From Tropicimonas isoalkanivorans (lineage in GTDB: Bacteria; Pseudomonadota; Alphaproteobacteria; Rhodobacterales; Rhodobacteraceae): 64,000 bases of DNA. A program made the translations under genes and the position numbers. Positions 1 to 64,000 of this stretch are shown here, one piece after another; the first letter of the stretch is position 1; each line of letters starts with the position of its first letter. The stretch covers positions 62,001-126,000 of the forward strand of contig NZ_FOLG01000001.1 of NCBI RefSeq assembly GCF_900112335.1, in the 5' to 3' direction. The notes beneath the pieces are model-generated. The model was not told the origin of the DNA and ran no database searches. It saw nothing but the letters and a program-made list of their open reading frames with translations.

Positions 1-699
1 GGGCGCCGCGCCGTCGGTCACCAGCGCCCGCCGGGCGCCGCGCGCCACCAGCGCTTCTGCCGCGTGCCGGGCGGAGGGGAAGCGGTCGTCGCAGATCAGC
101 CCCGCCTCGATCCGGTTGACGTAGAGGGTTCCGGCCGGGTGCCGCAACAGCGGCAGCAAGCGCCCGGCCTTGCCGGGGGATGCCGGTGCAATCCGCAGAT
201 CCGCCTGTGCAAAGAGCGGGCTGTCGGCAATTCGCGAGAGCAGATCTTCTGTCAGGTTGCCATCTACGGCCACGATCCCGGAGTGCGGCCGCTCGGCGGA
301 GCCAAGCCGGCCATCGATCAGCGGCGCCAGGATCGCATCGCCCGCCCGTTCCAGCGAATGCGCATCGGCCACTGCGGCGATCAGGCCGTTCTCGGCCTCG
401 ATCGCCATGTATTGATCGGTCGGAAGGTCCTCCGACCAGGTGACATGCGCGGTGTCCATCCCGAGCGCTTTGGCCGCGGATGCGAGCTCCTGTCCGGGAG
501 CATCGCGCCCCAGCACGGTCAGCAGGGATGGCCGCATCCCCTCCCGGCAGAGCGCCATGGCAATGTTCATCGCCACGCCGCCCGGCACGCGAGTAATCCG
601 GCCCGGAACGTCGTGGCCCACGGCCATGGAGCGCGGGGTCCGCCCGATCACGTCCCACAGGACGGATCCGATGCACAGTATGTCCGGACGGCTTTCCAT
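1..699 (-). CDS. PfkB-family carbohydrate/nucleoside kinase (partial, 3' end off the window)
   Basis: The gene runs off the left edge; 233 codons are visible from the ATG at 699. The protein opens with the family's N-terminal strand (DILCIGSVLWDVIG) and a glycine-rich PfkB signature-1-like stretch (RVPGGVAMNIAMALCREG, about residues 35-52), followed by LTVLGRDAPG, as in ribokinase-like kinases that phosphorylate a sugar or nucleoside with ATP. The C-terminal catalytic signature (DTxGAGD) lies outside the window, so substrate cannot be judged. In Rhodobacterales a kinase of this type often sits beside pseudouridine-5-phosphate glycosidase, so a pseudouridine kinase is possible but is only inference. 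Family assignment is firm, substrate is not. Confidence 0.8.
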   Translation of the reverse strand, partial: MESRPDILCIGSVLWDVIGRTPRSMAVGHDVPGRITRVPGGVAMNIAMALCREGMRPSLLTVLGRDAPGQELASAAKALGMDTAHVTWSEDLPTDQYMAIEAENGLIAAVADAHSLERAGDAILAPLIDGRLGSAERPHSGIVAVDGNLTEDLLSRIADSPLFAQADLRIAPASPGKAGRLLPLLRHPAGTLYVNRIEAGLICDDRFPSARHAAEALVARGARRALVTDGAAP

Positions 700-797
700 G
701 GCCGCAAATGACCCAGCCTGCGGCAGCAGCGCAAGCGCGATCCTTCTTGTGTCCGGAAATATCCCCGCCGGAGGCAAAAAAACTTTCGGCGCGGCGC

Positions 798-1145
798 TTA
801 GCCTTTCAGCGCGTATCTGTCCGCCTCTTCGAAGACGTCAATCACGATCGATCCTGCCTTCACCCTGGCCGAATGCTCCGCGCCTGCTGGGATGTCATAG
901 CTCTGCCCGGGCATGTAGGTGCGGGTCTGTCCATCCACTGTCAGGGTCACCTCACCCTCGATCACCGTGCCCCATTGCCCCTTGTGGGCATGGGGCGGCA
1001 GGTCGAAATCGGTATGGAACAGGAAGAACACGGCCAATGCATCGTCCGACCGGATCGCCTTTGCTTCGACCTGAGATTCCGGGAATGGGATGTCCAGCGC
1101 TGGCAGCGCCTGCAGGAAGTTGGGTAGGGGCACCGGGGTCTCCAT
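798..1145 (-). CDS. small single-domain cupin protein
   Basis: 115 residues forming one cupin barrel. The first cupin motif is visible as LPPHAHKGQWGTVIEGEVTL (about residues 50-69), with the metal-binding His-x-His and the following glycines, and the second as MPGQSYDIPAGAEHSARV (about residues 78-95). Small stand-alone cupins bind a metal and act as isomerases, dioxygenases or small-molecule sensors; nothing here shows which. It lies between the PfkB kinase and rpsB and is on the opposite strand to rpsB, so it is probably a single-gene unit or is cotranscribed with the kinase downstream of it. Function unknown. Confidence 0.82.
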   Translation of the reverse strand: METPVPLPNFLQALPALDIPFPESQVEAKAIRSDDALAVFFLFHTDFDLPPHAHKGQWGTVIEGEVTLTVDGQTRTYMPGQSYDIPAGAEHSARVKAGSIVIDVFEEADRYALKG

Positions 1146-1350
1146 TTATTGCGCGGCGACCCTAGCAGGAAATTTCTCCAAGGGTAGGAAAACCGGGGCA
1201 GGGGGTTGCGCAACGGGCGGCGATGGAGTAATGCGCGCCCACTTCACAGGCGGGGCCTGGGCCATCGGGGGAGACATCCCCGTTCGGTCCGCCGGTTGGG
1301 AGAGATCCCTGAATGCCCCGCTGAGGATGCGAAACCGGAAAGGATAGGAC

Positions 1351-2148
1351 ATGGCGCTTCCTGAGTTCACTCTGCGTCAGCTGCTCGAAGCTGGCGTTCA
1401 CTTTGGTCACCAGACCCAGCGGTGGAATCCCCGCATGGGCGAGTACATCTACGGCGACCGCAACGGCATTCATATCGTCGACCTGACGCAGACCGTCCCG
1501 ATGCTGGACCAGGCTCTGATGGTCGTGCGCGACACCGTCGCCAAGGGCGGACGGATCCTGTTCGTCGGCACCAAGCGGCAGGCTCAGAAGCCGATCGCCG
1601 ACGCCGCCGAGCGCTGCGCGCAGTATTACATGAACCACCGCTGGCTGGGCGGCACGCTCACCAACTGGAAGACCGTTTCCCAGTCGATCGACCGCCTGCG
1701 CGCGATTGACGAGCAGATGGCTCTGGGGGCCGAAGGCCTGACCAAGAAAGAGCGCCTGCACATGGAGCGCGACCAGCAGAAGCTGCAAGCCTCGCTCGGC
1801 GGTATCCGCGAGATGGGCGGCATTCCGGACCTGCTGTTCGTGATCGACGTCAACAAGGAAGACCTCGCCATTGCCGAAGCGAAGAAGCTCGGCATTCCGG
1901 TGGTCGCCGTGGTCGACACCAACTGCTCGCCCGAGGGCGTGGACTACGTGATCCCGGGCAATGACGACGCCGCCCGCGCGATCGCGCTCTATTGCGACCT
2001 CGTCTCCCGCGCCGCGCTCGACGGCATGTCGGCGCAAATGGACGCTGCCGGCATCGACGTGGGCGAGATGGAAGAGGCGTTGGTCGAAGAAGATCTGGAC
2101 GCCGCGCCCGCAGAGGCCGCCGCGCAGACCGAAAGCGCCGACGCCTGA
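1351..2148 (+). CDS. rpsB: 30S ribosomal protein S2
   Basis: 265 residues, full length, beginning with the conserved S2 block ([20 protein letters not shown]) and containing [10 protein letters not shown] and the [12 protein letters not shown] segment. The acidic, Ala/Glu-rich C-terminal tail (about residues 240-265) is a common alphaproteobacterial extension. S2 joins the 30S subunit late and supports S1 binding. The ATG at 1351 follows a purine-rich AAGGATAGG ribosome site. It is followed after 86 bases by tsf, the near-universal gene pair, and an exact hairpin lies between the two. Confidence 0.98.
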
Positions 2149-2183
2149 CCGGCAACGCACGCCGCGTCACGGAACTGATACTG

Positions 2184-2205
2184 GCGGTGGGGTAGTCCCC
2201 ACCGC
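2184..2205 (+). terminator. rpsB-tsf intercistronic hairpin
   Basis: A perfect 9-bp GC stem (GCGGTGGGG / CCCCACCGC) closes a four-base TAGT loop. No T-run follows, so this is more likely an attenuating or mRNA-stabilising element setting the S2:EF-Ts ratio than a full terminator. Confidence 0.6.
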
Positions 2206-2234
2206 AGCACGACCCCCAATCGAGGAGAGCCAAG

Positions 2235-3110
2235 ATGGCGATCACCGCGAAACAGGTGAAGGAACTGCGCGACCAGACCGGCGCAGGCATGATGGACGCC
2301 AAGAAGGCGCTGACCGAAACCGACGGCGACATGGAGGCCGCGGTTGACTGGCTGCGCACCAAAGGCCTGGCCAAGGCTGCCAAGAAGTCCGGCCGCACCG
2401 CGGCTGAAGGCCTGGTGGGCGTGGAGGTTGACGGCGGCACCGGCGTGGTCGTGGAGTTGAACTCCGAGACCGACTTCGTCGGCAAGAATGCCGAGTTCCA
2501 GGAGATGGTCAGCGCCATCGCCAAGACCGCCATCAACGCGCCGGACCTGATGTCGCTCAAGAGCGCCGACCTGGGCGGCAAGACGGTGGAAGAGACGGTC
2601 ACGGACAAGATTGCCAAGATCGGCGAAAACATGTCCCTGCGCCGGATGGAGCGCCTCGAAGGCGAGACTGTTGTCTCCTACGTGCACAACGCCGTCGCGC
2701 CCGGACTGGGCAAGATTGGTGTGCTCGTCGCACTGACGGGGGGCGATGAAGCCTTCGGCAAGCAGGTGGCCATGCACATCGCGGCTGCCAGCCCGGCGTC
2801 GCTGTCCGAGGCAGACCTGGATCCGGCCATCGTCGAGCACGAGAAGCAGGTTCAGATGGACATCGCTCGCGAGTCCGGCAAGCCGGAAGCCGTCATCGAA
2901 AAGATGATCGTCGGCCGGATGAAGAAATTCCTGGGCGAAGTTACGCTCCTGGGGCAGGCCTTCGTCGTCAACCCGGATCTGACGGTTGGCGAAGCCGCCA
3001 AGGACGCCGGCGCCGAGATCACCGGTTTCGTTCGCATGGCAGTGGGCGAGGGGATCGAGGTCGAGAAGGAAGACTTCGCAGCCGAGGTCGCCAAGGCCGC
3101 GCAAGGCTGA
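2235..3110 (+). CDS. tsf: translation elongation factor Ts
   Basis: 291 residues, the usual length. The N-terminal UBA-like domain with [19 protein letters not shown] (about residues 8-26) is followed by the nucleotide-exchange core that displaces GDP from EF-Tu. A strong GAGGAG ribosome site precedes the ATG. It forms an operon with rpsB and is followed by a GC hairpin terminator. The canonical neighbour frr/pyrH is not next; the following DNA is instead an AT-richer segment with unrelated genes, suggesting that the usual order has been interrupted. Confidence 0.98.
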
Positions 3111-3147
3111 CAATTTTCGCCTCGGCGATCCGTGTCAGTGCAGATTT

Positions 3148-3180
3148 CGCGCCGTCCCCACTGGGGGCGGCGCGTTTCGA
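3148..3180 (+). terminator. terminator after tsf
   Basis: Inverted repeat CGCGCCG-TCCCC / GGGGG-CGGCGCG with a three-base loop (stem 3148-3159 and 3163-3174) immediately followed by a GTTTCGATTC tail. It sits 37 bases after the tsf stop. Confidence 0.65.
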
Positions 3181-3251
3181 TTCGACGGGGTAGGATGAGC
3201 GTGCCGCCCTGACAAAACGTCAATGGACACGCGATATTTCCCGGAAACGGT

Positions 3252-3302
3252 CTCTAAAATAAAAGTCGGCCCGAGATGCGGAAAATACGCCCTCGGACCG
3301 AC
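3252..3302 (-). terminator. minus-strand intrinsic terminator, possible sRNA 3' end
   Basis: Arms at 3265-3275 and 3292-3302 form an 11-bp stem. On the minus strand the one non-Watson-Crick position is a G-U pair, whereas on the plus strand it would be a C-A mismatch, so the structure favours minus-strand RNA. On that strand the stem is directly followed by TTTTATTTTAG. It lies about 220 bases beyond the luxR stop, leaving room for a small RNA. Confidence 0.6.
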
Positions 3303-3429
3303 ATCCGGTTTCCCGGAGCGACTCGACGTTCATCGTAATCGCGATTCCCATCACATCGCAGTTCCCAGGCCCAATAGCCACCACTCACGGAACACCGGCA
3401 GAATGCCATAGTGACCTACGGTAAGGTAA

Positions 3430-3445
3430 GTAAGGTTTTCCTTAC
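3430..3445. repeat. short perfect dyad GTAAGG-TTTT-CCTTAC
   Basis: Six-base arms around a TTTT loop, preceded by a further GTAAGGTAAG copy on the plus side. It may be a weak terminator or a protein-binding dyad between the convergent genes. Confidence 0.4.
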
Positions 3446-3524
3446 CTCGTGTGGTTAAAGACAATAAATATCTATAAAATTCAATAATTTATCGATCATG
3501 CCGCATTGCAGAAAAATTTTGGAT

Positions 3525-4358
3525 CTACGCTAAGTCACCGTGAAGGCTATAGATCTGATTCAAAAAAGCGGCCTTCAGGACCGCTTGTGCCGTGGTTGCA
3601 ACGTCAAGCGTCTCGCGCGCGAGGCGGAGGTGTTTCTCCACCGTCGGAGGGGTCAGGCCCATGATCGACGCGATATCCGCCGTCGTCTTTCCGTCTCCGA
3701 CCCACTCCAGAACCTCGCGCTGGCGCGGCGTCAGGGCGCGGCGCGTTTGCGGATGGGGCAAGCCGATAAGGCGCAGGTGGAGGACATTGCACATCGCTGT
3801 GATGACCCGACCGTGCTCAGCCCAGATCTCGTCCGTCTGGTCGAAGGACAACGCCGGGACGGAGGTGAGGCTGATCCCGCCCTTGGCGCGTCCTGACGAT
3901 GTGGGAAAGCTGATCGTGTAGCCGCCCAGAAGCCCGTGGGACCGGTTGAAGGCCCAGATCCGCTCTGCTGCCGAGCTTGACTTGCCGCCAAGAGGCAGGC
4001 TTTCGGCGTCCCTCCAGGAGCACGCCCCAACGTTTCGAAGCGCCCAAAGCGTCATAGGAGCCTGCTGGTACAATCCCGATTCCAGAAACGTTTGAATGTA
4101 CTCGGGGTCGTGATTTGTCAGAACGAGCATGTCCTGCAGATCCCCCAGCGAATGCTCAGTGCGGAACCTGGTGAATCCGTACAGGACACGATTGAACCCG
4201 AACCGTGCCATGACGTCTGTATGGTAATCCCATACCTGCTGCATGTCCGGGAGTGTTGTGATCCGTTCGACATACCCGAGGATCGCCGAGGGCGCCTCCG
4301 TGCCTGATAAGCCGGACGCGGAGAGATGCGCACTTTGCCGGGGAATGTCTTCGCTCAC
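3525..4358 (-). CDS. LuxR-family regulator with autoinducer-binding-type domain (LuxR solo)
   Basis: 277 residues. Residues about 40-190 resemble the autoinducer-binding domain (VWDYHTDVMARFGFNRVLYGFTRF, GLLGGYTISFP), and residues about 208-265 are a clear LuxR helix-turn-helix (ALTPRQREVLEWVGDGKTTADIASIMGLTPPTVEKHL). No luxI-type synthase is in the window, so it is a solo regulator whose ligand is unknown. It is transcribed away from rquA, with a 353-base divergent region between them that holds two inverted repeats, making rquA a plausible target. Base composition is lower in GC than the tsf and phosphate genes on either side. Confidence 0.85.
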   Translation of the reverse strand: MSEDIPRQSAHLSASGLSGTEAPSAILGYVERITTLPDMQQVWDYHTDVMARFGFNRVLYGFTRFRTEHSLGDLQDMLVLTNHDPEYIQTFLESGLYQQAPMTLWALRNVGACSWRDAESLPLGGKSSSAAERIWAFNRSHGLLGGYTISFPTSSGRAKGGISLTSVPALSFDQTDEIWAEHGRVITAMCNVLHLRLIGLPHPQTRRALTPRQREVLEWVGDGKTTADIASIMGLTPPTVEKHLRLARETLDVATTAQAVLKAAFLNQIYSLHGDLA

Positions 4359-4711
4359 TCGGCCTCCAACACCTCGTCACGATAAAATTCGTTAATCGAA
4401 GGACAACATAAGTAAATGCTTGGAGCCTGTCGAGGCGCGGCTTACGCCGGGGCTGGGGGCATATTGCCCGTATTGAGCCGAGAGTTGCAAAAGACGCCAT
4501 TCGGGATTGCGTTTCGTGAAGGTTTTGGCGAGATATGCCGCATTTGCGTGGTCGGTTGACCGCATTAAGGTCCTCCCCAAATCCCGGTAAGGACCAAGGC
4601 CGAATATCCCGAGACGAAGGACGGGATATCGGTTAGAGGTCGTTTTTACTCATCCGCACGCGCGGCGGGCACCGATGGCGCCGAGACAGGGGCAAACAGA
4701 AAGGTCTAGGA
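4359..4711. promoter_or_regulatory. divergent control region between luxR solo and rquA
   Basis: No supported gene in these 353 bases. It must contain both promoters. Two adjacent inverted repeats (4569-4595 and 4604-4629) lie 80-140 bases before the rquA start and are listed as one element. Confidence 0.55.
4569..4629. promoter_or_regulatory. paired inverted repeats upstream of rquA
   Basis: First repeat: GGTCCT (4569-4574) and AGGACC (4590-4595). Second: ATATCCCG (4604-4611) and CGGGATAT (4622-4629) around a ten-base spacer; both arms of the second are flanked by CG-rich bases that extend the symmetry imperfectly. Candidate operator for the divergent LuxR protein or another regulator. Confidence 0.45.
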
Positions 4712-5467
4712 ATGAACGCGAGCGTTGACTTCGGCGTCGAGCAGGAGAAACCCGCCCGAGCAATTCATGGTGGGCAGGCAGCCGTGTCGAAGGCCGCCGC
4801 GGCGGCTCCGGCACTGCCGGACTACCTGGTCGATGTCTATACCTGGGCCTACGTCGCCCCGAAGATGGTGGACATTCTTGATAGAGAGATCATTGTCGCC
4901 ATCATCCTGTGGTGTCAGCAGAACAAGCTGATGCGCGCGGCCCGCGAGGAGATTGCGGCGGGGAGCCGCGTTCTGCAACCCGCAGCCGTCTACGGGAAAC
5001 TGGTCGGTCACCTGGCCGAAAAGATCGGGCCAAAGGGCGAATACCATGTGACAGACATCCAGCAGGTGCAGATCGACCACGTGCGCCGCAAGATCGGAGA
5101 TCTGCCGCAGTCGCGCACTGAGATCTGCGACGCGCGCACCACCGGCGACGGGCTTTATGACACGGTTTGCAGCTACTTCCTGATGCACGAGGTGCCGGAA
5201 GACTACAAACGTGACATCGCGAACAACCTTGCCTCACACGTGAAGCCCGGCGGCAAACTGATGTTCGTGGATTATCACGAGCCGGCGTTCCTGCACCCGA
5301 TGCGTCCGATCATCTGGCTTGTTTTCAAATGGTTGGAGCCGTTTGCGAAAGCTCTGTGGAAGAATGAAATGTTCGACTACATCGACGAGCCCGAGCAGTT
5401 CGAGTGGCGCAAGGAGACCTATTTCGGCGGTCTTTATCAAAAGGTCGTCGGCATCAAGCGCGGCTGA
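4712..5467 (+). CDS. rquA: RquA-type quinone aminotransferase (rhodoquinone biosynthesis, methyltransferase fold)
   Basis: 251 residues. RquA uses S-adenosylmethionine as amino donor to turn ubiquinone into rhodoquinone. Diagnostic features: VYTWAYVAP at 42-50, a degenerate SAM motif I VLQPAAVYG at 87-95 in place of the usual GxGxG, LMHE at 157-160, VDYHEPAFLHP at 186-196, and a C-terminal RKETYFGGLYQKVV block. These are the RquA hallmarks I recognise and they separate it from UbiE-type methyltransferases. Rhodoquinone supports fumarate reduction at low oxygen. Neighbours are a divergent LuxR solo and a glutaredoxin fusion. The first 35 residues are Ala-rich and not conserved. Confidence 0.85.
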   Translation: MNASVDFGVEQEKPARAIHGGQAAVSKAAAAAPALPDYLVDVYTWAYVAPKMVDILDREIIVAIILWCQQNKLMRAAREEIAAGSRVLQPAAVYGKLVGHLAEKIGPKGEYHVTDIQQVQIDHVRRKIGDLPQSRTEICDARTTGDGLYDTVCSYFLMHEVPEDYKRDIANNLASHVKPGGKLMFVDYHEPAFLHPMRPIIWLVFKWLEPFAKALWKNEMFDYIDEPEQFEWRKETYFGGLYQKVVGIKRG

Positions 5468-5524
5468 GGGCAGGGCGGTCGGACCGTTCATTGTCTCCGT
5501 TTCCACCGGAACACCTAACCGGCG

Positions 5525-5582
5525 TGGCGCGTTATCTTTCCAAGATCGCGCCACTCCGCTTCTGCCTCCAGAAATATGGAGG
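5525..5582. terminator. two successive stem-loops after rquA
   Basis: TGGCGCG/CGCGCCA (5525-5531 with 5547-5553) followed by CCTCCA-GAAATA-TGGAGG (5565-5582). They lie 58-115 bases past the rquA stop, in a 290-base gene-free gap, and lack a strong T-run; probable 3' end structures of the rquA transcript. Confidence 0.4.
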
Positions 5583-5757
5583 ATACCTCAATACCTTACG
5601 CTCGCTTCCTGACGGAACGCTTGTCTGCGGATCGGCTGATCGACCTCTCGGGGTAGCTCTGCCGGTTCGATCCAGGCAACTGCGGCTCCGGCACAGACGA
5701 AACGATGAGGAACTGGCCTCAAGTCGCTGATTTCTCGCAGAAAGCTGAGCGCTGAAC

Positions 5758-6534
5758 ATGCCTTTTGATAAACCCCAAGGGTCGTCCGGCACGCGTGCGG
5801 TCCTTTACCGTATGGCGATGCCGGATCACCTTTGCCCGTACGGCCTGAAGTCCCGGTACATCCTGACGCGTCATGGGCTGGATATCGAAGACCATAAGCT
5901 GACCACCCGCGACGAAACGGACGAGTTCATGGCGCGCCACGGGGTGGACACCACGCCACAGACCTGGATCGACGGCGAACGGATCGGCGGGTACGACGCT
6001 TTACGGGAATTCTTCGGCGAAAAGTCGGATGACGACGAGAAAACCTATTGGCCCGTCATCACGATCTTTGCGGTCGCGTTTCTCATGGCGATCGCAGTTC
6101 AGTGGTCCGCTGGCGACCAGATGATGCACCTGAGGCTCATCGAACGCTTCATCGCAATCTCGATGTGCTTTCTTGCCGTTCAGAAGCTCAAGGATGTCGA
6201 GAGCTTTTCCACGATGTTCCTGAACTACGATCTGCTTGCCAGACGCTGGGTCCGCTACGGGTATCTCTATCCGTATGGTGAGGCGCTCGCCGGCATCCTG
6301 ATGCTTGCCGGCGCGCTCACGTGGATCTCGGCTCCGATTGCGATGTTCATTGGTTCCATCGGCGCAGTTTCGGTCTTCAAGGCTGTCTACATCGACAAGC
6401 GGGAGCTCAAGTGTGCCTGCGTTGGTGGCGATAGCAATGTGCCATTGGGATTCATCTCGCTAACGGAAAACCTGATGATGATTGCCATGGCAATCTGGAT
6501 GTCGGCGAAGGCGCTTGGCTACATTTCTATATGA
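5758..6534 (+). CDS. glutaredoxin domain fused to MauE/DoxX-like membrane domain
   Basis: 258 residues. Residues 10-95 are a glutaredoxin fold with the CPYG active site (Cys26; only one cysteine in the motif) and the TTPQTWIDGERIGGYDAL substrate-binding segment. From about residue 100 four to five hydrophobic helices follow, with a KCACVGG motif near residue 220 as in the MauE family, whose founding member helps form disulfides in methylamine dehydrogenase. The fusion suggests electron or thiol transfer across the membrane, perhaps to an envelope protein. It follows rquA by 290 bases on the same strand and converges on a DUF302 gene. Partner unknown. Confidence 0.8.
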   Translation: MPFDKPQGSSGTRAVLYRMAMPDHLCPYGLKSRYILTRHGLDIEDHKLTTRDETDEFMARHGVDTTPQTWIDGERIGGYDALREFFGEKSDDDEKTYWPVITIFAVAFLMAIAVQWSAGDQMMHLRLIERFIAISMCFLAVQKLKDVESFSTMFLNYDLLARRWVRYGYLYPYGEALAGILMLAGALTWISAPIAMFIGSIGAVSVFKAVYIDKRELKCACVGGDSNVPLGFISLTENLMMIAMAIWMSAKALGYISI

Positions 6535-6544
6535 CACCAGATAC

Positions 6545-6590
6545 AAAAACCGCCGCGGAGTGACCTCCGCGGCGGTTGTATATTTTACAT
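6545..6590. terminator. bidirectional terminator between Grx-MauE and DUF302 genes
   Basis: A perfect stem CCGCCGCGGA/TCCGCGGCGG (6550-6559 and 6566-6575) with AAAAA on the left and TTGTATATTTT on the right, so both convergent transcripts meet a stem followed by U-rich sequence. Confidence 0.85.
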
Positions 6591-6631
6591 AATACCGATT
6601 ATCGGACGAATGTAGGAAGGCTCGGTCGACA

Positions 6632-7018
6632 TCAGATGTCCGCCAACGCCTCCTCCAGCATCTTACGAACCTTTTCCGCAACCGGACGTACATCCTCCTT
6701 GTCGACCGGCTCAAAGGCCACCACCGGATCAATGGCGCTGACCTCGATGCCGTCGCCGACCTTGCGGAGGATCACGTTGCACGGCAGCAAAGCACCGATG
6801 CGCGGCTCTCCCTTCACCGCTTCCAAGGCTGACGGCGGATGGCATGCGCCGAGGATCTTGTAGTCCTCGAGATCGGCGCCGAGCTTCTCCTTCAGCTTCG
6901 CAGCGAGGTCGATTTCCGTAAGGACGCCAAATCCATGGGTCGACAGTGCGTCGCGCGTGCGGCGTTCGACCTCTTCCATGTCTGCGGAGTCGATCTGGCG
7001 GTCGATGGTATAGGCCAT
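6632..7018 (-). CDS. DUF302 family protein
   Basis: 128 residues with the DUF302 pattern: an N-terminal HGFGVLTEIDLAAKLKEKLG segment, YKILGACHPPSA with the conserved cysteine and histidine, and LLPCNVILR. No signal peptide is evident. DUF302 proteins are small alpha/beta proteins often found near redox or metal-related genes; their biochemical role is not established. A strong GGAGG site precedes the ATG. It is transcribed alone toward the Grx-MauE gene and lies just downstream of phoB on the same strand. Confidence 0.88.
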   Translation of the reverse strand: MAYTIDRQIDSADMEEVERRTRDALSTHGFGVLTEIDLAAKLKEKLGADLEDYKILGACHPPSALEAVKGEPRIGALLPCNVILRKVGDGIEVSAIDPVVAFEPVDKEDVRPVAEKVRKMLEEALADI

Positions 7019-7102
7019 GGGGAGCCTCCTCGTTTTTGGTTGATACGTGAGACAACGCTAGCGGTGGACGCACGTTCCTCCGCGCCCGTCAACTCTACGT
7101 CA

Positions 7103-7795
7103 TCACCCAAGCGCGTACCCGGCCCCGCGCACCGTGCGGACCGGATCGGTGCCGCCGTGTTGGCACAGTGCCTTTCGCAGCCGGCCGATATGCACGTCGA
7201 CCGTCCGTGTGTCGACGTAGATGTCGCGGCCCCAGACCCGGTCGAGCAGCTGTTCGCGGCTCCAGACGCGGCCCGGCTTCTCCATGAAGGTGGACAGCAA
7301 GCGAAACTCCGTGGGCCCGAGTTTCAGCAGCTTATCACCGCGAAAGACCTTATGGGTCTCCGCATCAAGAACGATGTCGTCGAACTCCAGCCGTTCGCCC
7401 ACGCTGGCCGGTCGCGTCCGGCGGAGCTGCGCCCGAATGCGGGCCATCAACTCGATGACGGAATACGGCTTCACCACGTAGTCATCTGCCCCGGTTTCCA
7501 ACCCGCGCACACGGTCGACTTCTTCCGACCGGGCGCTGAGCATGATGATCGGCACATGCCGGGTGTCGGACCGCATCTTCAGCCGCCGGCACACCTCGAT
7601 GCCGGAGACGTTGGGAAGCATCCAGTCCAGAACGATGACGTCCGGGGCATCCTCGTCGACGAGCAGCATCGCCTCCTCGCCGTTCTCTGCCCGGCAGACG
7701 CGAAAACCTTCGGCCTCGAGATTGTAGGCCAGAACCTCGCGTTGCGCCGGCTCATCCTCGACGACCAGAACGCTGGGCTGCTCGGGTGACGCCAT
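7103..7795 (-). CDS. phoB: phosphate regulon response regulator PhoB
   Basis: 230 residues: an N-terminal receiver (VVEDEP acidic pocket, phosphoacceptor Asp57 in VIVLDWMLP, Lys in VVKPYS) followed by an OmpR-type winged-helix DNA-binding domain (LGPTEFRLLSTFMEKPGRVWSREQLLDRVWG ... VDVHIGRLRKAL ... VRTVRGAGYAL). Phosphorylated by PhoR, it binds Pho boxes such as the one at 13375-13392. Its ATG overlaps the phoU stop by one base (TGATG), so it ends the pst operon and should be positively autoregulated through the pstS promoter. Confidence 0.97.
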   Translation of the reverse strand: MASPEQPSVLVVEDEPAQREVLAYNLEAEGFRVCRAENGEEAMLLVDEDAPDVIVLDWMLPNVSGIEVCRRLKMRSDTRHVPIIMLSARSEEVDRVRGLETGADDYVVKPYSVIELMARIRAQLRRTRPASVGERLEFDDIVLDAETHKVFRGDKLLKLGPTEFRLLSTFMEKPGRVWSREQLLDRVWGRDIYVDTRTVDVHIGRLRKALCQHGGTDPVRTVRGAGYALG

Positions 7796-8508
7796 CAGAC
7801 GTGCTCGGACCGGCTCGTGCGGTCCCCCTTGGGCCGCGGCTCTTCCGGCATCGTGCCGGTTGCCAGATAGATCACCTGCTCCGCGACGGCCGTCACGTGA
7901 TCGCCCATCCGTTCGATGTTCTTCGCGATGAAATGGAGGTGCATGCAGGCCGTGATGTTGCGCGGGTCTTCCATCATGTAGGTCAGGAAGTTGCGAAACA
8001 GCGAGTTGTACATCTGATCCACTTCGAGGTCGCGCTGGCGGACATCTTCCGCCAGTTCGGCATCGCGCTGCACAAATGCGTCGAGTGCGTCCTTCAGCAT
8101 GACCGCGACCATTCTGGCCATCCGTCGGGTCGCGTTCCCGGCATCCTCAATCGACCCCATCTGCGCCAGAACGCCGGTGCGCTTGGCGATGTTCTTCGCA
8201 TAGTCGCCGATACGTTCGAGGTTCGAGGCGATCTTCATCGCCGCGAGAATAACCCGCAGGTCCGAGGCCATGGGCTGGCGCTCCGCGATTGTCAGGGCCG
8301 CCTCGTCCATGATCATGCGTTCGAGGCCGTCGATGGCGGCATCTTTCTCCCGCACCAGCGTCGCGAGTTCCTCGTCGCGGAGGGCAAGTGCTTCGGCGGC
8401 CTCGAGGATCGCCTCCTCAACCAGCCCGCCCATCTTCATGATATGGGCCTGAAGCGCTTCCAGGCTGCGGTCATAGGCCCGGACGATATGTTCGTTGCTG
8501 CGATCCAT
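7795..8508 (-). CDS. phoU: phosphate signalling protein PhoU
   Basis: 237 residues from the ATG at 8508, chosen for its GGGAGG ribosome site and because PhoU proteins begin just before HIVRAYDRSLEAL. Two three-helix PhoU repeats are visible, each with the metal-binding pattern (ASNLERIGDYAKNIAKR near residue 90 and IAKNIERMGDHVTAVAEQ near residue 200). PhoU links transporter occupancy to PhoR and represses the Pho response at high phosphate. It lies between pstB (14-base gap) and phoB (one-base overlap). Confidence 0.96.
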   Translation of the reverse strand: MDRSNEHIVRAYDRSLEALQAHIMKMGGLVEEAILEAAEALALRDEELATLVREKDAAIDGLERMIMDEAALTIAERQPMASDLRVILAAMKIASNLERIGDYAKNIAKRTGVLAQMGSIEDAGNATRRMARMVAVMLKDALDAFVQRDAELAEDVRQRDLEVDQMYNSLFRNFLTYMMEDPRNITACMHLHFIAKNIERMGDHVTAVAEQVIYLATGTMPEEPRPKGDRTSRSEHV

Positions 8509-8522
8509 GAATGTGTCCTCCC

Positions 8523-9320
8523 TCACCCGATCCTGCCGGTAATGTAGCTCTCGGTCCGGGGATCTTTCGGATTGGTGAAAATCTGTCCGGTTTGTCCAAA
8601 TTCGACGAGGCTTCCGAGGTGGAAGAATGCGGTCTTTTGGCTGACGCGCGCGGCCTGCTGCATGGAGTGCGTCACGATGACGACGGAATAGTTCTCCCGC
8701 AGTTCGTCGATCAGTTCCTCCACCTGGCTGGTGGCGATAGGGTCCAACGCGGAGCACGGCTCGTCCATCAGAAGCACTTCCGGCTCGGTAGCCACCGCAC
8801 GGGCGATGCAGAGACGCTGCTGCTGGCCGCCCGAAAGACCGGTGCCCGGGGCTGCCAAGCGGTCCTTGACCTCTTCCCAGATCGCGGCGCGGCGCAGGGA
8901 TTTTTCCACGATCTCATCCAGTTGCGACTTGTTCTTCGCCAATCCGTGGATGCGCGGGCCGTAGGCGACGTTGTCGTAGATGGACTTCGGAAACGGGTTG
9001 GGCTTCTGGAACACCATGCCGACCTTCGCGCGAAGCTGCACCGGGTCCACACGCTTGTCGTAAATATCTTCACCGTCCAGCAGATAGGTCCCCTCCACCC
9101 GGGCGATGTCGATCGTGTCGTTCATCCGGTTGAGGCATCGCAGGAACGTGGACTTGCCGCAGCCGGACGGGCCGATGAAGGCGGTCACCGTCTTGTCCTC
9201 CACGTCCACGCTCACGTCTTTGATGGCGTGGGTGTCGCCGTAATACACGTCGCAGTTCCGGCACTCGAATTTGATGTCCTTGGTGGTCACGGCGCGCTCC
9301 GCGGGTCGCATGTCGTTCAT
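8523..9320 (-). CDS. pstB: phosphate ABC transporter ATP-binding protein PstB
   Basis: 265 residues from the ATG at 9320, which has an AGGAGCC site and lies 14 bases after pstA; upstream in-frame codons would run into pstA. Walker A GPSGCGKS, signature [14 protein letters not shown], and Walker [14 protein letters not shown] are all present, with the PstB-type [22 protein letters not shown]. It powers the PstCA high-affinity phosphate channel on the cytoplasmic face. Confidence 0.97.
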
Positions 9321-9334
9321 GGGGTCGGCTCCTA

Positions 9335-10672
9335 TTACCACCTGCGCTCGAAACGGCGACGCAAAATGATGGCGACGATGTTCATGGTGAGCAGGAACAG
9401 CAACAATACGATGATGCCGCCCCATGCCTTGTCGTAGAAGGCGGCATCGGCGCGGGCCGCCCAGGTGTAGATTTGCGCGGGCATGGCCGAGTTGGGTTCG
9501 ACGAAACCTTCAAGGAAGCCGCCCGGGTAGCCGCGGGCCACGAAGCCCACCATCCCGATCAGCAGGAGCGGCGCAGTTTCGCCCAGGGCCTGCGCGAGAC
9601 CGATGATAGTGCCGGTCAGGATGCCGGGCATCGCCAGCGGCAGAACGTGGTGAAACACCGCCTGCATTTTCGAGGCCCCTACCCCGAGCGCCGCGTCGCG
9701 GATGCTCGGCGGCACCGATTTGAGCGAGGCCCGGGTGGAGATGATGATTGTCGGCAGGGTCATCAGCGTCAGCACCAGCCCGCCCACCAGCGGCGCGGAC
9801 TGGGGCAGGTGCATGAACTGGATGAAGACGGCGAGCCCTAGGATGCCGAAGACGATGGACGGCACGGCGGCGAGGTTTGAGATGTTGATCTCGATGAGGT
9901 CCGTGAACCAGTTCTGCGGCGCGAATTCCTCGAGGTAGATCGACGCGGCCACGCCGATGGGCAGCGACAGGACCAGAACCACGAGCATCATGAAGAAGGA
10001 CCCCACGACGGAGACGCCGATCCCCGCGCCACCGGGGTTGTCCACCCCGGAGTCGCCGCCCGTCAGGAACGGCCAGTTGAACTCCGCATGAATGATGCCA
10101 GCCTCCTCCAGCCGATCGACCAGATCGAGGTCGCTCGCCATCAGGAAACGGCTGTCCTGCAACGTGTCGCGCTTGACCCTACCGTTGAGATACCCGTCCA
10201 CGCGCGACGAGGTCGCGAGGCTGAAGGATACCGGCTCCCCCAGCTTGGCCGGGTTGGCCTTGTAATACTCCCGGATCGTCCCGCCGACCTTGCCGAGAAG
10301 GCGCTCGATGGCGGCCTCGTCGAAGGTGCTGTCCAACCCGCGCTCCTGCAATTCCGCGGTGAGCGCGGAGATGAACAGACCGGAGTAAACCTTTGTCTTC
10401 AGGAGAGATTTCTCGGCCTCGTCGAACTGTTGCTGAGTCATGGCAAAGTCGACCTGCACGACGGTGCGGGTGAAGGCCGGAGTGCCCGACCGGATGATCG
10501 ACACGGCGAGAACCGCGAGGAAGAACATCCCGAAGGCCACCGCGGCGAGCCCGTAGGCCCGGAACCGGCGTTCGGCGTTGTTGCGCCGCCGGGTGCCCGC
10601 ATCGTACTCCATCAGGGAGCTCGACCCGGCGCGATGCGACGAACTCGGCAGGGGGGCGGTTGCGTCGGTCAT
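9335..10672 (-). CDS. pstA: phosphate ABC transporter permease PstA with long N-terminal domain
   Basis: 445 residues, longer than the roughly 300 of Escherichia coli PstA. The extra part is an N-terminal region (one membrane helix then a periplasmic segment, about residues 50-190) matching the DUF3333 extension found in alphaproteobacterial PstA. The conserved permease core follows, with five or six helices and the ABC-coupling stretch [30 protein letters not shown] (about residues 330-358). It overlaps pstC by four bases (ATGA). Confidence 0.96.
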
Positions 10673-12141
10673 TCGTACTGCTCCCGGTATTTCCGCACGA
10701 TGTAGAGGGCGAGGACGTTGAGCCCGAGTGTCAGCACGAACAGCGTCATACCGAGCGCAAAGGCCACGAGCGCCTCGGGCGAGGCGAAATCCGCGTCGCC
10801 CGTAAGCTGGGAGACGATCTTGGCCGTGACCGTGGTCATGGCCTCGAACGGGTTCAGGCTGAGCCGGGCCGCGGCCCCTGCCCCAAGCACCACGATCATC
10901 GTCTCACCGATGGCGCGCGAGGCAGCCAGCAGGATGGCGCCCACGATGCCGGGCAGCGCTGCAGGCAGGACGACCTGCTTGATCGTCTCCGACTGCGTGG
11001 CGCCCAGCCCGTAGGAGCCGTCCCGCATAGCTTGCGGCACCGCGTTGATGATGTCGTCGCTGAGCGAACTGACGAAGGGGATCAGCATGATGCCCATGAC
11101 CAGCCCCGCCGTCATGACCGCGGTGCCGGCCTGCATCCATCCCAGCCCGTCCTTGCCGAAGACCGAGAGCAGCAGCGGCCCGACCGTCAGCAGCGCGAAG
11201 AGACCGTAGACGATTGTGGGAATGCCCGCGAGAACCTCCAGCATCGGCTTGGCGATGGCCCGCATCCGGGGACTTGCGTATTCCGACAGATAGATCGCCG
11301 CGAACAGCCCGATCGGCACTGCCACCAGCAGCGCCACCAGGGAAATGTAAAATGTGCCCCAGAGCAGCGGCACGACGCCCAACTCGGAGGACCCGCCCCG
11401 ACCGGAGAAACTCGGCGCCCAGTTCAGGCCGAAGAAGAAGTCGGCGGCTGGATACAGGCGGAAGAACTCGATGGTATTGAACACCAGTGACAAGACGATT
11501 CCCACCGTCGTCAGGATCGCGATGGACGCCGCCCCGATCAGGAGCGCACGAACCCCCCGTTCTACGACGTTGCGCGCCCGGAAGTCGGCCCGGTTTTCGC
11601 GGATGCCCCAGAGCATTCCGATGACCGAGAGGATCAGCACGCCCGCGGTCATCAACAGTCCGCCGGTCGCATTCAAGTCGCGGTAGCGCTGTGCGGCATT
11701 CAGCACGGGCGTTGTGATCTGTGAAGTGATGATCTGCCCGGCGTCCTTCAGTCGCTGGGTGACCTCATCGGGGTCGGCGTTCGGATCGCGCGCCACGGTC
11801 TCGGACATCGCGCCGCCTGCGACGGCGTTTTTCAGCCCGTCGGCGGTGCGGCGCACCTCCGCCATGACCAGCCCGTGTTCGGCGCGGCTCGTTCCCTCAC
11901 CGTCCGGAATCAGTCCGGAGACGGCGCTGGTGACGTAGATCGGCTGCACGAGCAGCCAGACGATCATCAGCAGGAACGCGGGAACCGCCGCCTTGAGCGC
12001 AACGTTCGCCCCATAGTAGCTCGGCAGCGAATGCAGCTTTCGGATGTCCCCGCCGGCATCGCGCATCGCGCGCGCCCGGCCGAGAATGTACCCGACAACC
12101 GCGATCGCAAGCACGATCAGGATAAGCCAGAATATGGGCAT
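10669..12141 (-). CDS. pstC: phosphate ABC transporter permease PstC (extended)
   Basis: 490 residues with an N-terminal helix (IFWLILIVLAIAVVGYILG) and a further soluble segment before the permease core, again longer than the enteric form. The coupling loop is AMRDGSYGLGATQSETIKQVVLPAALPGIVGA (about residues 370-400). It follows pstS after about 100 bases holding two stem-loops, so expression is probably lower than that of the binding protein. Forms the channel with PstA in the inner membrane. Confidence 0.96.
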   Translation of the reverse strand: MPIFWLILIVLAIAVVGYILGRARAMRDAGGDIRKLHSLPSYYGANVALKAAVPAFLLMIVWLLVQPIYVTSAVSGLIPDGEGTSRAEHGLVMAEVRRTADGLKNAVAGGAMSETVARDPNADPDEVTQRLKDAGQIITSQITTPVLNAAQRYRDLNATGGLLMTAGVLILSVIGMLWGIRENRADFRARNVVERGVRALLIGAASIAILTTVGIVLSLVFNTIEFFRLYPAADFFFGLNWAPSFSGRGGSSELGVVPLLWGTFYISLVALLVAVPIGLFAAIYLSEYASPRMRAIAKPMLEVLAGIPTIVYGLFALLTVGPLLLSVFGKDGLGWMQAGTAVMTAGLVMGIMLIPFVSSLSDDIINAVPQAMRDGSYGLGATQSETIKQVVLPAALPGIVGAILLAASRAIGETMIVVLGAGAAARLSLNPFEAMTTVTAKIVSQLTGDADFASPEALVAFALGMTLFVLTLGLNVLALYIVRKYREQYE

Positions 12142-12193
12142 GGGTCCCCCGTGTTCCCGTGACCGTTATGTCGACGCAGCCGACAAGCAAACA

Positions 12194-12243
12194 GGGGGCG
12201 ACGAAACGTGCCGCCCCCGCGTCATCAAGGCAGTCGCCTTGAT
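12194..12243 (-). terminator. tandem stem-loops between pstS and pstC
   Basis: Stem one, ATCAAGGC-AGTC-GCCTTGAT (12224-12243), touches the pstS stop codon. Stem two, GGGGGCG/CGCCCCC (12194-12200 with 12212-12218), contains a nested ACG/CGT pair. They probably protect the pstS message and reduce read-through into pstC. Confidence 0.65.
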
Positions 12244-13283
12244 CACATGCTCTCGCCCATCGTCTTCTCGTCAGCGACCTTTTCCTGCGTCGCGCTCAGT
12301 TCCGGGTCGGAGACGAGGCCGTAGTTGGCAAGCGGTCCGCTCGGGCCGGCCAGTTCGTCGGCGACGAAGAACTGGGCGTATTCCTTCAGGCCCGGGATGA
12401 CGCCGATGTGGGCTTTCTTGACGTAGAAGAACAGCGGCCGCGACACCGGGTACTCGCCGGAAGCGATGGTCTCGGTGGAGGGCGCGATGCCGGACATGGT
12501 CGCGACCTTCAGCTTGTCCTGGTTGTTCTCGAAGAACGCCAGGCCGAACACGCCGATGCCATTGGGGTTGGCGTCGATGCGCGCGAGTGTCTCGGTGTAG
12601 TCGCCGTCGATGTCGACGGATTTGCCATCCGTGCGGACATCGAGGCAGGCATCCTCAGCGTCGTCCTCGGACATGCCGCCGTCGATCATCGCCTGCATGG
12701 CGCCGGTGTCTTCACAGCCTTGCAGAAGGACCTTGTCCTCGAACACCTCACGGGTGCCGTGCTTGGTGCCCGGAATGAACATGGCGATTTCCGCGTCCGG
12801 CAGGTCGCCGTTGAACTCAGACCAGGTGTTGTATGAGTTGTCGACGATCTCGCCGTCCTTCAGCACCTTGGCGCCGATGGCGTTGAAGATGTCCGACGGC
12901 ACGAACGCGTCGAACGCCGGGCCGGACTGTTGCGAGGCAAAGACGATCCCGTCGTAGCCGATGCGGACCTCGATGATGTCGGTCACGCCGGCGTCGGCAC
13001 AGGCCTGGATTTCCTTGTCGCGGATCGCGCGGGAGGCATTGGCGATGTCGATCGTGTTTTCGCCCACGCCTTCACAGAACCGCTTCAGGCCGGCCGAGGA
13101 GCCGCCCGATTCCACGACCGGGGTCGGGAAGTCCGTGTTCTCGCCGAAGGCTTCGGCGACGATCGAGGCGTAGGGCAGAACGGTCGACGACCCGGCGATC
13201 TGGATGTTGTCCCGGGCAGCGGCAGCGCTGGCGGAGACGGCGGCGATCGCCAGAGCAGAGGCGGTGATCTTCGCGAGAGACAT
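12243..13283 (-). CDS. pstS: periplasmic phosphate-binding protein PstS
   Basis: 346 residues from the ATG at 13283, chosen because GGAG lies seven bases before it; an ATG at 13295 is the alternative. A Sec signal peptide (KITASALAIAAVSASAAAA) is followed by the phosphate-binding opening DNIQIAGSSTVLPYASIVAEAFG and the SAGLKRFCEG and NASRAIRDKE loops. It captures phosphate in the periplasm for PstCAB. A Pho box precedes it by 92 bases. Abundance control is suggested by the stem-loops after its stop. Confidence 0.96.
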   Translation of the reverse strand: MSLAKITASALAIAAVSASAAAARDNIQIAGSSTVLPYASIVAEAFGENTDFPTPVVESGGSSAGLKRFCEGVGENTIDIANASRAIRDKEIQACADAGVTDIIEVRIGYDGIVFASQQSGPAFDAFVPSDIFNAIGAKVLKDGEIVDNSYNTWSEFNGDLPDAEIAMFIPGTKHGTREVFEDKVLLQGCEDTGAMQAMIDGGMSEDDAEDACLDVRTDGKSVDIDGDYTETLARIDANPNGIGVFGLAFFENNQDKLKVATMSGIAPSTETIASGEYPVSRPLFFYVKKAHIGVIPGLKEYAQFFVADELAGPSGPLANYGLVSDPELSATQEKVADEKTMGESM

Positions 13284-13374
13284 ATTGTGCTCCATGCAGT
13301 GGTTGTATGATCGCCGGCTCCGGCGACCTTGCTGGCGTGGTAGTCACCCTGCGTTTGGCTTTTGTGACGTTTGC

Positions 13375-13392
13375 GTAACAGTAATATGACAA
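13375..13392 (-). promoter_or_regulatory. Pho box upstream of pstS
   Basis: Read on the minus strand: TTGTCAT-ATTA-CTGTTAC, two seven-base half sites separated by four AT bases, close to the known PhoB consensus CTGTCAT-N4-CTGTCAT/C. It lies 92 bases before the pstS ATG and on the same strand as the operon. Confidence 0.8.
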
Positions 13393-13501
13393 ACGGCGGG
13401 AAGCGTCGGATCTCGGTCTAGTTACCTTACGTCAGGTTCGAGCTGCTTTTCCATAGGGAGCCGCTCGGTGCCGTCTGTGCGCGGGGCATCGTGCGCCGCA
13501 C

Positions 13502-14584
13502 CTATTCAGAAGCCGGAAGCACAACGGTAAAGCGCGCGCCCTTGCCCGGTTCGCTCTCGATCCGAAAGCGACCGCGGTGGCGGTTCACGATGTGCTTGGC
13601 GATGGCGAGGCCGAGGCCCGTCCCGCCGACCGCCCGCGAACGATGCGTGTCCACGCGATAGAATCGCTCCGTCAGGCGGGGGATGTGGACGGGGTCGAAC
13701 CCCTCGCCGTAATCCTCCACGACCAGTTCGACTGCCGGTCCACGAAACGCCAGTTCTCGCGCCTTTCTGCCGACCCGGACCGTGACGCGGCCGCCGTCCC
13801 GACCGTATTTGATGGCGTTCTCCACCAGGTTCGTCAGCACCTGTTGCAGTTGGTCGGCATCACCCGGAACGGTCACGCCGCCGTCGCCCTGCCGTTCCAA
13901 CTCCAGGGTCACCCCCTCGCCCTCCGCAAGCGTGCGCAAAGCATTGAGGGTGGATTGCGCCAGATCGTCCAGTGCGACCGGGTCTCGCGGCCGCTGCCGG
14001 GCGGACGATTCCACGCGGCTGAGTGACAGCAGGTCCGAGACCAGGCGGTTCATCCGCTCCGCTTCCCGCTCCATGATCGCGAGGAACCGGTCCCGCGCCG
14101 CCGCGTCGTTCCGCGCCGCTCCCCGCAAGGTTTCGATGAAGCCGAGCAGCGCGGTCAGCGGTGTCTTCAACTCGTGGCTGACGTTGGCAACAAAGTCCCG
14201 CCGCATCTGGCCCGCGCGCTCGAGGTCGGTGACGTCTTCGAAGGAAACCAGAATGCCCCCTTCCCCGCCGTGCGCTACGGGCACCGCGCGCACCCTGTAC
14301 GTCATCTCCCGCGCGACGTCCGTCAGCACGTACCGCGCCGCAACTTCGCTGCCGTCCCGGAATGCCTGCTCAACGGCGGCCAAAAGACCCGGTTGCCGCA
14401 GGACAGTCACGTAATGCCGCCCCTCCCCGTTTGACCCGAACAGCTCGACCGCCGCCGGGTTCATAATGCCGATGCGTTCGTCCGCCGAGACCAAGACCAA
14501 CGGCATCGGCACGCCCGCGAGGATCGCGGCGCAAAGTCCGGTATCGGAAATGGATTTTGAAAACGGCCTGGCCATGGGCGCCAT
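13502..14584 (-). CDS. phoR: phosphate regulon sensor histidine kinase PhoR (soluble-looking form)
   Basis: 360 residues: a PAS domain (about 15-115), the dimerisation/phosphoacceptor helix with His137 in FVANVSHELKTPLTALLGF, and the ATPase domain with N box LVENAIKYG, G1 VVEDYGEGFD and G2 GGTGLGLAIAKHI. Unlike enteric PhoR there is no N-terminal membrane helix, so membrane recruitment must rely on PstSCAB-PhoU. It lies upstream of pstS on the same strand, separated by the Pho-box region, so it probably has its own promoter. An ATG at 14575 is an alternative start. Confidence 0.94.
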   Translation of the reverse strand: MAPMARPFSKSISDTGLCAAILAGVPMPLVLVSADERIGIMNPAAVELFGSNGEGRHYVTVLRQPGLLAAVEQAFRDGSEVAARYVLTDVAREMTYRVRAVPVAHGGEGGILVSFEDVTDLERAGQMRRDFVANVSHELKTPLTALLGFIETLRGAARNDAAARDRFLAIMEREAERMNRLVSDLLSLSRVESSARQRPRDPVALDDLAQSTLNALRTLAEGEGVTLELERQGDGGVTVPGDADQLQQVLTNLVENAIKYGRDGGRVTVRVGRKARELAFRGPAVELVVEDYGEGFDPVHIPRLTERFYRVDTHRSRAVGGTGLGLAIAKHIVNRHRGRFRIESEPGKGARFTVVLPASE

Positions 14585-14669
14585 CTGGACGACGAAACGT
14601 TGTCAGCGCAAGGGAAAGGCAGTCGGGCGACCGGCCTGAACCCGGTTGCGTGTGCCGAGTTGCCGGTCC

Positions 14670-15188
14670 TTACAGGGCGAGCAGCCCGTCGCGATACCGC
14701 CGCGCGTTTTTCTGATAGTTCAGAGCCGACCGGCGGAGCCCCTCTATGGCGGCCTCGTCCAGCGTCCGGATCACCTTTCCCGGCGCTCCCATCACGAGCG
14801 AATTGTCCGGGATCTCCTTGCCCTCGGTAATGAGCGCACCGGCCCCGATGAGGCAGTTCCGGCCGATCTTCGCCCCGTTGAGCACCGTCGCCCCCATGCC
14901 GATCAGGCTGTTGTCGCCGATCGTGCAGCCATGGAGCATCGCTTTATGGCCAATTGTGCAGCCTTCCCCGATCGTCAGGGGGAAGCCCATGTCGGTATGG
15001 CAGACGGTGTTTTCCTGCACGTTCGACCCGCGCCCCACGCGGATCAGTTCGTTGTCGCCGCGCAGGGTGCAGCCAAACCAGACCGACGTATCCTCCTCCA
15101 GCGCGATCTTGCCGATCACGTTGGCGTCCGGTGCCACCCAGGCGCTTGCTGAGATGTCCGGCGCGATGCCGTCGAGCGTGTAGATCAT
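14670..15188 (-). CDS. gamma carbonic anhydrase-like hexapeptide-repeat protein
   Basis: 172 residues with left-handed beta-helix hexapeptide repeats ([42 protein letters not shown]) and the conserved histidines NTVCHTD and IGHKAMLHG that bind zinc or iron in the trimer interface of gamma carbonic anhydrases. Bacterial members of the YrdA/CaiE branch often lack measured activity, so the enzyme role is unproven. It overlaps the gmk stop by four bases and is probably cotranscribed with yicC and gmk. Confidence 0.9.
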
Positions 15189-15832
15189 GCCTGCGCCCCC
15201 TCGAATTCCGCCTGCAAACCCCGCACGAAGTCCTGAAGCTTCGGTTGCTGGGCACGTCGCATCCGTTCGGCGGTCACGATGACCTTGAGCTTCTCGAATG
15301 TCGCGTCGAGATCGTCGTTTACCAGAACGTAGTCGTAGCTGCCCCAGTGGCTGATCTCGTCCCAGCTCTTCTGCATTCGTTTGCCGATCACCTCCGGCGC
15401 GTCCTTTCCGCGGGAAATCAGCCGCCGTTTCAGCTCGCCAATGGAGGGCGGCAGGATGAAGATGGACAGCGTGTGCTTGCCGAGGTCCGAGTTGCGGATC
15501 TGCTGCGCCCCCTGCCAGTCCACGTCAAACAGAACATCGCGTCCCGCATTGATCGCTTCCAGCACCGGGCCTTTGGGCGAGCCGTAGAAATTGCCGAAGA
15601 CGTGCGCGTGCTCCAGCATCTGCCCATCGGTCACAAGCTGTTTGAAGGTGGCGACCTCCATGAAGTGATAATCCACGGTGTCGCGCTCGCCCTCTCGCGG
15701 CGCGCGGGTGGTGGCGGAGACCGAGAACGCCAAAGTCGAATCCCAGTCCATCAACCGGTGTGCCAATGTCGATTTTCCGGCGCCCGACGGCGACGACAGG
15801 ATAATCAGCAGTCCACGGCGGTCAGTCGTCAT
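15185..15832 (-). CDS. gmk: guanylate kinase
   Basis: 215 residues with the P-loop [16 protein letters not shown] near the N-terminus, the GMP-binding segment [23 protein letters not shown] and the lid region [17 protein letters not shown]. Phosphorylates GMP with ATP in guanine nucleotide synthesis. It starts three bases after the yicC stop, the usual alphaproteobacterial arrangement. Confidence 0.97.
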
Positions 15833-15835
15833 CTT

Positions 15836-16729
15836 TCACTCCACATTCTGGACCTGCTCGCGCATCTGGTCGATGACGGCCTTCAGGTCGAGTCCGATCC
15901 GGGTCAGCGCGACGTCCTGCGACTTCGAGCAGAGCGTATTGGCCTCCCGGTTGAACTCCTGGGTCAGGAATTCAAGTTTGCGCCCGACCGGCCCGTCGTC
16001 GTCGAGCAGCGCGCGGGCAGAGTCTACGTGGGCAGACAGCCGGTCCAGTTCCTCCGTCACGTCTGCCTTGACCGCGATCATCGCCAGTTCCTGGGCCACG
16101 CGCGATTCCTCGATCGCGTCCGCGTTCTCCATCACCCGCGCCAACGCCTGTTTCAGGGCTTCCGCGGCGGCCGTGGCGCGCCCGTCGAGCCGGCTCGCGG
16201 CATCCGCTGTCAGTGCCGTGATCCGGTCCAACTGCTCACCCAGAACCCGGGCCAGCGCCTCGCCCTCGCGCGCCCTGGCGGCAAGGAAGTCTTCAAGAAG
16301 GGGAGAAACGTCATCGAGCAATAGGTCACGCAGCGCTGTCGTGGCGCCAGCCTGCGCCGGCCCTTGCAACTGAACACCCTTGATGGTCAGGATTTCCGCA
16401 GCCGTGGGCGGCGCGACCGTGACGCCGATGGCTCCGGCGGCCCCGGCGACCTGCCCCAGGGCACGGAGCGCGGCGTTCAGCGCGTCGGCGTCAATCTCCA
16501 TCGAATCTTCGCCCGCCGCGCGCCAGACCTTCAGCCCCATTGTGACGCTACCGCGTTTCATCGCCGCGGCGAGACGCGTCCGCAGCGCCGGCTCCAGCCC
16601 CTCGATCCAGTCCGGAAGCCGCATCCGAACGTCGAGACCGCGCGCGTTGAGACTTCGGAGGTCCCAGGCCCAGGCGTAGCCCTGCGCCTGCCCCGTCCGG
16701 GACGCGAAACCGGTCATCGAATGAATCAT
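15836..16729 (-). CDS. yicC: YicC-family endoribonuclease-type protein
   Basis: 297 residues with the family opening MIHSMTGFASRTGQ, the LRSLNARGLDVRMRLP block near residue 27 and the C-terminal DUF1732 segment (KLEFLTQEFNREANTLCSKSQD, about residues 250-271). YicC proteins are reported to have metal-dependent ribonuclease activity and to affect stress adaptation. It is the first gene of a yicC-gmk-carbonic anhydrase run. The upstream region to 17185 holds no other gene. Confidence 0.93.
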   Translation of the reverse strand: MIHSMTGFASRTGQAQGYAWAWDLRSLNARGLDVRMRLPDWIEGLEPALRTRLAAAMKRGSVTMGLKVWRAAGEDSMEIDADALNAALRALGQVAGAAGAIGVTVAPPTAAEILTIKGVQLQGPAQAGATTALRDLLLDDVSPLLEDFLAARAREGEALARVLGEQLDRITALTADAASRLDGRATAAAEALKQALARVMENADAIEESRVAQELAMIAVKADVTEELDRLSAHVDSARALLDDDGPVGRKLEFLTQEFNREANTLCSKSQDVALTRIGLDLKAVIDQMREQVQNVE

Positions 16730-17185
16730 CGCTGCACTTCCCCAATCTCGCCGAACGCCGATGCCCCAATGGGCCTTTCTCGCACGGTGAGAGCGACACG
16801 CGGGCCGCCCCTTGCTGCTTCGCTTATGGCCGGTGATATTCCATGCCGGAGGCCAAAGGAAAGCCGAGCGATACCCGTTGACGCGTTTCGTCGCGGGTCA
16901 GGCGCGGAGCCGAGCGGGAAAATTGGTGACAATTTTAAATAAGTTCGGTGCGTTCCGGCGGGAAATACGGACTTTCGTCAATGTTTTAAGAGCCCCGCGG
17001 CGACCGCGGCGTTTATGCAGCATTAACCAAGTGGGGCAAATGCTGGTGTAAAGAAAATCTGAACGGGTTAGCCAGGTGTTAAGTCTTCGGTAAGGATGAT
17101 CGCACAAGCACGGGCCGCCTGGCTCCAGAATGCGCGGTCGGTGTTCCCACGCAAAGTCGCGTGGCATTTTGAAAGGTGATTTTTG
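16730..17185. promoter_or_regulatory. divergent region between yicC and PAS_5 gene
   Basis: 456 bases without a supported gene. The right-hand part (about 16920-17090) is AT-richer and contains TTAA-type motifs, including the CtrA-like TTAG-N7-TTAA listed separately. Promoters for both flanking genes should lie here. Confidence 0.5.
17068..17082. promoter_or_regulatory. CtrA-like site TTAG-N7-TTAA
   Basis: Matches the alphaproteobacterial CtrA consensus TTAA-N7-TTAA at seven of eight bases with exact spacing, about 104 bases before the PAS_5 gene. A further TTAACC lies 40 bases left of it. Confidence 0.35.
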
Positions 17186-17908
17186 ATGTCGGACGAGCGC
17201 GGGAATGACAAGCTTTCAATACTATCAGCGTCCAGGATGACCGCACTCACCTCCCAGTTTCCCATGATTGCGACGGTCGAGGCGTACTGGGACGCGCTGC
17301 GCGGCGACCGGCAGATCCCACCGCGCTCGGAAGTCGATCCGCGCGGGCTGGGCAATTCCCTGCCCTGCTGCTTCATCCTTGAACGGCTCGCTCCCGGTGT
17401 CGCCCGGTTCCGGCTGTCGGGAACCCATCTCAATGACATCCTGGGCATGGAGGTGCGCGGCATGCCATTGACCGCGCTGTTCCTGCCCGAGTCCCGCAGC
17501 CAAGTCAGTACGGCGCTGGAACGGGTGTTCGACCTGCCGGGACGGGCACATCTGTCGCTCGCCGGGGACAGGGGGATCGGCAAACCGCCGATGGATGCCG
17601 CCTTGTTGCTCCTGCCGCTGATGAGCGATCTCGGAGAGGTCACGCGTGTCCTCGGCTGCCTGCCGACGTTGGGCCCGGTCGGACGAACGCCCCGGCGCTT
17701 CGAGGTTCGGCAAAGCCGGATCACCCCCCTGACCTCGGCGCGTACGCCAGCGACCCAAGGGTACGGATGGCCGGACCGCAATGACCGGGACTCCGAGCAT
17801 TTGACGAACGAAATGGCCGAGCCCGCGGCGGGCTACGCGCCGGGACCGAAGCCTCAATCGAGCGGCGGCAAGCCGTACCTCTACCTGGTTTCGTCGAAGG
17901 ACGATTAG
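17186..17908 (+). CDS. PAS_5-type PAS-domain protein of unknown function
   Basis: 240 residues from the ATG at 17186 (GAAAGG site; an in-frame TTG lies just before). Residues about 25-165 match the alphaproteobacterial PAS_5 (PF07310-like) pattern: VEAYWDALRGDRQIPPRSEVDPRGL, CCFILERLAPGVARFRLSGTHLNDILGMEVRGMPLTALF. The last 75 residues are Pro/Gly-rich and look disordered. Proteins of this type are common in Rhodobacterales and Rhizobiales and some affect polar or cell-cycle processes, but none is well defined. A CtrA-like motif precedes it. Confidence 0.75.
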   Translation: MSDERGNDKLSILSASRMTALTSQFPMIATVEAYWDALRGDRQIPPRSEVDPRGLGNSLPCCFILERLAPGVARFRLSGTHLNDILGMEVRGMPLTALFLPESRSQVSTALERVFDLPGRAHLSLAGDRGIGKPPMDAALLLLPLMSDLGEVTRVLGCLPTLGPVGRTPRRFEVRQSRITPLTSARTPATQGYGWPDRNDRDSEHLTNEMAEPAAGYAPGPKPQSSGGKPYLYLVSSKDD

Positions 17909-17956
17909 GAAATCGACTGATCTTCCGCCGCGACTCGGCAAAAGATCCAAGGTTAT

Positions 17957-17990
17957 AAAAAGGTTGAGCGGGGGTATTAACCCGCCGCTC
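17957..17990 (-). terminator. terminator at the 3' end of the DAHP synthase gene
   Basis: On the minus strand GAGCGG-CGGGTTAATACC-CCCGCTC forms an imperfect stem over the stop codon (17966-17990), followed by AACCTTTTTATAACC. Confidence 0.65.
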
Positions 17991-19344
17991 TAGCTTCCTC
18001 GTGACGTCTCGATAGCTGTTCCGCAACCAGAAAGGCCAGTTCCAGCGATTGACTGGCGTTGAGACGCGGATCGCAGGCGGTGTGGTAGCGGTCGCTCAGG
18101 TCCTCTTCCGTCACGTCGCGGACGCCGCCCGTGCATTCGGTCACGTCCTTGCCCGTCATCTCGAAGTGAACGCCCCCCGGCACCGTGCCCGCCTCGCGGT
18201 GGACGGCAAAGAACTCATGGACCTCCGACAGCACCCGTTCGAATGGGCGGGTCTTGTACCCGGTGGCGGACTTGATCGTGTTGCCGTGCATCGCGTCGCA
18301 CACCCACACCACCTCCGCACCCTCCTCGCGCACCGTCTCAATCAGACGCGGCAGGTGCTCCGTCACGCGGCCGGCGCCGAACCGGGTGATCAGGGTCAGG
18401 CGGCCGGGCTCGTTATGCGGGTTGAGCCGGGACATGAGCGCCTTGAGATCCTCGGCTTGCATCGAGGGACCGCACTTCAACCCGATCGGGTTGACGACGC
18501 CCCGGCAGAACTCGACATGCGCACCATCGGGCTGGCGGGTCCGGTCGCCGATCCAGAGCATGTGTCCGGAGCCGGCGATGGTCTGCCCGGTGGTGGAATC
18601 CACCCGCGTCAGAGCTTCCTCGTATTCCAGAAGCAACGCTTCATGGGAGGTGTAGAAATCCACGATGTTCATCGTGGACATGCGGTCGGAACTGATGCCG
18701 GCCGCCGACATGAAATCGAGCGCATCCGAAATCCGGTTGGACAGGGCGCGATACCGTTCGGCCTTGTCCGCCTCGGCGAAGCCGCTGGTCCAGGCGTGGA
18801 CACGGTGGATATCGGCGAAACCGCCGGTGGAGAAGGCGCGCAACAGGTTCAGCGACGCCGCGGCCTGGGTATAGGCCCGCAGCATGTTCTCGGGATTCGG
18901 CTGCCGGGCCTCGGGCGTGAAGTCCAAATCGTTGATGATGTCGCCGCGATAGCTCGGCAGCTCAAGACCGTCCTTGGTTTCCGTCGGCGCAGACCGGGGC
19001 TTGGCGAACTGCCCGGCCATTCGCCCGACCTTCACCACGGGCACCTTGGCGCCGTAGGTCAGCACGATCGCCATCTGCAGCAGGACCTTGAAGGTTTCAC
19101 GGATTGTGTCGGCCGAGAACTCCGCGAAACTCTCCGCGCAGTCGCCGCCTTGCAGCAGGAAAGCCTCCCCACGCGCCGCGCGGGCAAGCTCCGACTTCAG
19201 CCGTCGCGCCTCGCCCGCGAACACCAGGGGCGGATACTTGGCAAGCCGCTTTTCGGCCGCGCGCAGCGCGTCGGTATCGGGATAATCGGGCATCTGAACT
19301 CGCGGCTTTGCGCGCCAGTCCGATTTGTTCCAGACCCCTGTCAT
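17977..19344 (-). CDS. aroG: class II 3-deoxy-7-phosphoheptulonate (DAHP) synthase
   Basis: 455 residues, the plant/Mycobacterium-type class II enzyme that condenses phosphoenolpyruvate and erythrose 4-phosphate in the first step of aromatic amino acid synthesis. Recognised by [19 protein letters not shown] at the start, [12 protein letters not shown] (about 80), SYRGDIIN, the [12 protein letters not shown] metal/substrate segment (about 120) and CDAMHGNT near residue 345. GGAGGACGAC precedes the ATG. It is a single gene divergent from the GlxA regulator. Confidence 0.97.
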
Positions 19345-19512
19345 GTCGTCCTCCGGCGTGTGGGCGGTAGAGATCGGGGGTGTATATCTGCCGCGACCGG
19401 ATATGGGAACGGGAAATTTTCAGGCACCCGGCTTGGGGTTCGCGCAATCTTTTGTCAGACCAAGGCTTCCGGCCGGCGCGCAGGCCCCGTGCATCCGCCG
19501 GCCGACCGGCCC

Positions 19513-19540
19513 GGGCGGGCATCGAATTCAGCGCCCGCCC
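19513..19540. other. stem-loop in the aroG-glxA divergent region
   Basis: GGGCGGGC (19513-19520) pairs with GCCCGCCC (19533-19540) around a twelve-base loop. It lies 169 bases before aroG and 58 before the regulator gene, so it could act in the leader of either transcript. Confidence 0.35.
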
Positions 19541-19597
19541 CTTGCAGCCGTCGTCAATTCCGGTTTTCGATAGTCGGATCACAGGTATGAGGCCCGT

Positions 19598-20614
19598 ATG
19601 GACGCCAGCGACAGCCGCCCAGCCCCTCTCGTCGACGTTGCCGTAGAAAACGACCGGCCGCGGCGCTTCGTCTTCGTGCTGTTGGACCAGTTCACCTTGC
19701 TGTCGTTTGCCTGTGCCATAGAACCATTGCGGATTGCCAACCGCGTTACGGGCAAAACCCTCTATTCCTGGATCCTCGCCGGCGAGGGCGGGGAGCGTGT
19801 GTCTTGCTCGAACGGCGCGACGTTTCTGCTGGATACCGACCTCAGGGAAATGAGCCGCGACGATACCGTTCTGGTCTGCGGCGGGCTTGACATGCAGCGC
19901 ACCACGACGCGCGCGCTGATGAACTGGTTGCGACGGGAGGCGCGCCGTGGCGCCACGGTCGGCGGACTTTGCACCGCAGGCTACGCCTTGGCCAAGGCGG
20001 GCCTGTTGGACGGCAAGAAAGCAACGATCCACTGGGAGAACCAGGACAGCTTCTCCGAAGAATTCGAAGGCGTGACGCTGACCAAGTCGGTTTTTTCAGT
20101 CGACGGCAATCGGATCACCGCCGCCGGTGGCACCGCCTCTGTCGACCTGATGCTGAAGCTCATCGCAGACGATCATGGCGACGAACTCGCCGGCGCGGTT
20201 GCCGACCAGCTCATCCACTCCTCAATCCGTACCGACCAAGACACCCAGCGGATGTCGATCCCGACCCGGATCGGGGTGCGTCACCCGAAACTGGGCCAAG
20301 TGATCCAGATCATGGAGGAAAATCTGGAGGAGCCGATCAGCCCGGCCCAACTGGCGAAGGAGGTGTCACTCTCCACCCGGCAATTGGAGCGCCTGTTCCG
20401 GCGGTACCTCAACAGGAGCCCGAAGCGGTACTACATGGAACTGCGCCTGCAGAAGGCGCGGAACCTCCTCATGCAGACGGACATGAGCGTCATCAATATC
20501 GCCCTCGCCTGCGGTTTCACCTCGCCCAGCCACTTTTCCAAGTGTTACCGGGCCCACTACCAGACCACGCCATACCGGGAACGGGGCACCCAGGCGCGCA
20601 AGACGACGGATTGA
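19598..20614 (+). CDS. GlxA-type AraC-family regulator (DJ-1/PfpI-like domain plus HTH)
   Basis: 338 residues. Residues about 20-190 form the DJ-1/PfpI-like sensor domain (FVFVLLDQFTLLSFACAIEPLRIANR, VGGLCTAGYALAKAGLLDGKKATIHWE); residues about 235-330 hold the two AraC helix-turn-helix motifs (ISPAQLAKEVSLSTRQLERLFRRYL and MSVINIALACGFTSPSHFSKCYRAHY). Related regulators in Pseudomonas (GbdR, CdhR) sense betaine or carnitine, but the ligand here is unknown. Start at 19598 is supported by ATGAGG just before it. No obvious target operon is adjacent except the divergent aroG and downstream transporter. Confidence 0.88.
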   Translation: MDASDSRPAPLVDVAVENDRPRRFVFVLLDQFTLLSFACAIEPLRIANRVTGKTLYSWILAGEGGERVSCSNGATFLLDTDLREMSRDDTVLVCGGLDMQRTTTRALMNWLRREARRGATVGGLCTAGYALAKAGLLDGKKATIHWENQDSFSEEFEGVTLTKSVFSVDGNRITAAGGTASVDLMLKLIADDHGDELAGAVADQLIHSSIRTDQDTQRMSIPTRIGVRHPKLGQVIQIMEENLEEPISPAQLAKEVSLSTRQLERLFRRYLNRSPKRYYMELRLQKARNLLMQTDMSVINIALACGFTSPSHFSKCYRAHYQTTPYRERGTQARKTTD

Positions 20615-20631
20615 GGCCAGCGCCGCCCGAG

Positions 20632-21021
20632 TTATCCGGCGTAATCTAAAAGCTCTTCCATTCGCGCGCGTCCGAGCATCACCAGGCAGGATTCGATGGC
20701 GATCCCGGTGCCGCTTCCGCCGCCATAGGTGCTGCCGACGTAATCGCAATGTGCCTTGCGGTAGGCCTCCCAGGCGGCTTGACTGTTGTGTAGCGCCGGT
20801 ACGGCCGCGGTCCGCCCCGTGATCTCGTCCAGCTCCTCGGCCGACTTCATGGCGAAGCTGAGCGCGCTTTCAATAGCCGTGTCAACGGCTTGCAGCGTGG
20901 CGTGAACGCAATTCCCAATCTCGATCTGCGAGCCTCCGGGGCATTCCATATCCGGTCCGGCAAACGCTGCCGGGATGTTCAAGGACCCCAGGGTCACGAC
21001 GACATACGCCAAAGCTCTCAT
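20632..21021 (-). CDS. secreted LprI-like (DUF1311) protein
   Basis: 129 residues from the ATG at 21021 (GGAGACGAAAAG site); longer in-frame extensions read antisense through the next gene. A signal peptide (RALAYVVVTLGSLNIPAAFA) is followed by the lysozyme-inhibitor LprI-type domain with four cysteines (CPGG, GNCVHA, HCDYVGS, ESCLVML) and the QAAWEAYRKAHCDY motif near residue 85. Family members are periplasmic and some inhibit lysozyme. It converges on the GlxA regulator gene. Confidence 0.85.
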   Translation of the reverse strand: MRALAYVVVTLGSLNIPAAFAGPDMECPGGSQIEIGNCVHATLQAVDTAIESALSFAMKSAEELDEITGRTAAVPALHNSQAAWEAYRKAHCDYVGSTYGGGSGTGIAIESCLVMLGRARMEELLDYAG

Positions 21022-21126
21022 CTTTTCGTCTCCACGGCCTGTCCTGCACCGAGCAGGTATCATCGCGACCATAGCAGATAGGAGCACACAGGAAGACCCG
21101 GAGCCGCTACGTTCCATTTTCCATCC

Positions 21127-21156
21127 ATGAAATGCGGGTGTGCCGGCACTTTTCAT
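21127..21156. promoter_or_regulatory. nested dyads upstream of the solute-binding protein gene
   Basis: ATGAAA (21127-21132) and TTTCAT (21151-21156) enclose the perfect ten-base palindrome GTGCCGGCAC (21140-21149), 61 bases before the ATG at 21217. Candidate operator. Confidence 0.35.
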
Positions 21157-21216
21157 TTCCACGATTGCCCCATAACGTGACGCCCGATCTTGCGATCCAA
21201 CTGGGAGTTTTAAAAA

Positions 21217-22395
21217 ATGAAGAAACTGTTGCTGGCGAGTGCCGCCACGCTTCTCGCCACCGCCGCCACGGCCGAGGACATCAAGCTCGGGGTTCTCCTC
21301 GGCTTCACCGGGCCGATCGAATCCATGGCCGTCAATATGGGCGCCGGTGCCGAAATGGCGATTTCCGAAGTCAACGAAAGCGGTGCGCTGCTCGACGGGT
21401 CCACAGTGACCGCGGTCCGCGGTGACTCGACTTGCATCGACGCCGCCGCGGCAACCGCCGCCGCCGAGCGTCTGATTACCTCCGACGGGGTGAAGGGCAT
21501 CGTGGGCGCTGCCTGCTCCGGAGTCACCGGCGCCGTTCTGCAGAACGTCGCACGCCCCAACGGCATGGTCATGATCTCGCCATCGGCCACCTCGCCGGCG
21601 CTGACGACGGCCGAAGACGATGGCCTGTTCTTCCGTACCCCGCCGTCGGACGCCCGCCAGGGCGAGATCATGGCGGAGATCCTGATGGAACAGGGCGTCG
21701 AGTCTGTAGCGCTGACCTATACAAACAACGACTACGGCAAGGGCCTCGCGGACAGCTTCCAGAAGGCCTACGAAGATATGGGCGGCACGGTGACGATCAC
21801 CGCAGCCCACGAAGACGACAAGGCCGACTATTCGGCCGAAGTCGGCGCGCTGGCTTCCGCAGGCGGTGACCGCCTTGTCGTCGCGGGTTATGCGGACCGT
21901 GGCGGTTCGGGAATCGTCCGCGCGGCGCTCGACACCGGCGCGTTCGACACCTTCCACTTCCCCGATGGGATGGTCTCCGACGGCACCATCGGCTCTTTCG
22001 GCGACGAAGTGGACGGTTCCACCGGCCAGCTTCCCGGCTCGGACAGCCCGGGCGCCGAGACGTTCGCCGAAGTGGTCGGCGATGCGTTCGACCCGACCTC
22101 GATCTTTGCTGGTGAAAGCTATGACGCGGCGGCGTTGATCATGCTCGCCATGCAGGCGGCCGGGTCGTCGGACCCACAGGTCTACAAGGACAAGGTGATG
22201 GACGTCGCTAACGGACCGGGTGAGGAGATCATGCCGGGCGAGTTGGCCAAGGGTCTGGAAATCCTCGCGGAGGGTGGCGACATCGACTACGTCGGCGCGA
22301 CCGCGGTCGAGTTCATCGGCGGCGGCGAATCGGCGGGCAACTTCCGCGAGGTTGTCGTTGAAGGCGGACAATTCCAGACCGTCGGCTACCGGTGA
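21217..22395 (+). CDS. branched-chain amino acid-type ABC transporter substrate-binding protein
   Basis: 392 residues. A Sec signal peptide (KKLLLASAATLLATAATA) is followed by the Leu/Ile/Val-binding-protein fold: DIKLGVLLGFTGPIESMAVNM, the AACSGVTGAVLQNVA hinge segment, SPSATSPALTTAEDDGLFFR and VALTYTNNDYGKGLADSF. It delivers its ligand to the LivHMGF-like complex encoded just downstream. True ligand could be an amino acid, amide or urea-like compound; the sequence alone does not decide. A perfect stem-loop after the stop suggests differential expression. Confidence 0.93.
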   Translation: MKKLLLASAATLLATAATAEDIKLGVLLGFTGPIESMAVNMGAGAEMAISEVNESGALLDGSTVTAVRGDSTCIDAAAATAAAERLITSDGVKGIVGAACSGVTGAVLQNVARPNGMVMISPSATSPALTTAEDDGLFFRTPPSDARQGEIMAEILMEQGVESVALTYTNNDYGKGLADSFQKAYEDMGGTVTITAAHEDDKADYSAEVGALASAGGDRLVVAGYADRGGSGIVRAALDTGAFDTFHFPDGMVSDGTIGSFGDEVDGSTGQLPGSDSPGAETFAEVVGDAFDPTSIFAGESYDAAALIMLAMQAAGSSDPQVYKDKVMDVANGPGEEIMPGELAKGLEILAEGGDIDYVGATAVEFIGGGESAGNFREVVVEGGQFQTVGYR

Positions 22396-22447
22396 TCGCC
22401 GCCAACCGGACGGTTCTCTTGCCGTCAGGGCATTGTTGACGTAACGA

Positions 22448-22490
22448 CAGACGGCCCGGGTGCTTTCACGGGCCGTCTGCTTGTCTTAAG
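22448..22490 (+). terminator. stem-loop between binding-protein gene and livG
   Basis: Perfect 11-bp stem CAGACGGCCCG/CGGGCCGTCTG (22448-22458 with 22469-22479), ten-base loop, then CTTGTCTT. Likely partial terminator that lets the binding protein be made in excess. Confidence 0.75.
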
Positions 22491-22517
22491 ACCACGCGCC
22501 ATAGCCAGGGATCGCGC

Positions 22518-23309
22518 ATGATACGGGTCGAGAACCTTCATAAGCACTTCGGCGGCTTCCGCGCCTGCGATGGCGCGTCGATCGAAATCGCCGAAGGCTC
22601 CATTACCGGGCTGATCGGGCCGAACGGCGCGGGCAAGTCGACACTCTTCAACGTGATTGCAGGCGTGCTGCCGCCAACGGCCGGCACGGTCTACATGGGC
22701 GGCGAGGACATTACCGGCCTGCCGCCGCACGAGTTATTCCATAAGGGGTTGCTCCGCACCTTCCAGATCGCGCACGAGTTCGCCTCAATGACGGTGCGCG
22801 AAAATCTGATGATGGTGCCGGGCGGCCAGTCTGGGGAAACGCTCTGGAATACCTGGTTCCGCCGCGGGCAGATTGCCACCGAGGAGGCCGCTCTGCGCCG
22901 CAAGGCCGACGAGGTCCTTCAGTTCCTCACCATCGACCACCTGGCGGACGAGAAAGCCGGCAACCTGTCTGGCGGGCAGAAAAAGTTGCTGGAACTTGGC
23001 CGCACGATGATGGTGGACGCTAAGGTCGTCTTTCTCGACGAGGTGGGCGCGGGCGTGAACCGAACCTTGCTGCGCACCATTGGCGACGCGATCCTGCGGC
23101 TCAACAAGGAGCGTGGCTACACGTTCTGCCTGATCGAGCACGACATGGATTTCATCGCCCGCCTCTGCGATCCGGTGATCTGTATGGCCGAAGGCAAGGT
23201 GCTGGCCGTCGGCAAGGCGCAGGAGATCATGCAGGATGACCGGGTGATCGAAGCCTACCTAGGCACCGGGCTCAAGAGCCGCACGAAGGCGGAGGCGCCA
23301 GCGGGATGA
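22518..23309 (+). CDS. livG: branched-chain amino acid-type ABC transporter ATPase LivG
   Basis: 263 residues with Walker A GPNGAGKSTLFNVIAG (about 35), signature LSGGQKKLLELGRTMM (about 155) and Walker B VVFLDEVGAGVN. The Q-loop region LLRTFQIAHEFASMTVRENLMM is typical of LivG. Energises the importer together with LivF. Second gene of the binding protein-livG-livF-livH-livM cluster, 122 bases after the first gene. Confidence 0.93.
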   Translation: MIRVENLHKHFGGFRACDGASIEIAEGSITGLIGPNGAGKSTLFNVIAGVLPPTAGTVYMGGEDITGLPPHELFHKGLLRTFQIAHEFASMTVRENLMMVPGGQSGETLWNTWFRRGQIATEEAALRRKADEVLQFLTIDHLADEKAGNLSGGQKKLLELGRTMMVDAKVVFLDEVGAGVNRTLLRTIGDAILRLNKERGYTFCLIEHDMDFIARLCDPVICMAEGKVLAVGKAQEIMQDDRVIEAYLGTGLKSRTKAEAPAG

Positions 23310-23438
23310 AGACTGTATTCCAAGCTACTGCCAGATGGCCGTTATTCCCAAATGCGCCCCGCAGTCGGCGCGTGACGCAGACGGCACCCCAATTCAAGGG
23401 CGAATGGATCGCCCTGCCCTCGAGCGAATGAGACGGCC

Positions 23439-24155
23439 ATGAGCGACCCATTTCTCATCGGCGACCGCATGTCGGGCGGCTACGGCCAGGGGCCCAATAT
23501 CCTGCACGGCTGCACCCTCGCCGTGGAAAAGGGGCAGATCGCGGTCATCGTGGGGCCGAACGGTGCTGGCAAATCTACCGCGATGAAGGCCGTCTTCGGC
23601 ATGATGGACGTGCGCGAAGGGGCCGTTCGGCTCGACGGCGAAGACATCACCGCGCTCTCCCCACAGGACCGGGTGGCCAAGGGGATGGCCTTCGTGCCGC
23701 AGACCAACAACATCTTCACCTCGATGACCGTCGAGGAAAACCTGGAGATGGGCGCTTTCCTTCGGGAAGACGACATTTCCGGCACGATGGGACAGGTCTA
23801 CGACCTCTTCCCGATCCTGAAGGACAAACGCCGTCAGGCCGCCGGCGAGCTTTCCGGCGGGCAGCGCCAACAGGTCGCCGTCGGGCGGGCGCTGATGACC
23901 CAGCCCACCGTGCTGATGCTGGACGAGCCCACGGCGGGCGTTTCGCCAATCGTGATGGATGAACTCTTCGACCGTATCATCGAAGTCGCCCGCACCGGAA
24001 TCTCGATCCTCATGGTGGAGCAGAACGCACGACAGGCCCTTGAAATCGCCGATAAAGGCTACGTTCTCGTCCAAGGCCGAAATGCCCATACCGGGAGCGG
24101 GCGGGAGCTTCTGGAAAATCCGGAGGTCCGCCGGACCTTCCTCGGGGGGACCTGA
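23439..24155 (+). CDS. livF: branched-chain amino acid-type ABC transporter ATPase LivF
   Basis: 238 residues with Walker A GPNGAGKSTAMKAVFG, signature LSGGQRQQVAVGRALM and Walker B VLMLDEPTAGVSP; the FVPQTNNIFTSMTVEENLEMG segment marks LivF. It forms the ATPase heterodimer with LivG. A 129-base gap without a gene or clear stem-loop separates it from livG. Confidence 0.93.
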   Translation: MSDPFLIGDRMSGGYGQGPNILHGCTLAVEKGQIAVIVGPNGAGKSTAMKAVFGMMDVREGAVRLDGEDITALSPQDRVAKGMAFVPQTNNIFTSMTVEENLEMGAFLREDDISGTMGQVYDLFPILKDKRRQAAGELSGGQRQQVAVGRALMTQPTVLMLDEPTAGVSPIVMDELFDRIIEVARTGISILMVEQNARQALEIADKGYVLVQGRNAHTGSGRELLENPEVRRTFLGGT

Positions 24156-24208
24156 TGCGCATGTCTCCGTCTTCCCACCGCAAAGCGGCCCCACGAGCTG
24201 GCAGGTAG

Positions 24209-25225
24209 ATGCAAATGGACTTCCTCAACGCCCTCGTCGTTCTCGCAAACTTCGTCCTGATCCCGGCCGTCTCCTACGGCAGTCAGTTGGCGCTTGGGGC
24301 GCTCGGGGTGACGCTGGTCTATGGCATCCTGCGGTTCTCGAACTTCGCCCACGGCGATACGATGGCCTTTGGAGCGATGGTGACGATCCTCTTCACCTGG
24401 GCGTTCCAGGCGTTCGGTCTCTCCATTGCGCCCCTGCCCACGGCGCTCCTCGCCCTGCCCTTCGGCATCGCCGTCACCGCCGGGATGATGCTCCTCACCG
24501 ACCGCTGGGTCTATCAGTTCTACCGCCGCCACAAGGCCAAGCCGATCATTCTCGTCATGGTCTCGCTCGGCGTGATGTTCATCCTCAACGGGGTCGTTCG
24601 AGTCATCATCGGACCGGGCGAGCAGCGCTTCAACGACGGTGCACGATTCATCATAAGCGCGGGCGATTTCAAGAAGATGACGGGTCTTTCTGAGGGACTT
24701 GCCTTCCGCTCCTCGCAAGGTCTGACGATCGTCGTCACGCTCATCTCGGTGGCGGTGCTCTTCTGGTTCCTGAACCGGACGCGGACCGGCAAGTCCATGC
24801 GGGCCTATTCCGACAACGAAGATCTGGCCCTGCTCTCCGGGATCAATCCCGAAAAGGTGGTGCGGGTCACCTGGATCATCGCCGCGATCCTCGCCACCAC
24901 GGCGGGCGTGCTTTATGGGCTCGACAAGGCATTTAAGCCGTTCACCTACTTCCAATTGCTTCTGCCGGTCTTTGCCGCGGCCATCGTTGGCGGCCTGGGC
25001 AACCCATTGGGGGCCATCGCGGGCGGCTACATCATCGCGTTTTCCGAGGTGACGTTGACCTATGCCTGGAAGAAGGTCGCAACCTACATGTTGCCCGACA
25101 GCCTCGCGCCTGACGGTCTCGCGCAGCTTCTGTCGACCGACTACAAGTACGCCGTCTCATTCACGATCCTTGTTATCGTGTTGATTTTCAAACCTTACGG
25201 GCTGTTCCGGGGGAAAGCGGTATGA
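24209..25225 (+). CDS. livH: branched-chain amino acid-type ABC transporter permease LivH
   Basis: 338 residues with eight or nine hydrophobic helices and the LivH opening ALGVTLVYGILRFSNFAHGDTMAFGAMV (about residues 28-55). The coupling helix region RAYSDNEDLALLSGINPEKVVRVTWIIAA is present near residue 195. A second ATG lies at 24215. Its last codons overlap the livM start by four bases (ATGA), so the two permease genes are translationally coupled. Confidence 0.93.
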   Translation: MQMDFLNALVVLANFVLIPAVSYGSQLALGALGVTLVYGILRFSNFAHGDTMAFGAMVTILFTWAFQAFGLSIAPLPTALLALPFGIAVTAGMMLLTDRWVYQFYRRHKAKPIILVMVSLGVMFILNGVVRVIIGPGEQRFNDGARFIISAGDFKKMTGLSEGLAFRSSQGLTIVVTLISVAVLFWFLNRTRTGKSMRAYSDNEDLALLSGINPEKVVRVTWIIAAILATTAGVLYGLDKAFKPFTYFQLLLPVFAAAIVGGLGNPLGAIAGGYIIAFSEVTLTYAWKKVATYMLPDSLAPDGLAQLLSTDYKYAVSFTILVIVLIFKPYGLFRGKAV

Positions 25226-26517
25226 ACAGGAACGCTCTGCTCTTCGGGTTCGTCGCCCTCCTCTACATCATCACCGGTTTCGTGCAGAGCTGGAACACGG
25301 CGCTTGCGATCTTCAACATGGGCTTGATCTCCGCGATCATGGCGCTCGGCGTGAACATCCAGTGGGGATATGCGGGGCTGTTCAACGTCGGCATCATGGG
25401 CTTCGTCGCTCTCGGCGGGCTGGCGACCGTGCTGGTATCGATGCCTCCCGTGGCGGAAGCCTGGGCGGCCGGCGGACTCCGCATGCTGGGGGCCCTCGCC
25501 CTCGGTGCGGCGACCATTACTGCCGGCGTGGTCGCGTACAAACGCCTGCCCTTGGGGCGCGTCAGAAGCCTTGGCGTGATCGCGATTTTCGTCGTTGGCT
25601 TCGTGCTTTACCGGGTACTCTTCGACCCCGCGCGCGATGCGATCGAGGCCATCAATCCGGCCTCCACAGGCTATCTCGGCGGGATGAACCTCACGATTCT
25701 GCTGGCATGGCCGATCGGCGGTTTGATCGCCGCAGGGGCGGCATGGCTGATCGGCAAGACGGCGCTCGGGTTGCGGTCGGACTACCTTGCCATCGCGACG
25801 CTCGGGATCGCGGAGATCGTCATCGCGGTGCTGAAGAACGAGGACTGGCTGGCGCGTGGCGTCAAGAACGTCGTCGGTCTGCCGCGCCCGGTTCCCTACG
25901 AGGTGGACCTGCAGCAAAGCACCGATTTCGTCGCTCGCGCCACCTGGCTTGGGTTTGATCCGGCCACCGCCTCCTCCCTCTGGGTCAAACTCCTGTACGC
26001 CGGGCTGTTCGCCGCCGTCCTCCTGGCGCTGATCTGGCTGTCTCAACTGGCTTTGAATTCTCCCTGGGGCCGCATGATGCGGGCCATCCGTGACAACGAG
26101 GTCGCGGCGGAGGCCATGGGAAAGAACGTCACGCGTCGGCATCTGCAGATTTTTGTGATCGGTTCTGCCATCTGCGGCATGGCAGGCGCGATGATGACGA
26201 CGCTTGACGGGCAGCTCACACCGGGGACGTATCAGCCGCTCCGTTTCACCTTCCTGATCTGGGTGATGGTGATCGTCGGCGGCTCGGGGAACAACTGGGG
26301 GTCCGTCCTGGGCGGTTTTCTCATCTGGTGGCTCTGGATCCAGGTTGAGCCGATCGGCGGCGCGATCATGAGCCTCATCACCTACCCGATGCCGGACGGA
26401 TCGGGACTCAAGGCACACCTGCTGGATTCTGTGCAGCATATCAGGCTGTTGACGATGGGCGTTGTGTTGCTTCTGGTCCTACGCTTCAGCCCGCGCGGAT
26501 TGATCCCGGAGCGGTGA
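25222..26517 (+). CDS. livM: branched-chain amino acid-type ABC transporter permease LivM
   Basis: 431 residues, hydrophobic throughout, with the LivM features GVNIQWGYAGLFNVGIMGFVALGG (about 34-57), SDYLAIATLGIAEIVIAVLKNE and the coupling stretch MRAIRDNEVAAEAMGKNVTRRHLQIFVIG. About 100 residues longer than enteric LivM through an insertion around residues 75-155. Last gene of the transporter operon; a small CGCGCG-CTGAA-CGCGCG stem lies 52 bases after it. Confidence 0.93.
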   Translation: MNRNALLFGFVALLYIITGFVQSWNTALAIFNMGLISAIMALGVNIQWGYAGLFNVGIMGFVALGGLATVLVSMPPVAEAWAAGGLRMLGALALGAATITAGVVAYKRLPLGRVRSLGVIAIFVVGFVLYRVLFDPARDAIEAINPASTGYLGGMNLTILLAWPIGGLIAAGAAWLIGKTALGLRSDYLAIATLGIAEIVIAVLKNEDWLARGVKNVVGLPRPVPYEVDLQQSTDFVARATWLGFDPATASSLWVKLLYAGLFAAVLLALIWLSQLALNSPWGRMMRAIRDNEVAAEAMGKNVTRRHLQIFVIGSAICGMAGAMMTTLDGQLTPGTYQPLRFTFLIWVMVIVGGSGNNWGSVLGGFLIWWLWIQVEPIGGAIMSLITYPMPDGSGLKAHLLDSVQHIRLLTMGVVLLLVLRFSPRGLIPER

Positions 26518-26568
26518 ACTCCCGCCCGTCGCAGCGTGTATCGACGACGCTCCGCCAACGGGCCAAAC

Positions 26569-26585
26569 CGCGCGCTGAACGCGCG
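26569..26585. terminator. short GC stem between convergent livM and M32 peptidase genes
   Basis: CGCGCG-CTGAA-CGCGCG, no T-run. Weak terminator candidate in a 113-base gap. Confidence 0.35.
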
Positions 26586-26630
26586 ACAGAGATTTTCGGC
26601 CGAAGACTGGTGCAGCAGGCGTTCCGGCGG

Positions 26631-28103
26631 TCAAAGTCCGTATAGGGCGCCGAACTTTCGCTCGAGGTAGGAAAGGAGCGGCTCCGGCGAAATGGGCGCG
26701 CCGGACGCCAATTCCACCAAATCACGGGGCAGATACCGGGAGCCATGTTTTTGAACGCGCTCCCGCAGCCAACCAGTCGCCGGCGTGGCGTCCCCCTCCG
26801 CCATCGCCGCGGCCCATCCGGGAACCCCGTCCTGCATCGCCGCGAACAGGCAGCCGGCATACACGTTGCCGAGCGTGTAGGTGGGAAAGTAGCCGAACAG
26901 CCCTACCGCCCAGTGTACGTCCTGCAGGACACCATTCGACGGACGATCCACCGCAACGCCGAAATCGGCGGCGAAGCGGCTGTTCCACGCCTCTTCCAGG
27001 TCCGCCACCTCCAGCGCGCCACGAACAAGGTCCCGTTCCAGATCGAACCTCAGGAGGATGTGCAGGTTGTAGTGCACCTCGTCCGCTTCCGTCCGGATAT
27101 AGCCGCTCTCGACAGCGTTGAGTGCGGCGTAGAAGGCATCGGCGTCCGCCACCCCGATATCGCCATAGGTCTCGCGCAGCTTTGCGAAGAGCCAGCCAGC
27201 GAAGGCCCGGCCGCGGGCGAGCTGGTTCTCGTAGATGCGGCTCTGGCTCTCGTGCACGCCCATCGACGCGCCCGTTCCGAGCGGGGTCAGCAGGTAGGCA
27301 CGGTCCACGTTCTGCTCGTAGCTGCCATGACCAACCTCGTGGATCGTGGAATAGAGGCAGTCGAAGGGATTCTCCGGATCGGTCCGCGTGGTGATCCGCG
27401 AGTCCAGCCCCTGGCCAGAGGAAAACGGGTGCACGGCCCGGTCGATCCGTCCGTGGGCGAAGTTGTAGCCGAAGACGCGGGCGCAATCGGCGGCAAGGCG
27501 CATCTGCGTCGCCTCATCGAACCGACCGGACAGCTTCGGGGGCGTGCGGTCGCTGCCCAGTATCCTTTCCCTCAGGGCAACCAGGCGGGGGCGTAGCGCG
27601 TCGAAGATCCGGCTCAGCGACGCTCCGGTTTCACCAGGCTCATAATCGTCGAGCAGCGCATCGTAGAGGTCCGTTCCCTCCGCAAGCGCTGCCGCCTCAT
27701 GCCGGCGAAGGTTCAGCACCTCCGTCAACGTCGGGGCGAAGGCGGCGAAGTCATCCGCGGCACGGGTCTCGGCCCAGATCCCCTGCGCGAGGCTCGTGGT
27801 CCGGGCGATTGCGGCGGCAAGGTCCGCAGGCACCCGCGTGGCCCGCTCATGCTCCCGCCGCAATTCGCGCACGTGCGCCTGCTGAACCTCGTCCGCCGGC
27901 TCCGCTCGGTTGAGCCAGTCGCCGACCCGCGGGTCCGTGCGGCGCGCGTGGAGCACCTTTTCCATCGCCGCCATCTCTTCGGCCCGCTGCGCCGCCGCAC
28001 CGCGGGGCATGACGGTCTCCTGATCCCAGCCGAGCCGGCCGAGCACCTGCTTCAGGGCCTCGGTCTCCCGGGCGTGGGCCATAAGGTCATCGTATGCAGA
28101 CAT
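26631..28103 (-). CDS. M32-family metallocarboxypeptidase
   Basis: 490 residues from the ATG at 28103; an in-frame ATG at 28121 would overlap ctaA. The zinc site HEVGH with its surrounding CLYSTIHEVGHGSYEQNV (about residue 250) and the downstream glutamate region MGVHESQSRIYENQLARG are diagnostic of M32 carboxypeptidases (Thermus Taq type). Starts with the typical YDDLMAHARETEALKQVLGRLGWDQETVMP. Cytoplasmic, removes C-terminal residues from peptides. It follows ctaA by a few bases. Confidence 0.94.
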   Translation of the reverse strand: MSAYDDLMAHARETEALKQVLGRLGWDQETVMPRGAAAQRAEEMAAMEKVLHARRTDPRVGDWLNRAEPADEVQQAHVRELRREHERATRVPADLAAAIARTTSLAQGIWAETRAADDFAAFAPTLTEVLNLRRHEAAALAEGTDLYDALLDDYEPGETGASLSRIFDALRPRLVALRERILGSDRTPPKLSGRFDEATQMRLAADCARVFGYNFAHGRIDRAVHPFSSGQGLDSRITTRTDPENPFDCLYSTIHEVGHGSYEQNVDRAYLLTPLGTGASMGVHESQSRIYENQLARGRAFAGWLFAKLRETYGDIGVADADAFYAALNAVESGYIRTEADEVHYNLHILLRFDLERDLVRGALEVADLEEAWNSRFAADFGVAVDRPSNGVLQDVHWAVGLFGYFPTYTLGNVYAGCLFAAMQDGVPGWAAAMAEGDATPATGWLRERVQKHGSRYLPRDLVELASGAPISPEPLLSYLERKFGALYGL

Positions 28104-28107
28104 CCGG

Positions 28108-29262
28108 TCAGAGCCCCTCACGTACGGAGCTTGCCACCGGATAGCCCGCGAGGAACCGCGCCCGAAGGATCAGCACCCAAAGCACGACGGCTATGAGCTG
28201 GTGCGTTATGGCGACGTGCCACTGTGCCTGGGTCAGCACCGCAACAATCCCCAGGACGATCTGGCCAAAGGTGAACACCAGCATCCAGTCAAAGGCACGG
28301 CGGGTCCGGCGATGGGCGGAGCGGCGGCTGCGCGCCCAGACAACAATGGAGAAGGCGAAGACGAGATATCCCCAGGTCCGGTGAAGAAATTGCACCAACC
28401 CTTCATTTTCGAAGAAATTTCTCCAAAGCGGTTCAATACCCAACGGGTCGGGCGGAAGAAACCCTCCCGCAATGAGAGGCCAGGTCGGGTACGCCCGTCC
28501 GGCGTCGGTGCCGGCGACAAGTGCCCCGATCAAAATCTGAAGGAACGCTGCATGCAGCAGCCCGGTCGATAGTCCCCAAAGGCGCGTTTCCTTTTGGCGT
28601 CGCGCCTGCATGAGGTCCCGTTCGGGGCGCGATAGCCTCAGGACGTACCAGCAGATCACACCGAGAATGACAAAGGCCAGGCCCAAGTGGATCGCCAATC
28701 GATAGGGAGCGACATCCAGAGCGTCACCGTCGAGGCCGCTGGAAACCATCCACCACCCGATGGCACCCTGAACACCCCCCAACACGCCCGGAAGCGCCAG
28801 ACGTCCGGTCCATCCCGCCGGGATTTTCCGCATCGCGAGAAAGCCGAGGAAGCCTGCCGCCCATACCAGCCCTACCGCGCGCCCGAGTTGCCGATGCCCC
28901 CACTCCCACCAGTAAATGGATTTGAACTCGGCCAGGGTCATCTGACTGTTCTGGAGCTGATACTCCGGGATCTTCTGGTACTTCTCGAACTCCGCCGCCC
29001 AAGCCGCTTCGGACATTGGAGGAATCGCCCCGGTCACCGGTTTCCATTCGGTGATCGACAGCCCGGAATCGGTGAGTCGCGTCAGCCCTCCGACCACAAT
29101 CATTGCCACCACCATCGCGAAGAGCACCATGAGCCAGACCCGAATGGCCCGTCGTGCGCCGCTGCGGGCGCGGTCGATCAAACCAGTCTGCGCCACGGGG
29201 TCCCGGGATACCTTGGGCTTGTCTTCCCCCACCTCTTCGAAAATGCTGCGCTTGGCGGCCAT
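28108..29262 (-). CDS. ctaA: heme A synthase CtaA (COX15 type)
   Basis: 384 residues with eight predicted membrane helices in two four-helix halves. Conserved features: VVGGLTRLTDSGLSITEWKPVTGAIPP (about 57-83), YWWEWGHRQLGRAVG (about 117-131) with a heme-ligand histidine, and FLHRTWGYLVF and VAITHQLIAVVLW in the second half. Hydroxylates heme O to heme A for aa3-type cytochrome oxidases. Lies between the TrmJ-like gene and the M32 peptidase, all on the minus strand. Confidence 0.96.
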   Translation of the reverse strand: MAAKRSIFEEVGEDKPKVSRDPVAQTGLIDRARSGARRAIRVWLMVLFAMVVAMIVVGGLTRLTDSGLSITEWKPVTGAIPPMSEAAWAAEFEKYQKIPEYQLQNSQMTLAEFKSIYWWEWGHRQLGRAVGLVWAAGFLGFLAMRKIPAGWTGRLALPGVLGGVQGAIGWWMVSSGLDGDALDVAPYRLAIHLGLAFVILGVICWYVLRLSRPERDLMQARRQKETRLWGLSTGLLHAAFLQILIGALVAGTDAGRAYPTWPLIAGGFLPPDPLGIEPLWRNFFENEGLVQFLHRTWGYLVFAFSIVVWARSRRSAHRRTRRAFDWMLVFTFGQIVLGIVAVLTQAQWHVAITHQLIAVVLWVLILRARFLAGYPVASSVREGL

Positions 29263-29280
29263 GTCCTTTTCTCCAGTGGC

Positions 29281-30021
29281 TCAGGGGTCGGGTCGGTCGG
29301 TCTCGGACGGCATCTGCGGCCGGGTCAACTGGCGCAGCATGCCGTGAAAAATCTGCACGTCCGCTCGGCTCAATGCCAGCCGGGACAGCATGTTGCGCAC
29401 GACAAGGCGCATCCCAGGCGCCTTCTCGGGCGGAAAGAAGAACCCGGCGCGGGTGAGCTTCTCGTCGAAATGCTCCGCGAGCTTCTCGACCTCGATGGCC
29501 TTGGCCCGCTCGGTGTCTTCTACGCGCGCCGGCGCGGCAGTCTGGCGGCCCCATTCATAGGCCATCAGCAGCACACATTGCGCGAGATTGAGCGAGAAAA
29601 ACGCCGGGTTGACCGGGACGGTGACGATGGCGTTCGCGCGGGCAACGTCCTCGTTTTCCAGTCCGGCGCGCTCCGGTCCGAACAGAACGCCAACCTTGCC
29701 GCCAGCCTTAGTCACGGCGCGGGCTTCGGCCATGGCCTCCTCCGGCGACACGACCGGCTTGGTAATTCCGCGCCCTCGCGCCGTGGTGGCATAGACGTGC
29801 GTGCAGTCGCCAATAGCTTCCGCGACGCTATCGAAATGACCGGCGTTGTCCAGCAGCCGCCCGGCCCCGCTCGCCAGTGCCACCGCCCTCGGGTTCGGCC
29901 AGCCGTCGCGCGGCTCCACCAGGCGCATCCGGTCCAGTCCGAAATTCCACATCGCCCGCGCCGCTCCGCCGATGTTTTCGCCCATCTGCGGACGTACGAG
30001 GATGAAGGTGGGCTGGGACAT
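29281..30021 (-). CDS. trmJ: TrmJ-type SPOUT RNA methyltransferase
   Basis: 246 residues from the ATG at 30021; an ATG at 30027 is also possible, and longer extensions would overlap the divergent thiE gene. SPOUT-knot motifs are clear: FILVRPQMGENIGGAARAMWNFG at the start, VGVLFGPERAGLENEDV near residue 120 and PAFFSLNLAQCVLLMAYEW near 148. TrmJ methylates the 2'-OH of position 32 in tRNAs. It precedes ctaA and diverges from the thiE-like gene, whose start lies 130 bases away. Confidence 0.9.
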   Translation of the reverse strand: MSQPTFILVRPQMGENIGGAARAMWNFGLDRMRLVEPRDGWPNPRAVALASGAGRLLDNAGHFDSVAEAIGDCTHVYATTARGRGITKPVVSPEEAMAEARAVTKAGGKVGVLFGPERAGLENEDVARANAIVTVPVNPAFFSLNLAQCVLLMAYEWGRQTAAPARVEDTERAKAIEVEKLAEHFDEKLTRAGFFFPPEKAPGMRLVVRNMLSRLALSRADVQIFHGMLRQLTRPQMPSETDRPDP

Positions 30022-30151
30022 AGGCATTCGGTCTGGTTTCAGGTCCCGGCCCTGATACGCCGCGTACGCCCCGTCTTCAAGCGACCATGGCACAGCCGGA
30101 GAAAGGGCGCTAAGACAGGCGGCGAAACAGGACGAGACCCCGGAGCGACGG

Positions 30152-30769
30152 ATGGCCGACAAAGAGCAGCCGCAAATCTACCTCATCACGCCGCCGGAGG
30201 TGCATCTGTCCACCTTTCCCGATATTCTGGCCCGTGTGCTCGACGCGCGGGAGGTCGCCTGCGTGCGGCTCGCTCTGGCCGGCCATGACGAGGACCGGAT
30301 CGCGCGCGCCGCAGACGCCTGCCGTGCCGTGACCCACGCGCGCGACGTGGCCATTGTCATCGACACGCACCTGAGACTGGTTACGCCGCACGGCCTCGAC
30401 GGGGTTCACCTTGACGGGGCGCGCGGCATTCGGGACGCGAGGAAGGAGTTGGGCGAGGACGCCATTGTCGGCAGTTTTTGCGGCACCTCGCGCCATGAGG
30501 GGCTGAACGCTGGCGAAGCGGGCGCGGACTACGTGTCGTTCGGTCCGGTGACGGCAACCGCGCTGGGCGACGGCTCGGTCGCCGACCCGGACCTCTTCGC
30601 CTGGTGGTCCCAGATGATCGAACTGCCCGTGGTGGCCGAGGGCGGCCTTACGCCCGATCTCGTCGGCAGCCTGGCGCCGGTCACGGACTTTTTCGGCATC
30701 GGCGCGGAAATCTGGTCGGCGGACGACCCGGTGCTTGCCCTGGCCGACCTGATGGCGGCCGTCAGTTGA
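30152..30769 (+). CDS. thiamine phosphate synthase-like protein (ThiE family)
   Basis: 205 residues with a TIM-barrel ThiE pattern: IYLITPPE at the start, VAIVIDTHLRLVTPHGLDGVHLD (about 70-92), VGSFCGTSRHEGLNAGEAGADYVSFGPV (about 108-135) and VVAEGGLTPD. The expected reaction joins hydroxymethylpyrimidine diphosphate and thiazole phosphate. It is shorter and more divergent than the classical enzyme, with a Cys in place of the usual SxH context, so it could be a ThiE2 or TenI-like paralogue. No thiamine genes are adjacent. Confidence 0.8.
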   Translation: MADKEQPQIYLITPPEVHLSTFPDILARVLDAREVACVRLALAGHDEDRIARAADACRAVTHARDVAIVIDTHLRLVTPHGLDGVHLDGARGIRDARKELGEDAIVGSFCGTSRHEGLNAGEAGADYVSFGPVTATALGDGSVADPDLFAWWSQMIELPVVAEGGLTPDLVGSLAPVTDFFGIGAEIWSADDPVLALADLMAAVS

Positions 30770-30805
30770 GCATTTCGTTGTGCTGTTGACCCAAGGTCGC
30801 CGGTG

Positions 30806-31663
30806 TCACGGAAGGCTGGACGGGCCCGGCGTCGGTGGCAGTGCGTCCATCACACCGGCGCGCACAATATCCTCGCATTGGGCGGCCAGTGCCTTGCGCC
30901 CGCGAGCCCCGTCGACCGGCACGGACGCGTGATAGATCACGTCGACCGACCCCTGCCGTCTTGCCGCGAGAACCTTCAGCAAGTGCGGCCCGAAATCCAT
31001 GTCGCCCCACCACGCATAGAACCTCGGGTCTTCACCCGCCGGAGGCCGGTAGATCACGCTCACCGGCTGGACGCTTAGATCGGAGTTCATGTCGGAATCG
31101 AAGAACGCCTGAAAGAGCGTTGATTTAAATGATAGAACGCGACGTCCGTCCGTACTGGTGCCTTCCGGGAAGAAGAGCAGCCGGTGCCCCGCGGCCAGAC
31201 GCTCGGCAAAGAGTGTGCTGTGCGCCTTGGCCTCCTTGCGGTCCCGATTGATGAAGACGGTGCCCGTCGCTCGCGCCAGCCACCCGATTCCGGGCCAGCC
31301 AGCCACCTCTGCCTTCGAGACGAAATAGACCCTGTCGCCCGCGTTCAGGGTAAAAATATCCAGCCAGCTCGCATGGTTGGCGACCACCACGCATCGGCCC
31401 TTGGCGGGCGCGCCCCGAACATTTCGGCGGATCCCCATCAGAACGAACGCCGAGAGACAGACGAATCGCGTGATCCAGGGCGTCACCGGGCGGCGGAGGC
31501 CGAAGAGCGGCCGCTCCACCACGCGCAGGAGCAGCATCAAGCCCAGACAGCCGAAGACCACCACGCCCAGCGGCACCCCGCGACGCAAGACCCGAAACCA
31601 GGCACGAGCAGACAGCGGCCCCGGTCCCTCCGGCAAGTCATCCGACTGCCAGGTCGGAGTCAT
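30806..31663 (-). CDS. olsA: lysophospholipid/lyso-ornithine lipid acyltransferase (PlsC family, OlsA)
   Basis: 285 residues from the ATG at 31663, which overlaps the olsB stop (ATGA). One or two N-terminal helices (VPLGVVVFGCLGLMLLLRVV) are followed by the acyltransferase motifs NHASWLDI (HX4D) near residue 107 and FFPEGTSTDGR near 180. Coupled to olsB, it most likely adds the second acyl chain to lyso-ornithine lipid; PlsC-type activity on lysophosphatidate is also possible. Confidence 0.87.
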   Translation of the reverse strand: MTPTWQSDDLPEGPGPLSARAWFRVLRRGVPLGVVVFGCLGLMLLLRVVERPLFGLRRPVTPWITRFVCLSAFVLMGIRRNVRGAPAKGRCVVVANHASWLDIFTLNAGDRVYFVSKAEVAGWPGIGWLARATGTVFINRDRKEAKAHSTLFAERLAAGHRLLFFPEGTSTDGRRVLSFKSTLFQAFFDSDMNSDLSVQPVSVIYRPPAGEDPRFYAWWGDMDFGPHLLKVLAARRQGSVDVIYHASVPVDGARGRKALAAQCEDIVRAGVMDALPPTPGPSSLP

Positions 31664-32436
31664 CCCTGCCCGCCGGTGTAAAGCGCCCGCTGCTTGGCAG
31701 TGAGGCGTTCGGTGTCCATGACCAGGCAGACGTCGGTGGTATTGAACGCGTGATCGATGAACGCGCCGTCGCCCACGTAGCCACCCAGGCGCAGGTAGCC
31801 CTTGATAAGGGCCGGGATCGCGCGGACGGCCGCCGGCCGGTCGACCACGTCTTCGGGCAAGATATCCATCGAAACATAGTGGTCGGTGAGCGCCCGCACC
31901 CGCAACTCCGGCGGGGCCAGGTGGGAATGATGAAGCCGGGACAGCGGCTGCGCCAGTGCCTGCACGTCCGTTCCGTGGAAGCTCGCGACGCCGAACAGGA
32001 TCTCGATGTCGCGTTCGACCGCGTAGCGGCCAAGGCCGTTCCAGAGGAGGAACATCGCGTTGCCCCCGCGGTAATCCGGGTGAATGCAGGAGCGCCCGAG
32101 TTCCAGCAGCCGCCGGTTCGATGCGATGAGCGGTGAAAGATCGTACTCCCCGGCGCAATAGAAGCCACCCGCCGCCGCAGCCCGATCCCCCGGCATCAAA
32201 CGGTAGACCCCGACCACGTGATCCAGCGCGGCGGCGTCCCGACGCCGATCCACCAGAACCAGCTGGTCGTAATAGGGATCGAACCGGTCGCGCTCCAACC
32301 GTTCGCCGTGGTCCACCAGCGCGCCGTCACCGCCGAGTTCCTCGACAAAAACAGCGTACCGCAGTCGTTGCGCGGCCAGCCGATCCTGATCGGTTTCGGC
32401 GAGGCGAATCTGAAGGAAAGAGTCTTCGGGGGTCAT
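31660..32436 (-). CDS. olsB: L-ornithine N-alpha-acyltransferase (OlsB)
   Basis: About 258 residues from the ATG at 32436; two ATGs farther upstream (32454, 32472) are in frame. The OlsB pattern is clear: RLAETDQDRLAAQRLRYAVFVEELGGDG at the start, LERDRFDPYYDQLVLVD, LELGRSCIHPDYRGG near residue 110 and VGGYVGDGAFIDHAFNT-like sequence near the end. It transfers 3-hydroxyacyl groups from acyl carrier protein to ornithine, the first step to phosphorus-free ornithine lipids. No Pho box was seen upstream. Confidence 0.92.
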   Translation of the reverse strand: MTPEDSFLQIRLAETDQDRLAAQRLRYAVFVEELGGDGALVDHGERLERDRFDPYYDQLVLVDRRRDAAALDHVVGVYRLMPGDRAAAAGGFYCAGEYDLSPLIASNRRLLELGRSCIHPDYRGGNAMFLLWNGLGRYAVERDIEILFGVASFHGTDVQALAQPLSRLHHSHLAPPELRVRALTDHYVSMDILPEDVVDRPAAVRAIPALIKGYLRLGGYVGDGAFIDHAFNTTDVCLVMDTERLTAKQRALYTGGQG

Positions 32437-32630
32437 GCTCGGGCGGCGCGTCATCCTTGCGTCATGGCGCACGGTCTAGGGGCTTCCCGCCGCCTTGGCA
32501 ACCGTCGGCGTCGCCGATCTCGGGTCGCCGGGCTCCCCATATAAAGCGAATTGAATCTGGTGAAGACGGGATTAGGTTTGCCGCTCGCTTGTCAGCGTTC
32601 CGTAAAGGTTGGCATACCCCGGTTGCAAGT

Positions 32631-32810
32631 TCAGTCAAGGTCCGAAAGCAGCATGATAACACGCCCGTCGAGCACCACCTTGCCGGCATGTTCGAAGTTC
32701 ACCGTAATCCGATGCCCGATATGGGACTGTACCTGGCCGAGCCCCCAGTCCGGCTGGTCGGGGTGGCGCACCAGGTCGCCCGGCGCGAGAAAAGGATTGA
32801 GGTTTTCCAT
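32631..32810 (-). CDS. DUF3553 small protein
   Basis: 59 residues from the ATG at 32810 (alternative ATG 32819). Sequence NPFLAPGDLVRHPDQPDWGLGQVQS followed by HRITVNFEHAGKVVLDG matches the alphaproteobacterial DUF3553 family, a single small beta-barrel resembling the N-terminal RNA-polymerase-interacting fold of CarD-like proteins. Role unknown. Divergent from chpT with about 20-30 bases between starts, so the two share a promoter region. Confidence 0.82.
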   Translation of the reverse strand: MENLNPFLAPGDLVRHPDQPDWGLGQVQSHIGHRITVNFEHAGKVVLDGRVIMLLSDLD

Positions 32811-32839
32811 ACCGTCCATTCCGTCAGGAAAGTGTGCCC

Positions 32840-33454
32840 ATGTCCAGTGACCCGTCCCGCAACACCGTCGACATTCCGGCGCTCATCGGGTCCCGCATCT
32901 GCCACGATCTAATTAGCCCCATAGGCGCCATCGGCAACGGCATCGAACTACTGACAATGTCGGGCGCATCCGTCGGGCCGGAGCTGTCGCTGATATCTGA
33001 AAGCGTCGCCAACGCGAACGCGCGCATCCGTTATTACCGTCTCGCCTTCGGCCAGTCCGGGCAGGATCAGGCCACTAGCCGAACCGAAGTCCAGTCGATC
33101 CTTCGGGACCTCTATGGCGGCTCACGGCTTCGGATCGACTGGACCTTGTCCGTGGATTGCGGCCGCATGGAGGCCAAGGCGGCGCTGCTGGCCGTGCAGT
33201 GCATGGAAACGGCCATGCCTTTCGGCGGGCGCCTGGAGGTCAGCCGAAGCGATGGCCAATGGCGGATCGTCGGCGAGGCTCCGAAGCTGCGCGTCGATCC
33301 GGAAACATGGGCAATTCTGGAAGGGGATGCCGCCGCCGTTGTAGAGCTGACCCCCGCACTGGTGCATTTTGCGCTGCTGCCGGAAACGGTCGCCGACCTG
33401 GGCCGGACGTTGAGCGTCACGCGCAGCGACGAAAAAATCGTCCTGACCTACTGA
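32840..33454 (+). CDS. chpT: histidine phosphotransferase ChpT
   Basis: 204 residues from the ATG at 32840 (AGGAAAG site eight bases before). The first helix carries the phosphorylatable histidine in GSRICHDLISPIGAIGNGIELL (His22); the C-terminal half is a degenerate histidine-kinase-like ATPase fold. ChpT passes phosphate from CckA to CtrA and CpdR, controlling motility, gene transfer agents or cell cycle in alphaproteobacteria. CckA and CtrA are not in the window. Confidence 0.9.
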   Translation: MSSDPSRNTVDIPALIGSRICHDLISPIGAIGNGIELLTMSGASVGPELSLISESVANANARIRYYRLAFGQSGQDQATSRTEVQSILRDLYGGSRLRIDWTLSVDCGRMEAKAALLAVQCMETAMPFGGRLEVSRSDGQWRIVGEAPKLRVDPETWAILEGDAAAVVELTPALVHFALLPETVADLGRTLSVTRSDEKIVLTY

Positions 33455-33457
33455 CGG

Positions 33458-34711
33458 TCAGGGGCGGAGAGTTCCATCGCCTTCGACGAGATACTTGAAA
33501 CTCGTGAGTTGCTCGGCTCCGACCGGACCGCGGGCGTGCATCTTGCCGGTGGCAATCCCGATCTCCGCCCCCATTCCGAACTCGCCACCATCGGCGAATT
33601 GGGTCGAGGCGTTGCGCATCAGAATGGCGCTGTCGAGCCGCTGGAAAAAGCGCGCCGCTGCTGCGTCATCTTCCGTCAGGATCGCCTCGGTATGGCTTGA
33701 GCCATACTGACGGATATGCGCGATAGCTTCGTCAATATCGTCAACGACTTTCGCGGCGATCTTCATGTCGAGGAACTCGGTGCCGAAATCCGACTCGGCC
33801 GCTTCCATGGTTCCCTTCAACCCGCGTGCTCGAACCTCGACGCCCGCTGCCATTAGATCGTCCACGATCTGCTGGCCAAGAGTGTCCGCGATGTCGCGGT
33901 GCACAAGGAGGCATTCGGCAGAGCCGCAGATTCCGGTGCGTCGCGTCTTGGCGTTCAACACGACCGCACGGGCCTTGTCGGGGTCAGCAGCCTTGTCGAC
34001 GTAGACGTGGCAGATGCCCTCCAAGTGCGCAAATACCGGCACCCGCGCCTCGCGCTGAACCAGCCCCACGAGGCCCTTGCCACCCCGGGGCACGATGACG
34101 TCGATGGTGCCTGTCATGTGGAGCATTTCCGTGACGGCGGCGCGATCCCGGGTGGGCACCCGCTGGATGGCGGCTTCGGGCAAACCGGCGGCCTTCAATC
34201 CGTCTACCAGGCAAGAATGGATTGCGCTGGACGAATGGAAGCTTTCCGAGCCCCCGCGCAGGATCACCGCGTTGCCGGCCTTCAGGCATAGTGCGCCCGC
34301 GTCCGCCGTTACGTTGGGCCGGCTTTCGTAAATGACGCCCACAACGCCCAGAGGCGTCCGGACGCGGCGGATGTGGAGCCCTGAGGGCATGTCCCACTCC
34401 GAGATGGTCTCCCCCACAGGGTCCTTTTGCTCCGCAACCGTGCGCAGCCCGTCGACAATGCCGCGGATCCGATCCTCGTCGAGCATGAGCCGGTCCATCA
34501 TCGCATCGGTGAGACCCTTTTCACGGCCATACGCCAGATCCTTTTGGTTCGACGCGATAATCTCCTCCCTGCGGGACCAGACCGCGTCCGCCGCGGCGAC
34601 AAGGGCAGTTTGCTTGCTTTCAGAACTGGCAAAGGCCAGCTCGGCTGCGGCGTCGCGGGCGGCGGCGCCGATCTCGGCCATGAGGGCGGGAATGTCGGTT
34701 TGATCTTTCAT
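33458..34711 (-). CDS. proA: gamma-glutamyl phosphate reductase
   Basis: 417 residues from the ATG at 34711; longer readings have no support. Motifs: [35 protein letters not shown] (about 105-140), the catalytic cysteine in [19 protein letters not shown] near residue 250, and [20 protein letters not shown]-like sequence near the end. Second step of proline synthesis. It follows proB after 58 bases and converges with chpT with a three-base gap. Confidence 0.97.
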
Positions 34712-34769
34712 GGCGTGGCCTTCGGCGGAAAGGGCGGAATGGGTATTTGAGCCAACAAGAAGCGGCAGG

Positions 34770-35884
34770 TCAGAGCGCCATATCATCCCGGTGGATGAGA
34801 GCGGCGCGGCCGGGATAGCCCAGAATGACCTCGATGTCACCGGATCTGTGTCCTGCAATGGCGCGGGCTTCGGCCGAGGTGTAGCGGCAGAGCCCCTGCC
34901 CCAGCCGGCCGTCGGGACCGAGGATCGTGACTGGCTCGCCACGTCCGAAACGGCCCGACACCGCGGTGACACCGGCAGGAAGCAGCGATCGGCCGCTTGT
35001 CAACGCCCGTGCGGCGCCGGCATCGACGGTGACCTCTCCACGAGGTTTCATGCTGGCGATCCAGCGCTTTCGCGCCGTTTGCGGGTCGCCCTCTGTGAGA
35101 AACCATGTGCAATTCGCGCCGTCCTGGAGCGCCCGCAGTGGACGGTGGACGGAGCCTTCGGTGATCGCCAAGGCGCAGCCGGCCTTTGTCGCCGTCTTGG
35201 CGGCCATGAGTTTCGTCTTCATCCCGCCGCGGGACAGCCCGGACGCGGCGTCGCCAGCCTGGGCCTCAATCTCCGCCGTGATGTGCTCGACCACCTCGTA
35301 GCGACGGGCGGAGGCATCCTCTGTCGGGTTGGCGGAGTAGAACCCGTCCACGTCGGAGAGCAGCACGAGTTGGTCGGCGCCCACCGTCACCGCGATCTGC
35401 GCAGCCAGGCGGTCATTGTCGCCAAAACGGATCTCATCTGTGGCGATTGTGTCGTTTTCGTTGACAATAGGGACGACACCGAAGCCCAGAAGCGTCTCCA
35501 GGGTGGCGCGGGTATTCAGGTAGCGGCGGCGGTCTTCGGAATCCTCAAGGGTCACGAGGACTTGCGCGGCAGTTATGCCGTGGGGCGCCAGCGCGGTCTG
35601 GTAGGCGCGGGCGAGGCCGATCTGGCCCACGGCGGCCGCGGCCTGGGATTGCTCCAGCGGAAGCGGCCCCGTTCCGAGACCGAGTGTGGCCCGCCCGAGC
35701 GCAATGGAGCCGGAGGATACGAGGATCACACCGGCACCGCGCGCCCGCGTATCGGCCACATCCTGCGCGAGACCCGTCAGCCACTCTTCGCGAAGCGAAC
35801 CTGTAGTGCGGTCGACGAGCAGGGCGGAACCGATCTTCACAACCAACCGGCTCGCATCCGCAAGTGCCGGGCGACGGCGTTCCA

Positions 35885-35885
<1 letters not shown>
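34770..35885 (-). CDS. proB: glutamate 5-kinase
   Basis: 371 residues from the ATG at 35885, whose A is shared with the obgE stop (TGATG). The amino acid kinase domain opens with [13 protein letters not shown] and contains [13 protein letters not shown] and the [23 protein letters not shown] segment (about 140-162). A C-terminal PUA domain (about residues 275-365, ending [18 protein letters not shown]) is present, as in most bacterial ProB. First step of proline synthesis; feedback inhibited by proline in characterised relatives. Confidence 0.97.
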
Positions 35886-36949
<1,064 letters not shown>

Positions 36950-36973
36950 TTAGGACAGATCAGGCGATAGTCC

Positions 36974-37010
36974 GAAACGCCCGCGGGCTCAAGCCGCCAG
37001 CGGGCGTTTC
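36974..37010 (-). terminator. stem-loop between GNAT gene and obgE
   Basis: Perfect 11-bp stem GAAACGCCCGC/GCGGGCGTTTC (36974-36984 with 37000-37010), 75 bases past the GNAT stop. The 3' arm ends GTTTC on the minus strand. Likely partial terminator, implying that obgE has its own promoter or relies on read-through. Confidence 0.65.
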
Positions 37011-37085
37011 GCGGAGGTCTAACTGAGATCTCGCCGGTGGCCCCAGGGTCAGTGGCTGACCGAACACCTGTTCCGAAACAGAGGC

Positions 37086-37631
37086 TTATCTCATCTTCTT
37101 CAGATAGGTCCAAGTCGGGATATTCCCCCCGCGCGCGACCGAATACGCCTCGGCATCGCCGAGGTATTCGAATCCGGCATTGGTCAGGATGCGCGCGGAG
37201 AACGGATTGTCCTGAAAGACCTCGGCAAAGACGGTATCGGAATCCTGCGGGTTGGCCGCGAGAAGCGCGCTGACGGCTTCGGACGCGAGCCCAGTGTGCC
37301 ACATGACGGGCGCCACCCAATACCCGATTTCGGACTTGCGCGGTGCATCCTCCATGCGTGTCAGGCTGACGACCCCGACCAGTTCGCCAAGTCCGGCCGC
37401 CGTGCCGTCCATGGCCCAGACGTCTTCCCTGCGATCCTCGGCGTGGCTGCGGGCGATAAATGCCTCTGCGGCCCCTGGCGGCAGCGGATGTGCGATGGAG
37501 CGCGTATATCGCGCCACGCGCTCGTCTCCCGCATACAATTCCAGAAGCCCCTTGTCGGATTTCTGCAAAGGCCGAAGAACGACCCGCTCAGACGGGACAA
37601 CCGACTGGCCAGTGATGTGGTGCAACTTCAT
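37086..37631 (-). CDS. GNAT-family N-acetyltransferase (RimJ/RimL-like)
   Basis: 181 residues of the RimJ/RimL type: VVLRPLQKSDKGLLELYAGDERVARYTRSIAHPL at the start, IGYWVAPVMWHTGLASEAVSALL (about 121-143, acetyl-CoA site) and FSARILTNAGFEYLGD near the end. GGAGGGG precedes the ATG. Members acetylate ribosomal proteins, antibiotics or small amines; substrate unknown. Encoded in the rpmA-obgE interval in many Rhodobacterales. Confidence 0.9.
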   Translation of the reverse strand: MKLHHITGQSVVPSERVVLRPLQKSDKGLLELYAGDERVARYTRSIAHPLPPGAAEAFIARSHAEDRREDVWAMDGTAAGLGELVGVVSLTRMEDAPRKSEIGYWVAPVMWHTGLASEAVSALLAANPQDSDTVFAEVFQDNPFSARILTNAGFEYLGDAEAYSVARGGNIPTWTYLKKMR

Positions 37632-37657
37632 GACGTTTCCCCTCCTCCCGGGAAGCG

Positions 37658-38026
37658 CTACTCGCTCCTCTCCGCGACACGCAGTGGTCCCGACCCCTCC
37701 CCGGGTCCACGACGCAGCAGCGGATAGTACGGATATGCATAAAAAATGGTCATCAGTACGGCAGCCTGCAAGGCTACCGACGTTGTCGCGGCAAAGACAA
37801 CATCGCTACCTGCAGCCACAAGCAATGAGATAGCCCGAAACAGCAATCCGGGAACCCCGGTCGCAATCGCATCGGGCTGCAGGCGCACCTGGCCGAGGCG
37901 GAACGCCGCCAGGCTGATGGTCGCAGCGGCTGTCCAAAACGCGGCATCGGCGCGCGGTCGGACGGCTCCGGACCATCGGGTCCGGCCAACGTGACGATCA
38001 ATGGTCTGAAAGGGGAGACGTCTCAT
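37658..38026 (-). CDS. small hypothetical membrane protein
   Basis: 122 residues from the ATG at 38026, supported by AAGGAAAG seven bases before it. Two hydrophobic segments are visible (about residues 45-65, FWTAAATISLAAFRLG, and 65-105, GVPGLLFRAISLLVAAGSDVVFAATTSVALQAAVLMTIFYAY). Both ends are rich in arginine and glycine. I do not recognise a family. It lies between the rpmA terminator and the GNAT gene on the same strand. Confidence 0.6.
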   Translation of the reverse strand: MRRLPFQTIDRHVGRTRWSGAVRPRADAAFWTAAATISLAAFRLGQVRLQPDAIATGVPGLLFRAISLLVAAGSDVVFAATTSVALQAAVLMTIFYAYPYYPLLRRGPGEGSGPLRVAERSE

Positions 38027-38050
38027 GTCTTTCCTTCCTTGAAGAATCGG

Positions 38051-38081
38051 CGGGGGGACCGGCGCTCTTGCCGATCCCCCC
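38051..38081 (-). terminator. terminator after rpmA
   Basis: GGGGGGA/TCCCCCC (38052-38058 with 38075-38081) closed by a CCGG/CCGA-containing loop; on the minus strand the stem lies 28 bases beyond the rpmA stop. Confidence 0.55.
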
Positions 38082-38108
38082 ACCACGGATTTTTTACCCG
38101 ATTTCGGC

Positions 38109-38378
38109 TTACTCGGCGGCCTCCGCGACCGGGAGAACCGAAATGAACGTGCGGCCCTTGAGGCCCTTGTGGAACTTCACGGCGCCTTCAACGGTGGCGA
38201 AGATCGTGTGATCCTTGCCTTGGCCAACGCCCTCGCCCGGCCACCACTTGTTGCCACGCTGACGGACGATGATGTTGCCGGGCGCGACGGCTTCGCCGCC
38301 GAATTTCTTCACGCCAAGGCGACGGCCAATGGAGTCGCGACCGTTACGGGATGAACCGCCTGCTTTCTTGTGTGCCAT
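38109..38378 (-). CDS. rpmA: 50S ribosomal protein L27
   Basis: 89 residues beginning [16 protein letters not shown], the conserved N-terminal tail that reaches the peptidyl transferase centre, followed by [24 protein letters not shown]. The slightly acidic C-terminus (VLPVAEAAE) is usual for the group. GGAGACTAG precedes the ATG. Encoded 21 bases after rplU. Confidence 0.98.
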
Positions 38379-38399
38379 ATCGCTAGTCTCCTATCTCTC

Positions 38400-39026
38400 T
38401 CAGCCCTGAGCCAACTCTTTGGCCTGATCGACCCAGCCTTCGCGCTCGATGCGCCCTTTGAACGACAGCTTTTCGTTCATCTCGGCGATATCGGCCTCGG
38501 TCCAGGCGGCGATCTGCGCAAAGCTGGTGACACCGGCATCGTGCAGTTTCTTCTCCAGCGCCGGGCCAACGCCCGAAAGCTTCTTCAGGTCGTCCGCTTT
38601 CGCCTCGGCGGCAGGCGCTTCTGCCTTGGCGGAGGCCTTCGGAGCGGGCTCAGCGGCTGCCACCGCAACACCGCCCACGGACCCGGCACCCACCGCAACC
38701 TTGACGCCGGTGGAATCGGCACCCGATTCCAGAATGTCGGTGATCCGCAGAACGGTCAGCTGCTGCCGATGGCCCTTGGTCCGCTTGGAGCCATGCTTAC
38801 GGCGGCGTTTGACGAAGTGAATGGTCTTCACGCCCTTGATCTGGTCAAGCACCTCGGCCTGAACGGCCGCGCCGTCGACCAGCGGTGCGCCCACGGTGGA
38901 GCCGACCATCAGAACGTCATTGAATTGAACGGTTTCGCCGGCAGTTGCCGCCAGCTTTTCGACGCGCAGCACATCGCCCGATTGAACGCGATATTGCTTG
39001 CCGCCGGTCTTGAGGACCGCAAACAT
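38400..39026 (-). CDS. rplU: 50S ribosomal protein L21 with C-terminal helix-hairpin-helix extension
   Basis: 208 residues, about twice the usual 103. Residues 1-103 are canonical L21 ([44 protein letters not shown]). An Ala/Glu/Lys linker follows (about 120-147), then a helix-hairpin-helix motif [19 protein letters not shown] with [19 protein letters not shown] (about 150-190). Such tails occur in several Rhodobacteraceae; the domain resembles those appended to NuoE and small DNA-binding proteins. Its role on the ribosome is unknown. Confidence 0.95.
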
Positions 39027-39164
39027 GGGTCATTCCTTTGCTCTCGACGCGTCTCTGCGGCCCCCTCTCGGGTGTTCTCGCCGGTGGCCCGGCGCCTCGG
39101 ACAGCGCGCCCTTGCGGGCTTCGTTTCTCATGCCTGGCACGTGGAATCCCCGGCCAGAGTGCGC

Positions 39165-39193
39165 GATATGATCGACTCCGCCCAATCTGTCAA
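39165..39193 (-). promoter_or_regulatory. candidate rplU promoter
   Basis: Minus-strand TTGACA (39193-39188), exact 17-base spacer, then CATATC (39170-39165). The -35 is perfect, the -10 is weak. It would give a leader of roughly 130 bases before rplU. Confidence 0.45.
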
Positions 39194-39298
39194 GACTTTG
39201 CGCCTTCCGGTCAGCGCGACCCTGCACAATGTATCGTGCACGGCCCACCTATCCAATAGGTTCGCATGTACCATCTACTGTGCGGGGTTCAATGTCCC

Positions 39299-40165
39299 CT
39301 ACAGATCCTCGCCAGCCATGAAGCGGGCCGCGGAGAGGCCGAGTTCGTAGGACAGGGTGCGGAACATTTCGCCGAAGGCGGTGAAGAGATTGGCGTTCAA
39401 TTGCCTCCCGGGCTCGCTTGCGCAAAGCTCGACATAGGCGCGCAGGTCCTCTTCCGACAGCGGCTGATAGGCGAGCGCGAGGTAGGAGAAGACCCACGTG
39501 TCCGTCTTGCTTCGGATGGCGCCTTCCTGTGCCCAGACGTCCCGCACCATGTCGTCCTCGCCCATCGGCCGGTCGAAGGCCCCGGCGGCGTTCAGCCCGG
39601 AGTAGAAGGCGTAGTTGGCATTCAACGCGCCTGTGACATTCATCTCGACCAGGTCGTTGACCGTGGCGAAATCCTCCAGCAGTTCGAGGCGCCCGTCGCC
39701 GTCTGCGCGCATCCGGTCCAGCATCACGGCACTTGCCTCCTCCACGGCAGGGTCCATCATCGCACGGCGGGCTCCGATCTCCAGTTCCACGATCTCCTGC
39801 CCGCGGCTCGAGGTGAAGAATTCCGTCAACTCGGTCATCTCGGCGGGGTCAAGATCTGAGCCTAGGCCCTCCTGTACGATCGTCGTCATCCGGCCGGTGT
39901 CGTAGATCTCCCCGACCATCTCCAACCAATCCGCACCGCCCCGGCCGGGGAACATGTCCCGTTCCAGATCAGCGGCATAGCCGATCCCCTCCTGCCGTAT
40001 AAGGTCCACCAACGCGTCGATACGGAGGGCACGCATCAGCGGCTCCGCACCAGCGGGCACCTCTTCGACGGCCGCTGATGGCTCTTCCGTCGCCTGAGCG
40101 ACGGACGGTGGGGTGGCCAAACAGGCGACAAGGGCGAGGGCAACGAGGAACGGACGCGTGAACAT
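39299..40165 (-). CDS. secreted DUF2059 protein
   Basis: 288 residues from the ATG at 40165. A signal peptide (FTRPFLVALALVACLATPPSVAQA) is followed by a helical domain; the DUF2059-like pattern appears in LTEFFTSSRGQEIVELEIGARRAMMD (about 110-135). Strongly acidic, probably periplasmic. Function is unknown. Its upstream region to the tRNA gene is 167 bases with no other gene. Confidence 0.8.
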   Translation of the reverse strand: MFTRPFLVALALVACLATPPSVAQATEEPSAAVEEVPAGAEPLMRALRIDALVDLIRQEGIGYAADLERDMFPGRGGADWLEMVGEIYDTGRMTTIVQEGLGSDLDPAEMTELTEFFTSSRGQEIVELEIGARRAMMDPAVEEASAVMLDRMRADGDGRLELLEDFATVNDLVEMNVTGALNANYAFYSGLNAAGAFDRPMGEDDMVRDVWAQEGAIRSKTDTWVFSYLALAYQPLSEEDLRAYVELCASEPGRQLNANLFTAFGEMFRTLSYELGLSAARFMAGEDL

Positions 40166-40332
40166 GACCTGTCTCCGGGACTTTGGACCACGCTGTCGCC
40201 GATCCGGCGCCATTGCAAGCCCCACGGACTGACAAGGCAGGAAGCGCAGGGAAATCCGTGGCGTGCGGGCGAAAAACACTTGCGCCGGACTTTCGCAGCA
40301 ACTACACCGCGCCCACCCTGATCACGGGACGC

Positions 40333-40422
40333 GGAGAGGTGCCGGAGTGGTCGAACGGGGCGGTCTCGAAAACCGTTGTGGGGGTGACCCCACCCAGGGT
40401 TCGAATCCCTGTCTCTCCGCCA
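40333..40422 (+). tRNA. tRNA-Ser (anticodon CGA)
   Basis: 90 bases with an acceptor stem GGAGAGG/TCTCTCC (one G-T pair), anticodon stem GCGGT/ACCGT enclosing loop CTCGAAA with anticodon CGA at 40367-40369, a long class II variable arm (GTTGTGGGGGTGACCCCACC), T arm CAGGGTTCGAATCCCTG, discriminator G and encoded CCA (40420-40422). Confidence 0.97.
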
Positions 40423-40448
40423 TTTCCCCACTAATGCGCTTGAAGATG

Positions 40449-41810
40449 CTACAACCCCCAGGCGGCCATCTTACGGTCGATTGTCTTGCGAGAGACGCCG
40501 AGCCGCCGTGCGGCCTCAGCGCGGTTGCCGGCACATTGGTCGAGAACGTGCAGGATGTGTCGCTTGGTCACAAGGTCGAGGTTCTCGATGGCTTCCGGTG
40601 CGGTGACGGCGCTGCTGCCGGCAAACTCCTCCGGGAATTCTCCAAGGATCACGGACCGTTCGATCAGGTTCTTCAACTCCCGAACGTTCCCAGGCCAATC
40701 GTAGCGGCGCAGTTTCAGCAGCGTGTCCTCGTTCAGCTCCAGCGAGGCCATCCCGAGCGTGTTCGAAAACTGCTCCATGAACTGCGCGGCGAGTTCGACA
40801 ATATCCTCCGACCGGTCGCGTAAAGGCGGCATCTTGATCGTGAAGACGTTGATCCGGTGGTACAGGTCCACCCGGAACCTGCCCTCCGTCACGGCCTGAT
40901 GCAGGTCGGCGTTGGTTGCGAACAGAAAGCGCAGGTCCAGCGGGATTTCCCGCTCTGCCCCGACGGGCCGGATCTTTTTGTCATCCAGCACGCGCAGCAG
41001 GGCCGCCTGCAACTGGTCGGGCATTTGGGCCACTTCGTCGAGGAACAAGGTGCCGCCGTCGGCCAGCATGAAGAGCCCGGGCTTGAGCCGTCCGCTCTCC
41101 TCGATCACGCCAAACAGTTCCGCAGCGATGCGGTCCGGGTCGAGCACGGCGCAGTTCACGGCGACGAACGGTGCCTCGGACCGGTCCGACATCTCGTGCA
41201 GATGCTCGGCCGCGAGCTCCTTGCCGGTTCCGCTGGCGCCGAGGAACAGCACCGGGGTCGGCAGCGGCGCCAAGCGCTTCAGCATGGAGAGAACCGAGGC
41301 CAGCGCCTCAGACGTTCCCAGCAGCTTGCCACGGGCCGTACGCGCGTAAAGCTCCCGCCGCAGCAACGCGTTCTCGCGACGCAGGTGCTTGCGGTCCAGC
41401 GTGCGTTCGATGGCACCGAGGATCTGGTTTGCGCGGAAGGGTTTCAGCACGAAGTCGCCTATGCCCGCGCGCAGGGCGGCGATGGCGGTTTCGAGGTCCG
41501 CATAGGCCGTGATCAGGATCACGTCGCCGAAGAATCCCTTTCGCCGCTGGTCGTTGATCCAGTCCAGCCCCTTCATCCCGGGCATGACGTTGTCCAGGAT
41601 CAGGACATCGAAATGGCCGACGTCCAGCTTCGCCGTTGCCTCCAGCGGAGATCCCGCCTGTTCCACGCACTTGACGCGGGGGCCGAGCACCTTGGTCAGG
41701 AAGTTACGCATTCCCGGCTCGTCGTCGATTACCAGCACGGAGGCACCGGACAGGTTGCCGCCGTAGTCCTCCGCCGAACTCACCACCGTGCGCTGTGTTG
41801 CCGCCGTCAT
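40449..41810 (-). CDS. NtrC-like AAA+ response regulator lacking the GAFTGA motif
   Basis: 453 residues: receiver (VIDDEPGM, phosphoacceptor Asp73 in LILDNVMPG, Lys in VLKPF), AAA+ domain with Walker A GASGTGKE (191-198) and Walker B GTLFLDE (253-259), and a Fis-type HTH (GNRAEAARRLGVSRKTIDRKM). After ELFG (231-234) the sequence reads VIEESGRLKPGLF instead of the GAFTGA loop that contacts sigma-54, so it is unlikely to activate sigma-54 polymerase. Rhodobacter NtrC shows the same loss and works with the housekeeping sigma. Last gene of the formate dehydrogenase operon; no partner kinase nearby. Confidence 0.9.
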   Translation of the reverse strand: MTAATQRTVVSSAEDYGGNLSGASVLVIDDEPGMRNFLTKVLGPRVKCVEQAGSPLEATAKLDVGHFDVLILDNVMPGMKGLDWINDQRRKGFFGDVILITAYADLETAIAALRAGIGDFVLKPFRANQILGAIERTLDRKHLRRENALLRRELYARTARGKLLGTSEALASVLSMLKRLAPLPTPVLFLGASGTGKELAAEHLHEMSDRSEAPFVAVNCAVLDPDRIAAELFGVIEESGRLKPGLFMLADGGTLFLDEVAQMPDQLQAALLRVLDDKKIRPVGAEREIPLDLRFLFATNADLHQAVTEGRFRVDLYHRINVFTIKMPPLRDRSEDIVELAAQFMEQFSNTLGMASLELNEDTLLKLRRYDWPGNVRELKNLIERSVILGEFPEEFAGSSAVTAPEAIENLDLVTKRHILHVLDQCAGNRAEAARRLGVSRKTIDRKMAAWGL

Positions 41811-41824
41811 GCGCAGACCGTCTC

Positions 41825-41950
41825 CTATTCCAGCCGCACGTTGGGGCTGGAATAGACTGCCTGCGAGGAGAACCCGGCATGGTTCAGCCCGTACCAGGCG
41901 CCGATCGCGATCAGGATGGCGGCCGTAAAGCCTGCAAGCATCGCCTTCAT
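41825..41950 (-). CDS. 41-residue single-helix membrane peptide in the fdh operon
   Basis: An ATG at 41950, seven bases after the WD40-cytochrome stop, opens a 41-codon frame ending at 41825: MKAMLAGFTAAILIAIGAWY then GLNHAGFSSQAVYSSPNVRLE. It has one strong membrane helix (residues 3-20) and a polar C-terminal tail, probably periplasmic. GGGAGA lies eleven bases before the ATG. Position between two operon genes and clean helix make it a credible gene; family not recognised. Confidence 0.72.
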   Translation of the reverse strand: MKAMLAGFTAAILIAIGAWYGLNHAGFSSQAVYSSPNVRLE

Positions 41951-41957
41951 GTTTCGC

Positions 41958-43232
41958 TCAGTCTCCCTTCGTCGCCGTCTCAAGATACTTGATCAGGTCT
42001 TCCCTGTCGCCGGCCCCAGCGATCACCTGCATCGGCATCTTGGACCCTGGAATGTAGTGGTCTGGCCCCTGATCGAAAAGCCGATCGACCGTTTCCGCCG
42101 TCCAGACAATGTCCGACCCGGTGAGTGTGTCCGAATAGCTGTAGTCGGGCACCGTCCCCGCCGCGCGCCCGAAAAGACCGTGCAGCGTCGGCCCCGCCTT
42201 GCGCGAAGGGCCCGGTGAAAGCGCGTGGCATATGGAGCATTTTCGTACGAACTGGCGCTCGCCGTTTGGCATGCTGTCGGCGTTGCGCAAAAAGGTGCGG
42301 TCGTTCCCCATCTCCGGATCGAAGCTGTCCAGAAGGCCCACCGGCCAGGAATAGACGACGTCTTCCAAACCGCCGGCGTGGAGCACCGAGCCATCCGGCG
42401 AAAAGGCCAGTGCCCAGACCGGCCCCTGCCGGGTTGCGCGAAAGTCCTGAACGATCCGCCACTCGGCGGTGTCGAGCACCATGATGTAGCCGTGACCGTC
42501 TCCCACGGCGATGCGGCCGGTTTGGGCGTTGTAGGCCATTGCCAGCACCGGCCGCCGGTCCAGTGTGAAATCCGCAATCTGCGCGCCGGATTCGGCATCG
42601 ATGACACGTGTGCCGCCATCCACGGCGCCATAGGCCACCCACCCCTCTCCGACGATCAGGCAGTTCACGCCGAACCCGTGCCGGGCCAGCGGTGCCGGGG
42701 TACCGCCCGCCAAGTCGTACCGCAAAACGAGGCCGGCAGACGTGCTGGCGTACAGATGCTCGCCGCCGGGATCGAAGGCCACGTCGTTGACGCCTGCCCC
42801 GGGCGGGGGCAGCGTTTGCGCCGCGCTGCCATCGAGAGGCCAAAGCCGGATGGTGCCATCCCAACTTCCACTGGCGACTAGATCGCCGTTCGGTGAAACA
42901 GCGACCCCGGCAACCTTTCCCTGGTGCTGCCCCAGCAGTCGGGGCGCCCTGCCCCAGAGTCGTACGGCGAAATCATCCCCGCCTGTCACGAGCTCGCCAT
43001 TCGGCCCGAAGGCAATTGCGGTCACGGCCGCTTCATGCCCCTCCAGCCACACCGGCGTGCCGCCCGCCCACAGGCCCACGGAGTTATCGAAGCTAGCGCT
43101 CGCAACTTCGCCGTCCGGCGACACGGCGATCCCCATGATCGGCCCGCCATGCCCCTTCAACGTTTCGAACTCCTGCGCGGACAGATCCCCTGCCAAGGCC
43201 GCTGCGAGGAATGTCAGCACGTAGCGCAACAC
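41958..43232 (-). CDS. periplasmic WD40 beta-propeller fused to cytochrome c
   Basis: 424 residues. A signal peptide (LRYVLTFLAAALAGDLSA) precedes six or seven WD40-type repeats (FETLKGHGGPIMGIAVSPDGEVASASFDNSVGLWAGG and successors, to about residue 310), followed by a class I cytochrome c domain with heme motif CSICH and a likely axial methionine in PGSKMPM (about 390-396). One base after fdh gamma. Placement suggests an electron acceptor or docking protein for the formate dehydrogenase, exposed to the periplasm. Confidence 0.87.
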   Translation of the reverse strand: MLRYVLTFLAAALAGDLSAQEFETLKGHGGPIMGIAVSPDGEVASASFDNSVGLWAGGTPVWLEGHEAAVTAIAFGPNGELVTGGDDFAVRLWGRAPRLLGQHQGKVAGVAVSPNGDLVASGSWDGTIRLWPLDGSAAQTLPPPGAGVNDVAFDPGGEHLYASTSAGLVLRYDLAGGTPAPLARHGFGVNCLIVGEGWVAYGAVDGGTRVIDAESGAQIADFTLDRRPVLAMAYNAQTGRIAVGDGHGYIMVLDTAEWRIVQDFRATRQGPVWALAFSPDGSVLHAGGLEDVVYSWPVGLLDSFDPEMGNDRTFLRNADSMPNGERQFVRKCSICHALSPGPSRKAGPTLHGLFGRAAGTVPDYSYSDTLTGSDIVWTAETVDRLFDQGPDHYIPGSKMPMQVIAGAGDREDLIKYLETATKGD

Positions 43233-43233
43233 C

Positions 43234-44469
43234 CTATTCCGCCGGGTGCGCGGTCCCGTCTCGCGCCTTCACCTTCTTGAGCCAAAGGGAATGGTGCTCC
43301 CGGGCCCACTGCTCCTCGACGTAGCCTGTGCCCATGGCATCGAACGCGCCCTCCATGCCGAGCGTGCCGATGTAGATATGGCCGATGATCATCGCCATGA
43401 AGAGAAATCCGAAGGCGGCGTGGACGATCTGGGTGTACTGCATCTCCTCCTGCGGGGTGAGTGGCACCGGCAGGTCATTGAAGCCCGCCCAGGACAGCAC
43501 GCCAAGGCCGTTGATCCAGGCGAAGACATCATCGAAGACCAGCACCCGGAATGGCAGCAACAGGCTCAGACCCGTCGCCACGGCGCCAATCGACATGAGC
43601 ATGACGGACCAAAAGATGATCTTCTGCCCCGCGTTGAACTTGCCCGCCGGCGGGTGGACGGAATCGTCGAACAATCCGCCCATCTGACGGAGCCAGCGCA
43701 GATCGTTCATGTTCGGGATGTTGAACCGCACCCATTTGAAGAAGATCAGCACGACGCCCAGCATGAATGCGAAGCTGATGCTGTTGTGGATGAGCTTCGA
43801 CCAATGTGCAAAATCGGCATGTGCCTCCTTGCCCATCACGTCGATGAGGTACGGCCGCCCATACATCGAGACAAGTCCGGTGATCGCCAGCATCACGAAG
43901 GACCCGGCGGTCAGCCAATGGGCAAATCGGTCGATGCTGCCAAAGCGCAGGATCTTGCGCCCGGTCTTCTCGCCCACAATCGGCACGCGCCCGCGGATGA
44001 GGTAGAATACGGCCAGAACGCCGATCATCCCAAGAAGCAGCCAGCCGCCCCATTTCGCAATGACATCCTCGCGAAACTCCAGCCACCACATGCCACCGTC
44101 CTGGATCAGGACATTTGTCGCCGGCCCACGGCTGGTGGCGTCCGTGCTGGCTTCGTCGTAACGCAGCGCCCGCCACATCTCCGCGTCCGACACGCCGCCG
44201 AGCGTGCCGAGCTGCCCCGTGATGGCGGCGGCATTGGCGGGGTCGCCCGTGGCCGTCCTGCGGAACGTGTCGTCGATCTGCTGGCCGCGCTGACGCGCCA
44301 TGATGTCTTCGCGGGTCTGCGCTCCGCCGGTTTCCTGCCGCGCCGCCACCAGAGCCGCCTCGTCCAGGCCGTCCCGATCTGCCGTCAGCGGCGTCAGGAT
44401 GAGCATCGCGAGGACGATAAGGACGATCAGTGCGAGGAACGCGCCGAAGCCGGATTTTCGAGTGCCCAT
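43234..44469 (-). CDS. formate dehydrogenase gamma subunit (cytochrome b556)
   Basis: 411 residues from the ATG at 44469. After an N-terminal helix and a periplasmic segment of about 100 residues, the cytochrome b core holds four helices with heme-ligand histidines (FGSIDRFAHWLTAGSFVMLAITGL, FAHWSKLIHNSISFAFMLGV, IVHAAFGFLFMAMIIGHIYIG). It anchors the alpha-beta dimer to the membrane and passes electrons to quinone. About twice the length of Escherichia coli FdnI because of the N-terminal part. Confidence 0.93.
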   Translation of the reverse strand: MGTRKSGFGAFLALIVLIVLAMLILTPLTADRDGLDEAALVAARQETGGAQTREDIMARQRGQQIDDTFRRTATGDPANAAAITGQLGTLGGVSDAEMWRALRYDEASTDATSRGPATNVLIQDGGMWWLEFREDVIAKWGGWLLLGMIGVLAVFYLIRGRVPIVGEKTGRKILRFGSIDRFAHWLTAGSFVMLAITGLVSMYGRPYLIDVMGKEAHADFAHWSKLIHNSISFAFMLGVVLIFFKWVRFNIPNMNDLRWLRQMGGLFDDSVHPPAGKFNAGQKIIFWSVMLMSIGAVATGLSLLLPFRVLVFDDVFAWINGLGVLSWAGFNDLPVPLTPQEEMQYTQIVHAAFGFLFMAMIIGHIYIGTLGMEGAFDAMGTGYVEEQWAREHHSLWLKKVKARDGTAHPAE

Positions 44470-44555
44470 CGTGTCTTTCTCGGTTGTCCGCAGATGGCCC
44501 ATGACGATCCGGCACATCCCTGGGCCAAAGGTCTAGGGACGCGCCGGCAATTGGA

Positions 44556-44584
44556 GGCACCCGGGGCGAGGCTCCCCGGATGCC
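44556..44584 (-). terminator. stem-loop after fdh beta
   Basis: GGCA-C-CCGGGG and CCCCGG-A-TGCC enclose a seven-base loop, ten bases after the beta-subunit stop. No T-run; likely processing or stabilising element within the operon. Confidence 0.5.
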
Positions 44585-44593
44585 AGAGCGGCC

Positions 44594-45187
44594 TCAGCCG
44601 CCCTTCTGGTCGTAGGCGGTGCCCCAGCCCCAGGCACCCGAGCCGAACCCGCGCGCCACCACGCGTTCGCGATAGGTCGCGGAAACGACGTCGCCGTCGC
44701 CCGCAAGAAGCGCCTTGGTCGAGCACATTTCGGCGCAGAGCGGCAGCTTGCCCTCGGCGATCCGGTTGCGCCCGTATTTCGAGAACTCCGCGTTGGAGAA
44801 GGTCTCTTCCGGTCCGCCGGCGCAGAAGGTGCATTTGTCCATCTTGCCGCGCGATCCGAAGTTGCCCGCCTGCGGGTACTGCGGCGCGCCGAAGGGACAG
44901 GCGTAGAAGCAGTAGCCGCAGCCGATGCACAGGTCCTTGGAGTGCAGAACGATCCCGTCCTCACTCTGATAGAAGCAGTCCACCGGGCAGACGGCCATGC
45001 AGGGCGCGTCCGAGCAGTGCATGCATGCCACCGAGATGGACCGTTCCCCCGGCTGGCCATCCTGGATGGTCACGACCCTCCGGCGGTTGATGCCCCAGGG
45101 AACTTCGTTCTCGTTCTTGCAGGCGGTGACGCAGGCATTGCACTCGATGCAGCGCTCGGCGTCGCAGAGAAATTTTGCTCTACCCAT
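44594..45187 (-). CDS. fdh3B: formate dehydrogenase beta subunit (four [4Fe-4S])
   Basis: 197 residues with four ferredoxin-type cysteine clusters: CIECNACVTACKNEN (13-27), CMHCSDAPCMAVCP (about 55-68), CIGCGYCFYACPFG (about 87-100) and CTFCAGG with a later CAEMC. It relays electrons from the alpha to the gamma subunit. GGAGATAG precedes the ATG; ten bases separate it from the alpha stop. Resembles FdhB of the FDH3-type periplasmic enzymes. Confidence 0.95.
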   Translation of the reverse strand: MGRAKFLCDAERCIECNACVTACKNENEVPWGINRRRVVTIQDGQPGERSISVACMHCSDAPCMAVCPVDCFYQSEDGIVLHSKDLCIGCGYCFYACPFGAPQYPQAGNFGSRGKMDKCTFCAGGPEETFSNAEFSKYGRNRIAEGKLPLCAEMCSTKALLAGDGDVVSATYRERVVARGFGSGAWGWGTAYDQKGG

Positions 45188-45198
45188 TCTCTATCTCC

Positions 45199-48171
45199 TT
45201 ACGCTGGCATGATCTTGCAGAGGGTCGCCTTGGTCTCCTGCATCTGGGTGACCGAGTCGTAGCCGTAGGTCTGCGCCGTGTTGGTCGATTCCCCAAGCAC
45301 ATAGGGGTCCGCCCCGTCGGGATACTTGGCCCTCAGGTCTTCGCCCTGGAAGTGGCCGCCAAAGTGGAACGGCATGAACGCCACCCCCGCCGCGACCCGC
45401 GGCGTCACCATGGCCATCACCTTGACCTTGCCGCCCTCGGGCCCCTCGACCCAGACCTGCGCGCCGTCGCGCACGCCGAGGTTGTTGGCGTCCCGCGGGT
45501 TGATCTCGATGAACATGTCCTGCTGGAGTTCCGCCAGCCAGGGGTTCGACCGGGTCTCGTCGCCGCCGCCCTCGTATTCGACAAGGCGGCCGGAGGTCAG
45601 GATGATCGGATAATCCTTCGAGAAGTCGTTCTTCTGGATGGAGGCGTAAAGCGTCGGCACCCGCCAGAACTTCTTGTCCTCGTAGGTCGGGTAATCCTCC
45701 ACCAGATCCCGCCGGCTCGTGTAGAGCGGCTCGCGGTGGATCGGCACCGGGTCCGGGAAAGTCCAGACCACGGCGCGCGCCTTGGCGTTACCGTACGGGG
45801 CGCAGCCGTGCTTGATCGCGACCCGCTGGATGCCGCCCGAGAGGTCGGTCTTCCAGTTCACGCCGCCGACCTTCTCGATGTAGTCCGACGGAATTTCCCC
45901 CTGCTGGGAGGTCTCGCCGACCTCCTCGCCCATGCCGGGCCGCTGATCCGCGAACCCGGAGACCCATTCGATCATCCGCCGTTCGTAGGGGGTCAGATCC
46001 TTGTCCCAGCCGAGGTCCACGAGCATCTGCATCGTGAACTCCGGATAACCGTCCGGAATCTCCGAGCCCACTGGAGCAACGCCGTCGGCCAGAAGGTTGT
46101 CGCCCTCGTGCTCGACACCGAACCGCGCACGGAATCCCATGCCGCCCTCCGCCACCGGAAGCGAAACGTCATAGAGGTTGGCGGACCCCGGGTGGTTCAT
46201 CTCAGCCGTCCCCCAGGACGGCCATGGCAATCCGTAGTAGTCGCCGTCGGCCGGCCCGCCATTCGCCCGGAGGGTCGTCCGGTCGAACGTGTGCTGGTTT
46301 TCCATGTGCATCTTCAGCCGCTCCGGGCTCTGCCCGGTGTAGCCGATGGTCCACATGCCCCGGTTGAATTCGCGGGTGATGTCCTCGATGTTCGGCTCGT
46401 CATCGCCATCCATCTCGATGTGGCGGAAAAGCCGATCCTCGAAGCCGAACTTGCGCGCGAACTTCGCCATGATCACGTGGTCCGGCAGGCTCTCGAAAAG
46501 CGGCGCGACCACTTGCTCGCGCCATTGCAGCGAACGGTTGGAGGCCGTGACCGAGCCGCGCGTCTCGAACTGCGTCGCCGCGGGAAGCAGGTAGACGCCG
46601 TCGGTCCGATCGTGCAGCACCGCCGAGACCGTCGGATACGGGTCGACCACGACCAGAAGGTCGAGCTTCTCCATGGCGGTCTTCATCTCGACCATGCGGG
46701 TCTGCGAGTTCGGCGCATGACCCCAGAGCACCATGGCACGCGTATTGTCGGGCTGATCCAGGTTCTCCTTGTCCTCCAGCACGCCGTCGATCCACCGGCT
46801 CACGGGAATTCCGTTGAGGTTCATCATCTTCTCGTCGCCGAAGGTCGCGTCCGAGAACCGGCCCTTGAGCCAGTCGAGATCTTCGTCCCAAACCCGCGCC
46901 CAATGGGCCCAGGAACCGTCCGACAGGCCGTAGTAGCCGGGCAGCGTGTCCGCGAGAACGCCGAGGTCGGTCGCCCCCTGCACATTGTCGTGGCCGCGGA
47001 AGATGTTGGTTCCACCGCCAGCGACACCCATGTTGCCGAGCGCGAGTTGCAAGATGCAGTACGCGCGGGTGTTGTTGTTTCCGTTGGTGTGCTGCGTGCC
47101 GCCCATGCACCAGATGACCGTGCCCGGGCGGTTGTTGGCCAGGGTCCGCGCGACGCGGTTGAGCTGGCTGCCCGGCACGCCGGTGACACGTTCCACCTCT
47201 TCGGGCGTCCAGGCGGCCACCTCCTCGCGGATCTGGTCCATCCCCCAGACCCGGGTGCGGATGAACTGCTTGTCCTCCCAACCGTTCTCGAAGATGTGCC
47301 AGAGAATGCCCCAGACCAGCGCCACGTCGCTGCCGGGGCGGAACTGCACGTATTCGTCGGCATGGGCCGCAGTCCGGGTGAACCGGGGATCGCAGACGAT
47401 CAGTGGCGCGTTGTTCTGTTCCTTGGCGCGCAGGACATGCAGCAGCGAAACCGGGTGCGCCTCCGCCGGGTTACCCCCGATGATGAAGATCGCTCGGGAA
47501 TTGTGAATGTCGTTGTAGGAGTTCGTCATGGCGCCGTAGCCCCATGTATTCGCGACGCCGGCAACGGTGGTGGAGTGGCAGATGCGTGCCTGGTGGTCCA
47601 CATTGTTCGTGCCCCAGTAGGCGGCGAACTTGCGGAACAGGTACGCCTGTTCGTTGCTATGCTTCGCGGACCCGAGCCAGTAGACGCTATCCGGGCCGCT
47701 CTCGTCCCGGATGGCCAGCATCTGGTCGCCGATCTCGTTGATCGCCTGGTCCCAGGAAATGCGCGTCCACTCGCCGCCGACCTTCTTCATCGGGTACTTT
47801 AGCCGGCGCTCCCCGTGCGCATGTTCGCGCACCGACGCCCCCTTGGCGCAATGGGAGCCGAGGTTGAACGGACTGTCCCAACCGGGCTCCTGCCCGATCC
47901 AGACGCCGTCCGCCACTTCGGCAAGAACGGTACAGCCGACGGAACAATGGGTGCAGATGGACTTCTTGATCTCCACCGCCTTCTGCGTGGCGGTCTGGGC
48001 CGTGGCCTGGGTGACGGTGCCGCCCGTCGCCGCTATTGCCGACAGTCCTCCGATCGCCAATCCCGAGCCGCGCAGAAAGGCACGGCGATCGACAGAGGCG
48101 TTCGCAGCCTCGGCCAGGAGGGTGGTCCGTTGGCCGCGTCTGGCGACCCCGTTGGTCTTCTTCCTCAGCAT
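45199..48171 (-). CDS. formate dehydrogenase alpha subunit, Tat-exported molybdo/tungstoenzyme
   Basis: 990 residues. A twin-arginine signal RRAFLRGSG (from 29) marks export in folded form. The N-terminal [4Fe-4S] motif is CTHCSVGC (73-80) with the fourth Cys in GSHCAKGAS. The metal ligand is cysteine, not selenocysteine (ARICHSTTVAG, about residue 200), in the usual position with the catalytic His beside it. Bis-MGD-binding segments IFIIGGNPAEAHPV and GGTQHTNGNNN follow. Oxidises formate in the periplasm. Confidence 0.96.
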   Translation of the reverse strand: MLRKKTNGVARRGQRTTLLAEAANASVDRRAFLRGSGLAIGGLSAIAATGGTVTQATAQTATQKAVEIKKSICTHCSVGCTVLAEVADGVWIGQEPGWDSPFNLGSHCAKGASVREHAHGERRLKYPMKKVGGEWTRISWDQAINEIGDQMLAIRDESGPDSVYWLGSAKHSNEQAYLFRKFAAYWGTNNVDHQARICHSTTVAGVANTWGYGAMTNSYNDIHNSRAIFIIGGNPAEAHPVSLLHVLRAKEQNNAPLIVCDPRFTRTAAHADEYVQFRPGSDVALVWGILWHIFENGWEDKQFIRTRVWGMDQIREEVAAWTPEEVERVTGVPGSQLNRVARTLANNRPGTVIWCMGGTQHTNGNNNTRAYCILQLALGNMGVAGGGTNIFRGHDNVQGATDLGVLADTLPGYYGLSDGSWAHWARVWDEDLDWLKGRFSDATFGDEKMMNLNGIPVSRWIDGVLEDKENLDQPDNTRAMVLWGHAPNSQTRMVEMKTAMEKLDLLVVVDPYPTVSAVLHDRTDGVYLLPAATQFETRGSVTASNRSLQWREQVVAPLFESLPDHVIMAKFARKFGFEDRLFRHIEMDGDDEPNIEDITREFNRGMWTIGYTGQSPERLKMHMENQHTFDRTTLRANGGPADGDYYGLPWPSWGTAEMNHPGSANLYDVSLPVAEGGMGFRARFGVEHEGDNLLADGVAPVGSEIPDGYPEFTMQMLVDLGWDKDLTPYERRMIEWVSGFADQRPGMGEEVGETSQQGEIPSDYIEKVGGVNWKTDLSGGIQRVAIKHGCAPYGNAKARAVVWTFPDPVPIHREPLYTSRRDLVEDYPTYEDKKFWRVPTLYASIQKNDFSKDYPIILTSGRLVEYEGGGDETRSNPWLAELQQDMFIEINPRDANNLGVRDGAQVWVEGPEGGKVKVMAMVTPRVAAGVAFMPFHFGGHFQGEDLRAKYPDGADPYVLGESTNTAQTYGYDSVTQMQETKATLCKIMPA

Positions 48172-48284
48172 CGCTTCACTCCCTTGCTTGCACGAGTCCC
48201 TGCCGCGCTCGCTTGGTTTTTCGGTTATGGCTCGATCATCCGGGCATCACGCCACGGGACGCGGGCCGATTTGGCCACGTCCGG

Positions 48285-48476
48285 TCAGAACCGGGCGCTG
48301 CTGTAGTAGGCGCGCGCGTGGGCGGTGTCCTGCAGACAGTCGGCTTTCACATCGGCATCGGCTGCCTGGGCCTCTGCCCCGCCGGCCGCAACTGCGACAG
48401 CCGCTGCCGGCGCCGCGGTTCCCGCCAGCTTCAGAAAATCGCGGCGGCTCGTGGCCTCCTTGGGCGTGCTTGTCAT
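48285..48476 (-). CDS. Tat-signal small protein of formate dehydrogenase clusters
   Basis: 63 residues from the ATG at 48476. A twin-arginine motif (SRRDFLKLAG, residues 10-19) and a long Ala-rich hydrophobic stretch are followed by only about 25 residues ending AHARAYYSSARF. Proteins of this kind are annotated as formate-dehydrogenase-region Tat targets; they may help export or assemble the alpha subunit. Lies between the TorD chaperone and alpha genes. Confidence 0.85.
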   Translation of the reverse strand: MTSTPKEATSRRDFLKLAGTAAPAAAVAVAAGGAEAQAADADVKADCLQDTAHARAYYSSARF

Positions 48477-48529
48477 CCTGGGGTCCTCCTTCCTGTCACT
48501 GTTGTCGGCGCGTGGCCGGTTCTGCGGGT

Positions 48530-49156
48530 TCACCCCGCGCCCATCCGAAAAGCTTCGGCTTCAATGTCCATGAAAACGCGGCCGACCGTCCCGACCGGCG
48601 CGTAAAAGACGGCATTCTTGGCGCCTTCCAGATCGGCAAAGAAATGTCCGGCCCAAGGGCCGACGTGCTTGTTAAAGAAATCCTTCTGGGTGCTGACGTT
48701 GGCCGGTGCGCCAAAGCGGCCCACGATCATCGCCCCCATCATCTCCATGAGGCTCGCAATGCCGTCCTCGGGTTCGAAGACGGTCTCCGACCGCACCATG
48801 CCACGCGCGGTCATGTCCCGCCGCAGCGATGCCAGCGGCTTTTCGTTCAGGAAGCCGGTCAGATAATAGCTGGCATAGGGCAACACCTCGCCCCGCCCCA
48901 ACCCGATGAACAGCCGCCCGAATTCGCTCTCCACCTTCTTGCGCCCGGATCGTTTTGCGACGTCCGCAAGTTGGACGATGGCGCGGCCGAGGTCGCTGTC
49001 GTCCCCCGACAGCGCCGCGGTCTGAGCCAGCAAGCCATCGTCGGGCGGCGCGGACAGAATGAGCCCGAGGAAATTGTAAAGATCCGCCCTGAGGCGATCC
49101 TCCTCTGGAATCTGTCGGTCCGGCGCTGCGTTCATCTCAAGATCGTCCCCCATCAT
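48530..49156 (-). CDS. TorD-family molecular chaperone
   Basis: 208 residues, all-helical, with the TorD pattern LRADLYNFLGLILSAPPDD near the start, VESEFGRLFIGLGRGEVLPYASYYLTGFLNEKPL (about 75-108) and EPEDGIASLMEMMGAMI. Members bind the Tat signal of their molybdoenzyme and hold it until the cofactor is inserted; here the partner should be the alpha subunit. Its ATG overlaps the DUF3306 stop (ATGA). Confidence 0.92.
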   Translation of the reverse strand: MMGDDLEMNAAPDRQIPEEDRLRADLYNFLGLILSAPPDDGLLAQTAALSGDDSDLGRAIVQLADVAKRSGRKKVESEFGRLFIGLGRGEVLPYASYYLTGFLNEKPLASLRRDMTARGMVRSETVFEPEDGIASLMEMMGAMIVGRFGAPANVSTQKDFFNKHVGPWAGHFFADLEGAKNAVFYAPVGTVGRVFMDIEAEAFRMGAG

Positions 49157-49752
49157 GTTGCTTCGAAACGAAAGTTCATACGCCGGGGTCGCAGGTCGGA
49201 GGGCGTTTGGGCTTCATCCGCACCTTGGACACCGTCGGTTGAAATGTCTTTGGTCGCCGGCTCGGATGGTTCCAGAGCGACGTTGCGATCAAACTCCTCC
49301 GGCCCATCCGTATTGCGCGCAAGCGCTGTTTGCGGTTCGACGGAGCCGCTCTCGGCATCGACGCCCTCACCCTCAGCCATCACCCGCCTCACGATTCCCT
49401 TGCCCACCTGGTAAGCCGTCTTGATCTCTCCGCCGGTGGGAACGGCGTTGAAATCCTCGCCGTAGTCGACCAACCCATCGAGGTTCGCGAGAACGGGATT
49501 GAGGCCCCAGAGGCGTCGAAGCGCCCGCGTTTTCAGGCGTTGTGGCACAGCTGCTGCGAGGAAGGCCCGAACCTCTTTGGAGCTCATCAGCATTTCCGGC
49601 GCTGGCAGCCCCAGATCCTTCAGAATGTCAGCATCGGAACGCGCCGCCAGTTCCTCTTCCGTCTGCTGTGCCTGAGCAGCCTGCGTCGCAACCTCCTCGG
49701 CGCGCACTTCCGCTTCCACTGCTGCCTTGCGCCGGGTCCAGAAGTCGCTCAT
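49153..49752 (-). CDS. DUF3306 protein
   Basis: 199 residues with the family opening SDFWTRRKAAVEAE and a conserved core DILKDLGLPAPEMLMSSKEVRAFLAAAVPQRLKTRALRRLWGLNPVLANLDGLVDYGEDF (about 40-100). The last 80 residues are acidic and low in complexity. DUF3306 genes are found almost only beside formate dehydrogenase genes, implying an assembly role, but mechanism is unknown. Overlaps its neighbours by four bases on both sides. Confidence 0.9.
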   Translation of the reverse strand: MSDFWTRRKAAVEAEVRAEEVATQAAQAQQTEEELAARSDADILKDLGLPAPEMLMSSKEVRAFLAAAVPQRLKTRALRRLWGLNPVLANLDGLVDYGEDFNAVPTGGEIKTAYQVGKGIVRRVMAEGEGVDAESGSVEPQTALARNTDGPEEFDRNVALEPSEPATKDISTDGVQGADEAQTPSDLRPRRMNFRFEAT

Positions 49753-50282
49753 TGCAAACGCCTCCGTTTGAGCGTCGGGGAAGCGTAGACGTCGGTCAGC
49801 GCGCCGATCCTCGGATCACCCACGCCATCCTCCTTCAGATCCACCCGCTTCTTGTCACGCTTCCGCTTCACGAAGGCCTCCTCATGGTGGAATTCGTCGA
49901 CGAACTCCCAGACCCACGCCTTAAGACCCGGCGTCATCGGCACCCGCTCGACGATTTCCTCCCCACTGTCGGTGTAATCCTGCGCCTCGTAAGGCGACGC
50001 CGTTGCAAGCACCACCCTGAGCGGCCGCGGACCAGGAACCTTTCTCAACACGATGAAAACGCTCGGCTCTTTCGCGGTCAGCCCGTGGACGTAAGCTTCC
50101 GTCTCCGCGCCATGCAACTCCAGCGGAACCGTCGCGGCATGGTACTCGATAGTCTCGCCCTCCCGACGCAGTTCCCGCCAGTCCGCCGGAGCTGCGCCCG
50201 GCAGCACCGCCGTCGCGGTCCACGACCACGGCACCCAGCGTGTGATGCCGGGTGCCCGCTTCATCACTACGCCAAGCGGCAT
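49749..50282 (-). CDS. DUF3305 protein
   Basis: 177 residues from the ATG at 50282. A GTG at 50312, ten codons upstream and preceded by GGGAGG, is a plausible alternative start. The DUF3305 pattern includes PLGVVMKRAPGITRWVPWSWTATAVLPG at the start and YHAATVPLELHGAETEAYVHGL near residue 55. First gene of the formate dehydrogenase operon. Function unknown; the pairing with DUF3306 is conserved in alphaproteobacteria. Confidence 0.88.
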   Translation of the reverse strand: MPLGVVMKRAPGITRWVPWSWTATAVLPGAAPADWRELRREGETIEYHAATVPLELHGAETEAYVHGLTAKEPSVFIVLRKVPGPRPLRVVLATASPYEAQDYTDSGEEIVERVPMTPGLKAWVWEFVDEFHHEEAFVKRKRDKKRVDLKEDGVGDPRIGALTDVYASPTLKRRRLQ

Positions 50283-50653
50283 GGATCGGTGCTGCTTCGG
50301 ATTGCGGTACACGTCGCGGAGTCCTCCCGGAGGAGATACTGTCCCGCAAGGTGACCAAGCAAAAGGACTTTCCCAGGGTAACCGGAAACTTTTCCGTGCG
50401 CTGGACAAAATGCCCGACCCGACCGACGCTCCGTGCTTCGCAGGGACGAAATGTCCAGTCCGAGTATTTCTGCCGGAATTCATGTCTACGGGTTCCCCCG
50501 AATCGAAAGGGTGCGCGCAGCCTTTGTCGGCAATCGGCGGAACACGTGCCCGTGAGCCGAAACTGGTTGTGGATTGCCGCGAATCCCGGCTACGCTGCCA
50601 TCGCAAAACGGCAATGAGGTGGACGAAACTCCTCATGTACTGCAGGAGGAAAG
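50283..50653. promoter_or_regulatory. divergent promoter region of the fdh supercluster
   Basis: 371 bases without a supported gene, between DUF3305 and the multi-cluster ferredoxin. It contains the palindrome at 50383-50396 and a second dyad GGAC-GAAAT-GTCC near 50441-50455. Both directions of the cluster must be controlled from here. Confidence 0.55.
50383..50396. promoter_or_regulatory. palindrome CGGAAA-CT-TTTCCG
   Basis: A 14-base perfect dyad with two-base centre, 101 bases from the DUF3305 start and 258 from the ferredoxin start. Candidate operator. Confidence 0.4.
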
Positions 50654-52603
50654 ATGCCGAAGGCATTGATTACATGCGATTGCCTAGGCAGTCAGGCGAT
50701 AGACGCAAAAGGCTTGTCAGCCACGACGGGTCTCGACGTGCGCCCTCCCTGCAAAGCCCTCTGTACCAGCCAGATTGACCGGGCGGCGGCGGCGATCAGG
50801 GGCGGCGACGCAATTCTTTGCTGCACCCAGGAGTCGCGGGTCTTCGACGAGCTCGCAGCCGATCTAAGCCTGCCTGCGCCGCCTTTGCTGGACCTCCGCG
50901 ACAGAGCCGGCTGGACGGCGGATCGAGCCTCGACCCTGCCCAAAGTGTCCGCCCTCATTGCCGAGGCCCTGCTTCCGGCGCGCCCGGCAAAAACGCTGGA
51001 CGTCGCCTCCGAAGGGCTGTGCCTGATCCTCGGCAAGGCCCACGTCGCCCTTTCGGCAGCCGATCAACTCAGCGGCCATCTGGGCGTGACCGTGTTGCTG
51101 GAGGACCCGTCGGACCTGCCTGAGACGCGCGCCTACGACGTAATCGCGGGGCAACTGCGCCGTGCGAGCGGTGCGCTCGGCCAATTCCGTGTTGTCATCG
51201 ACGCTTTGCAACAGGTCGAGCCCGGTGGCAGAGGCGCGTTCACCCTCACGGCCCCGAGGGACGGCGGGCAATCGGAATGCGACGTGATCCTGGATCTCCG
51301 GGGCGACACGCCGCTCTTTCCGGCGCCGGAGAAGCGCGAAGGCTACCTTCGGGCCGACCCTGGTCATCCTCAGGCCGTCGCGGCCGCGATCCTGGCGGCG
51401 TCGCATCTGGTCGGCACCTTCGAGAAGCCCCTCTACGTGCGGACGGAGCCCCTCCTCTGCGCCCATTCGCGGGCCGAACAGTCCGGCTGCAACCGGTGCC
51501 TGGACCTCTGCCCGACGGGCGCGATCATTCCGGACGGCGAGCATGTCTCGGTCGACCCGATGGTCTGCGCCGGCTGCGGCGCCTGCTCGGCGGTCTGCCC
51601 CTCCGGAGCGATTTCCTATGACGCTCCGCAGGTGGATTTCACATTCCGCCGCATCCAGACCCTCGCGAAAGCCTACCTCGACGCGGGAGGGACCGCTCCG
51701 CGCCTTCTGGTGCACGACGCCCATGGTGCGGAGATGATCCGCCTGTCGGCGCGATACGGGCGCGGCTTGCCTGCCGATGTGATGCCGATGGAGATGACAG
51801 CCATCGGCGCCTTTGGCCATGCCGAGGGGCTGGCGGCGCTGGCCGCGGGTTTCGCCTCGGTGCATTGGCTCCCCGGCCCGGGCGCTGACAGGCTCGCCCT
51901 TACGGCGCAAGTCGCTCTGACCCAAGCCATTGCAGGGGCGGATCGGCTGCGGCTCCTCGACACCTCCGACCCGGACGCGATGTCCGATGCGCTGTTTGCC
52001 GAGGACGCCCCTGCGCCGGTCGCCAACCCGGTTCGCCCGATGGGGACCCGGCGTCAGATCACGCGGCAGGCGGCCAAGGCGCTCTTGCCCGAAGCCGGTG
52101 TGATCCCGCTGCCGGAGGGCGCGCCCTATGGCTACGTGCTTGTCGACACGGACGCCTGCACACTGTGCCTCTCCTGCGTCTCGCTCTGTCCCTCCGGCGC
52201 GCTCGGCGACAACCCGGACTTGCCGCAACTTCGCTTTCAGGAGGACGCCTGCCTGCAATGCGGACTGTGTTCGAACGTTTGCCCAGAAAATGCAATTACT
52301 TACCAGCCCAGGCTAAATCTCGGCGACGATGCCCTTCAACAAGTGGTTCTAAACGAAGAAGAACCCTTCGCTTGCGTTGAATGCGGCGCCCTGTTCGGCG
52401 TGAAGTCGACCATCGAAAGGATCACCGCCAAGCTGGAAAACCACGCGATGTTCGCGGGCGGGGACAAGTTGCGGATGATCCAGATGTGCGACGACTGCCG
52501 GGTCAATGCGCAGTATCACTCCGAGGACAATCCGTTCACATTGGGCGAACGCCCACGGCCGCGGACGACCGACGACTACCTCAAGAAGCGCCGGGATCAC
52601 TGA
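50654..52603 (+). CDS. 649-residue multi-[4Fe-4S] ferredoxin of the fdh cluster
   Basis: Two bacterial-ferredoxin domains, each with two cluster motifs: CNRCLDLCPTGA and CAGCGACSAVCPSGA (about 280-315), then CTLCLSCVSLCPSGA and CLQCGLCSNVCPENA (about 505-550). Extra cysteines lie at the N-terminus (ITCDCLG, CKALC, ILCC) and C-terminus (FACVECGALFG, MCDDCR), perhaps for zinc or a further cluster. No signal peptide, so cytoplasmic. Such proteins accompany DUF3305/3306-type formate dehydrogenases; they may supply electrons for assembly or link to other carriers. GGAGGAAAG precedes the ATG. Confidence 0.87.
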   Translation: MPKALITCDCLGSQAIDAKGLSATTGLDVRPPCKALCTSQIDRAAAAIRGGDAILCCTQESRVFDELAADLSLPAPPLLDLRDRAGWTADRASTLPKVSALIAEALLPARPAKTLDVASEGLCLILGKAHVALSAADQLSGHLGVTVLLEDPSDLPETRAYDVIAGQLRRASGALGQFRVVIDALQQVEPGGRGAFTLTAPRDGGQSECDVILDLRGDTPLFPAPEKREGYLRADPGHPQAVAAAILAASHLVGTFEKPLYVRTEPLLCAHSRAEQSGCNRCLDLCPTGAIIPDGEHVSVDPMVCAGCGACSAVCPSGAISYDAPQVDFTFRRIQTLAKAYLDAGGTAPRLLVHDAHGAEMIRLSARYGRGLPADVMPMEMTAIGAFGHAEGLAALAAGFASVHWLPGPGADRLALTAQVALTQAIAGADRLRLLDTSDPDAMSDALFAEDAPAPVANPVRPMGTRRQITRQAAKALLPEAGVIPLPEGAPYGYVLVDTDACTLCLSCVSLCPSGALGDNPDLPQLRFQEDACLQCGLCSNVCPENAITYQPRLNLGDDALQQVVLNEEEPFACVECGALFGVKSTIERITAKLENHAMFAGGDKLRMIQMCDDCRVNAQYHSEDNPFTLGERPRPRTTDDYLKKRRDH

Positions 52604-53349
52604 TGACGCTGATACAGCGGCGCGCCAAGATCGGCGGCCTCCATCTCCGCGACGTAAGCCACGATCGCTTCGACCTCCTGCAGCGTCATGCGGATCGGGG
52701 AGATGGGCGACGGGCGGCTGATTTCGAAGGGCGGCGTGACATCATCGACGATGGTGAACGCCGGATGCGGGTTGATCGCGTAGAATGCCGAAAAGCGGTA
52801 CTGCCAGTCGGAGAGGTTGCGCAGGACCGAAAAGCTGGGCGTCGAGCCGATCCCGGCCATACGGCTTTCCACGTCGACAGCGTGACATCGCGTGCATTTC
52901 TCTCGCGAGACCACTTTACCGACCGCCGCGTCGCCATCCACATCCGGGGCGGCCGCTTCGGCCTCCTGCATCTCGGGAATGGTGAAGGGCGCGCCTCCTT
53001 CGGGCGTGAACGCGGTCACGGTGCGCCGGCCAACATCGGAGGTCAGCCAGTCCGCCAAGCTCTTCGCGTTGGCGCTCGGGTCTGCCCCCAACGCCATGTG
53101 CCAGACCTGGCCCGCGCCCTCGAACACCGGGCGGCCATCGGTGCCAAGGACGATTTCCGCCTGTCCGGGTGCCTCTACGAGGTCCACCTTGACCCGGGTT
53201 TTGAGGGAAAAGCGTGGCAGGATATGCGTCATCAGCCCGGTCTCGATCAGGGCAACCGGCGCGTAAAGACGCACCGCTGTGCCCTCCGCCACCGACTTGA
53301 CAGGCAGCAGGACAAGACTGAACACCAGAAGCAGGATGCGCGGCTCCAT
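52597..53349 (-). CDS. exported c-type cytochrome-domain protein
   Basis: 250 residues from the ATG at 53349. A signal peptide (EPRILLLVFSLVLLPVKSVA) precedes a domain of about 120 residues resembling the periplasmic-binding-protein fold (VRLYAPVALIETGLMTHILPRFSLKTRVKVDLVEAPGQAEIVLGTDG), then a cytochrome c segment with CTRCHAVD near residue 155 and a distant PIRMTLQEVEAIVAYVAEM. The combination is unusual. It overlaps the end of the ferredoxin gene by seven bases, convergently. Confidence 0.78.
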   Translation of the reverse strand: MEPRILLLVFSLVLLPVKSVAEGTAVRLYAPVALIETGLMTHILPRFSLKTRVKVDLVEAPGQAEIVLGTDGRPVFEGAGQVWHMALGADPSANAKSLADWLTSDVGRRTVTAFTPEGGAPFTIPEMQEAEAAAPDVDGDAAVGKVVSREKCTRCHAVDVESRMAGIGSTPSFSVLRNLSDWQYRFSAFYAINPHPAFTIVDDVTPPFEISRPSPISPIRMTLQEVEAIVAYVAEMEAADLGAPLYQRHQ

Positions 53350-53405
53350 GGGCAAGCCTAGGCGCGCATGGAGCGGCCAGTCAATCAACTGAACGGGAGA
53401 AGACG

Positions 53406-53597
53406 ATGAGCGACGATTTCAATATGTCGATGCGGAAGTTCCTCAAGCAGGTCGGCGTGACTTCGCAGCAGGCGATCGAGGACGCACTGCGCAACGCCGA
53501 GACCGACGGCAAGACGTTCGCCATCAAGGCGGTTGTCACCATCGAGGAACTCGACATGACCCATGAAGTGACCGGCACCATTTCGGGCAAGGGGTGA
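53406..53597 (+). CDS. DUF6494 small protein
   Basis: 63 residues. Sequence DFNMSMRKFLKQVGVTSQQAIEDALR then VVTIEELDMTHEVTGTI matches a small conserved family found beside Mrp genes in formate dehydrogenase loci. No membrane segment. GGGAGAAG precedes the ATG and mrp starts three bases after its stop, so translation is probably coupled. Confidence 0.82.
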   Translation: MSDDFNMSMRKFLKQVGVTSQQAIEDALRNAETDGKTFAIKAVVTIEELDMTHEVTGTISGKG

Positions 53598-53600
53598 TCC

Positions 53601-54668
53601 GTGGCCGCTGACAGGGAGGCCGTCCTCGCGGCGCTCAAACAGATCGGCGATCCCATCGCGGGAACGGACATCGTTGCAAGCGGCGTGGTCCGGGCGTTGA
53701 ACGTCGGAGACGACGGCGCGGTGCGTTTCGTTCTCGAAATCCCTCCGGATCATGCCGACCGCTTTCAGGTCGTGAAGGCAGAGGCCGAGGCCACGCTGAA
53801 GGCCATGGACGGCATCACCAACGTCTCCATCGTCCTGACCGGACACACGGAGAAGGCGCCGCCGGAGCTTCGTCCGCGCAGGCCCGCTGAGCCGAAAGGC
53901 CCGCAGAAGATCCCCGGTGTGGATCACATCGTGGCCATCGCCAGCGGCAAGGGCGGGGTTGGAAAATCCACCGTGGCCGCCAACCTCGCTTGCGCCCTCG
54001 CTCAGATGGGACGGCGGGTCGGGCTGCTGGACGCCGATGTCTACGGGCCATCCCAGCCTCGGATGCTGGGCGTCTCCGGCCGGCCGGCGAGCCCGGACGG
54101 CAAGACGATCCTGCCACTGCGCAACCACGGCGTCACGCTGATGTCCATCGGGCTGATGACCAACGACGATCAGGCCGTGGTGTGGCGCGGGCCGATGCTG
54201 ATGGGGGCGCTGCAGCAGATGATGATGCAGGTGCAGTGGGGCGCGCTGGACGTCCTACTGGTGGACCTGCCACCTGGCACCGGCGACGTGCAGATGACGC
54301 TGAGCCAGAAGGCGCAGGTGGATGGCGCGATCATCGTATCGACGCCGCAGGACGTGGCGTTGCTCGATGCGCGCAAGGGGATCGACATGTTCCGGCAGCT
54401 CAACGTGCCGATTCTGGGCATGGTCGAGAACATGAGCACTCATATCTGCTCCCAATGCGGGCACGAGGAGCACGTTTTCGGCCATGGTGGCGTTGCCGCG
54501 GAGGCTGCGAAGCTTGGCGTGCCGTTGCTGGCCGAAGTGCCGCTGGACTTGCAGATCCGGATCGCGTCCGACGGTGGCGCGCCCATCGCCGTCAGCCAGC
54601 CGGACAGCGCGCAGGCCGCCGCGTTCTCGACCATCGCCCGGTCTCTGGTCGCGGCGGGTGTCGCGTGA
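53601..54668 (+). CDS. apbC: Mrp/ApbC iron-sulfur carrier ATPase
   Basis: 355 residues from a GTG. N-terminal MIP18-like domain (about 1-85, LKQIGDPIAGTDIVASGVVRALNV) and a P-loop domain with deviant Walker A SGKGGVGKSTVAANLA (about 115-130). The C-terminal cluster-binding pair CSQCG lies near residue 277 in MSTHICSQCGHEEHVFG. It holds and transfers [4Fe-4S] clusters. Context suggests dedication to formate dehydrogenase or ferredoxin maturation, though it may be the general housekeeping copy. Confidence 0.94.
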   Translation: MAADREAVLAALKQIGDPIAGTDIVASGVVRALNVGDDGAVRFVLEIPPDHADRFQVVKAEAEATLKAMDGITNVSIVLTGHTEKAPPELRPRRPAEPKGPQKIPGVDHIVAIASGKGGVGKSTVAANLACALAQMGRRVGLLDADVYGPSQPRMLGVSGRPASPDGKTILPLRNHGVTLMSIGLMTNDDQAVVWRGPMLMGALQQMMMQVQWGALDVLLVDLPPGTGDVQMTLSQKAQVDGAIIVSTPQDVALLDARKGIDMFRQLNVPILGMVENMSTHICSQCGHEEHVFGHGGVAAEAAKLGVPLLAEVPLDLQIRIASDGGAPIAVSQPDSAQAAAFSTIARSLVAAGVA

Positions 54669-54670
54669 CG

Positions 54671-55381
54671 ATGCCGGAGACGATGGATCTCGCAATTCCG
54701 CCGCTGATGTGGGCGGAGGCGGCCCCCGACGATGCATTCGACCACGCCGTCCGCCGGGCGCAGGCGGGGTGTGACGCTGGGCTCGTGGCGCACAACCTGA
54801 CAGCGGCCCAGATGCAGGCCGCGCTGGTACTGGCCCCTGACGTGCCGCTTTCCAAGGCGGTGGCCATGCTTCCCCTCTGCGGGGTCGGCCTGCAAAGTGC
54901 TTTGGGTGCCCTGGCCCCGCCGGAAGTGGCGGTAGAACTCGACTGGAACGGCGGGATACGCGTCAACGGCGGCCTGTGCGGCGGCTTTCGAATCCGCGCA
55001 TCCACGCCGGAGCCTGACGCGGTGCCCGACTGGCTTGTCGTCGGCTTCACGTTGACGTTGCTTCCGGAAACGGACAGCCCCGGCGATACGCCCGAGCGCA
55101 CTGCGCTTTACGCGGAAGGGTGCGGCGACGTTGCCGCGCCGATGCTGTTGGAAGCCTGGTCCCGCCACACATTGAACTGGATCGCCCGCTGGGAAGACGA
55201 CGGCCCCGCACCTCTTCACGCCGAATGGTCCGGTTTGGCACACGGGATTGGCGAGACCGTCGACGTCGGTGCAGTGCGGGGAACCTTCCTGGGCATCGAC
55301 GAGGATTTCGGAATGCTCCTGCGTGATGCCGACACGACCCACCTGATCCCCCTGACCCGCCTGTTGGAGCCGACCTCATGA
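54671..55381 (+). CDS. biotin/lipoate-protein ligase-like protein with DUF4444
   Basis: 236 residues from the ATG at 54671; a GTG at 54665 overlapping the mrp stop (GTGA) is the alternative. Resembles the BPL_LplA_LipB fold: AALVLAPDVPLSKAVAMLPLCGVGLQSALGALAPPEVAVELDWNGGIRVNGG, with the ligase-type core strand before residue 110. The C-terminus (GAVRGTFLGIDEDFGMLLRDADTTHLIPLTRLL) matches DUF4444. Whether it is an active ligase is doubtful: the lysine of the canonical biotin ligase site is not evident. Sits between mrp and DUF6505. Confidence 0.8.
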   Translation: MPETMDLAIPPLMWAEAAPDDAFDHAVRRAQAGCDAGLVAHNLTAAQMQAALVLAPDVPLSKAVAMLPLCGVGLQSALGALAPPEVAVELDWNGGIRVNGGLCGGFRIRASTPEPDAVPDWLVVGFTLTLLPETDSPGDTPERTALYAEGCGDVAAPMLLEAWSRHTLNWIARWEDDGPAPLHAEWSGLAHGIGETVDVGAVRGTFLGIDEDFGMLLRDADTTHLIPLTRLLEPTS

Positions 55382-55857
55382 ACCTCGCCCGCGCCATCCA
55401 TTTCGACGAGAGCGACCAGCGGGTCTATGCCTCCCCGGCGCGGACCGGCGAGTGGTGCATCTCCGGCGGGTTCGAGTTTTCCAACTGGTCGGACGGCGAC
55501 CTGACGGGCAAGGCGCGACAGGCCTTTGCGAATGGCTGGTTCGGATTGGAAACCGGCGGGCGGGTGACCTTCGTGGCCGTGACACGAATCGAACCGGCGG
55601 AACTGGAAACGCTGACCGACCTCCTCGCGCAGCACTTCGTGACCTATTACGGCGCCCCCTCCGCTGAGGCGGCCCGCCCGGTTGCAGCTGAGGAGATCGC
55701 CCAGATGGCCGATCTGTGCGACGAACACGCGCCCAACACGCTCCTGACGGTCGCGCGGGAGCTTACCCCGGCCGGTGTGCGAGAGGCCTATCGCGTGATC
55801 CGGCCGGAGGATGCGGGGCTGGACCAGATCGCCATTCACGGTTCGCTGGACGACTAG
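55378..55857 (+). CDS. DUF6505 protein
   Basis: 159 residues starting with an ATGA overlap with the previous gene. Contains SDQRVYASPARTGEWCISGGFEFSNW and LTDLLAQHFVTYYGAP, followed by EEIAQMADLCDEHAPNTLLTVARELTPAGVREAYR. No domain of known function is visible. Always next to the ligase-like gene in related loci as far as I recall; role unknown. Confidence 0.82.
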   Translation: MNLARAIHFDESDQRVYASPARTGEWCISGGFEFSNWSDGDLTGKARQAFANGWFGLETGGRVTFVAVTRIEPAELETLTDLLAQHFVTYYGAPSAEAARPVAAEEIAQMADLCDEHAPNTLLTVARELTPAGVREAYRVIRPEDAGLDQIAIHGSLDD

Positions 55858-55869
55858 ATCGGCCGGCCG

Positions 55870-55890
55870 CGGGCGGCTTGGCGCCGCCCG
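55870..55890. terminator. stem-loop between convergent DUF6505 and tupA
   Basis: CGGGCGGC-TTGGC-GCCGCCCG, eight-base perfect stem, thirteen bases after the DUF6505 stop and just before the tupA stop. No T-run. Confidence 0.55.
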
Positions 55891-55902
55891 AACACCCTTC
55901 GG

Positions 55903-56712
55903 TCAATCCGTGTCCGCGTTGAACACGAACAGCGTCTCACCGCCGATCGTGTAGCTGTCGATCAACTCCCGCGCCTTGTCCGAGGTCAGCCAGTCCTCCA
56001 GCTTCATCGCCAGATCGTTCCGGACATGATTGTGCATCTCCGGGTTCACCGGCAAATAGGCGTACTGGTTGAACAACACCGGATCGCCGGAATAGAGCAG
56101 CGCCAGATCGCCCTTGTTGCCGAAATTGAGCCAGCTTGCCCGGTCCGACAGGATGTAGGCGTTCATCCCGGCCGCGGTGTTAAGCGCCGCGCCCATCCCC
56201 GCACCGACCGCCTTGTACCAGTCGCCGAACTGGGCCACGTCCAGCCCGGCCTCTTTCCACAGGCTCAGCTCCTTTTTGTGGGTCCCGCTGTCGTCGCCCC
56301 GGCTGACGAAATCGGCCTCTGCGCCCGCGATCTTCTGCAGGCTGTCCACCCCGCTGGCGGCCCCTTTCACCCCGGCGGGATCGTCCGACGGGCCGATGAA
56401 CACGAAGTCATTGTACATGATCTCGCGGCGGTGGGTGCCGTAGCCACCTTCAAGGAAGGCCTCCTCGGCCTTGCGGGAGTGCACGAGGATCGCGTCCACG
56501 TCGCCAGCCTCCCCCAACTTGATGGCCTGCCCCGTACCGACGACGAGCAATTGAACCTCCAGGTCCAGATCGTTCAGAATTTCCGGCAGCAGGACGTCGG
56601 CCAGGCCGGAATTGTGGAACGACGTCGTGACCGCCATCTTCATCACGTCCGCCGCCTGCGCCGCACTGCCGATGGCCAGCGCGAGGATGGCTCCCAAAAG
56701 CTTCTTCATCAT
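55903..56712 (-). CDS. tupA: tungstate ABC transporter substrate-binding protein TupA
   Basis: 269 residues with signal peptide (KKLLGAILALAIGSAAQA) and the TupA anion site near AVTTSFHNSGLADVLLPE (about 28-45), KLGEAGDVDAILVHSRKAEEAFLEGGYG and SRGDDSGTHKKELSLWKEAG. TupA family members bind tungstate far more tightly than molybdate. The TTS motif is one residue shorter than the usual TTTS, but the rest fits. Last gene of the tupBCA operon; ATG overlaps the tupC stop. Confidence 0.88.
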   Translation of the reverse strand: MMKKLLGAILALAIGSAAQAADVMKMAVTTSFHNSGLADVLLPEILNDLDLEVQLLVVGTGQAIKLGEAGDVDAILVHSRKAEEAFLEGGYGTHRREIMYNDFVFIGPSDDPAGVKGAASGVDSLQKIAGAEADFVSRGDDSGTHKKELSLWKEAGLDVAQFGDWYKAVGAGMGAALNTAAGMNAYILSDRASWLNFGNKGDLALLYSGDPVLFNQYAYLPVNPEMHNHVRNDLAMKLEDWLTSDKARELIDSYTIGGETLFVFNADTD

Positions 56713-57422
56713 TCCACAATATCTCCCTTCAGAAAGGCTGCTGCCTGGTGTGTTCTGGTTCGTGCGAAAAAGTCCGCCGCGGAACCGGTTTCATGCACCT
56801 TCCCGTGCAACATGAAGACGACGTCATCGGCGAGGCGGCGTGCCTGGCCCATGTTGTGAGTCGACAGGATCAGGCTCGTGCCATTGGCGCGGGCCGTCAG
56901 CAGGATATCCTCGATCTCCCGCGTCGCGCGTCCGTCGAGGGATGCGCAGGGCTCGTCGAGGAATAGCAACTCCGGCTCCGTGATGAGCGCGCGGGCGAGT
57001 GCGAGCTTCTGCTGCTCCCCGCCGGATAGGACGGGCGCCTGACGCTCCAGCATCCCGCCCAGTCCGACACGCTCCGCCCACGCCTCCGCGCGCTCCAGCG
57101 CGATGCGGCGCGCGACCCCGCGTGCGCGAAGCGGATAGGCAATATTCTGGCGCACCGAGCGGCGCAGCATGATCGGCCTCTGAAACACGAAGGCCTGCGC
57201 CCGGCGCGCCTGCGCGAGGGGGCAAGCCCAGCGGATACTGCCCGCCGTCAGCCGTGCCGCCCCGTGCATCAACCGCAGGAGGGACGTCTTTCCCGCGCCG
57301 TTCGGCCCCATGAACACGCAGATCCCGGTGCCGTCCAGCGTCAGGTCGATCGGGCCGACCAGCACGCGGCCGCGCCGCGATGTCTCCGCGCCTTCCAGCA
57401 CCACTGGGAACAAGCCGCTCAC
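56709..57422 (-). CDS. tupC: tungstate ABC transporter ATPase TupC
   Basis: About 237 residues. Start is a GTG: one at 57422 overlaps the tupB stop as GTGA, another at 57425 lies one codon before. Walker A GPNGAGKTSLLRLMHG, signature LSGGEQQKLALARAL and Walker B LLFLDEPCASLDG are intact. A single ATPase powers the TupB homodimer. Lacks the C-terminal molybdate-sensing domain of ModC. Confidence 0.9.
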   Translation of the reverse strand: MSGLFPVVLEGAETSRRGRVLVGPIDLTLDGTGICVFMGPNGAGKTSLLRLMHGAARLTAGSIRWACPLAQARRAQAFVFQRPIMLRRSVRQNIAYPLRARGVARRIALERAEAWAERVGLGGMLERQAPVLSGGEQQKLALARALITEPELLFLDEPCASLDGRATREIEDILLTARANGTSLILSTHNMGQARRLADDVVFMLHGKVHETGSAADFFARTRTHQAAAFLKGDIVE

Positions 57423-58123
57423 CACCGCCCCTCCCGCTCGGTTCCGCTGAGCCAGTGGATCGAAAGGCTGACGGAAATCGCCATGGCGATCAGCACGAAG
57501 CCGAGGGCGAGCGCCAGTGCGAAATCGCCCTTGCCCGTTTCCAGCGCGATGGCCGTGGTCAGCACGCGGGTCGCGTGGTCAATGTTGCCGCCGACGATCA
57601 TAATCGCCCCGACCTCCCCGATGGCCCGGCCGAACCCGGCAAGCGCGGCCGTTAGCAAGGCGCGGCGCGTATCCCACAAAAGCGTATGGATCTTCTGCCA
57701 CTGCGACACGTTCATGGAAATCAGCAGGTCATGGTATTCCTGCCAGAGATCGCGCAGCGCCTGATGGGCGATACTTGCGATAAGCGGCACGATGATGACG
57801 ACCTGCGCGATCACCATCGCCGTCGGGGTGAACAGCAGCCCGAGGACACCGAGCGGCCCGGAGCGGGACAGAAGGACGTAGACGACAAGGCCAACCACCA
57901 CAGGCGGTAGCCCCATCAGTGCGTTGAGCACCGCAATAATGACCCGGCGCCAGCGGAACCTCTTTACGGCCAGAAGCGCGGCAAGCGGCATCGCGATAAG
58001 CGACGCAATCAACAGCGCGGTCATGGACACGCGCAACGACCGCAGGGCGATCTCGATCAGTTCCGAATTCAGCGTCACGACCAGCCAGAATGCCTGCGCG
58101 AGACCGCTCCAAAGATCGACCAT
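57419..58123 (-). CDS. tupB: tungstate ABC transporter permease TupB
   Basis: 234 residues with five or six helices and the coupling loop WDTRRALLTAALAGFGRAIGEVGAIMIVGGNI (about 150-181). First gene of the operon, unlike the common tupA-tupB-tupC order. Its upstream region carries an ACAAA-N6-TTTGT repeat. Imports tungstate for cofactor insertion, fitting the NAD-dependent formate dehydrogenase at the right edge. Confidence 0.9.
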   Translation of the reverse strand: MVDLWSGLAQAFWLVVTLNSELIEIALRSLRVSMTALLIASLIAMPLAALLAVKRFRWRRVIIAVLNALMGLPPVVVGLVVYVLLSRSGPLGVLGLLFTPTAMVIAQVVIIVPLIASIAHQALRDLWQEYHDLLISMNVSQWQKIHTLLWDTRRALLTAALAGFGRAIGEVGAIMIVGGNIDHATRVLTTAIALETGKGDFALALALGFVLIAMAISVSLSIHWLSGTEREGRW

Positions 58124-58159
58124 GCGCCGATCGCCTCCCCTGTTTGGGGTGGAAACTTG

Positions 58160-58247
58160 CAGGTCGCCCCGCCCATTGCCAGCACAAATTTCCGTTTGTT
58201 CTCAGTGCGTCCCAGAACGACCCTACAGGTCGCAACCCTGCGTTGCG
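58160..58247. promoter_or_regulatory. tup promoter region with inverted and direct repeats
   Basis: ACAAA-TTTCCG-TTTGT (58184-58199) lies 61 bases before the tupB ATG. CAGGTCGC occurs at 58160 and again at 58226. CGACC/GGTCG and CGCAAC/GTTGCG stems between 58218 and 58247 may end the DUF2478 transcript. Confidence 0.4.
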
Positions 58248-58302
58248 CGGCGGCCAATTTGTCCACTACCGCCCGCGACAGCGGGACCCGAAGGACCCCC
58301 GG

Positions 58303-58839
58303 TCAGCCGTTCGAAGCCTGAACCGCGTCCGCGCGGCGCTGCTCGACCTCGGCCCGGCACCAGTCGAGAACCGCGTCCGCATCCTCCGGCAAGCGTTCCG
58401 CAAGGTCCTGCGCATAGTCGGTGAAGCTCGACACCTGACCGGGAGTGACGGCCGTCAGCACCGGAATGCCGGCGGCAAGCGCCGCGCCGATGACGGGCCG
58501 AAAGCCACGGCCGTCCGCCTCCTGCTTGCCGAACTTGTTGACGATCAGGAGATCCGGGCCGCTCTCCAGCGCCGCCGCCACAAGGCCGACCGCGCGTTCG
58601 AGGCCATCGGGGTCCAGCCGGCACCCCTCGGACAGTGCGCCGAGGTTCTGGCTGATGCGAATGATTGCCCCGTCCGCCAGAACATGCAGGTCCATGTCGC
58701 ATTTGCGGTGCGGATCGGTTTCGAGATTCACCTGAATCGCGCCGACCAGCCTGACGCCCTGGTCCAGCAGGCAGGCGGCAACCTCCTGCAACATCGTGTC
58801 GGCCGCACCGCGCCCTTCCGCCACCAGATAGCCGAGCAT
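58303..58839 (-). CDS. DUF2478 protein
   Basis: 178 residues with the DUF2478 pattern: GYLVAEGRGAADTMLQEVAACL at the start, MDLHVLADGAIIRISQNLGALSEGCRLDPDGL (about 49-80) and DLLIVNKFGKQEADGRGFRP (about 95-114). The fold looks like a P-loop-less nucleotide or metal-binding protein, and the family is found next to molybdate or tungstate genes. GGGAAGAG precedes the ATG. Probably cotranscribed with tupBCA, from which it is separated by about 180 bases. Precise role unknown. Confidence 0.85.
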   Translation of the reverse strand: MLGYLVAEGRGAADTMLQEVAACLLDQGVRLVGAIQVNLETDPHRKCDMDLHVLADGAIIRISQNLGALSEGCRLDPDGLERAVGLVAAALESGPDLLIVNKFGKQEADGRGFRPVIGAALAAGIPVLTAVTPGQVSSFTDYAQDLAERLPEDADAVLDWCRAEVEQRRADAVQASNG

Positions 58840-58923
58840 TTGCTCTTCCCTTGCAACTCACGCACCCAACCTACAAGATGCCCGCCAGACAGGAAAGACA
58901 AGCCCGACTGGACCCCTCGCGCG

Positions 58924-59796
58924 ATGCTGCCGGATTACCCCATGCTGCCCGATCCGACAGATCCGCGCCTGACCCGCCGGATTGCCGGCACCGATCACAC
59001 GGGCGCCTCCACTGAAATTTCGGTGGTCGAGGAACGGCCGCTCACGATTTTCCTGAACAGTCAGGAGATCGTCACCGCCATGACGATCGGCGATTATCCC
59101 GACTACCTCGCCTTGGGATTTCTTCGCAATCAGGGTATGTTACTGAACGACGATACTGTGACCGGCGTCGACTACGACGAGGAGTTGGAGACGGTCGTGG
59201 TACGGACGGCGCGGGAGACCTCCTACGAGGACAAGGTGCGCAAGAAGACCCGCACCAGCGGCTGCGCGGTGGGCACCGTCTTTGGCGACATGATGGAAGG
59301 GCTAGAGGGGCTGCGGCTACCCGCGGCCGAGGTCCGAACCAGTTGGCTCTATGCTCTGGCGAAGGAGATCAACACCACGCCTTCACTCTACCTGGAGGCG
59401 GGCGCGATCCACGGCACCGTCCTCTGCCAGCGGGAACGCCCGCTGGTCTACATGGAGGACGTCGGGCGGCACAACGCAGTCGACAAGATCGCGGGCTTCA
59501 TGTTCCGGCACGGCGTGACGCCTGAGGACAAGATCCTCTACACCACTGGCCGCCTCACCTCCGAGATGGTCATCAAGACCGCGCAGATGGGCATTCCTGT
59601 GCTGGTGTCCCGCTCCGGCTTCACGGCCTGGGGAGTCGAGATCGCCCGCCGTGTTGGACTGACGCTCGTTGGACGGATGCGTGGGCAGAGGTTCGTCTGT
59701 CTTTCGGGCGAAGAGCGGCTGATCCGTGATGCCGATCCGGCTCACGAAGCCGAGGAAGCCTCGAAACATCGGCGTAAGGCGGCGCAGGATGGGTGA
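58924..59796 (+). CDS. fdhD: formate dehydrogenase accessory sulfurtransferase FdhD
   Basis: 290 residues from the ATG at 58924 (alternative ATG 58942). Conserved segments: ERPLTIFLNSQEIVTAMTIGDYPDYLALGFLRNQGM, the single-cysteine active loop TSGCAVGTVFGD (about residue 115) in place of the enteric CxxC, and PLVYMEDVGRHNAVDKIAGF. FdhD moves sulfur from IscS-type desulfurase to the bis-MGD of formate dehydrogenase. Divergent from DUF2478 and first of the fdhD-mobA-mobB-moeA run. Confidence 0.95.
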   Translation: MLPDYPMLPDPTDPRLTRRIAGTDHTGASTEISVVEERPLTIFLNSQEIVTAMTIGDYPDYLALGFLRNQGMLLNDDTVTGVDYDEELETVVVRTARETSYEDKVRKKTRTSGCAVGTVFGDMMEGLEGLRLPAAEVRTSWLYALAKEINTTPSLYLEAGAIHGTVLCQRERPLVYMEDVGRHNAVDKIAGFMFRHGVTPEDKILYTTGRLTSEMVIKTAQMGIPVLVSRSGFTAWGVEIARRVGLTLVGRMRGQRFVCLSGEERLIRDADPAHEAEEASKHRRKAAQDG

Positions 59797-60400
59797 GATC
59801 GCCGGCGTCATCCTCGCAGGCGGGCGGGCGACGCGCATGGGGGGCGGCGACAAGGGATTGCGGCCGCTCGGCGACCGGCGGCTGATCGACCACGTCATCG
59901 CTCGGCTGGCGCCCCAAGTTGGCGCACTTGCGATCAACGCCAACGGAGATCCGTCCCGTTTCGACGAATTCGGCCTGCCCGTCCTGCCCGATCCCCTGCC
60001 CGATTTTCCCGGCCCGCTGGCAGGCGTTCTGGCGGGCCTGGAGTGGGCAGCCGCCGAAGGGTATGCCGCCATCGTGACCGCCGCCGCCGACACCCCGTTC
60101 TTTCCGGCCGATCTGGTTGCCGGGCTGACGCGGGCTGCGGGACCCGATAGGCTTGCTCTGGCGGCATCACGCGACGCGAGCGGAAAGCTCTGGCGGCACC
60201 CGACCTTCGGCCTCTGGCCGATCGCCCTGAGAGACGATTTGCGGGCCTCCCTGCTGGATGGACTGCGCAAGATCGTGCTGTGGACGGACCGTCACGGCGC
60301 CGGTCTCGCCGAATTCGCCCATACCGGCCACGACCCGTTCTTCAACGTCAACGCGCCCGAGGATATCGCTGCGGCGGAACTACTGTTGGTACATCAATGA
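59789..60400 (+). CDS. mobA: molybdenum cofactor guanylyltransferase MobA
   Basis: 203 residues beginning GEIAGVILAGGRATRMGGGDKGLRPLG, the GTP-binding signature, with TAAADTPFF near residue 100. It attaches GMP to molybdopterin to make the MGD form used by both formate dehydrogenases. Its ATG lies eight bases inside fdhD, and it shares ATGA with mobB. Confidence 0.95.
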   Translation: MGEIAGVILAGGRATRMGGGDKGLRPLGDRRLIDHVIARLAPQVGALAINANGDPSRFDEFGLPVLPDPLPDFPGPLAGVLAGLEWAAAEGYAAIVTAAADTPFFPADLVAGLTRAAGPDRLALAASRDASGKLWRHPTFGLWPIALRDDLRASLLDGLRKIVLWTDRHGAGLAEFAHTGHDPFFNVNAPEDIAAAELLLVHQ

Positions 60401-60891
60401 AGCTTTATGGAATAACTGGCTGGAAAAACTCGGGAAAGACCGGCTTGGTAGAGCGCATCGTGACGGAGATCTGCAGTCGCGGGCACAGTGTGTCGACCAT
60501 CAAGCACGCCCATCACGACGCCGACGTCGACCAACCCGGGCGGGACAGCCACAGGCACCGTCAGGCCGGTGCGCGGGAAGTCTTGCTCGCCACCCCGCAT
60601 CGCTGGGCGCTGATGCACGAGTTGCGGGGCGCGGCCGAGCCGCCCCTGCCTGATCTGCTGGCGCAGATGTCGCCGGTCGATCTCATCCTGATCGAAGGCT
60701 GCAAGACGGAGCCGCACCCCAAAATCGAAGCGTTTCGCCAGGCGAACGGCCGTGTGCCGTTGGCCGGGCAGAACGCTACCATCCGCGCCGTCGCGTCGGA
60801 CTGCGCCATGCCGGATGTTGCCGTTCCGATCTTCGATCTGAATGACACCACAGCAATTGCCGACTTCATCCTGCGGGAGGTTGGCCTTTGA
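60397..60891 (+). CDS. mobB: MobB, molybdopterin-guanine dinucleotide adaptor GTPase
   Basis: 164 residues from the ATG at 60397. Walker A GWKNSGKTGLVERI near the start, TIKHAHHDADVDQPGRDSHRHRQAGA (about 34-59) and VDLILIEGCKTEPHPKIEAFR. Enhances MGD formation with MobA. Overlaps both neighbours. Confidence 0.94.
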   Translation: MKLYGITGWKNSGKTGLVERIVTEICSRGHSVSTIKHAHHDADVDQPGRDSHRHRQAGAREVLLATPHRWALMHELRGAAEPPLPDLLAQMSPVDLILIEGCKTEPHPKIEAFRQANGRVPLAGQNATIRAVASDCAMPDVAVPIFDLNDTTAIADFILREVGL

Positions 60892-62609
60892 CGTTCGACC
60901 GGGTGGCTATTGTGACCACGGATGGCACGCAATTCTGGCTTGGCATCGCTACGTCGGACGGCGTCCAAGCCGCTACCTATCCCGACGTGGCAGCGGTCGT
61001 GGGGGCTTTGGCCGCGCTCTCTGCCGCCAAGACATTGGTCGGTGTTGCCGACGAGCCGGAACCATGGCGCGAGCGCCTTGCATTGGATGACGCATCTAAT
61101 AACGGATTCGCGCAGACAACCGTGGTACGTGTCGATCCGGCGGTGCTCTCCGCTGAGGTCGAGGCGCACTGCCGCGCAATGCCCGGAACTGCCGCCGCCG
61201 AGGCGCAGGCGCGGCTTATGGCACAGGCGCTTTTTGCCCTGTCCGAACAGGGTGATTTGCCGGGACTGCTGACGAGCGACGCGGGCACGGCTGAAACGGT
61301 GATCGGTGGCACACACCAGATTGCCCTGCGCCGCGCCCTGCCCTCCTCGTTGGAGCCACCGCGCCTGCGCGACGACTGTTTTGCGATGCCGCAAGGCGTC
61401 GACTGGGTGCCGGTGGACGAGGCGCTGTCACGCCTGCGTGATGCCCTGAAACCGATAACCTCCGTGGAGACCTGCCGCACCGCTGACGCCCTTGGACGGG
61501 TACTGGCGGCGGATTGCATCGCCCGGCGATCCAACCCACCCTCTCCGAACTCCGCCGTCGACGGATACGGTTTCGCCCACGCGGCCACCGGGAATGGGCC
61601 TCAAAGCCTGCCCTTGGTGGCGGGCCGCGCCGCTGCCGGCCAGCCATATGACGCACACGTGCCGGAAGGCGCCGCGATCCGCATCCTGACCGGCGCGATC
61701 TTGCCAGATGGCGTGGATACGGTCGTCTTGGAGGAAGACACGGCGACTGATGGCGCCTCCGTGGTGTTCGATGGCCCAGTCAAGCTACGGGCCAACACAC
61801 GCAAGGCGGGCGAGGATGTGGCCGAAGGCGCGCCGGCCCTGAGCGAGGGACACAGGCTGCGCCCGCCCGATCTGGCATTGATGTCGGCGCTCGGCATCGC
61901 GGAGGTGACGGCCTACCGCCGTCTGCGGGTTGGGGTGCTCTCCACCGGCGACGAGATTATCGCATCGCCCGACCTGCCTGCAAAGCCGCATCAGATTTGG
62001 GACGCCAACCGGCCCATGCTGCTGAGCCTCGCGTCGGCCTGGGGATACGAGCCGGTGGACCTCGGGCATGTGAACGACGACGTCGCGACGATCGAACAGC
62101 GGTTCAACGACGGTTGCGCGGACGCGGACGTCATCCTGACCTCGGGAGGGGCCTCGGCGGGCGACGAGGATCACGTCTCCGCCCTATTGGCCGCGCGCGG
62201 CACCCTGTCGAGCTGGCGCATTGCGCTGAAACCTGGCCGCCCTCTGGCCCTGGCCATGTGGCGGGGCACGCCGGTTTTTGGTCTGCCGGGCAACCCGGTG
62301 GCCGCGCTCGTCTGCTCCCTCATATTCGCGCGTCCGGCTCTGTCGCTGATGGCAGGCGCCGGCTGGGTGGAGCCGCTGGGATTCGACGTGCCGGCGGCCT
62401 TCTCGAAATCCAAGAAGCCCGGGCGGCGCGAGTACCTGCGCGCCCGGCTGAACGCCGAGGGCGCCGCTGAAGTGTTCCCGTCAGAAGGGTCGGGCCGGAT
62501 CAGCGGGCTGAGTTGGGCCACGGGGCTCGTCGAACTTCCCGACGGCCCACTGGACGTGGAACCGGGGCAACCGGTGCGGTTCCTGCCTTATGCTGGCTTC
62601 GGGATCTGA
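60888..62609 (+). CDS. moeA: molybdopterin molybdotransferase MoeA with extra N-terminal domain
   Basis: 573 residues from a TTG overlapping the mobB stop. Residues about 170-573 are a full MoeA: EALSRLRDALKPITSVET, NPPSPNSAVDGYGFA, VEEDTATDG-like loop, GVLSTGDEI (about 347) and LTSGGASAGDEDHV near 422. It inserts the metal into adenylylated molybdopterin. The first 160 residues have no known MoeA counterpart (FDRVAIVTTDGTQFWLGIATSDGV ...), rich in Ala. If this is a separate fused domain its role is unknown. Confidence 0.93.
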   Translation: MTFDRVAIVTTDGTQFWLGIATSDGVQAATYPDVAAVVGALAALSAAKTLVGVADEPEPWRERLALDDASNNGFAQTTVVRVDPAVLSAEVEAHCRAMPGTAAAEAQARLMAQALFALSEQGDLPGLLTSDAGTAETVIGGTHQIALRRALPSSLEPPRLRDDCFAMPQGVDWVPVDEALSRLRDALKPITSVETCRTADALGRVLAADCIARRSNPPSPNSAVDGYGFAHAATGNGPQSLPLVAGRAAAGQPYDAHVPEGAAIRILTGAILPDGVDTVVLEEDTATDGASVVFDGPVKLRANTRKAGEDVAEGAPALSEGHRLRPPDLALMSALGIAEVTAYRRLRVGVLSTGDEIIASPDLPAKPHQIWDANRPMLLSLASAWGYEPVDLGHVNDDVATIEQRFNDGCADADVILTSGGASAGDEDHVSALLAARGTLSSWRIALKPGRPLALAMWRGTPVFGLPGNPVAALVCSLIFARPALSLMAGAGWVEPLGFDVPAAFSKSKKPGRREYLRARLNAEGAAEVFPSEGSGRISGLSWATGLVELPDGPLDVEPGQPVRFLPYAGFGI

Positions 62610-62651
62610 CAGGACGGACCAGTCCCCGCGTATTGTGTCAGCGCATCCGGA

Positions 62652-62879
62652 TCAGGTTCGGCGGATCAGGTAAATCAAGACCTCACCTTCCTGATGAGAG
62701 TCCTCCAGCATGTTTCCGGATTCGTTGCAGAAATGTGGAACGTCCACGACCGACGCCGGGTCGGTCGATATAAGGCGCAAAACCTCTCCCGGCGCCATCG
62801 CCTTCAGCCGCTTTCGCGCCTTGAGCACCGGCAACGGGCACAACAGGCCGCTTGCGTCGAGTTCCTGATCCCACGTCAT
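62652..62879 (-). CDS. TusA-family sulfur carrier
   Basis: 75 residues from the ATG at 62879 (ATG 62885 also in frame). The CPxP motif is present in LDASGLLCPLPVLKARKRL with the persulfide cysteine at about residue 14. TusA-type proteins pass sulfur from desulfurases to tRNA modification or, in some organisms, to FdhD/molybdopterin assembly. Convergent with moeA and divergent from the NAD-formate dehydrogenase subunit, so a cofactor role is likely but not proven. Confidence 0.92.
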   Translation of the reverse strand: MTWDQELDASGLLCPLPVLKARKRLKAMAPGEVLRLISTDPASVVDVPHFCNESGNMLEDSHQEGEVLIYLIRRT

Positions 62880-63023
62880 GTGCATGGAATACGCGCCCCA
62901 AACGCCCATGTCGATGCCGTCGAACACCAAACAAAAGCTCGCGCGCGAGACGCATTCGATATTGACCCCGCTCCGGCACAACCGTCACCCTGTGGGCTCG
63001 GGAGAGGTCCGGGGAGGAACTCA

Positions 63024-64000
63024 ATGGGACGTGATGAGCGTAGGGGCGTATGGTCGTCTGGGCGCACCGGCGGGCGCGGGCGAACGACGCCGAAGGGACG
63101 GCAGGTCGAGGATGCCGCGCTGGAGGAGATTTGCGCGCTGCTCGGCCAGCAACCGCGCCGGCGCGACCTGTTGATCGAGTTCCTTCACCTCGTTCAGGAC
63201 ACCTATGGCCACTTGTCAGCCCGCCACCTCCGCGCGCTCGCTGCGGAGATGGATCTCTCCATGGCTGAGGTCTGGGAAGTCGCCACCTTCTACGCCCATT
63301 TCGACCCGGTGCGCGAAGGCGAGGCTCCGCCGCCGGACCTGACGATCCGGGTCTGCAACTCGCTCTCCTGCGAGCTTGCGGGATCGGAGGCGCTCTATCA
63401 GGCGCTGTTAGCGGGCCACGATCCGGCGCAGGTCCGCGTCCTGCGGGCGCCATGCATGGGCCGGTGCGAAACCGCGCCGGTGGTTGAGGTCGGGCATCGC
63501 CACGTGCCGCACGCGACGGAGAACGCGGTGAATCGGGTTATAGGCTCCGGCGATTACCACCCCGAGATGCCGGACTACGAGACCTTCGCGACCTATCGCG
63601 CCGGCGGCGGATACGAGAAACTGGAAGCCCTCCGCGCGACTGGCGACTGGCAGGCGGTGCAGGATATGCTGATGGACGCGGGATTGCGCGGCATGGGCGG
63701 AGCCGGCTTCCCGTCCGGCAAAAAGTGGGGGTTCGTACGCGACGCTGAAGGCCCGAGGTACCTCGCCGTGAATGGAGACGAGGGCGAGCCGGGCACCTTC
63801 AAGGATCGGTATCACCTGGAGCGCACCCCGCACATGATGCTCGAGGGGATGCTGATCGCTGCGTGGGCCGTCGAGGCGGAGACCTGCTTCGTCTATATCC
63901 GGGATGAATACGCCGCCGTTTTGGAAATCCTCCGGCGGGAGATCGCGGAACTGGAGCGCGCGGGGCTCGTGGCGCCTGGATATATCGACCTGCGGCGGGG
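63024..64000 (+). CDS. NAD-dependent formate dehydrogenase beta subunit, NuoE-NuoF fusion (partial)
   Basis: 325 codons visible, running off the right edge. GGGGAGGAAC precedes the ATG. Residues about 30-160 are NuoE-like with four [2Fe-2S] cysteines (VCNSLSCELA and APCMGRCETAP). From about residue 180 the NuoF/FdsB part begins: GLRGMGGAGFPSGKKWGFV (FMN site) and VNGDEGEPGTFKDRYHLERTPHMMLEG (NAD site). This fused layout is that of the tungsten-dependent Fdh1B of Methylorubrum; the catalytic subunit should lie just outside the window. Confidence 0.92.
   Translation, partial: MGRDERRGVWSSGRTGGRGRTTPKGRQVEDAALEEICALLGQQPRRRDLLIEFLHLVQDTYGHLSARHLRALAAEMDLSMAEVWEVATFYAHFDPVREGEAPPPDLTIRVCNSLSCELAGSEALYQALLAGHDPAQVRVLRAPCMGRCETAPVVEVGHRHVPHATENAVNRVIGSGDYHPEMPDYETFATYRAGGGYEKLEALRATGDWQAVQDMLMDAGLRGMGGAGFPSGKKWGFVRDAEGPRYLAVNGDEGEPGTFKDRYHLERTPHMMLEGMLIAAWAVEAETCFVYIRDEYAAVLEILRREIAELERAGLVAPGYIDLRR

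Follow-up and report, generated by a model that had tools for sequence, protein, structure and literature searches.

The window analysed here is the whole stretch of 64,000 nucleotides from Tropicimonas isoalkanivorans, near the beginning of which lies an intact open reading frame (4712-5467, + strand) with an ATG start. It encodes a protein of 251 aa that we identify as the rhodoquinone biosynthesis protein RquA on the strength of a family model (NF038261), a phylogenetic tree and residue conservation over 69 RquA sequences. A Shine-Dalgarno-like GAAAGG is found shortly ahead of the ATG of rquA in the window as well as in nine related loci, and the gene is present in one copy in the genome (4.98 Mb in 51 contigs). 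Ahead of it are two genes on the + strand that served as synteny anchors (1351-2148 and 2235-3110), which we take to be rpsB (ribosomal protein S2) and tsf (elongation factor Ts), followed by a gene on the - strand for a LuxR-family regulator with an autoinducer-binding domain (3525-4358; Pfam PF03472, Autoind_bind, and PF00196, GerE). Downstream of rquA, a glutaredoxin-MauE fusion (5758-6534, + strand; PF00462 and PF07291) and a DUF302 gene, together spanning 5758-7018, separate it from phoB; the names phoB, phoU and pst for neighbouring genes are those that we presume from their sequences. The glutaredoxin-MauE fusion gave no tblastn match in the nine related loci (L032-L040) and was therefore excluded from the rquA unit. 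The G+C content of rquA is 59% versus 64% for the window, a gap too small for dating its gain.

By its sequence, the protein is an RquA, a new member of a known family. This is what the preliminary description of the locus had proposed, as opposed to a UbiE-like methyltransferase, suggesting phylogenetic placement as a check, and both the family models and the tree bear it out. The NCBIfam RquA model (NF038261) matches the protein with 287.9 bits (cut-off 175, E 5.1e-86), against 28.4 bits (cut-off 378) for the top model of UbiE, the ubiquinone/menaquinone methyltransferase, while Pfam gives general methyltransferase domains only. The tree was built from the window RquA and 68 others drawn from searches of the family, class and phylum and from the nearest loci (30 of the 75 matching genomes of the phylum search being represented, rows L081 and L082 scoring below the NF038261 cut-off and L002 being the same as L036 in sequence), with 13 other methyltransferases as outgroup, namely the genome's own UbiE-like protein and 12 sub-cut-off matches from the family. 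The 69 RquA rows are split from these 13 with a branch support of 97/95, the genome's UbiE-like protein falling beyond the RquA rows, and the window RquA sits in a set of 11 Tropicimonas/Aliiruegeria rows (support 100/100); deep placement in this tree is rough, as the bootstrap is still short of settling and several outgroup branches are long.

The four peptides that the preliminary description quoted as RquA features are all present (VYTWAYVAP at positions 42-50, VLQPAAVYG at 87-95, VDYH at 186-189 and FGGLYQKVV at 238-246), but QPAA is no general signature of the family, V and C being the commonest residues at positions 90 and 92 among the 69 rows. VLQPAAVYG is an altered SAM motif I, as compared with the canonical form of that motif. 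Within it, L88, Q89 and G95 are 96-100% conserved among the 69 rows, and QPAAVYG is unchanged in all 11 rows of an alignment that joins the window to nine Tropicimonas/Aliiruegeria loci and to a locus (L041) from a metagenome-assembled genome (MAG). An altered motif I has been described for RquA by Stairs et al. 2018 (PMC5953543). Residues P36, Y38, Y43, Y47, G95, D115, E160, P162 and P210 are invariant in the 69 rows; D115 is accompanied, 25 residues further on, by D140, which is found in 93% of them. By motif and by this 25-residue spacing, D115 and D140 match D118 and D143 of the Rhodospirillum rubrum RquA as their putative counterparts, the joint replacement of which by alanine is reported to abolish rhodoquinone synthesis in E. 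coli (PMC9814641).

An AlphaFold model of the window RquA, made with 11 sequences, has a modest mean pLDDT of 70 and a pTM of 0.69, residues 1-33 falling below a pLDDT of 50; the N-terminus of the R. rubrum protein is likewise reported as low-confidence (PMC9814641). Foldseek ranks first, for this model, a protein whose function is not stated; by title, almost every other row shown is a SAM-dependent methyltransferase, with yeast Coq5 at rank 28. No solved structure close to RquA by sequence was found, the one match being weak (E 0.00097).

The nearest named relatives of the window are Tropicimonas and Aliiruegeria, in agreement with the Rhodobacterales-like genome first suggested for it: nine of the ten nearest-relative loci belong to these genera (best segments 70-80% identical) and the tenth to the alphaproteobacterial MAG (45%). 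All nine genomes of the window's genus, the window genome included, carry rquA; these nine overlap with the nine named related loci, one shared pair being G007/L036. The rarity initially claimed for the gene is confirmed at the level of the family, where RquA scores over the cut-off in 4/394 genomes, two of them in the window's genus; the corresponding counts are 23/385 for the class and 61/398 for the phylum, the window genome being included in each. Any match to the RquA profile at E 0.001 is found in 288 of the 394 family genomes, and the matches below the cut-off, 12 of which were placed in the tree, are taken to be other methyltransferases save for two truncated copies of rquA. Of two phylum-search genomes that belong to one genus, G1096 and G321, only G1096 has RquA. 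The family's other RquA copies at hand, those of G223 and G375, branch away from the window's genus in the tree, and none of luxR, tsf and phoB could be matched within about 20 kb around them. Given this separate branching and these other surroundings, rquA was probably gained more than once in the family.

The two truncated copies lie at 6966-7334 of L054 (G208), covering profile positions 1-109, and at 9777-9950 of L055 (G093), covering positions 1-58. The genes before them resemble by eye the DUF2231 and ethylbenzene-dehydrogenase-like neighbours of the G223 copy (L052), the one locus at which these two families were tested. The pattern over L052, L054 and L055 suggests a second rquA gene setting undergoing loss. 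Stairs et al. 2018 (PMC5953543) had already counted rquA in 6/513 Rhodobacterales genomes, so that the preliminary view of a lineage not usually credited with rhodoquinone is not supported; neither Tropicimonas nor Aliiruegeria is named in the main text of that study. Rhodoquinone is inferred in 24 orders in the available part of a 2026 survey (PMC13386864), and no paper bringing together Tropicimonas and rhodoquinone was found among the open-licence literature.

The context of rquA is conserved among the related loci. In all nine of them rquA stands between luxR and phoB, and in the window and all nine luxR lies about 2 kb or less from rquA and is oriented away from it. The rpsB-like gene (91-98% identity) and tsf are found ahead of luxR in eight of the nine loci, neither being found within the flank of L034. 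Between luxR and rquA lies aroQ, which a family model identifies in L056 as a type II 3-dehydroquinate dehydratase, in six of the nine loci (not L032, L033 or L038), and L035 and L037 have an extra gene there as well, whose product of 419 or 392 aa resembles an oxidoreductase by eye. LuxR orthologues (E <= 1e-40) occur in 84/120 family genomes; leaving aside the two members of the window's genus, they occur in 82/118, all of them without an RquA over the cut-off. Among the best-scoring 28 of these 82 rquA-less LuxR loci, tsf is present in 24, aroQ in 13 and rquA in none, within a flank of about 1.5 kb beyond which absent genes may lie. A LuxR regulator adjoining tsf, often with aroQ, is widespread in the family (L121-L148).

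Since tsf, luxR and aroQ occur without rquA, and since genes intervene between luxR and rquA, it seems that rquA was inserted into an existing neighbourhood. The tsf/luxR/aroQ arrangement looks like an older neighbourhood of the family to which rquA was added, LuxR appearing incidental to rquA and probably outside the rquA unit. The preliminary description had read the adjacency of a LuxR solo as a sign of regulated quinone switching. The neighbour does carry both Autoind_bind and GerE, but it is a solo by position only, the LuxI-type synthase family having two matches elsewhere in the genome, and neither the apparent age of the neighbourhood nor the many LuxR orthologues in genomes without over-cut-off RquA fits a coupling of the two genes. 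That description was right on the gene and probably wrong on the meaning of LuxR.

An alignment of the regions upstream of rquA brings out a block of conserved elements at fixed spacing (4468-4579 in the window), consisting of a TTGC-type pair, TTTGCCGCATKTT and TA.gGTC. The distal half (4485-4510, + strand), a proposed regulator site, has one TTGC at 4485-4488 and another at 4507-4510, 22 bp apart, and [T/C]TGC followed by [A/T]TGC at this spacing is found in the window and all nine related loci, the pair sitting 1 bp closer to the proximal element in L032 and the first TTGC being CTGC in L035. The proximal element, TATGCCGCATTTG (4534-4546, + strand; search pattern TTTGCCGCATKTT), is a proposed activator site; the window and all nine related loci have it with no more than two mismatches, at a distance of 134-178 bp from the ATG. 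It has two mismatches to the pattern both in L035 and in the window, where it is the sole copy in 64 kb. TAAGGTC (4566-4572, + strand; consensus TA.gGTC), which consists of conserved block columns, is the proposed -10 region of an rquA promoter.

The ten sequences compared are all related, and the block was aligned on the best of its own motifs, a choice in its favour. Of its 112 columns, 27 are shared by nine or ten of the ten loci, whereas 2000 random placements gave 0.03 such columns on average and never more than 1. When three close relatives are left out, 31 columns are kept at 6/7 (random placements: mean 0.87, maximum 5), and beyond the proximal element, which is the anchor, 16/97 columns are still as conserved. 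Pairs of sequences are on average 49% identical within the block, versus 26% in the preceding 112 bp and 35% in the 80 bp that lead up to the ATG. A matrix of the block scores 57-114 in the ten loci from which it was built and is negative in all of the best-scoring 28 rquA-less LuxR loci, in all 55 other RquA loci (L059-L113), in L041 and L052-L055, and in the sdh and ubiTUV stretches. Stray single matches to the proximal pattern, with two mismatches, occur at other places in five of the nine related loci and in 4/28 rquA-less loci, close to the 0.1 per locus found in shuffled sequences. In L035 and L037 the block elements lie between the extra gene and rquA, which ties the block to rquA. If TA.gGT is a -10 region, the centre of the proximal element would fall near -40 and that of the distal pair near -80, an arrangement like that of an activator-dependent promoter. 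The block may be a dedicated, if putative, promoter and control region of rquA, and its existence makes regulation of rquA plausible by this route, not through LuxR adjacency.

Several known regulators were considered for this region. The consensus of FNR is TTGAT-N4-ATCAA, and no such box with two or fewer mismatches was found within 450 bp upstream of rquA in nine of the ten loci, the window included, the lone FNR-like match being at -389 in L039; no convincing FNR box was found in the ubiT region either. With the RegA/PrrA consensus that PMC5435760 cites from Mao et al., ten 300-bp upstream regions contain 3 full sites versus 2.4 expected, PrrA being reported to lack a strong consensus (PMC4263372), and 44 half-sites versus 26.7 expected, an excess due in part to the proximal element, which contains TGCGGC on its reverse strand, a fit to the half-site. 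The CenR motif, given as TGA-N8-TGA (PMC9275681), is unlike the block by eye. No Rfam match to an RNA element was found upstream of rquA, and the presumed leader RNA (4566-4711) folds no better than its shuffles (z -0.58). Among the papers listed from the open-licence literature, none has the control of bacterial rquA in its title or in the opening of its abstract.

The genes for oxygen-independent ubiquinone synthesis, ubiT, ubiU and ubiV, lie adjacent to each other on contig 8, all scoring over their cut-offs, and UbiU is over its cut-off in 9/9 genomes of the genus. Chobert et al. report that RquA co-occurs with the O2-independent pathway in 73/84 genomes and that the RquA step is experimentally confirmed in 15 species (PMC11707229). 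The genes sdhC, sdhD, sdhA and sdhB are clustered on contig 11, apart from the contig of rquA, with SdhA, SdhB and SdhC over their model cut-offs and SdhD below (34.3 vs 41.8 bits). The flavoprotein family PF00890 has one full-length match in the genome, which is SdhA, and 22 partial ones. Each of the nine genus genomes has one SdhA over the cut-off; an extra sub-cut-off relative occurs in three of them, the window genome not being among these. A search for a fumarate-reductase-type complex II had been suggested from the outset, and with the PF00890 and SdhA models no second flavoprotein of that type was found in the window's genome, which has only the one SdhA. With no second complex II found, any reduction of fumarate by rhodoquinol would fall to the ordinary complex. 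In L056 (G007), the stretch 3815-6468, some 3-6 kb from rquA, encodes an SdhA/FrdA-related flavoprotein, under all cut-offs shown, and also a ferric-reductase-like membrane protein.

The window further contains a formate dehydrogenase cluster on the - strand, about 38 kb from rquA (43234-49156), made up of a cytochrome b gamma subunit (43234-44517) and an FDH3 beta subunit (44594-45187), both over their model cut-offs, and of an alpha subunit (45199-48171) and a TorD-like chaperone (48530-49156), both below. Electrons from this formate dehydrogenase might enter the quinone pool. Nearby, at 55903-56712 on the - strand and 59726-60400 on the + strand, are genes for a tungstate-binding protein of the TupA type (below cut-off) and for MobA (over cut-off). 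Quinone tests of the kind reported for these bacteria are usually aerobic, and Tropicimonas is described, in those parts of the accounts that are available, as aerobic or facultatively anaerobic. The quinone of Aliiruegeria is given as Q-10, rhodoquinone being named for neither Aliiruegeria nor Tropicimonas in the available part of the source (PMC8267831). The RquA of a Desulfobacterota genome, good in sequence, is reported to have yielded no rhodoquinone in E. coli (PMC13386864).

We consider it very probable that these elements belong together, with a functional RquA, ubiquinone fed to it by UbiTUV, the single SdhCDAB as fumarate reductase, one gain of the gene and a promoter of its own. By analogy with R. 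rubrum, RquA would swap a methoxy group of ubiquinone for an amino group from S-adenosylmethionine, with Mn2+, to give rhodoquinone, and at low oxygen the supply of ubiquinone would be sustained by the O2-independent UbiT-UbiU-UbiV route. Rhodoquinol would then take up electrons at dehydrogenases and hand them to the one SdhCDAB complex, acting as a fumarate reductase. The gene would have been gained once, probably, by the ancestor of Tropicimonas and Aliiruegeria, between the aroQ-luxR-tsf cluster and the pho/pst genes, and kept since, and it would probably be transcribed from its own promoter by a putative activator on the upstream block, not by LuxR. More tentatively, and as an idea somewhat likelier to fail than to hold, an undescribed regulator might switch on rhodoquinone synthesis throughout this marine genus by binding a dedicated operator in two parts (a TTGC-type pair with a spacing of 22 bp, and TTTGCCGCATKTT centred near -40 of a TA.GGT promoter), with one ordinary succinate dehydrogenase in each genome and quinone chemistry alone setting the direction of complex II.

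That the protein could be an ordinary class I methyltransferase of the UbiE/COQ5 type, mistaken for RquA, is scarcely credible; its general Pfam domains and a fold shared with yeast Coq5 are compatible with such an identity, but the wide gap between the RquA and UbiE model scores and the separation in the tree argue strongly against it, and a UbiE-like gene is present elsewhere in the genome (G000:C30:4879-5625; 296.4 bits on the UbiE model, below its cut-off). It is also very unlikely that the neighbouring LuxR controls rquA, so that quinone type would follow cell density or an acyl-homoserine-lactone-like signal. The constant proximity and divergent orientation of the two genes would fit such control, but the orthologues in 82/118 family genomes without over-cut-off RquA, together with the tsf and aroQ found beside many of the best-scoring 28 of them, make LuxR appear the older resident, and luxR is separated from rquA by aroQ in six of the nine related loci, and by the extra gene too in L035 and L037, the conserved elements lying next to rquA.

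The role of the product and the nature of the block also admit other readings. A real RquA might serve rhodoquinone use beyond fumarate respiration, for example with the formate dehydrogenase of the window, as could be argued from the single SdhA in a standard-looking sdhCDAB cluster and from the FDH3-type enzyme with its cytochrome b subunit (43234-48171). We find this distinctly unlikely, as rhodoquinone is described as working together with complex II and fumarate (PMC9814641, PMC5953543, in their available parts), and at about 38 kb from rquA the nearness of the formate dehydrogenase is uninformative. The upstream block, for its part, might be a relic of common descent or the control region of another gene instead of an rquA operator: the ten block sequences are all kin, the anchoring favours the block, and stray proximal-like matches occur with and without rquA. 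This is unlikely, if worth keeping in view, given the higher identity within the block than on either side of it, a number of kept columns that random placement never approached, negative matrix scores in all of the best-scoring 28 rquA-less LuxR loci, and the position of the elements in L035 and L037.

The RquA family and the presence of rquA in Rhodobacterales were already known. What is new is the finding of rquA at one site in every examined genome of one genus, together with UbiU and one SdhA over their cut-offs, and of an apparently dedicated control region upstream of it. Rhodoquinone is a marker of low-oxygen fumarate respiration, and a group that includes culturable, named species offers a clean setting for the study of rquA regulation and of whether a single complex II works in both directions.

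Among known systems, the RquA of R. rubrum, as far as it is described in PMC9814641, resembles the window protein in its family (NF038261, whose cut-off the window protein exceeds), in its equally spaced paired aspartates, in a methyltransferase-like fold and in a poorly modelled N-terminus, the two being likened by family model, motif and spacing. In motif I (QPAAVYG) the window protein differs from most RquA rows, having P and a second A where these mostly have V and C. The genome's own UbiE-like protein shows a weak sequence likeness to RquA, and the tree places it apart from the RquA rows. The Rhodobacterales rquA genes of Stairs et al. 2018 (PMC5953543) share with the present one the order and a patchy distribution, but whereas rquA is reported there to lie near respiratory genes in many genomes, its steady neighbours in Tropicimonas and Aliiruegeria are luxR and phoB.
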